From a virus: DNA of 24,330 nt. The notes under the pieces are model-generated. The model had not been told where the DNA came from, did not search any database, and was given only the letters and a program-made list of their open reading frames with translations. Positions 1 through 24,330 of the stretch are shown here, piece after piece; position 1 is the first letter of the stretch, and the number at the start of each line of letters is the position of its first letter. The position numbers and the translations under genes were made by a program. Where the stretch lies: positions 1 through 24,330 of the IMG/VR virus record IMGVR_UViG_3300019776_000050; one strand, 5' to 3'.

Positions 1-1
1 A

Positions 2-349
2 AAATGTTTAAAAATTGTGCCAAGTTTGTCACTACAAGATGGTATACAAGCAACACGACTAGCATTAACTAGAGCTTGGTTTGACCATAAGTGTGAAGAT
101 GGCATTGAATGTTTAAGGCAGTATCAGCGTGAGTACGATGAGGATAAGAAGGTCTTTAGGGATAAACCTAGACATGATTGGACTTCTCATGGTGCAGACG
201 CATTTAGGATGTTAAGTATTGCCTGGAAAGAAGAAGCTAAGTTACCCCATAAGGATGATGCTATTCGGGGGTTGTTTGTAGGACAAACTGATGTAACGCT
301 GAACGAAATGTGGAAATTTGCACCAAAATCGTCAGCAGGGAGAATTTGA
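2..349 (+). CDS. terL: Terminase large subunit, C-terminal fragment
   Basis: This is the last ~115 codons of the ATP-driven DNA-packaging motor subunit; the reading frame is open to the left edge, so the gene is cut by the window. The GTG at position 17 is internal, because coding continues upstream (K-C-L-K-I before it). The visible part is the end of the RuvC/RNase-H-like nuclease domain, which cuts concatemeric DNA at the portal. The motif DWTSHGADAFRMLSIAW, containing the late catalytic Asp of the nuclease and the conserved H-x-A-D-A-F-R signature, is typical of phage TerL C-termini. Its TGA stop shares a base with the portal ATG (TGATG), so the two genes are translationally coupled as in most head modules. 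The ATPase domain lies outside the window, so the TerL subfamily and packaging mode (cos or headful) cannot be judged. Confidence 0.9.
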   Translation, partial: KCLKIVPSLSLQDGIQATRLALTRAWFDHKCEDGIECLRQYQREYDEDKKVFRDKPRHDWTSHGADAFRMLSIAWKEEAKLPHKDDAIRGLFVGQTDVTLNEMWKFAPKSSAGRI

Positions 350-2664
350 TGGCAGATGACAAAGGAACAGTCAATAAGACTTATCAGGACTGGTATAGAA
401 CGATAATGAGCTATGAACGCTCATATAAGCGTTGGGAAGCTAGAGTTGACCGCATTGTAAAGAAATACAAAGATGACTCAAGATATGACCGCAATCCTAA
501 TGCTAGATTTAACATCCTCTGGTCAAATGTTCAGACTATTCAGCCAGCTATCTTTGCAAGACTTCCTAGACCTGATGTTAGTCGTAGATTTAGGGACAAT
601 GACCCCATAGGGCGTGTAGCCTCAATGATGCTTGAACGGGCTTTAGAGTTCGAAATTGAGCATTATGGTGACTACAAATCCGCAATGAATAACGCAGTTC
701 TTGACCGCCTATTGGGTGGTCGTGGCGTTTCTTGGGTTCGCTATGAGCCACACATCGTAGCTGAAGAATCAGGCGAGCCTGATGACGGCTTTGAAGTAAC
801 AGAAGATGCTGACGAAGCTGAAACTGAAGGTGGCATTGAGAATGAAAGTCAAGAGCGCATCGAGTATGAATGTGCGCCTGTGGATTATGTGCATTGGAAA
901 GACTTTGGTCATACCATCGCTAGAACATGGGAAGAAGTAACTGCTGTATGGCGTAGGGTATATATGAACCGCCCAGCATTAGTTGAGCGTTTTGGCGAAG
1001 ATTTAGGCTACCAAATTCCTTTGGACACTAAACCTGACGATTTAAAGCAATCTTACAAATCTGACGATACTGTTTATGAGGCGCTAATTTATGAAGTATG
1101 GGACAAAGAAACAGGCAAAGTATTGTGGATTTCTAAGTCCCTCGGAAAGATATTGGATGAGCGTGATGACCCTTTGGGTCTTGAGAACTTCTGGCCTTGC
1201 CCTAAGCCTCTCTATAGTACGCTCACAACTGACAGCCTTGAGCCGATTCCTGACTTTGTTATCTACCAAGACCAAGCAAGAGAATTAGACACATTAGCTG
1301 ACAGAATTGAAGGCTTAATCAACGCATTGAAAGTGCGTGGTGTATATGACGCATCGGCTTCTGAATTACAGCGCTTATTCTCTGAAGGCGAGAACAATAC
1401 CCTAATTCCTGTGCATAACTGGATGGCTTTTGCTGAAAAGCAAGGCATGAAAGGCGCTATTGACCTTGTAGACATTACCCCATTTGCTCAAGCATTAGCA
1501 CAATGCTATCAAGCAATGGAACAAGTGAAGGGTCAAATCTATGAATTAATGGGTATTGCTGACATTCAGCGTGGTCAGACTGACCCCAATGAAACATTAG
1601 GCGCTCAGATTATCAAGTCAAACAACGCTGCTGGTCGCTTAAAGACTATGCAACACGCAGTTGTAGACTTTGCTACTAGCTTATTGAATATTAAAGCTCA
1701 AATCATCTGCAATCACTTTACAGATGACACGCTGATTAAGATTTCTGGCGCACAGCAACTCAGTCCGCAAGACCAAGCATTGATTCCACAAGCTATTGAG
1801 CTATTACGCAACGAAGCAAGCAAGAATTTCCGCATTGAAGTCACTTCTGACTCAATGATTTACCAAGATGAACAGCAAGAAAAAGCCGATAGAATGGCAT
1901 TTTTAAGCGCTGTAGGTCAATTTTTCCAACAAGCAGTCCCAATGGTTCAATCTCAGCCAGAACTCGCTCCAATGGCAGTAGAAATGCTTAAATTTGGCGT
2001 AACTGCGTTCAAAGCTGGCAAGCAATTAGAAGGAATTATTGACGAAACTGCTGATAAATTGCGTGAAAAGGTCAAGATGATGGAAGGCAACCCACCGCCT
2101 AACCCTGAAATGCAAAAAGCACAACTGCAAATGCAAGGTGAACAAGCCAAGATTCAGGCTCAAGCACAGCTTAAACAGCAAGAATTACAGGCTTCTAGCC
2201 AAGCTAAACAGGCTGAAATGCAAATGGCTGCTCAGATTGAAATGCAAAAACTCCAAGCAGAGATGGAATTGGAAAAAGCTAAACAAGAGTATCAAGCCCA
2301 AGAAAATCAGCTTAAATTCCAGTTGGAAGCACAACGCAACGCTGCTGACAGAGAGATGGAAGCCAAACTATTACAGATGAAGATGAATATGGAGCGTAAT
2401 ACGGCTCTATTGCTAGCTTATGTCAATAATGGCGCAAAACTAGAACAAACACGCATTTCTGCTGGTTTAGATGATGGTCAAGAGGCTTATGACGATACGA
2501 TTGAGAAAGCACAGCATTTAGAGCATCCATTAGCCCCTGTAACTCAAGCTATCTCTGAAAGCAATGCTCAATTAGCGCAAATGATTGCTACTTTGTCTGA
2601 CAATCTCAGTAAACCTAAAGAAGTGGTGCGTGACGAAAACGGCAAAATTGTAGGGGTTAAATAA
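349..2664 (+). CDS. Portal protein, P22 gp1-like
   Basis: The 771-residue portal would form the dodecameric ring at the capsid vertex through which DNA enters and leaves and on which the tail is built. I chose ATG 349: it overlaps the terminase stop and is preceded by GGGAG at a suitable distance, whereas the longer frame from 310 has no such support. The N-terminal part carries the stretch FNILWSNVQTIQPAIF followed by R-x-P-R-P-D-V, seen widely in long podovirus portals. Residues ~580-690 form a long Gln/Lys/Met/Ala-rich helical coiled coil without proline, which matches the C-terminal barrel helices of P22-type portals. Length is close to P22 gp1 (725 residues) and much longer than HK97-type portals. 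Position directly after terL supports the call. Confidence 0.9.
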   Translation: MADDKGTVNKTYQDWYRTIMSYERSYKRWEARVDRIVKKYKDDSRYDRNPNARFNILWSNVQTIQPAIFARLPRPDVSRRFRDNDPIGRVASMMLERALEFEIEHYGDYKSAMNNAVLDRLLGGRGVSWVRYEPHIVAEESGEPDDGFEVTEDADEAETEGGIENESQERIEYECAPVDYVHWKDFGHTIARTWEEVTAVWRRVYMNRPALVERFGEDLGYQIPLDTKPDDLKQSYKSDDTVYEALIYEVWDKETGKVLWISKSLGKILDERDDPLGLENFWPCPKPLYSTLTTDSLEPIPDFVIYQDQARELDTLADRIEGLINALKVRGVYDASASELQRLFSEGENNTLIPVHNWMAFAEKQGMKGAIDLVDITPFAQALAQCYQAMEQVKGQIYELMGIADIQRGQTDPNETLGAQIIKSNNAAGRLKTMQHAVVDFATSLLNIKAQIICNHFTDDTLIKISGAQQLSPQDQALIPQAIELLRNEASKNFRIEVTSDSMIYQDEQQEKADRMAFLSAVGQFFQQAVPMVQSQPELAPMAVEMLKFGVTAFKAGKQLEGIIDETADKLREKVKMMEGNPPPNPEMQKAQLQMQGEQAKIQAQAQLKQQELQASSQAKQAEMQMAAQIEMQKLQAEMELEKAKQEYQAQENQLKFQLEAQRNAADREMEAKLLQMKMNMERNTALLLAYVNNGAKLEQTRISAGLDDGQEAYDDTIEKAQHLEHPLAPVTQAISESNAQLAQMIATLSDNLSKPKEVVRDENGKIVGVK

Positions 2665-5501
2665 TGGCATTAACTGTTAAACACAGTAAGACAAGTACCA
2701 TTCCTGACGCTGGTGATACCAGTTTAGTTCAACCTTCTGATTGGAACGCAGACCATACGCTAACAGGTACAGTTCCTGTTGCTAATGGTGGCACAGGCGC
2801 TACTACAGCAAATGATGGCTTAAATGCCCTTTTACCTACTCAAACAGGCAATAACGGCAAAGTCCTATCTACCGATGGAACTAATACCTCTTGGACTGCG
2901 GTAGGTGGTACAGGCACAGTTACTAGCGTAGGAACAGGCACAGGTTTGTCAGGTGGCCCAATTACAGGCGCTGGCACAATTAATTTCTCTAATGCCAATG
3001 TAGCTACCTTTGCTGCTACACCTACTTCTGCCAATTTGGCTGCTGCCGTAACGGATGAAACAGGCTCTGGTAGCTTGGTATTTGGCACAAACCCTACACT
3101 TGCTAATCCTAATATTGATGTAGTGGATTTTGATACAAGCTATGCTACTACGCTAACCGCAGGGCAATTAGGTTGGGATGGCAACAATACATTAGCTATT
3201 GGTATGGCTGGTGGCAATGTCATTCAACATATTGGTGAAGATTCTTACTTTTATTACAAGGCCACATCCGCAGTAACTAAAGGTCAAGTAGTGATGTTTA
3301 CAGGCGCAGTAGGCGCTAGTGGCGTACCTACAGGCGCTCCAGCTACAGGCATTACCGATGGCACTTACATCATGGGTATCGCTGCTGAATCTGTAGCTTT
3401 AAATGGATTTGGCTTAGTTCAATGCTTTGGTGAGCTACGAAATGTCAATACAAGCGGATATGCCGATGGCGATATTCTTTGGTATGACCCATCCGTAACA
3501 GGTGGAATGACTAAAACTAAACCATCTGCACCCAATGTCAAAGTACAAATGGCTGCCGTAATTAATGGTGGTTCTGCTGGTGGTGGCACTATTTTGATTC
3601 GAGTTAACCCAGGTTCTACGCTTGGTGGCACAGACTCCAATGCACAGATTACTAGCCCATCAAATGGTCAAATTCTGACCTATGACGGCACAAACGCATA
3701 TTGGAAAAATACTTCTTTAACTGCTGGAACAGGCGTATCTGTAAGTCCATCTAGCACAGGTGTATTGACTGTAACCAATACTGCGCCAGACCAAACAGTT
3801 TCATTGACTGCTGGCTCAAATGTCACTATTACTGGTACTTACCCTAGCTTTACTATTGCTGCTACAGGTGGTGGCTCTACCTCACCCGCAGGTGCAAATA
3901 CCCAAGTTCAATACAACAACTCAGGTGCATTTGGCGCTTCATCTACATTTACCTATGATGGCACTACATTAAAAGCTACCAACCTTGAAACAACAGGTGG
4001 TGTATTAGCTGATAGCGCATTTGGTGGCACTTATGTAGACGGTATTGTGATGGACTACGATACTGTTGGCGGCAAAGGTCGTATTAGCGTAGGCGGTGCA
4101 GACAGTCTTTATTTCTACAATGGTGGCATCGCTGGCTCATTATTAGGCTCTGCTGCTTCTAACGGAAACTGGACATTTAACGGAAATGTAAGGGCTGGAA
4201 CAGGCTCATTAGTTGGTGGCGCTACCAATCCATTGATTGAGGCTGCTGGCTCTGCCTCTAATTATGTACAAGTTTATGTACACAATGACAATACAGGAAC
4301 TAGCGCATCTTCTGACTTTGCCGCTTATCCTGACAATGGTACAGACGCTTCTGGTTGGATTGACATGGGCATTACAAGCTCAACCTATTCAGATGTTAAT
4401 TACCAGATTACAGGCCCTAATGAAGGCTATATTTTCATGTCTGCTTTGTCAGGCTCTGGAAAAACAGGTAATTTGGTATACGCTACAGACTCAACAGGAA
4501 CAGAAAACGCTCACCAATGGTATTCAGGTGGATTTAATGCCGCCAAAAACTCTTGGGAAATGAAATTAAACTCAACTAATTTAACGCTTAATGTTCCATT
4601 AGTTTCAACAGTAGCCACAGGTACAGCACCATTTACAGTAGCTTCAACCACTCAAGTAGCCAACTTAAATGCGGCAACTGCTGGTACTGCTACAACTGCT
4701 ACAAACGCTACAAACATTGCAAACACAGGCGCAGTAGCTACAAATGCTTCCTTTTACCCAGCTTTATTAGGCGCTAATACAACAAGCAATCAAGGGTCAA
4801 ATACTGCTGCTGGTTTAAGTTTTAACCCATCAACTAATCTTTTGTCCCCAAGCGCTGTATTGTTAGCTGCTAGTGCTGGTACAGTACCACCACTTCAGTT
4901 TACTTCTGGCACTAACTTAGGTACTGCTGCTGCTGGCGCATTAGAGTATGACGGCTCATCTTTTTATGCTTCTAAAGCATCTGCAACTAGAGGCGTATTA
5001 CATACTGAGCAATTAGTAGTATTAAATACTGCTTACACTCTGACATCACAAACTGCCGCACAAAAGCTATTTAACGCTACAACTAACGGAGCAGTAACGC
5101 TTCAAGTTGGCACATATCAATTTGAGTGTTTTTATGCGCTTACTGGTATGTCAGCTACTTCAGGCTCATTTGGTTTTGCAATGGTAGCTGGTACTGCGGT
5201 AATTGGCTCACAAGGCTGGTGGTCAATGGCTCAAAAAGGTACAGCAACTGTAGCAACTGCAACTGCTGCTCAATTTACTTATAGTACCGCAGCCAATACA
5301 ACTTTAGCTACTGCTTCTACCAATACTGTTGGTTATGCGTTTATTAAGGGAATTATTAAAGTAACAACTGCTGGTACTGTAATCCCTTCAGTTTCATTGG
5401 GTGTTGCTTCTGCTGCTGTTGTGGGTGTGAACTCATACTTTAAGATTGCCCCTGTAACTGGTGTAGCCAACGCCAACATTACTGTAGGTAACTGGTCGTA
5501 A
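2664..5501 (+). CDS. Large modular fibre-like structural protein between portal and scaffold
   Basis: A 945-residue Gly/Thr/Ser/Ala-rich protein starting at an ATG that overlaps the portal stop (TAATG). Residues ~30-45 contain TVPVANGGTGATT and ~90-120 contain TVTSVGTGTGLSGGPITG, repeat types characteristic of phage fibres. Residues ~187-316 form a compact module (from EDSYFYYKATSAVTKGQVV to ILIRVNPG) of the kind found in virion adhesion or decoration proteins. Residues ~780-945 form a typical C-terminal beta domain (QKLFNATTNGAVTLQVGTYQF, then TSGSFGFA, ending NITVGNWS). By composition it is a trimeric fibre. Its place between portal and scaffold, away from the other fibre genes at 18.4-20.9 kb, raises the possibility of a head fibre or portal-proximal fibre. 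Function inferred from composition and context only; receptor or surface binding is likely but unproven. Confidence 0.75.
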   Translation: MALTVKHSKTSTIPDAGDTSLVQPSDWNADHTLTGTVPVANGGTGATTANDGLNALLPTQTGNNGKVLSTDGTNTSWTAVGGTGTVTSVGTGTGLSGGPITGAGTINFSNANVATFAATPTSANLAAAVTDETGSGSLVFGTNPTLANPNIDVVDFDTSYATTLTAGQLGWDGNNTLAIGMAGGNVIQHIGEDSYFYYKATSAVTKGQVVMFTGAVGASGVPTGAPATGITDGTYIMGIAAESVALNGFGLVQCFGELRNVNTSGYADGDILWYDPSVTGGMTKTKPSAPNVKVQMAAVINGGSAGGGTILIRVNPGSTLGGTDSNAQITSPSNGQILTYDGTNAYWKNTSLTAGTGVSVSPSSTGVLTVTNTAPDQTVSLTAGSNVTITGTYPSFTIAATGGGSTSPAGANTQVQYNNSGAFGASSTFTYDGTTLKATNLETTGGVLADSAFGGTYVDGIVMDYDTVGGKGRISVGGADSLYFYNGGIAGSLLGSAASNGNWTFNGNVRAGTGSLVGGATNPLIEAAGSASNYVQVYVHNDNTGTSASSDFAAYPDNGTDASGWIDMGITSSTYSDVNYQITGPNEGYIFMSALSGSGKTGNLVYATDSTGTENAHQWYSGGFNAAKNSWEMKLNSTNLTLNVPLVSTVATGTAPFTVASTTQVANLNAATAGTATTATNATNIANTGAVATNASFYPALLGANTTSNQGSNTAAGLSFNPSTNLLSPSAVLLAASAGTVPPLQFTSGTNLGTAAAGALEYDGSSFYASKASATRGVLHTEQLVVLNTAYTLTSQTAAQKLFNATTNGAVTLQVGTYQFECFYALTGMSATSGSFGFAMVAGTAVIGSQGWWSMAQKGTATVATATAAQFTYSTAANTTLATASTNTVGYAFIKGIIKVTTAGTVIPSVSLGVASAAVVGVNSYFKIAPVTGVANANITVGNWS

Positions 5502-5974
5502 TGTTTTTAACAGCGTTTCAGCCTAATGCGTTTCAAAATGACGCATTTCAAATTGCCATTACTCCTACCCCAACAGGTAGGGTTGGTGGCGATGACGCTT
5601 GGACTCCCGAAGAAAGAAAGCGCAGAAAGCAACTAGAGAAGAAATTACAGGTTGCCGAACAAAAGCGTATTGAAGCAGTAAGAATTGACCAAGAGTCAAG
5701 AAAACAAGCAATTAGGGACTTAATTGACCCAAAACCCGTTGCAGACACGCAACAAAGTAATATACAATCCAATCAACAGGTTAGCGAAGATACACCGTCA
5801 GAAGTAACCAAATTTAATGCACTCATCGCTAATCTTGAACGCCAAAAACAAGATTTGTTTGATGCGGTACTGATAAGACAAGCCAAAGTTCGATTAGAAC
5901 AAGAATTGGCAGTTTTAGAGGCAAAGCGCAAACAAGAACTAGACGATGAGGAAGCCATACTATTACTACTCTAA
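5501..5974 (+). CDS. Coiled-coil protein with AFQ repeat N-terminus
   Basis: A 157-residue protein of unknown function, starting at an ATG overlapping the fibre stop (TAATG). The N-terminus carries a short triple repeat, FQPNAFQNDAFQI, a motif seen at the N-termini of many phage virion-region proteins that precede Arg/Lys/Glu-rich helices. Residues ~37-75 and ~108-155 are strongly charged heptad-like helices (E-E-R-K-R-R-K-Q-L-E-K-K and later R-L-E-Q-E-L-A-V-L-E) that should form coiled coils, separated by a Pro/Gln/Asn-rich linker. It ends ...DDEEAILLLL. Its 3' end overlaps the upstream extension of the next gene (5962) in the -1 frame, so the two may be coupled or misread as separate. It probably accompanies the fibre, but no catalytic motif is visible. 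Confidence 0.7.
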   Translation: MFLTAFQPNAFQNDAFQIAITPTPTGRVGGDDAWTPEERKRRKQLEKKLQVAEQKRIEAVRIDQESRKQAIRDLIDPKPVADTQQSNIQSNQQVSEDTPSEVTKFNALIANLERQKQDLFDAVLIRQAKVRLEQELAVLEAKRKQELDDEEAILLLL

Positions 5975-6864
5975 ACCCACAAGACCAATTTCAATTAGCC
6001 TATAAGCATCTTCACGCAGGAAGATATGAGCAAGGCTTTAAATTGTACGAATATCGCTGGCATGAGGACATTATCAAAAATGAACCCTCTCCTACACGCC
6101 CAGCCCTAAAAATCCCTGTATGGCAAGGGGAATCTTTATTAGGTAAATCCATTACTGTTCAAGTTGAGCAAGGTTTTGGTGACATTATTATGTTTGCCAG
6201 GTTCTTACCAGCATTAAAGGCTTTGGGCGCTAAAAAGGTCGTAGTCCTACAAGAAGGCACATTGCACTACCTTATGGGGCAATTAGAGTGCGTAGATGTA
6301 TTTACCAATGAATTAGAAGGTGGCGTAGGCGCAGAATCCGATTATTGGATTGGTTTGATGTCTTTGCCATATTACCTATCTCTTGCTCACCCTATGGTAA
6401 AGAACCTATTTCCTGTAACGCCTAAGAAAATAGTAGCCTCGGAAGGTTATTTACACGCTATTCCTAGCAATATTCCACCGAAAATTGGCGTGAATTGGGA
6501 AGCATCAAAGCAGATTCTTTACTACATTAAGTCCATAGACATGGGAAAGATGGAAGAATTGGTTGGTTCAGATTGCTACAGTTTGAACCCTAAAACAGAT
6601 GGGATGTTCAATAGCCTACCTGATGACGGATGGAAAACCGATTGGAATAAGACCGCAAGCCATATGAAAGCCTGTAAAGGTATTGTGACTGTCGATACAG
6701 GAACTGCTCACCTTGCAGGAGCTTTGGGCATTAAAACCATTGTGCTATTGCCTAAAGAAGAATTTGTGTGTTGGCGGTGGAAAAACGGCAGATGGTACGA
6801 CTCTGTAATAGCTTTGCGCCCACACGAATATGACCAAATCCCAGAGTTAATAAGGAGAATGTGA
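5962..6864 (+). CDS. Glycosyltransferase family 9-like protein with TPR-like N-terminus; abnormal start
   Basis: A GT-B-fold sugar transferase resembling the TPR-linked glycosyltransferase-9 (ADP-heptose transferase-like) family. Visible signatures are PVWQGESLLGKSI, then VEQGFGDIIMFARFLP (acceptor-side EQGxGD motif), GVNWEAS in the middle, and IVTVDTGTAHLAGALG (nucleotide-sugar-binding region). The first ATG/GTG/TTG in frame is TTG at 6043, but the family's TPR-like segment (LNPQDQF, then HAGRYEQGFKLYEYRW) begins before it. The frame is open back to a TGA at 5947, and the only plausible initiator is ATT at 5962, preceded by GAGGAAG at about 7-8 bases; I use it provisionally. The alternatives are a -1 shift from the preceding gene or a sequence error. 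It sits in the head module beside a Thr/Ser-rich fibre, so glycosylation of a virion protein is conceivable; host-glycan modification is the other option. Confidence 0.8.
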   Translation: MTTLNPQDQFQLAYKHLHAGRYEQGFKLYEYRWHEDIIKNEPSPTRPALKIPVWQGESLLGKSITVQVEQGFGDIIMFARFLPALKALGAKKVVVLQEGTLHYLMGQLECVDVFTNELEGGVGAESDYWIGLMSLPYYLSLAHPMVKNLFPVTPKKIVASEGYLHAIPSNIPPKIGVNWEASKQILYYIKSIDMGKMEELVGSDCYSLNPKTDGMFNSLPDDGWKTDWNKTASHMKACKGIVTVDTGTAHLAGALGIKTIVLLPKEEFVCWRWKNGRWYDSVIALRPHEYDQIPELIRRM

Positions 6865-7244
6865 TGGATATTTGTCCACAATGCGGATATACAGCAGGTA
6901 ATCATGTTGCAAAAAAACAACAAACTGAAGAAGAATTTTTTATTGAGTGGTGGACTCCTACTGTTGGTGAGGAAGAAGCCAGACGCTCTTGGGCAGAAAA
7001 ACAAGAAAACAAAAAAAGAGCAGCGCCAATGGTGCAATCCGACATAGAAGGTTATATCTCTATGGTTGACGGCACTTGGATTAAGTCTAAATCCATGCAC
7101 AGAGAGCATTTAAAAGAGCATCGAATGATTGAGCTTGGCAACGATGTGCCAATGAAACAACCAGAGGCTTATGTGACTAAGCAATCCCAAGAAGCAAGAA
7201 AACGCCAAATCGCTGAATTGGCATACGCAAAACTTAAATACTAG
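6864..7244 (+). CDS. Small CxxC head-region protein, conserved in podovirus-like phages
   Basis: A 126-residue hypothetical protein. ATG 6864 is preferred over the adjacent GTG 6861 because AAGGAG lies six bases upstream and the ATG shares a base with the previous TGA. It opens with MDICPQCGYTAGNH, half of a zinc-ribbon (one CxxC pair and a nearby His); no second Cys pair follows, so any metal site would need the His residues of SMHREHLKEH. The segment SDIEGYISMVDGTWIKSKSMHREHLKEH, ending in E-L-G-N-D, is a pattern I know from short proteins located next to scaffold genes in several podovirus-like phages, where it is annotated only as hypothetical. The C-terminus is a basic helix. It may be a capsid-assembly or nucleic-acid-binding accessory; no function can be assigned. 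Confidence 0.7.
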   Translation: MDICPQCGYTAGNHVAKKQQTEEEFFIEWWTPTVGEEEARRSWAEKQENKKRAAPMVQSDIEGYISMVDGTWIKSKSMHREHLKEHRMIELGNDVPMKQPEAYVTKQSQEARKRQIAELAYAKLKY

Positions 7245-7252
7245 GAATAATC

Positions 7253-8311
7253 ATGGCAGACCGCAGAGAAGCATTAGAAGCAGCATTAAACGCAGCAGAA
7301 GAAGGCACTTTAGAAGTCCCAGAGGAGAAAGAAATTGACCAAGAACCCGTGGAAACTGAGGCGGTTCAGAGCGAGGCTGTTGCCGAGGAGTCCCCTGAAG
7401 TTCAAGCTAGTGATGCAGACGGAGAAAAGCCTGCCGAGAACCTTTCAGATGATGAATTTGCGGTCAAGGATGAAGAACCGCAGGAAAAGCCTGTAAGCCG
7501 ACCTTCCACCTGGAAGAAAGAATATGTCCAAATTTGGGACAAAATGGAAAAAGGCGAGCAGATTAGCAAGGAAGATTTTGTTAAGTTTGCCGAATATGCC
7601 AATCAGCGTGAATCAGAATACAAAAAAGGTGTAAGCACTTACAAAGCTGAAGCTGACCGAGCAAAGGCTTATGAAAATGCAATTGCTCCATTTGCTGACA
7701 ATCTTGCAAAACGAGGAATTCAACCCACCCAATATATTGAAAACTTAGTTCGTGCAGAGCAAATTTTATCTAGCGCACCATACGAACAAAAACTTCAAGC
7801 ATTTCAGAAACTTGCGGCAGATTATGGTATACAATTAAATGGTGGGCAAATGACTCAGGTCGATGCCTATACGCAACAATTGATGAGCCAATTAAATCAG
7901 GTTAATCAAGAAGTTTCATCCATTAAAGGCCGATTCGCCCAAGAGGAAAATCAGCGTTTAATGAATGAGATTGAGAAGTACCGAAGTGATAAGGCTAATT
8001 ACCCTCACTTTGATGTGGTAAGGGAAGAAATGGCTCAACTACTTGAGCTAGGTAAAGCCCAAGACCTCGAAACGGCTTACAAGAAAGCTGTGCGTATGAA
8101 TGACGATGTTTGGTCTAAAGAGCAAGAAAGACTCTTGCAAGAGGCAAAACATACGGCAATGAAGGCACAGGAAGTAAAGAAAGCCAAAGCTGCTGCGGTA
8201 AGCGTAAAGTCCACTACTCCTAGTGGAAAAATAAGCGACCCATCAGACAAGAAGGATAGGCGCTCAATAATTGAGGAACAATTAGGCTCAGTTATGAGTG
8301 GTCGGCTTTAA
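7253..8311 (+). CDS. Capsid scaffolding protein
   Basis: A 352-residue protein immediately upstream of the major capsid protein, the normal place of a scaffold. The first ~90 residues are very acidic and low in complexity (repeated E, A, V, D), and the rest is helical, rich in Q/K/E/A, with almost no cysteine. The C-terminal ~60 residues are basic (AMKAQEVKKAKAAAVSVK, then SDKKDRRS), consistent with the charged coat-binding end of P22-type scaffolds. It would direct procapsid assembly and be released before packaging is complete. The start ATG follows TAGGAAT at a suitable distance after the preceding stop. The call rests on position, composition and length; scaffold proteins diverge too fast for motif recognition. 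Confidence 0.8.
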   Translation: MADRREALEAALNAAEEGTLEVPEEKEIDQEPVETEAVQSEAVAEESPEVQASDADGEKPAENLSDDEFAVKDEEPQEKPVSRPSTWKKEYVQIWDKMEKGEQISKEDFVKFAEYANQRESEYKKGVSTYKAEADRAKAYENAIAPFADNLAKRGIQPTQYIENLVRAEQILSSAPYEQKLQAFQKLAADYGIQLNGGQMTQVDAYTQQLMSQLNQVNQEVSSIKGRFAQEENQRLMNEIEKYRSDKANYPHFDVVREEMAQLLELGKAQDLETAYKKAVRMNDDVWSKEQERLLQEAKHTAMKAQEVKKAKAAAVSVKSTTPSGKISDPSDKKDRRSIIEEQLGSVMSGRL

Positions 8312-8340
8312 CTAACTAACATTTTTTTAAAGGAAATATC

Positions 8341-9315
8341 ATGGCATTTGCTAACTCAGCAATCACCGATATTATCGCTACCACTATTCAAAGTCGTAGC
8401 GGTGAACTCGCAGACAACTTAACACAAAACAACGCAATTCTTCAGCGCTTGAATCAGAAGGGCAATGTAAAGCCATTCTCAGGCGGTAATGTGATTTTGC
8501 AAGAAATCATGTATGACGATACAACAACTAACAACGCTAACAGCTACTCTGGCTACGAAGTGTTGAACATTGCTCCAGATAGCCCAATTTCTGCTGCTCA
8601 GTTCAAAATCGCTCAGTACGCTGACTCTGTTACTATGTCTGGCTTGGAAATGCTCCAAAACAGCAGCAAAGAAGCAATCATTGACCTCCTTGATGGTCGT
8701 ATGCAAGTTTCTGAAGCTCGCTTGTTGAACCGCATTTCTACTGACCTCTATGGTGATGGTACAGGTAATGGCGGTAAGAACTTGGATGGTTTGGGCGCTG
8801 CTGTTGCAGTTTCTCCAACTTCAGGCACTTATGGCGGTATCAATCGTGCTACTTGGTCTTTCTGGCAGAACCAAATCACTACAGGCGCTACATCAGGCAC
8901 AATTTTGGCTGACTTCACTAAAGCTGCTATTAAGCAGATTCGTGGCACAGACAAAGCTGACTTGATTGTTTGTGGTAACACAATGTATCAGTACTATGTA
9001 GGTGGTTTGCAAGCTATTCAGCGTATTGCCTCTGAAGAATCAGGCGCTGCTGGTTTTGCTTCCTTGAAGTTCTATGGTGGCGGTACATCTGCTGATGTGG
9101 TACTCGGTGGTGGTTATGGTGGTCAAGAAACAGCTACTTATGCTTATTTCTTGAACACTAACTACATCTTCTTACGCCCACATAAAGAGCGTAACTTTGT
9201 ACCTATCGGTGGTGAGCGTCAAGCTATTAACCAGGATGCGATTGTTAAGTTGTATGGTTGGGCAGGTAACCTCACAACTTCTAACTGCTTCCTACAAGGC
9301 TTATTGACAACCTAA
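8341..9315 (+). CDS. Major capsid protein, HK97-fold
   Basis: A 324-residue coat protein building the icosahedral shell. It begins MAFANSAITDIIATTIQSRS and contains YADSVTMSGLEMLQN, AIIDLLDGRM, and TYGGINRATWSFWQNQ, a combination characteristic of a large group of phage coat proteins with the HK97 fold; the last motif in particular recurs in that group. It ends with a beta-rich segment RPHKERNFVPIGG and a hydrophobic tail. The ribosome-binding site AAAGGAAA sits eight bases or so before the ATG, in one of the few true intergenic gaps, and is stronger than most here, as expected for the most abundant virion protein. Codon choice is also more uniform (many GCT, TTG and TCT codons) than in the neighbours. 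Confidence 0.92.
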   Translation: MAFANSAITDIIATTIQSRSGELADNLTQNNAILQRLNQKGNVKPFSGGNVILQEIMYDDTTTNNANSYSGYEVLNIAPDSPISAAQFKIAQYADSVTMSGLEMLQNSSKEAIIDLLDGRMQVSEARLLNRISTDLYGDGTGNGGKNLDGLGAAVAVSPTSGTYGGINRATWSFWQNQITTGATSGTILADFTKAAIKQIRGTDKADLIVCGNTMYQYYVGGLQAIQRIASEESGAAGFASLKFYGGGTSADVVLGGGYGGQETATYAYFLNTNYIFLRPHKERNFVPIGGERQAINQDAIVKLYGWAGNLTTSNCFLQGLLTT

Positions 9316-9320
9316 TAGTT

Positions 9321-9337
9321 AGGGCGTAAGCCCTTTC
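9321..9337 (+). terminator. Weak hairpin after the capsid gene
   Basis: AGGGC and GCCCT form a five-base-pair stem around a GTAA tetraloop, just after the coat stop codon, followed by TTTCT rather than a full T-run. It could act as a partial terminator or protect the 3' end of the capsid transcript. It is too short to be sure. Confidence 0.4.
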
Positions 9338-9375
9338 TATGACTTGTCTAATTACTAATTTAAGGAAATAAAATC

Positions 9376-9681
9376 ATGGCATATTCAGTAACCCCCTTAT
9401 CTGGCATTAATTTGAATGGTACAACCCCTGTATCTTTCTCATATACTGCTGGTTCTACTGCTGTAAACATCCCAGCCTTTGGCCCATTGGGTACACAGGT
9501 ATTTGGTAACGATGGTAAGCGTTATGTATTCGCACAAGCTGGTGCAGCTATTGCAGCATCTACAGCGACTGTGGTAGTTAACGCTTCTACTTTCCAAGCA
9601 ACTTTGGGCGCTGGCTCTTACTTCACCGCTACCTCTATGGCTTCTGGTGACTATGGCTGGTTCTCTATCGCTTCTGTTTAA
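9376..9681 (+). CDS. Putative capsid decoration protein
   Basis: A 101-residue, Ala/Gly/Thr/Ser-rich, probably all-beta protein directly after the coat gene, with its own ribosome-binding site TAAGGAAA. The central stretch FGNDGKRYVFAQAGAAIAA recurs in small proteins found next to coat genes in many uncultured phages. Size, beta character and position are those of capsid cement or decoration proteins such as lambda gpD-like or DUF2190-like families, although I cannot align it to either from memory. No cysteines and no signal peptide are visible. It lies between two hairpins (9321-9337 and 9705-9740), so coat and decoration may be transcribed at a higher level than the downstream genes. An alternative is a head-completion protein. 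Confidence 0.6.
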   Translation: MAYSVTPLSGINLNGTTPVSFSYTAGSTAVNIPAFGPLGTQVFGNDGKRYVFAQAGAAIAASTATVVVNASTFQATLGAGSYFTATSMASGDYGWFSIASV

Positions 9682-9704
9682 TCAACAGAATATGTAGTAA
9701 AACT

Positions 9705-9740
9705 GGGATTCCCTCACAAGGGGAGTCCCTTTTATTTTTT
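9705..9740 (+). terminator. Rho-independent terminator after capsid/decoration genes
   Basis: The arms 9705-9714 (GGGATTCCCT) and 9720-9729 (GGGGAGTCCC) pair over ten positions, with two G-T pairs, around a CACAA loop, and are followed directly by a run of eleven bases that are all T except one A (9730-9740). This is the best intrinsic terminator in the window. It would reduce read-through from the capsid genes into the connector genes. Confidence 0.85.
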
Positions 9741-9751
9741 TAACCGCATTA

Positions 9752-9767
9752 CCTTAACCACTTAAGG
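9752..9767 (+). promoter_or_regulatory. Small hairpin covering a Shine-Dalgarno sequence
   Basis: CCTTAA (9752-9757) and TTAAGG (9762-9767) can pair around CCAC. The right arm contains most of the AAGGAG ribosome-binding site of the gene starting at 9776, so pairing would hide it. The stem is short and AT-rich and may be a chance event; a regulatory role is speculation. Confidence 0.3.
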
Positions 9768-9775
9768 AGATTTAC

Positions 9776-10399
9776 ATGGCTATTGATAGCGATATTCAAG
9801 GTGCAGATGCACGATTGGCAGTACAGTTTTACAAAAAATCCGTAAAACAAGAGAATGAGTCTGAAGCAGCAGGTCGACCAATTTTTAAAGAGTTTGACTT
9901 TGTTCGTATTATGATTCCTGGAGATAATCTGACAGAAATTGACACTTATGCCCAAGAATCACATAAACAGCGTTTCCCTCGTCAATGGGCGCACTATCAA
10001 AATCAAGTAGCAAATCACCAAGATATAGTGGGTACACCGCTAGAAGCGTGGCCTCAAATTACCCGTAGTCAAGCTGAAGAACTCAAAGGACTGAAGTTTC
10101 ATACAGTAGAAGCTATTGCTGATTGCTCTGACCAACAGTTACAGCGCATCGGTATGGTTGCTGGTATGAGTCCGCATACTTTCCGTCAAAAAGCTAAGGC
10201 TTTCTTGAATTTAGCCACCGATTCTGCCGATATTGCAAAAAGAGAAGCAGAACTTCAAGCATTGCGTGAAGAAAATGCTAAAATCAAGGCTGAAACAGAT
10301 GCGAAGCTGGCTCAAATGCAAGAGCAAATGTCAGCGCTACTTGCGGCTGTTGCGGAAAAACCACAAAAACGCAAACCTAAAGTAGAAGCAGAGGCTTAA
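9776..10399 (+). CDS. Virion-region protein with HhH-like segment and C-terminal coiled coil
   Basis: A 207-residue protein preceded by AAGGAG. The first ~85 residues look globular; residues ~90-145 (ITRSQAEELKGLKFHTVEAI, then Q-L-Q-R-I-G-M) resemble a helix-hairpin-helix-like or SAM-like helical repeat: leucine-rich helix, turn, helix. The last ~55 residues, beginning AKREAELQALREENAKIKA, form a clear leucine/glutamate coiled coil ending in a basic tail KPQKRKPKVEAEA. Proteins of this layout are common between coat and connector genes of podovirus-like phages and are annotated as hypothetical. A head-completion, ejection or DNA-associated role is possible. It is the first gene after the 9705 terminator, so it needs either read-through or its own promoter; no convincing -35/-10 pair is seen in the short gap. 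Confidence 0.65.
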   Translation: MAIDSDIQGADARLAVQFYKKSVKQENESEAAGRPIFKEFDFVRIMIPGDNLTEIDTYAQESHKQRFPRQWAHYQNQVANHQDIVGTPLEAWPQITRSQAEELKGLKFHTVEAIADCSDQQLQRIGMVAGMSPHTFRQKAKAFLNLATDSADIAKREAELQALREENAKIKAETDAKLAQMQEQMSALLAAVAEKPQKRKPKVEAEA

Positions 10400-10400
10400 T

Positions 10401-11312
10401 ATGTCCCAAACGATGCTGCAACTAGTGCAACAGACAACCGCAGAGCTAAATTTGGCTGTGCCAACTTATGTTGCTGGTAATACTTCTCAAGATGTTCAGC
10501 AAATACTCGCCCTAATGAATGGCGCAGGGTATGAGCTACTGAAAGAACATGATTGGCAAGCATTACAGGTGCAGTATCGTTTCTACACCCAATCTTTAAC
10601 CGCCAACGCAACTACAGTTAATGGTTCATATAACCTAACTTTTGCGCCTGGCACAGATTTAAGCGCAGTAACAAGCCAATGGCAGCTATCAGGCTATAAC
10701 ATTCCTCAAGACACTTATGTAGTTTCAGCAAACAACACGACAAAAGTCGTAGTGATGAGTCAAATGGCTACAGGTAGCGGAATCCAATCCGTAGTTTGCG
10801 CTCAAACTGCGTATAACTTACCAAGTGACTTTGAAACCATTACAGACCGCACCCAATGGGATAAATCTAAGCATTGGGAAATGTTAGGCCCTGAAGATGC
10901 CCAACAATGGCAATGGCTCAAGTCTGGCTATATTTCTACAGGCCCTAGAGTTCGTTGGCGCATCCTTGATGGTCAGTTTCAAATATGGCCTATTATGAAT
11001 ACCAATGAGTATTTAGGGTGGGAATATCGCTCTAACGCATGGGCAAGGTCAGCAAGTGGAACGCCACAACAACAGTTTTTAGCAGATACAGACACAACTG
11101 TATTTGATGACCGCTTGATGGTTCTTTATACCAAACTCAAGTATTTTCAAATTAAGTCATTTGACACAACCGCATTACAGCAAGATTACCAACGCTATTT
11201 GTCAGTTGCTAAAGCCAACGACAAAGGCGCACCTAACCTTTCATTTGCTCCTTACCCATCTAAGGTGCTTATTGGCTACGCTAACCTACCAGACACGGGG
11301 TATGGCAGTTAA
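10401..11312 (+). CDS. Head-to-tail adaptor protein (gp4/gp11-like position)
   Basis: A 303-residue protein that probably docks under the portal ring and links it to the tail hub. The N-terminal ~55 residues, MSQTMLQLVQQTTAELNLA then ILALMNGAGYELLKEHDW, form a helical bundle like that of tail-adaptor proteins; the centre is beta-rich, and the last third (FDDRLMVLYTKLKYFQIKS, then LQQDYQRYL) returns to helices. The helix-beta-helix layout and the place between coat-proximal genes and the gp10-like hub match P22 gp4 or T7 gp11-type connectors, though it is larger than P22 gp4. The stop TAA lies in a TTAA palindrome that also forms the stop of the HNH gene on the other strand. Call by layout and context, moderate certainty. 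Confidence 0.65.
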   Translation: MSQTMLQLVQQTTAELNLAVPTYVAGNTSQDVQQILALMNGAGYELLKEHDWQALQVQYRFYTQSLTANATTVNGSYNLTFAPGTDLSAVTSQWQLSGYNIPQDTYVVSANNTTKVVVMSQMATGSGIQSVVCAQTAYNLPSDFETITDRTQWDKSKHWEMLGPEDAQQWQWLKSGYISTGPRVRWRILDGQFQIWPIMNTNEYLGWEYRSNAWARSASGTPQQQFLADTDTTVFDDRLMVLYTKLKYFQIKSFDTTALQQDYQRYLSVAKANDKGAPNLSFAPYPSKVLIGYANLPDTGYGS

Positions 11313-11791
11313 TCATGTACCCATCTAGTGCCATTTTTAATCCGACTAATCAGACTTTGTCTGACACCATATTCTTCAGCAATAATGCGTTGAAGTCTGC
11401 TGTCGTTGCGAATGGCAATAATTTGTTCTTTGGTCAATTTAGCCCAATTACAGCGTTCACCAGAGTTGCTAGTATTGTGTTTAACTTTATCAGCATGGTT
11501 ATTTTTTGGCGTATCCCATCTAAGATTTTCAAGCATATTATTTTGATGATTGCCGTCATTATGGCAACCTTCCATTCCTTCTGGGCATTTTCCTACAAAA
11601 GCCTCAAGAACCAATCTGTGAGGTCTTACAACTTTTTGTTGATTTTCTTTCCAAAGATTCAAAAATGGTCTGCCGTCTGTTTTGGCAAAAGTAATTTTTT
11701 TAAGCTGTTTGGTTTTTGCGGAGCGCACATTTCCATGATTAGAAATTTCATATATACCTTCAAAACCAACAACATCAAGCCATTGTTCCAT
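11309..11791 (-). CDS. HNH homing endonuclease (NUMOD4-HNH)
   Basis: A free-standing 160-residue endonuclease that would nick or cut a related, uninterrupted phage genome and spread its own gene by repair. Residues 3-45 (WLDVVGFEGIYEISNHGNVR) are the NUMOD4 DNA-binding motif; residues ~57-99 hold the HNH_3-type nuclease core with H58, the C-H-N-D-G-N-H run at 76-82, ENLRW and N-N-H at 97-99; residues ~116-155 form a NUMOD1-like helix-turn-helix (LTKEQIIAIRND, ending in I-S-R-I-K-N-G). It is antisense to all neighbours and sits exactly between the adaptor and tail-hub genes, overlapping the adaptor stop by four bases. It has its own AAGGGA ribosome-binding site and a likely promoter. The core residues look intact, so it is probably active. 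Confidence 0.9.
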   Translation of the reverse strand: MEQWLDVVGFEGIYEISNHGNVRSAKTKQLKKITFAKTDGRPFLNLWKENQQKVVRPHRLVLEAFVGKCPEGMEGCHNDGNHQNNMLENLRWDTPKNNHADKVKHNTSNSGERCNWAKLTKEQIIAIRNDSRLQRIIAEEYGVRQSLISRIKNGTRWVHD

Positions 11792-11820
11792 AATAATTCC
11801 CTTAACATTGATATGGGGAT

Positions 11821-11829
11821 ATTATAACA
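11821..11829 (-). promoter_or_regulatory. Extended -10 promoter for the HNH endonuclease
   Basis: Read leftward, TGTTATAAT gives a perfect TATAAT box (11826 to 11821) with the TGn extension. No strong -35 box is visible at 17 bases, which extended -10 promoters can do without. Transcription would start near 11814, giving a leader of about 20-25 bases with AAGGGA before the ATG at 11791. The box overlaps the start codon of the tail-hub gene on the other strand. Confidence 0.5.
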
Positions 11830-13604
11830 TGCTTCTAAGTCAGCCTAAGAAATTTACAGCTACTACTGCGTCAATTCCTGCCCCTATTGGCGGTTGGAAC
11901 GCAAGGGATTCTCTTGCAGAAATGGCAGCAACAGACGCTGTGCAGTTAATTAACTTCTTTCCTACACCTACTGATGTAACTCTCAGAAAAGGCTACTCCA
12001 AGGCTTCTACAGGAATTACAGGTAAAGTCTATACATTAATGAATTACAACACAGTAAGCGGTTATCAACTGTTTGCTTGTGCTGGTGGCAAAATTTATGA
12101 TGCCAAACCATCTACTGCCGTAACTTACTTTACTGGCACTACTAGCGATAAATTTCAATCGGTTAACTTAACCAATACAGCAGGTCACTTTTTAGTGGCT
12201 TGTAATGGCTCTGACCCTGTAATGATTTACGATGGTAGCGCATGGTTTAAGGTTGCTACCACTACAACTGCACAAACAATTAGCAGTATTACTAGGGGTG
12301 GCGTAGGCAATTTAACCGCTACTTTGACTACTGCATCGCCTCATGGATTAATTACAGGCAATCGAGTCACTATTTCAGGTGCTACTCCTACGCAATTTAA
12401 TGGCACTTATGTCATCACAGTTACAGGAGCAAGTACTTTTACTTATACGATGGCAAACGCACCAAGTGGTAACGCTACTGTCGTAGGAACATATACAACA
12501 ATTGGCATTACAGGGGTGGATTCTTCCACTTTTATCAATGTCAATTTGTTTAAAAACCGCCTATATTTTACGCAAAAAGACACGCTAAATTGCTGGTATT
12601 TAGATGTAAATGCTATTGGTGGCGCTGCTAATCCTTTATATTTTGGTGGTATTGCTCGTAATGGTGGGTTTTTACAGGCTATGGGAACATGGACACTTGA
12701 CGCTGGTCAAGGTGCTGATGACTATGCTGTATTTGTAACCAGTATGGGTGAAGTTATTGTTTATAACGGAACAGACCCTACTTCTGCTACTACTTGGGCA
12801 TTAAAAGGTGTTTGGCAATTAGGTCAAACATTTAACCGCAGATGCTTCTTTAAATGGTCTGGCGACCTACTTTTGCTGACTCAAGACGGATTAGTGCCTT
12901 TAGCATCTGCTTTGCAATCTAGTCGATTAGACCCTAGAGTTAACCTTACAGACAAGATTTACTACCCAATTAGCCAAGCTGCAACGCTGTATTACGCCAA
13001 TTTTGGCTGGCAAATACAGTATTACGCTAGTGAAAATATGCTTATTTTGTCTATTCCGACTAATGACGGAATGGAACAATATGTAATGCACACCATTACT
13101 AAGTCTTGGGCTAGATTTACAGGCATAGAAGCCTATTGTTGGGAAGTGTCAGGCGATAACGATATGCACTTTGGTGGCAATGGTTATGTAGGCAAATTTT
13201 ACGATACCAACGCTGATAATGGAACTAATATTGTTGCAACTGCACAACAAGCATATAACTATTTTGACTCGCCAGGTCAATTAAAACGCTTCACAATGGT
13301 TCGCCCAATTATTCAAACAGACAACGGCTTGCCGACTGTTTTATGTGGAATTAGTACCGATTTTGATACAGTTCCTCTTACCAACCAAATAGCCTTTAAT
13401 CCTGTAACAGTTTCTGTAGGTGTTTGGGATGTTAACAAGTGGGATGAAGCAACATGGGGAAGTGGTTTGGTAACCACTAAATATTGGCAAGGCGTATCAG
13501 GATTAGGCTTTGCTGGCTCTATTAGCTTTAATGTGGCATCTCAAAATATTAACTTCCATTGGGCTTCAACTGACTATGTAATGGAAAAAGGTGGTGTTCT
13601 GTGA
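11829..13604 (+). CDS. Tail hub / nozzle protein, P22 gp10-like
   Basis: A 591-residue protein that would form the hexameric tail hub closing the adaptor ring and stabilising packaged DNA. ATG 11829 is chosen over TTG 11808 because the conserved start (LLSQPKKF, then PAPIGGWNARDSL and NFFPTPTDVTLRKGY) follows it, with GGGG ten bases upstream. The repeated short beta segments (GYQLFACAGGKIYDA, KNRLYFTQKDTLNCWYLD, DYAVFVTSMGEVIVYNG) are beta-propeller-like, as in P22 gp10. Residues ~148-224 look like an inserted domain (TASPHGLITGNRVTISGA, then FNGTYVIT and TFTYTMANAPSG), a module found scattered in other phage tail proteins; with it the protein is longer than P22 gp10 (472 residues). The stop overlaps the next GTG start. 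Confidence 0.8.
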   Translation: MLLSQPKKFTATTASIPAPIGGWNARDSLAEMAATDAVQLINFFPTPTDVTLRKGYSKASTGITGKVYTLMNYNTVSGYQLFACAGGKIYDAKPSTAVTYFTGTTSDKFQSVNLTNTAGHFLVACNGSDPVMIYDGSAWFKVATTTTAQTISSITRGGVGNLTATLTTASPHGLITGNRVTISGATPTQFNGTYVITVTGASTFTYTMANAPSGNATVVGTYTTIGITGVDSSTFINVNLFKNRLYFTQKDTLNCWYLDVNAIGGAANPLYFGGIARNGGFLQAMGTWTLDAGQGADDYAVFVTSMGEVIVYNGTDPTSATTWALKGVWQLGQTFNRRCFFKWSGDLLLLTQDGLVPLASALQSSRLDPRVNLTDKIYYPISQAATLYYANFGWQIQYYASENMLILSIPTNDGMEQYVMHTITKSWARFTGIEAYCWEVSGDNDMHFGGNGYVGKFYDTNADNGTNIVATAQQAYNYFDSPGQLKRFTMVRPIIQTDNGLPTVLCGISTDFDTVPLTNQIAFNPVTVSVGVWDVNKWDEATWGSGLVTTKYWQGVSGLGFAGSISFNVASQNINFHWASTDYVMEKGGVL

Positions 13605-13993
13605 TATTGCTTAATGAGCAAAGTCTTAAGGATTGGGCTATTAAACATAAAATGCCCGTTACGGATGATGCTCATTATTTAGGTCAAGTAATTAACAATG
13701 AAATTAGGGCAGTTGTAGTTTATTGTGGTTTTTTTGGTAAATCTTGCATGGTTCATGTAGGGTCAGTAGGGCAACATTGGGCAACTAAAGACTTTCTTAA
13801 AAAGGTCTTTGATTACCCTTTTAACACCTTGAAATTAAAGGTTATAATTGGCACAGTTGCAGGGAATAATGAAAAAGCCCTAAAACTAAACCGACACCTT
13901 GGTTTCAAAGATGTTGCCACAATCGCTGACGCTCATGCTGATGGAGATTTGGTCATTTTAGAAATGCGCCCCGAATACTGTAAGTGGGCATAG
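13601..13993 (+). CDS. GNAT-like N-acetyltransferase of virion cluster
   Basis: A 130-residue protein starting at GTG 13601, which shares three bases with the hub's TGA. The segment KVIIGTVAGNNEKALKLNRH followed by LGFKDVATI resembles the GNAT core: a strand ending in V, N-x-x-A-x-x-L-y-x-x-L-G-F, and a last strand ILEMRPEYCKW. The N-terminal acetyl-CoA loop motif is degenerate, so catalysis is not certain. Short GNAT-like genes directly after the gp10-like hub occur in several podovirus-like phages; their role is unknown and could be structural or could acetylate a host or virion protein. Acceptor and reaction cannot be inferred. Confidence 0.7.
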   Translation: MILLNEQSLKDWAIKHKMPVTDDAHYLGQVINNEIRAVVVYCGFFGKSCMVHVGSVGQHWATKDFLKKVFDYPFNTLKLKVIIGTVAGNNEKALKLNRHLGFKDVATIADAHADGDLVILEMRPEYCKWA

Positions 13994-14002
13994 GAGAAGG
14001 TA

Positions 14003-14941
14003 ATGGGAGCAGGTTCAACATTTTCGCAAGGCGCAAGCACAGGACAAACAAATCCTTATGCTGGCACAACGAATCCTTATATTCAAGCAGCGCAAGCTAC
14101 TACATTAGGAAATATGGCTGGCGCACAACAAGCTACTGCTGCCAATCGAATTAATCAAAATACGCCTTATGCAAGCCTAAGTTATCAGCGTGGTGTTGAC
14201 CAATATGGCAATCCTACTTGGACTGCTAATCAAACGCTTAACCCTCAGTTACAAGCATTAACTGAAAGCTCTTTGTCAGGATTGCAGGCTACTCAAAATA
14301 ATCCTATGTATGGGATTAATCCTGGTCAAACATATAGCGATGCGATTATGCAACGCTTACAGCCACAAATGGCTAAATCTAAAGAGATGCAAGATGCTCA
14401 GTTGGCTAATCAAGGCATTGTTCCTGGCACACAAGCCTATGACAACGCTATGCGGACATTCAATCAGCAACAAAACGATTTGCTGACTTCTGCACAAATT
14501 AATGGCATGAATACAGGTTTACAAGCACAACAGTTGCAAAATCAACAAGCAGCCAATATTAAATCTTTGGCATCGCCTGGTTATGTAAATCCATATACAC
14601 AAGCTGCTGTTAGTGGCCCTGATTATTTAGGTGCATTTAGCACTTCTAATGCTCAACAAATTGCTGCACAAAACGCTGCAAATGCTCGTACAGCTAATAC
14701 ACAATCTGGTCTATATGGTTTAGGCTCTGCTGCTTTATTAGGTAGCGGTGGTCTTGGTGGTTTAGCAAGCGGATTAGGAAGCGGTTTAACAGGTTTGGCT
14801 GGAATGTTTGGCAACAATGGACTAAATAATCCTTTTGTAAGTTCTGCCGATTACATGAAAAATATTGGAGCAACAAGTAGTGGCGCTTTTGACCCTAATT
14901 CTGTAAGCCAATACGCAAATGAATGGTGGATGGGTAAATAA
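14003..14941 (+). CDS. Putative ejection/internal virion protein (Gln/Asn/Ala-rich)
   Basis: A 312-residue protein with the ribosome-binding site AGGAGAAGG. The N-terminal ~230 residues are rich in Q, N, A and short polar repeats (TNPYAGTTNPYIQAA; YDNAMRTFNQQQNDLL). Residues 236-271 are a Gly/Leu-rich hydrophobic stretch (LYGLGSAALLGSGGLGGLAS onward) that could cross or disturb a membrane, followed by a short tail with ADYMKNIGATSSGAF. This makeup, and its place as the first of four such genes after the tail hub, fits the pilot/ejection proteins (P22 gp7, gp20, gp16 type) that leave the virion with the DNA and help it cross the cell envelope. No enzyme motif is visible. Inference from composition and context. 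Confidence 0.6.
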   Translation: MGAGSTFSQGASTGQTNPYAGTTNPYIQAAQATTLGNMAGAQQATAANRINQNTPYASLSYQRGVDQYGNPTWTANQTLNPQLQALTESSLSGLQATQNNPMYGINPGQTYSDAIMQRLQPQMAKSKEMQDAQLANQGIVPGTQAYDNAMRTFNQQQNDLLTSAQINGMNTGLQAQQLQNQQAANIKSLASPGYVNPYTQAAVSGPDYLGAFSTSNAQQIAAQNAANARTANTQSGLYGLGSAALLGSGGLGGLASGLGSGLTGLAGMFGNNGLNNPFVSSADYMKNIGATSSGAFDPNSVSQYANEWWMGK

Positions 14942-15739
14942 ATGGCTCATTATGATTCCGATGGAAATTGGGTATTAGATGTAGGGGATGACCCTAATAA
15001 TCCGCCTGCTCCACCTACTAAAGCTGGAGATTGGGTTTCTGGTGATACTGGAATGGCTCAAGTTAGTGGTGCGCCTACTTACGATTGGACAAAACCAGCA
15101 GATTTTCAAGGAAATTATTGGGACTATATTAATCATTTATCCGATACTGGAATGATTAATGCCCCTGCGCCATCTCAAGGCGGTTTATTAGATTTTGTGC
15201 AAGAGCATGGTTATGTAGTTCCTTTGGCTTTAATGGGCGGTGTTGCTGCTGCTGGCGAAGCTGGTATTGGCGCTGCTGGCGCTGCTAGTGGAGAAGCTGC
15301 TTCATCTGCACCAGCTTACACAGGAATGAGCGATTACATGGCTCAAGCTGGCTTGGGCGCAGATACAGGATTTACACCTACTTACGCAAGTATGGGTGAC
15401 TATATGTCACAAGCTGGATTAGATGCTGGAACATTTAATGGCTCTAATTTTCAAATGCCATCTACATTATCTGCAAAAGATGTAATTACTAATGCAAACA
15501 GACTTAAAAGTATTGCTTCATTATTAAATGCAGGTGGCAAAACAAGTGGAACAAGTGCAAATCCACAGCAATTAGGCACATTATTAGCTGGTGGAACTCC
15601 ACAATCAAGCAATTTTATAGGTCAAATTAAAGCTAATCAAAACCCATTTATATTTACCCCTGCTGGGCAAACAGTAGCATCAGAAGGTATGTATGATGTA
15701 TCAGGCTCAAACATGGCAAAAGCATTAAGGAACGCATAA
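14942..15739 (+). CDS. Putative ejection protein with DYM repeats
   Basis: A 265-residue protein starting one base after the previous stop. The first ~75 residues are acidic, Pro/Trp-containing and start DSDGNWVLDVGDD. Residues ~91-116 form an Ala/Gly hydrophobic stretch (VVPLALMGGVAAAGEAGIGA) able to enter a membrane. Residues 126-144 and 148-165 are a tandem imperfect duplication, YTGMSDYMAQAGL and YASMGDYMSQAGL, related to the D-Y-M motif at the end of the preceding protein. The C-terminus has N-P-F-I-F-T-P and a short polar tail. Together with its neighbours it likely forms the ejectosome. I do not recognise a named family; the function is inferred from the block. Confidence 0.55.
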   Translation: MAHYDSDGNWVLDVGDDPNNPPAPPTKAGDWVSGDTGMAQVSGAPTYDWTKPADFQGNYWDYINHLSDTGMINAPAPSQGGLLDFVQEHGYVVPLALMGGVAAAGEAGIGAAGAASGEAASSAPAYTGMSDYMAQAGLGADTGFTPTYASMGDYMSQAGLDAGTFNGSNFQMPSTLSAKDVITNANRLKSIASLLNAGGKTSGTSANPQQLGTLLAGGTPQSSNFIGQIKANQNPFIFTPAGQTVASEGMYDVSGSNMAKALRNA

Positions 15740-16914
15740 TGGCACTAACACCTGAACAACAAGCATTGGACTTTAATCCTGAATTACAGGATGTAACTCG
15801 CCAAAGAAAACTAGCAGATTTGCTTACTGCTAAAGGTTTAGAACAGCCACAAGGTCAAATGATTAGTGGTTACTATGTTGCGCCTAGTTGGACTCAGCAA
15901 ATGAATCCATTAGCTAATATGCTTGCTGGTGGTGCTATGTCTAGTCGTGCAGATACTCAAGAAGCTAAATTAGCGGAAGCATTGCGTGGCGAAAAAGCAC
16001 AAGCACTAAGCACATTCCAAGAGTTAATGTCTAAACCTGAAACTCGCCCACAGGCAATGAAATACGCTGCTTCTAATCGCTTCTTACAGCCTGTCGTGCA
16101 AGAAATGATGAAGCCGCAAAAACTTGGCGAAGGCGAAAATCTCGTTATGCCTAGCATGAATGGTGGCGAGCCAATTAATTTAGGTGCTGGTGGCGCTAAA
16201 TATCACGCTCCAATTAGCATTGATACAGGTAATTCAACTATTTTGCTAGACCCAATTACTAAACAAAAAATTGGAGAATATGCGAAAGCTCATCAACCTG
16301 TAGCTGGTCAAGTATTAGAAACTGCTAATGGCCCTATGTTGGTTAATACTAGAACAGGTCAAGCAACTCCTGTAATGAGTGCAAATGGTCAGCCTATTGC
16401 GCCTAAATTAACCCCAGAGCAAAATAAAGACATTACCTCTATTAATCAGCAATATTCAACTATTGACGGTGCATTAAAAGCGGTTAAAGACACTCCAAGT
16501 GCATTTAGTTTTAGTCGTGGTGCTGCTCAAAACTTGCCTGCTGGTGAAAGCCTTGCTGGAAGATTGGATAAACCTGCTGAAGCACAAGCAAGAGCTTATG
16601 TATTTAATAATGTTTCTGCTGTCATTAAAGAAAGGGCTGGAACTGCACAAAGTCCAGCAGAATTGCAACGCATTAATTCATTTATGCCTGCAGTTACAGA
16701 CAATGCACAGCAAATTGAAAACAAATTAAATGGCTTTAAAACTTATTTAAAAGATTTGGAAAAAGGCACTCGTGTAAACCCTAATATGCCTATGCAAACA
16801 GAAGCACCAAAAGCACCACAAGCACCTGTTCAAAGAGCATTTATGGGAACTGAACCAATTGTTGTTAAAGATGGCAAATGGGTTTATGAAAAAACAGGAA
16901 AGGCTGTTGAATAA
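15739..16914 (+). CDS. Putative internal virion / ejection protein
   Basis: A 391-residue protein whose ATG overlaps the preceding stop (TAATG). The N-terminal third has helical segments (TPEQQALDFNPELQDVTRQR, then AKLAEALRGEKAQALSTFQE). The central third is strand-rich, with IDTGNSTILLDPITKQKIGE and ETANGPMLVNTRTGQATPVM, a pattern seen in phage tail and internal proteins. Residues ~245-345 are a helical domain (AEAQARAYVFNNVSAVIKER, then ENKLNGFKTYLKDL). A Pro/Ala-rich linker follows, and the protein ends with the short strand pair IVVKDGKWVYEKTG. No signal peptide, membrane segment or catalytic motif is evident. Context makes it part of the ejection set. An alternative is a tail accessory protein. 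Confidence 0.55.
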   Translation: MALTPEQQALDFNPELQDVTRQRKLADLLTAKGLEQPQGQMISGYYVAPSWTQQMNPLANMLAGGAMSSRADTQEAKLAEALRGEKAQALSTFQELMSKPETRPQAMKYAASNRFLQPVVQEMMKPQKLGEGENLVMPSMNGGEPINLGAGGAKYHAPISIDTGNSTILLDPITKQKIGEYAKAHQPVAGQVLETANGPMLVNTRTGQATPVMSANGQPIAPKLTPEQNKDITSINQQYSTIDGALKAVKDTPSAFSFSRGAAQNLPAGESLAGRLDKPAEAQARAYVFNNVSAVIKERAGTAQSPAELQRINSFMPAVTDNAQQIENKLNGFKTYLKDLEKGTRVNPNMPMQTEAPKAPQAPVQRAFMGTEPIVVKDGKWVYEKTGKAVE

Positions 16915-18461
16915 TGGCTGATATTGCATTACCTGCAGGTGCTACATTAGAACCTTTAGAGCTACCTAAAGGCGCTAGTTTACAGCCTGTTGAAAAAAAT
17001 GAATTAACTTGGGAAAACCTTAAAAAGGGCGTTTCCAATGTTGTGCCATCTTTATTGCTTGGCGCAGCAAAACCTTTTTACGGTTTAAATCAAGCCGCTT
17101 GGCAACTTGCTGGTAAAGCGTTTCCTTCTGTAGCCAATATGGGTGATTACCCTGTAGAAATGCTTAATAAGCGTCAAGCCGCATTAAACGCTGAGGCTGG
17201 CCCTGTTGTTTCTAAATTTACTACCGAACCTGCATCTTTGGTTGGCGAAAATGTGTTGCCAATGACCGCCATGAATAAGATTGGTGCAATACCTAGTTTT
17301 ACTAAAAATCTTGGTATTGGCGGTGCTTTAGGTTTTGCAACACCAGAAAAAACAGGATTAACACCTGAACAATTTGCAGAAGAAAAATCTAAGTCTGTTG
17401 CTGGTGGCGCATTATTAAATGCTGTTCCTGATGTTGCTAATGCAGGTGGCAAACTAATGGGTTCTTTGCTTAGAAAAGAAGCTGGTTTGGCTACTGGTGC
17501 TGGTGAAGAAGCGTTTAAGCAAGCATATAAAGCAGGCAAAGAAGGCAATGAAACATTTATTGCTAATATGCGTGGCACAGTTCCAATGGAAAATGTGCTT
17601 AACGATGCTAAAGCCAATTTAGCTGTATTAAAACAAGAAAAAAATGCTGCTTATCGTTCAGGAATGGAAGATATTTCTAAAGATAAATCCATTCTTAGTT
17701 TTGATGCAATTGATAATGCATTAAAAAAAGCTAAAGATATTGGTTCATTTAAAGGCGAAACAACAAATCCTAATGCAATCAAGGCTTTACAAGATATTAA
17801 AAAATCTGTGAACCGTTGGAAATTTTTAGATGCCAATGAGTTTCATACACCAGAAGGCGTTGATGCTTTAAAGCAAAGAATTGGCGCAATTCTTGAGGAT
17901 ATTCCATACGGAACTAAAGCTAGAACTGTGGCTGAAAATATCTATCATTCCGTTAAATCAACAATTGCTGAACAAGCGCCTGTTTATAACAATGTAATGA
18001 AAGATTACAGCGAAAAAGCAGACCTTGTTAATGAAATTCAAAAGTCCTTAAGTCTTGGAAATAAATCATCTGTTGCTCAAGGATTAAATAAATTGCAATC
18101 TTTGATGCGAAACAATGTAAATACTAATTACGGTTATCGTCAAGAATTAGCTAATGCTTTAATGGAAAAAGGCGGCAAAGATTTAATGCCTGCATTGGCT
18201 GGTCAAGCGCTTTCTTCTTGGACTCCAAGAGGATTAGTTGGACAAGGATTAGACGCTGGTGCTGCATTAACATTATTAGGTGGCGTAACACATTTGCCAG
18301 GCACGGTTGCAACTATGGCTACTACTAGCCCTCGATTAATGGGTGAAACAGCTTACAAAGCAGGTCAAATTGCCGCAAAAACACCTAAAATGACAGACGA
18401 ACAAAAACAATTAGCAAGATTATTAATGCTAAGAAGCGCACAAGGAGTTGGAAATGAGTAG
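16914..18461 (+). CDS. Putative DNA ejection protein, large
   Basis: A 515-residue protein starting at a TAATG overlap. The N-terminus has a short repeat (LPAGATLEPLELPKGASLQP) found at the start of phage ejection-type proteins. Residues ~40-180 contain several Gly/Ala amphipathic or hydrophobic stretches (VVPSLLLGAAKPFYGLNQAA; SFTKNLGIGGALGFATPEKT). Residues ~190-430 are a long helical, Lys/Asn-rich domain with KARTVAENIYHSVKSTIAEQ. Residues ~440-475 are hydrophobic (GLDAGAALTLLGGVTHLPGT). It ends in a basic helix, MTDEQKQLARLLMLRSAQG. The layout matches large pilot proteins that insert into the inner membrane during genome delivery. No lytic transglycosylase motif is seen. Its last eight bases overlap the first fibre gene. 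Confidence 0.6.
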   Translation: MADIALPAGATLEPLELPKGASLQPVEKNELTWENLKKGVSNVVPSLLLGAAKPFYGLNQAAWQLAGKAFPSVANMGDYPVEMLNKRQAALNAEAGPVVSKFTTEPASLVGENVLPMTAMNKIGAIPSFTKNLGIGGALGFATPEKTGLTPEQFAEEKSKSVAGGALLNAVPDVANAGGKLMGSLLRKEAGLATGAGEEAFKQAYKAGKEGNETFIANMRGTVPMENVLNDAKANLAVLKQEKNAAYRSGMEDISKDKSILSFDAIDNALKKAKDIGSFKGETTNPNAIKALQDIKKSVNRWKFLDANEFHTPEGVDALKQRIGAILEDIPYGTKARTVAENIYHSVKSTIAEQAPVYNNVMKDYSEKADLVNEIQKSLSLGNKSSVAQGLNKLQSLMRNNVNTNYGYRQELANALMEKGGKDLMPALAGQALSSWTPRGLVGQGLDAGAALTLLGGVTHLPGTVATMATTSPRLMGETAYKAGQIAAKTPKMTDEQKQLARLLMLRSAQGVGNE

Positions 18462-19146
18462 AAACGGAAGCGGTACATATACCCTACCTGCTGGTAATCC
18501 AGTAGTTACAGGCACAACTATATCGTCTACATGGGCTAATAACACCCTTTCAGATATTGCTACTGCGCTTACAGGTTCTTTGGCAGCCGATGGTCAAACA
18601 ACGGCTACAGGCCCATTAAACATGGGTACGCAAAAGATTAATAACTTAGGAACAGGAACTGCACCTACAGACGCTGCTGTTGTATCTCAAGTAACTACTG
18701 CTGTAGCTATTACAGGCGGTACGATTGATGGCACACCGATTGGCGCTACGACCCCTAGCACAGGTAAATTTACTACTTTAACAGCTACTGGCGCTACTAA
18801 TATAACCACTTTGTCAGCTACAGGTGATGTAAGTTTAACAAGCACAGGATTTATATTAATTCCTAGCGGTACGACTGCACAGCGCCCAGTTAGCCCTGCT
18901 AATGGTGAAATTCGCTACAATACAACATTAAACCAGTTTGAAGGCTACGCTAGTGGTGCATGGGGTAGTTTAGGTGGTGGTGCAACAGGTGGTGGTGGTG
19001 ACCAGGTATTTGTAGAAAACGCAAGAGTTGTGACTGCAAACTACACATTGTCTACTAACAAGTCTGCCGAGTCTGTTGGCCCAATTTCGATTAATAGCGG
19101 AGTCGCGGTGACCGTGCCTTCAGGACAAAGATGGGTGGTGTTATGA
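18454..19146 (+). CDS. Tail fibre, virion-proximal part
   Basis: A 230-residue fibre protein. ATG 18454 is preferred over TTG 18448, because AAGGAG lies six bases before it and the family starts MSRNGSGTYTLPAGNPVV. That N-terminus, followed by TTISSTWANNTLSDIATALT, is a widespread virion-attachment module of phage fibres and tailspikes. Then come PLNMGTQKINNLGTGTAPTD (a classic fibre repeat), TTAQRPVSPANGEIRYNTTL with QFEGY and W (a small beta module), and a C-terminal segment ending in VAVTVPSGQRWVVL. It is Gly/Thr-rich and should be trimeric and beta-structured. It overlaps the next gene by four bases (ATGA), suggesting equimolar synthesis with the next two fibre genes. Confidence 0.8.
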   Translation: MSRNGSGTYTLPAGNPVVTGTTISSTWANNTLSDIATALTGSLAADGQTTATGPLNMGTQKINNLGTGTAPTDAAVVSQVTTAVAITGGTIDGTPIGATTPSTGKFTTLTATGATNITTLSATGDVSLTSTGFILIPSGTTAQRPVSPANGEIRYNTTLNQFEGYASGAWGSLGGGATGGGGDQVFVENARVVTANYTLSTNKSAESVGPISINSGVAVTVPSGQRWVVL

Positions 19147-19736
19147 GTTCATTAGTTCTTTCTGGCGATACCAGCGGTACAGTAAGCGTTACTGTTCCTG
19201 CTGTAGCTGGCACTAATACAGTAACTATTCCAGCGGTTACAGGTACTGCGGTTATTTCAGGTCAAAATAGTGCTATTACTGCTGGTACAGTACAGGCTTC
19301 TACTTCAGGCACTTCAATTACATTTTCAAGTATTCCTAGCTGGGTAAAACGCATTACTATTATGTTTAATGGAATGTCATTAAGTGGAACAGCAAATCCA
19401 TTAATTCAAATTGGTGCTGGCTCAACAGATACATCAGGATATATTTCTTCAAGCGGATATATTGGGACTGCTAACACTACAGATGTGTCTAGTAGTACAA
19501 CAGGGTTTATTATTCGCTCTGCTACTGCATCTAATACAGTAAGCGGACATTTGGTTATAACCAATATTAGTGGGAATATTTGGATTTCATCGCATACAGG
19601 AAAAAGTAGCACAACCACTACTTTTTTTGGCGGTGGAGATAAGACATTGTCAGGAACTCTTGATAGAGTCATTGTTACCACCACTAACGGCACAGACACT
19701 TTTGATGCTGGCTCAATCAACATCTTGTACGAATAA
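19143..19736 (+). CDS. Tail fibre, middle protein
   Basis: A 197-residue beta-rich protein. ATG 19143 is chosen over ATG 19131 because it overlaps the previous stop as ATGA and because related phage proteins start with SSLVLSGDTSGTVSV. The N-terminal ~45 residues contain VTVPAVAGTNTVTIPAVTGT, a short repeat linker common in aquatic phage fibre genes. The rest (SWVKRITIMFNGMSLSG, then ANPLIQIG and GYISSSGYIG) is a jelly-roll-like domain of a type found at the tips of virion proteins, ending in FDAGSINILYE. It probably forms a separate trimer or a section of the fibre shaft or tip. No enzymatic residues are visible. Confidence 0.7.
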   Translation: MSSLVLSGDTSGTVSVTVPAVAGTNTVTIPAVTGTAVISGQNSAITAGTVQASTSGTSITFSSIPSWVKRITIMFNGMSLSGTANPLIQIGAGSTDTSGYISSSGYIGTANTTDVSSSTTGFIIRSATASNTVSGHLVITNISGNIWISSHTGKSSTTTTFFGGGDKTLSGTLDRVIVTTTNGTDTFDAGSINILYE

Positions 19737-19745
19737 GGATAAATA

Positions 19746-20864
19746 ATGGCTTACGGAACAGTAAATGCCGATGTAATCGGTACAAGCGTAGCAAACAGCA
19801 ATATAGGTGCTGGTAATGCTTCTTTAATGAAGAACCGCATCATCAATGGTGCAATGGTTATAAGTCAATATAACGGCACAAGTTCAGTAACTCCTACTGC
19901 TACTGCTTATGTAATTGATAGATGGCAAGCTTTAATTAGTCAAGCATCTAAGTTGTCATTTCAGCAAAACGCTGGTTCAGTTGCAACTCCAGTAGGGTTT
20001 AATAATTATTTAGGTGCTACTTCTTTATCTGCTTATACAGTTGGTGCTACTGATTATTTCACTATTACTCAAAAAATAGAAGGCTTTAATACTGCTGATT
20101 TAGGATGGGGAACAGCAAACGCTAAGACTGTTACAGTTTCTTTTCAAGTTTATTCAAGTTTAACAGGCAACTTTGGATTGGTTTTAAGAAACTCAGCAAG
20201 CACTAGATGTTACCCAGTAAGCTATTCAATTCCTGTAGCAAATACATGGACAACTATTTCGATAACTATTGCTGGCGATACAACTGGAACTTGGATTGGT
20301 GCTACTAATGGTATTGGTATAGAACTTGATTTTGGATTAGGAGTGGGTTCTACATATAGCGGAGCGTCAGGAGCATGGAGCGGAACTTCTTATTTAGGAG
20401 TTACAGGCGCAACATCCGTAGTAGGAACAAACGGAGCAACCTTCTACATTACTGGTGTTCAACTAGAAGTAGGAAGTAGTGCTACTGGATTTGAGTATAG
20501 ACACTATCAGCAAGAATTGGCTTTGTGTCAGAGGTATTGCAATGTTTTTGGTGGTGATTCCGCAAATACTCAAATTACAACAACGCAACCAGCGCAAAGC
20601 ACAACTGGCATGGGAAGTAATGCAATATTTTCAGTAGATATGAGAGCAATCCCAACAATGACTTATTCTGCTTTGTCAGATTTTAATATTACTAACAATG
20701 TGGCAGCGATTGTAATAACTGCAATGTCAATATATAGCGCTGGAAGTTCAAAAAAACAAGCAGCCGTACAAGCATCTTGCGCTAGTGGATTAACACAATT
20801 TTATCCATATTATTTAGCGACTGCTAACACAAATGCAAGACTAACTTTTTCTGCGGAGCTATAA
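19746..20864 (+). CDS. Receptor-binding tail fibre tip with carbohydrate-binding-like domain
   Basis: A 372-residue protein preceded by AAGGAT. After a short leader comes KNRIINGAMVISQYNG, the hallmark of a very widespread C-terminal phage fibre domain, followed by YVIDRWQALISQASKLSFQQ, Y-F-T-I-T-Q-K-I-E-G-F-N, KTVTVSFQVYSSLTGNFG and TFYITGVQLEVGSSATGFEY, ending that domain with the conserved R-H-Y-Q-Q-E-L-A-L-C-Q-R-Y. This part has the beta-sandwich pattern of carbohydrate-binding modules. The last ~110 residues are a further beta domain with no recognised relatives, most likely the variable tip that contacts the host surface. It is the distal member of the three-gene fibre set. Receptor unknown; a surface polysaccharide is the natural guess. 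Confidence 0.8.
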   Translation: MAYGTVNADVIGTSVANSNIGAGNASLMKNRIINGAMVISQYNGTSSVTPTATAYVIDRWQALISQASKLSFQQNAGSVATPVGFNNYLGATSLSAYTVGATDYFTITQKIEGFNTADLGWGTANAKTVTVSFQVYSSLTGNFGLVLRNSASTRCYPVSYSIPVANTWTTISITIAGDTTGTWIGATNGIGIELDFGLGVGSTYSGASGAWSGTSYLGVTGATSVVGTNGATFYITGVQLEVGSSATGFEYRHYQQELALCQRYCNVFGGDSANTQITTTQPAQSTTGMGSNAIFSVDMRAIPTMTYSALSDFNITNNVAAIVITAMSIYSAGSSKKQAAVQASCASGLTQFYPYYLATANTNARLTFSAEL

Positions 20865-21035
20865 ATGTATAAACTTGTCCTATCAAATAATTTTCAAGAC
20901 AAAGGACAGCCTTGCTCTGTTATGCGTTTATTTGACAATGCTTGTATTCCTTTTGACCAAAACAATTCTGACTATCAAGCCTACCTAAAATGGCTTGATG
21001 AAGGCAACGAACCACTACCAGCAAACGGAGAATAA
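20865..21035 (+). CDS. Small fibre-associated protein (56 residues)
   Basis: A short gene starting at ATG 20865 directly after the fibre stop TAA (20862-20864) and ending at TAA 21033-21035. The protein begins MYKLVLSN and contains RLFDNACIPFDQNNSDYQAY followed by LKWLDEGNEPLPANG. The pattern I-P-x-D-x-x-N-x-D-Y-x-x-Y-L-x-W-L-x-x-G-N is a well-known small domain found at the end of phage fibre operons, alone or attached to fibre or chaperone-like proteins. Its role is uncertain; a fibre-assembly helper is the usual suggestion. Position immediately behind the receptor-binding gene fits this. Confidence 0.8.
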   Translation: MYKLVLSNNFQDKGQPCSVMRLFDNACIPFDQNNSDYQAYLKWLDEGNEPLPANGE

Positions 21036-21036
21036 A

Positions 21037-21207
21037 ATGCTCATAATTCAATGGTTATTTGACAAATTAGGCTATATGCCTAAGATTTCCGTAGAATCTA
21101 CATGGCCTTTTCCTGCCACACAAAAAGAATATGTAGCTCCTGACTTTGAAAAGCCTAAAAAAGCTACTAAAGTTGCTAAAAAGACAACTGTAAGAAAGAA
21201 GAAATGA
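21037..21207 (+). CDS. Small basic protein before the holin (56 residues)
   Basis: ATG 21037 follows the preceding stop by one base, with GGAG six bases upstream; the longer frame from 20995 overlaps the previous gene and has no such signal. The protein starts with a short amphipathic helix, MLIIQWLFDKLGYMPKI, and ends with a very basic tail K-K-A-T-K-V-A-K-K-T-T-V-R-K-K-K. I do not recognise a family. Similar tiny proteins with a W-L-x-x-K-L-G-Y start precede holins in other phages. It may be membrane- or nucleic-acid-associated. It overlaps the holin ATG by four bases. Confidence 0.6.
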   Translation: MLIIQWLFDKLGYMPKISVESTWPFPATQKEYVAPDFEKPKKATKVAKKTTVRKKK

Positions 21208-21515
21208 TGCCAGAAAAAGACCCCACTTCCTACTCGTTATTGACCTACCTGTGGGTGTTTGGTCTTTCTTCACTAGGCGGTTTTATTAGCTTTATGAATA
21301 AACTTAAAAAAGGTCACGCAAGAGCGTTCAATATTGCTGAATTTATGGGCGAAATTGCTACTTCTGCATTTGCTGGCGTATTGACCTTTTGGATGTGCGA
21401 AAACGCTAATATTTCTCCATTAGTTACCGCAGCATTTGTAGGTGTATCAGGTCACATGGGCAGTCGTGCCATCCTATTATTTGAAGAATGGCTCTCTAAA
21501 AAGTTCCCAGAATGA
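21204..21515 (+). CDS. Holin, LydA-type
   Basis: A 103-residue inner-membrane protein that would form the lethal lesion timing lysis and releasing the endolysin. It shows three hydrophobic segments: ~11-31 (LLTYLWVFGLSSLGGFIS onward), ~48-64 (GEIATSAFAGVLTFWM) and ~70-93 (SPLVTAAFVGVSGHMGSRAI). The order and the motif FNIAEFMGEIATSAF, with G-x-S-G-H-M-G-S-R, match the LydA-type holin family (Phage_holin_3_3). It starts with two consecutive ATG codons (21204 and 21207); the first overlaps the previous TGA. It lies at the head of the lysis cassette, coupled by ATGA to the next gene. Confidence 0.8.
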   Translation: MMPEKDPTSYSLLTYLWVFGLSSLGGFISFMNKLKKGHARAFNIAEFMGEIATSAFAGVLTFWMCENANISPLVTAAFVGVSGHMGSRAILLFEEWLSKKFPE

Positions 21516-22060
21516 TTTATTTAATCTATCTAATACTTGTCCCTATCAGCCTATTAATTACGCTTGTAGCGCTTGTTTTAAACCCCGTATTACCTTTATT
21601 TGCAAGCAATCAAGAGGGTTGGTGTGACAATCACAGTTATTGGAATGTTGGCCCAAGATTACCTAAATGGTTAAATTGGTTTCAAACCCCTGACAATGAT
21701 TTGTATGGTGATGGCACATTTAGAGCAATAAACGGAGCTAGTTATTGGTCAATGGTTAAATGGCTCTATAGAAACCCAGCTTATAGCTTTGCAATCAAGT
21801 ATTTATACACACCATACACAACATCTGTTATTGGCGATAACACTATAAAAGACAACGACCATGCAAAAGAAGGATATTGTTTTATTCGTGCGAATGGGTT
21901 ATTTTTATTCCGTGTTGTTATTCGTATTTTCTCAACTAATCGGTGTTTTTACGCTAATTTCGGTTGGAATATTGCTGGACTTGTTGACCCAAATGTAACT
22001 GCTGGAAGTCCTTGGCAAGCCACATTCGTATTCTCACCACGCATTTCGGGGTTTAGATGA
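21512..22060 (+). CDS. DUF7338-type membrane-anchored phage protein
   Basis: A 182-residue protein of unknown function with an ATGA overlap on each side. Residues 1-30 are a hydrophobic anchor (MIYLIYLILVPISLLITLVA onward). The remainder is Trp/Tyr/Asn-rich: WNVGPRLPKWLNWFQTPDND, then LYGDGTFR, YWSMVKWLYRNPAYSFAIKY and a C-terminal FGWNIAGL. This is a conserved family that I associate with the DUF7338 label, commonly found near lysis or fibre genes of phages of Gram-negative bacteria. Its place between holin and spanins suggests a membrane or envelope role late in infection, but no activity is known to me. Confidence 0.7.
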   Translation: MIYLIYLILVPISLLITLVALVLNPVLPLFASNQEGWCDNHSYWNVGPRLPKWLNWFQTPDNDLYGDGTFRAINGASYWSMVKWLYRNPAYSFAIKYLYTPYTTSVIGDNTIKDNDHAKEGYCFIRANGLFLFRVVIRIFSTNRCFYANFGWNIAGLVDPNVTAGSPWQATFVFSPRISGFR

Positions 22061-22446
22061 TTAGCTATGCAAGAATCGGAATTCTGGTTGGTATTCTTCT
22101 ATTTGGTGTGCTTTTGGGCTGGAGTTATGAGCATAGCAAATTGGTGGCCTACAAAGCGGAAGTTGAAGCGGTGGCTGAAAAGCAAATCGCAAAAAACGAA
22201 TCTATTAAAAAACAGCAAGAACTTGCTAATAAAGGAATAACTGATGCGTACGAAGCTAAGTTGTCTGCTCTTAAGTCTTATTATGGTGGGTTGCGCCAGC
22301 CCAGTAGCGGTAAATTGCCCAGCATTTCCAACCCCGCCAGCGGAGTTAATGAAAGCACCACCGACCAGTTACTTGCTTGCGCCTATACAACGCAGCAATT
22401 AGTCAGTTTACAAGAATGGATAAACGCTCAAATAGGCATTAAATGA
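22057..22446 (+). CDS. Rz: i-spanin, Rz-like
   Basis: A 129-residue inner-membrane spanin subunit. Residues 6-22 form one N-terminal transmembrane anchor (RIGILVGILLFGVLLGW), followed by a periplasmic Lys/Glu/Ala-rich coiled coil (~23-75) and a polar Ser/Pro region. Rz works with Rz1 to fuse inner and outer membranes at the end of lysis, which is needed only in Gram-negative hosts. The call is confirmed by an Rz1-like lipoprotein gene nested in the +1 frame at 22244-22402. The gene starts in an ATGA overlap with the previous gene and ends in an ATGA overlap with the endolysin. It precedes the endolysin, the reverse of the lambda R-Rz order. Confidence 0.85.
   Translation: MISYARIGILVGILLFGVLLGWSYEHSKLVAYKAEVEAVAEKQIAKNESIKKQQELANKGITDAYEAKLSALKSYYGGLRQPSSGKLPSISNPASGVNESTTDQLLACAYTTQQLVSLQEWINAQIGIK
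22244..22402 (+). CDS. Rz1: o-spanin lipoprotein, Rz1-like, embedded in Rz
   Basis: A 52-residue protein read in the +1 frame wholly inside Rz. ATG 22244 is preceded by AAAGGA at seven bases. The start MRTKLSCLLLSLIMVGC is a typical lipoprotein signal peptide: basic n-region, leucine-rich core and a lipobox M-V-G-C with Cys17 as the lipidated residue. The mature part is short and proline-rich (ASPVAVNCPAFPTPPAEL, then APPTSYLLAP), as in Rz1. It would sit in the inner leaflet of the outer membrane and bind the Rz C-terminus across the periplasm. The position and relative frame equal those of lambda Rz/Rz1. Too short for usual gene-calling cut-offs, and fully overlapped, so it is easily missed. 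Confidence 0.88.
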   Translation: MRTKLSCLLLSLIMVGCASPVAVNCPAFPTPPAELMKAPPTSYLLAPIQRSN

Positions 22447-22961
22447 CAGGTAATTTCAAGAATTGTTTAGAATTGGTATTAAAGTCTGAAGGCGGTTTTG
22501 TTAATCACGAATCAGACCCAGGCGGTATGACCAACCTTGGAATTACCAAAAAATCGTTAGAAGAATGGTTAGGGCATGAAGTTGACGAGAAATTTATGCG
22601 TAAACTAACCCCTGAGATGGCAGCACCTTTATACGAACAGAAATATTGGAGAGCTTGTTATGGTGAAGTATTGCCTAGGGGACTCGACTTTGTTGTATTT
22701 TCCTTTGCCGTTAACGCAGGCCCAGGAAGGTCAGTTAAATTGCTTCAACAAGCTATTGGATGCGTACCTGACGGAGTTATTGGCCCAAGAACAAGAGAAC
22801 TTATTTCAAACAGTAATATTGCAACTCTTATCGTTAAATTCTCAGAAGCTAGGCGAGATTATTACAGAGCATTAAAGACTTTCCCCATCTTTGGGGCTGG
22901 TTGGATAGCACGCACAGACAGGGAAGAAAAAGAAGCAATACAGATGATTAAAAACGGGTAG
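22443..22961 (+). CDS. Endolysin, GH108 N-acetylmuramidase with peptidoglycan-binding C-terminus
   Basis: A 172-residue cell-wall hydrolase that would cleave the glycan strand of peptidoglycan. Residues 9-35 carry the GH108 signature LVLKSEGGFVNHESDPGG followed by T-N-L-G-I-T, with Glu16 of S-E-G-G the predicted catalytic acid. Residues ~66-100 contain YWRACYGEVLPRGLDFVVFS and N-A-G-P-G-R. The C-terminal part (GCVPDGVIGPRTRELI, then FSEARRDYYRAL and FPIFGAGWIARTDRE) is the PG_binding_3 module usual for this family. Length is normal for single-domain phage muramidases. There is no signal peptide or signal-anchor, so export needs the holin. It ends 14 bases inside the oppositely oriented gene at 22948. 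Confidence 0.9.
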   Translation: MTGNFKNCLELVLKSEGGFVNHESDPGGMTNLGITKKSLEEWLGHEVDEKFMRKLTPEMAAPLYEQKYWRACYGEVLPRGLDFVVFSFAVNAGPGRSVKLLQQAIGCVPDGVIGPRTRELISNSNIATLIVKFSEARRDYYRALKTFPIFGAGWIARTDREEKEAIQMIKNG

Positions 22962-23130
22962 CAACCCAAACAACTAATCCTAACGCTACCAATACCCCTA
23001 AAACAGCCCAAAAATGGTCGTATTCGCCTTTTTGAGGCATTTCTAATGCCGTAGCATATTCTGCGTCACGGAACGCCTCAGAAGCCGTTTTATAGCTTTT
23101 ACCTACCATTCCAAAACTTCTTGTACTCAT
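22948..23130 (-). CDS. Small single-TM protein downstream of the methyltransferase
   Basis: A 60-residue protein. The N-terminal ~40 residues are polar (MSTRSFGMVGKSYKTASEAF, then RDAEYATALEMPQKGEYDHF); residues ~41-58 form one transmembrane helix (WAVLGVLVALGLVVWVAT), followed by R-F at the end. A cytoplasmic N-terminus with a C-terminal tail anchor is likely. The ATG overlaps the methyltransferase stop as ATGA and has GGGGGAG upstream. It converges on the endolysin gene with a 14-base overlap. I do not recognise the family. Coupling to the methyltransferase suggests a shared process, perhaps membrane recruitment, but this is inference. Confidence 0.65.
   Translation of the reverse strand: MSTRSFGMVGKSYKTASEAFRDAEYATALEMPQKGEYDHFWAVLGVLVALGLVVWVATRF
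22951..22968 (-). terminator. Possible weak terminator inside the end of the leftward operon
   Basis: Read leftward, GGGT and ACCC pair around TGCT (plus one T-G pair) and are followed by G and TTTTT. The T-run is formed by the last codons and stop of the 60-residue gene. The stem has only four to five pairs, so termination efficiency would be low. Confidence 0.3.
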
Positions 23131-23906
23131 ATTGATACTCCCCCTTCTGTGATTGTGACTTTCATTTGGTCAGATTCATGGACTGCTAATGTATTTGCCC
23201 CCAATGGATATGTTTTATAGCCATGTTGCTTTAATACATCGTCTAAATTACCGCATTTTGCTACCTCGATAAACAATACAGGCTTAAATTGGTCAATGGT
23301 TTTCCATGCGCCAGCTAAGACTTCATGTTCCATGCGCTCTACATCAATCTTAATCAGGTCGCAGCGTTTAAATCCAATGGAGTCAAGGGTAATCATGCCT
23401 ACTTCTTTTTTGGCGGTGATTTGTTGACCTATATCCTCTTTATCAGGATGCTCACGAAGTTCTAAAGACCCAAATGAAGCTGGTTGATAGTAATTAGGTT
23501 CTGGAATGATTAAACTGCCTCTTTCTGCGCCTATTGCCAAATTTCTAGCGGTGACATTAAAACAGTTATTAATGGCGATATTTCCGCACAAAGCGTAGTA
23601 AATCTTTTCTTGTGCTTCTATGGACACTACATGACCCCATGTTGTCATCATGCGCCCCCATTGAACTGTATGAACCCCTATGTTTGCACCGCAATCTACC
23701 GCGATAACCCCATCGCCAAACAATTCACGCCTTTTAATCAAAATGGCTTTTAAAAAATCCACTTCAATTTGGTCGTAGCTGCCTGTATTCATTAGGGAAA
23801 ACCCTACACCAAAACCTTTACCATCCTCAACCATTTTGTAGTCGTTGCGGTTAATAATTAAAGTGCCTTGGTTGGTGGATGTGACTACAAATGCTATTGG
23901 GTTCAT
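23127..23906 (-). CDS. FkbM-family SAM-dependent methyltransferase
   Basis: A 259-residue class I methyltransferase that would transfer a methyl group from S-adenosylmethionine, in this family usually to a hydroxyl of a sugar or polyketide. ATG 23906 is taken because it lies in the linker repeat with its AAAGG ribosome-binding site; a TTG 14 codons upstream reads through the repeat in a non-native frame. Motif I is VIAVDCGANIGVHTVQWGR (residues 67-85), motif II V-S-I-E-A (94-98), and the FkbM signature DLIKIDVERMEHEVLAGAWK lies at 183-202, with LFIEV at 211-215. All key residues are present. It sits in a leftward cassette between two small membrane proteins. Phage or host surface glycan is the likely substrate, which the sequence cannot settle. 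Confidence 0.88.
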   Translation of the reverse strand: MNPIAFVVTSTNQGTLIINRNDYKMVEDGKGFGVGFSLMNTGSYDQIEVDFLKAILIKRRELFGDGVIAVDCGANIGVHTVQWGRMMTTWGHVVSIEAQEKIYYALCGNIAINNCFNVTARNLAIGAERGSLIIPEPNYYQPASFGSLELREHPDKEDIGQQITAKKEVGMITLDSIGFKRCDLIKIDVERMEHEVLAGAWKTIDQFKPVLFIEVAKCGNLDDVLKQHGYKTYPLGANTLAVHESDQMKVTITEGGVSI

Positions 23907-23925
23907 TTCTCTTGTGCCTTTCTTA
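23903..23925 (-). repeat. Linker repeat copy A (before the methyltransferase)
   Basis: One of three exact 23-base copies. Read leftward it starts TAAG, contains AAAGGCACAAGAGAA and ends in ATGA. The TAA is the stop of the 32-residue gene and the ATG the start of the methyltransferase. Copies A and B share three further flanking bases. Confidence 0.9.
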
Positions 23926-24021
23926 AAAACAATACGAAACTGCAACAATAATTAAAAATATAGCCCAATACACCCCATCACCTTCTAAATACCAATAAAC
24001 AAATTTATCACTCCAGTTCAT
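23923..24021 (-). CDS. Tiny single-TM peptide (32 residues)
   Basis: Read leftward from ATG 24021 to TAA 23923. The sequence starts MNWSDKFVYWYLEGDGVYW and continues AIFLIIVAVSYCF. Residues ~17-32 are a hydrophobic segment long enough for one short transmembrane helix; the N-terminal half is aromatic and charged. The start codon shares ATGA with the stop of the 72-residue gene and uses the AAAGG ribosome-binding site of linker repeat copy B; the stop uses the first bases of copy A. No family is recognised. It is below usual gene-finder length limits, but its exact fit between two linker copies argues that it is a real gene. Confidence 0.6.
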   Translation of the reverse strand: MNWSDKFVYWYLEGDGVYWAIFLIIVAVSYCF

Positions 24022-24040
24022 TTCTCTTGTGCCTTTCTTA
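24018..24040 (-). repeat. Linker repeat copy B (before the 32-residue gene)
   Basis: Exact 23-base copy. Read leftward it encodes the C-terminus R-K-A-Q-E-K-stop of the 72-residue protein and at the same time supplies AAAGG and the ATG of the 32-residue gene. Confidence 0.9.
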
Positions 24041-24236
24041 ATTTATTTGTTTCTTTGCTATTTCGTCTTGCCCTAAATTCAACAACTAATCCACGCCATT
24101 CTTTGCGGATTCTAAAATCTAAGTCATGCACTAAATTGCAATCACAACAAGCCATTTTGTAACCCTTACGAATAGGTCTAATCCACTCTGTGTAATCACC
24201 ATCTTCTTCTACTTCATGCTCTTGATAAGTGGTCAT
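24018..24236 (-). CDS. Cys-rich conserved phage hypothetical (72 residues)
   Basis: Read leftward from ATG 24236, which lies in linker repeat copy C. The N-terminus is acidic (EHEVEEDGDYTEW). The core GYKMACCDCNLVHDLDFRIR, then VVEFRARRNSKETNKLRK, is a recurrent pattern in small early-region or accessory phage proteins, always annotated as hypothetical. C30, C31, C33 and H37 are placed for a metal site. The last residues, L-R-K-A-Q-E-K, are encoded by linker repeat copy B and are also the end of the partial gene upstream, so the C-terminus is set by the repeat rather than by the protein. Function unknown. Confidence 0.7.
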   Translation of the reverse strand: MTTYQEHEVEEDGDYTEWIRPIRKGYKMACCDCNLVHDLDFRIRKEWRGLVVEFRARRNSKETNKLRKAQEK

Positions 24237-24255
24237 TTCTCTTGTGCCTTTCTTA
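24233..24255 (-). repeat. Linker repeat copy C (before the 72-residue gene)
   Basis: Exact 23-base copy. Read leftward it encodes R-K-A-Q-E-K-stop of the gene entering from the right edge and supplies the ribosome-binding site and ATG of the 72-residue gene. Confidence 0.9.
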
Positions 24256-24330
24256 GTATTGCTCTAGCAAAATCTTCTAACTCATACAATTTAATTCTGA
24301 ATTGTTCCGATAGTTTTGCTTCAGGATGGA
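24233..24330 (-). CDS. Partial gene at right edge, C-terminal end
   Basis: The leftward frame is open from the window edge to TGA at 24235-24233, about 31 codons: HPEAKLSEQFRIKLYELED, then FARAILRKAQEK. It is helical and charged. The end L-R-K-A-Q-E-K comes from linker copy C. The stop overlaps the next ATG as ATGA. The other two leftward frames contain stops here. Too little is visible to name it. Confidence 0.55.
   Translation of the reverse strand, partial: HPEAKLSEQFRIKLYELEDFARAILRKAQEK

Follow-up and report, generated by a model that had tools for sequence, protein, structure and literature searches.

A 23-nt linker found at consecutive gene junctions of a virus genome is likely to have two roles: as a translation cassette it stops one gene and starts the next, and it offers a short stretch of homology through which genes and gene modules are shuffled by recombination. 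It would thus be a 'boundary sequence' that is itself coding. Its spread, its position at gene junctions, its dependence on a start codon, the exact swap points and an excess of partner exchange were observed directly. Recombination or annealing at identical blocks as the cause, and a phage annealing recombinase as the enzyme, are inferred.

The linker and its copies in the window

The window, i.e. the whole stretch of 24,330 bases analysed, is an IMG/VR virus record whose plus strand encodes portal, major head, tail and endolysin proteins; a leftward operon with three linker copies lies at its right end. Read on the minus strand, the 23-mer is TAAGAAAGGCACAAGAGAAATGA. The preliminary description had reported three exact copies at 23903–23925, 24018–24040 and 24233–24255, and these were confirmed, all on the minus strand. 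No further copy was present in the window at up to 3 mismatches, and chance would supply none (0 in 100 shuffles of the window). The region contains the following features:

24233–24328, minus strand: partial ORF of the NNEPVAW..PLYTHPAKTLTDEEI..FARAILRKAQEK family, 3′ end only, cut by the window edge
24233–24271, minus strand: extended nucleotide-constant block, FARAILRKAQEK-stop plus ATGA; copy C is its 3′ part
24233–24255, minus strand: linker copy C, with LRKAQEK-stop of the partial rightmost ORF, AAAGG at 24247–24251 and the ATG of the 72-aa ORF
24018–24236, minus strand: 72-aa cargo gene ending in KLRKAQEK-stop; the RKAQEK tail comes from the linker
24018–24040, minus strand: linker copy B, with LRKAQEK-stop of the 72-aa ORF (TGA of ATGA), AAAGG at 24032–24036 and the ATG of the 32-aa ORF
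23923–24021, minus strand: 32-aa cargo gene between linkers B and A
23903–23925, minus strand: linker copy A, with the TAA stop of the 32-aa ORF, AAAGG at 23917–23921 and the ATG (23906–23904) of the 259-aa ORF
23127–23906, minus strand: 259-aa FkbM-type methyltransferase (PF05050), cargo gene behind copy A
22948–23130, minus strand: 60-aa gene, ATGA overlap with the methyltransferase without linker; internal comparison

The linker includes AAAGG, the spacer CACAAGAG and ATGA. One of its frames reads RKAQEK followed by TGA, with the TGA lying within ATGA; in copy A the first three bases stop the 32-aa ORF instead. The functions assigned to the individual copies beforehand were confirmed: copies B and C encode the upstream C-terminus LRKAQEK with the TGA of ATGA, all three supply AAAGG and an ATG in ATGA, and copy A ends the 32-aa ORF by its TAA. 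AAAGG lies 10 nt ahead of each ATG, and the gene started by copy A is the 259-aa ORF. The rightmost partial ORF ends in ..LYELEDFARAILRKAQEK-stop, followed by linker C. The longer shared block at 24233–24271, with copy C at its end, is TTTGCTAGAGCAATACTAAGAAAGGCACAAGAGAAATGA. A complete relative of this ORF, in contig L021, has 88 aa. Judged by composition alone, the 32-aa cargo gene probably encodes a membrane peptide; it is too short for a search for relatives. The window stops 75 nt past copy C, and copies farther right cannot be read. Assemblies of these phages tend to break in arrays (here with 24256–24330 at the edge). Elsewhere in the window, an HNH endonuclease ORF lies on the opposite strand inside the tail gene region (11309–11791, minus strand) and is probably a homing endonuclease.

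Spread and conservation at gene junctions

According to the preliminary description, more copies should exist outside the window, each of them at a gene junction and with its ATG at the corresponding position; that only these three existed was one part of its refuting case. IMG/VR has at least 120 contigs with the exact 22-nt core, and a core with another base at −17 occurs in 114 stretches; many further copies thus exist. No IMG/VR contig had the ATG of the core changed to AVG: the start codon is obligatory. The expected position was kept nearly always: the 234 loci analysed (2.1 Mb) contain 429 exact 19-nt cores (AAAGGCACAAGAGAAATGA), and 426 of these start an ORF of 20 aa or more; a reversed control sequence had no match at up to 2 mismatches in the same loci. 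When no ATG followed the core, a start codon lay 3 nt earlier or later in most of the cases listed. Among upstream ORFs of 25 aa or more, 423 of 484 use the TGA of ATGA as their stop codon and 34 the linker's TAA. The copies share one orientation in 148 of 155 multi-copy loci, with a median spacing of 212 nt and a maximum of 10 per locus, and the ORFs behind them have a median length of 67 aa. Whole records hold 1–5 copies each, mostly clustered. Local duplication was ruled out because relatives and unrelated contigs have the element, and a promoter reading was set aside, since the element finishes in a start codon that is required.

After de-duplication, 480 junctions represented 412 different upstream/downstream family pairs (178 upstream and 215 downstream families). 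Neighbour families were clustered without the shared tail, because single linkage with the tail collapsed all of them into one family. Where two junctions had neither neighbour in common, their sequences were 82–100% identical over positions −15 to +3 but only about 27% identical to the left and right of them, except for a partly shared stretch immediately upstream. The linker is therefore far better conserved than its flanks; the reverse had been named as part of the refuting case. The junctions were selected by core similarity, so that the height of this profile is partly built in, but its sharp edges and the unrelated flanks are not. The conserved stretch invariably finishes with the A that follows ATG, its 5′ edge is ragged, and the core from −15 to +3 is conserved better than the 5′ part of the linker.

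This conservation could in principle reflect the peptide, with RKAQEK as a functional C-terminal tag and the DNA conserved only for its sake. Most copies are indeed read in the RKAQEK frame, and the variants RKASEK, RKANEK and KKASEK retain the tail pattern. However, the codons of RKAQEK show an identity of 0.96 versus 0.43 expected, and about 7% of copies are out of frame, the upstream ORF stopping at TAA, yet exact. In addition, distant relatives of the 72-aa protein have other C-termini, without the RKAQEK tail. We regard a peptide-level explanation as highly improbable.

The phages that carry the linker are diverse. Terminase large subunits were identified in 21 of 48 records and represent nine or more groups that are less than 40% identical to each other, one further sequence being partial, and the head-protein family of the window occurs in 5 of 48. 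Terminase matches in L315 (G020), L307 (G025) and L309 (G029) showed internal stops in the profile alignment. The sole strong match among annotated or isolated phages was the metagenomic circular phage MW202753. Only 4 of 84,980 genome species contained the 22-mer, in one contig each; the bins (L122–L125) are labelled Bacteroidetes, cyanobacterium, beta proteobacterium and Nitrosotalea (an archaeon), and their contigs are probably phage contigs binned by mistake. An assignment of hosts from these four labels was dropped, misbinning being the simplest account.

Partner exchange at linkers and at blocks inside genes

We compared the partners of anchor genes (at least 97% identity) at linkers with those at tight linker-free junctions within 2.5 kb. 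With the downstream gene as anchor, two or more partner contexts were found in 24 of 89 linker clusters versus 4 of 165 linker-free clusters (Fisher P = 7e-9); with the upstream gene as anchor the figures were 17 of 88 versus 9 of 168 (Fisher P = 8e-4). Pair counts agree with this result: partner exchange is commoner at linkers than at linker-free junctions. Two properties of a boundary sequence, a conserved sequence at the junctions of exchanged modules and an enrichment of exchange at this sequence over nearby junctions, are both met.

Exchange can be followed at the window's own copies. The window, L235 and L021 have flanking genes in common: L235 has the order FARAIL gene, linker, methyltransferase, 60-aa gene, and L021 the order FARAIL gene, linker, 28-aa gene, 60-aa gene, the last of which also closes the region in both. 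Compared with this arrangement the window carries two extra cassettes. The match between the window and L235 (84% over 1.7 kb) starts exactly at the first base of linker A; L235 retains the methyltransferase and everything after it, and its upstream gene differs. L021 is 100% identical to the window over 98 nt, ending exactly with linker C, and then continues with a different gene; the genes which both share farther on are 82% identical. In L349 and L350, relatives of the 72-aa gene are followed by other downstream genes at the position of linker B. Different cargo between copies in relatives, as had been predicted, was thus found at the window's own copies too (L235, L021, L349 and L350), and an unchanged gene order, another part of the refuting case, did not apply. 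The earlier proposal that small genes are gained, lost and shuffled at a conserved linker is supported by these data, with homologous recombination as the physical cause remaining an inference. A relative of the 72-aa protein in L351 (1501–1731) ends in RRAILKKASEK, a variant FARAIL tail joined farther upstream than the RKAQEK linker.

Further relatives were fetched by protein so that the linker did not drive the selection. In two methyltransferase relatives, L235 and L241, whose first 200 nt show 91% and 82% nucleotide identity, an exact linker precedes the gene, and the upstream gene differs from that of the window. No linker was found with the methyltransferase relatives L236–L240, and a further one, L244, has a copy of the 19-nt core with 2 mismatches. 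The start regions of YqaJ-type nuclease genes had either 0 mismatches to the core or at least 7, bar two cases with 4, of which one is an RKASEK variant and the other a distant relative without evident linker. This split persists among genes 98–100% identical over the first 120 nt. The presence of the linker in homologues is thus all-or-nothing, the RKASEK variant and the two-mismatch copy being the few intermediates.

When 16-mers were ranked by the number of different contexts, the linker came first and other blocks of the same arrays next:

TTTGCTAGAGCAATAC: block encoding FARAIL
ACAGATGAGGAAAT: block encoding LTDEEI
AATGAACCAGTAGC: block encoding NNEPVAW
CACCCATCCAGCAAAGACACTAACAG: block encoding THPAKTLT
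CAACAAGCTGAAATAGAGGC: block encoding QQAEIEA
ATGAACGCAAATGAAC: block encoding MNANE

The codon identity of these block peptides was 0.84–0.98 versus 0.33–0.43 expected from codon usage; conserved peptides of ordinary genes on the same contigs, which served as control, gave 0.32–0.58 versus 0.25–0.46 (the entry KGTREM in the control list is the linker in another frame). Variable segments lie between NNEPVAW and PLYTHP and between LTDEEI and FARAIL, and they are combined freely: we counted 68 combinations of 51 N and 57 C segments (85% identity), in which each of the 8 repeated C segments was joined to at least two different N segments, and 9 of the 10 repeated N segments to at least two different C segments. 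One N-segment module, searched by its own DNA without the linker, occurred in 32 contigs, in which 22 contexts were counted downstream of it and 20 upstream; these contexts switch at blocks. Modules are exchanged at several nucleotide-constant blocks, of which the linker is merely the commonest, and its coding tail probably corresponds to the 3′ end of a single repeated gene family (PLYTHPAKTLTDEEI..FARAILRKAQEK-stop).

These observations bear on the possibility that the linker is only a conserved translation-initiation or regulatory element, as in the start-associated sequences (SAS) of cluster K mycobacteriophages, and that gene shuffling is unrelated to it. A start codon that is never lost, a well-placed AAAGG, the better conservation of the core compared with the 5′ part and a purine-rich, unstructured RNA all agree with such an element, and the conservation of AAAGG and ATGA must partly be due to selection on translation. 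However, among YqaJ and methyltransferase genes that are nearly the same in sequence, some have an exact linker and others lack it altogether, which means that the genes do not need it; nucleotide constancy is equal in mid-gene blocks without a start codon, and partners are exchanged preferentially at linkers. A role in translation alone is therefore unlikely.

Assemblers may join unrelated fragments via short identical repeats, and repeats of 22–45 nt are a classical cause of chimeric joins. Blocks were also about twice as frequent at contig ends, an excess that is expected if assemblers break at blocks. In contrast, 174 of 567 linker junctions recur in independent metagenomes with at least 95% identity on both sides, seven alternative contexts of the N-segment module mentioned above recur in independent assemblies, and a record from another study annotated as a complete circular genome contains a 93% copy of the extended block. 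Furthermore, artefacts would not give rise to a stop/start element across hundreds of contigs. Assemblies made separately from one lake need not represent separate virus populations, and in a few cases only were both alternative contexts of one junction each found in at least two assemblies, as expected from thin sampling. Single junctions may be chimeric, but the whole pattern cannot be, and we judge assembly artefacts a very unlikely explanation.

Proposed mechanism and known systems

In the mechanism that we propose, the 23-mer acts as a ready-made junction, with RKAQEK-stop in one register, a TAA stop in another and AAAGG 10 nt before the ATGA start. As the linker contains all that translational coupling requires, any gene joined on either side would be translated. 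It is probably the 3′ end of a repeated phage gene family (FARAILRKAQEK-stop), and it has come to occupy many junctions between unrelated genes in the small-gene arrays of diverse phages, which are uncultivated and known mostly from metagenomes; there it marks the sites at which cassettes are gained, lost and exchanged. The likely route would be homologous recombination or single-strand annealing between identical blocks of ∼20–45 nt, carried out by phage annealing recombinases or by the host, and the NNEPVAW and PLYTHPAKTLTDEEI blocks within array genes may serve gene modules likewise. Translation and recombination functions go together in this view, since selection tolerates a joint at which one gene is always stopped and the next one started. 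Only products were observed, not a recombination event itself.

The core measures 22–23 nt, the FARAIL form about 39 nt and the PLYTHPAKTLTDEEI block about 45 nt. Minimal pairing segments are 23–27 bp for Red-beta and 31–34 bp for RecA, and Rad52-like phage recombinases including ERF act on such substrates (PMC3945230). The blocks are at or above these lengths, with the 22–23 nt core alone at the lower limit for recombination. The enzyme is an inference: ERF recombinase was present in 13 of 48 records, a minority, and YqaJ nuclease in 6, many of the records being fragments. RecT was rejected as the enzyme, with none in these 48 records.

Lambdoid boundary sequences are described as short conserved sequences at mosaic junctions (cited in PMC3029335 and PMC3233612). 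The linker resembles them as a short shared sequence at module borders and, as inferred here, in exchange by general or phage recombinases. Unlike them it is common to hundreds of unrelated junctions, in phages whose terminases are unrelated. It is also coding, supplying the stop, the ribosome-binding site and the start, and blocks of a similar kind occur within genes. The SAS of cluster K mycobacteriophages, GGGATAGGAGCCC, is located upstream of the start in one phage cluster, and its extended forms (ESAS) stay with the same gene families (PMC3203893). Like SAS, the linker is a repeated asymmetric motif, mostly in one orientation, at the starts of genes of different families. It meets the SAS criterion of lying immediately upstream of the starts of unrelated genes, but not that of sequence. 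Unlike SAS it includes the ATG and the upstream gene end, crosses unrelated terminases and varies between near-identical genes. Phage proteins are also known to shuffle fragments between phages (PMC10684548). Such fragment exchange is similar to what we observed; the difference is that the exchange points here are nucleotide-identical blocks common to intragenic and intergenic sites.

Integron arrays are open-ended and consist of small cassettes in one orientation with a common element between them. The linker arrays share this layout, and their largely uniform orientation and the short spacing given above could be taken as signs of a dedicated site-specific system with the linker as attachment site. 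However, the linker has no folded or palindromic site as expected for an integron-type system: the 23 nt are purine-rich and asymmetric, without dyad symmetry or hairpin. Its 5′ boundary is ragged, several different blocks are used, and, unlike integron elements, it supplies start and stop codons itself. We give a site-specific system hardly any chance.

Neither a description of the linker element nor its sequence turned up in the open-access literature searched. The boundary-sequence idea itself is old; what differs is the linker as a coding form shared across unrelated phages. It has long been disputed whether phages become mosaic through recombination at short boundary sequences that they share or through illegitimate joining with subsequent selection, in part because such boundary sequences have rarely been seen (PMC3029335). 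With hundreds of natural junctions bearing one exact sequence, base-level swap points and neighbouring linker-free controls, the linker system makes this question directly testable. It also explains how tiny genes can be acquired without loss of translation, and the 22-mer offers a sequence tag for tracing communal gene pools of uncultivated phages.

Beyond recombinational shuffling at the linker itself, we lean towards the broader view, held with some reservation, that a large number of uncultivated phages rely on the same set of nucleotide-constant blocks, the linker and those inside genes, to build small-gene arrays and chimeric small proteins combinatorially while translation is kept at each joint; in this way phages with unrelated structural genes would share one communal pool of genes. 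The cargo behind linkers (L022, L066, L140, L173 and L212) includes ADDT (amino acid:DNA transferase), radical SAM/SPASM, DNA polymerase A, Toprim and PD-(D/E)XK proteins, and a YqaJ-type nuclease is also among the cargo. Some of the larger cargo genes suggest DNA hypermodification. On the plus strand of L115 (9.7 kb), nine linkers lie in a single locus, whose cargo includes a 318-aa ORF without Pfam match.
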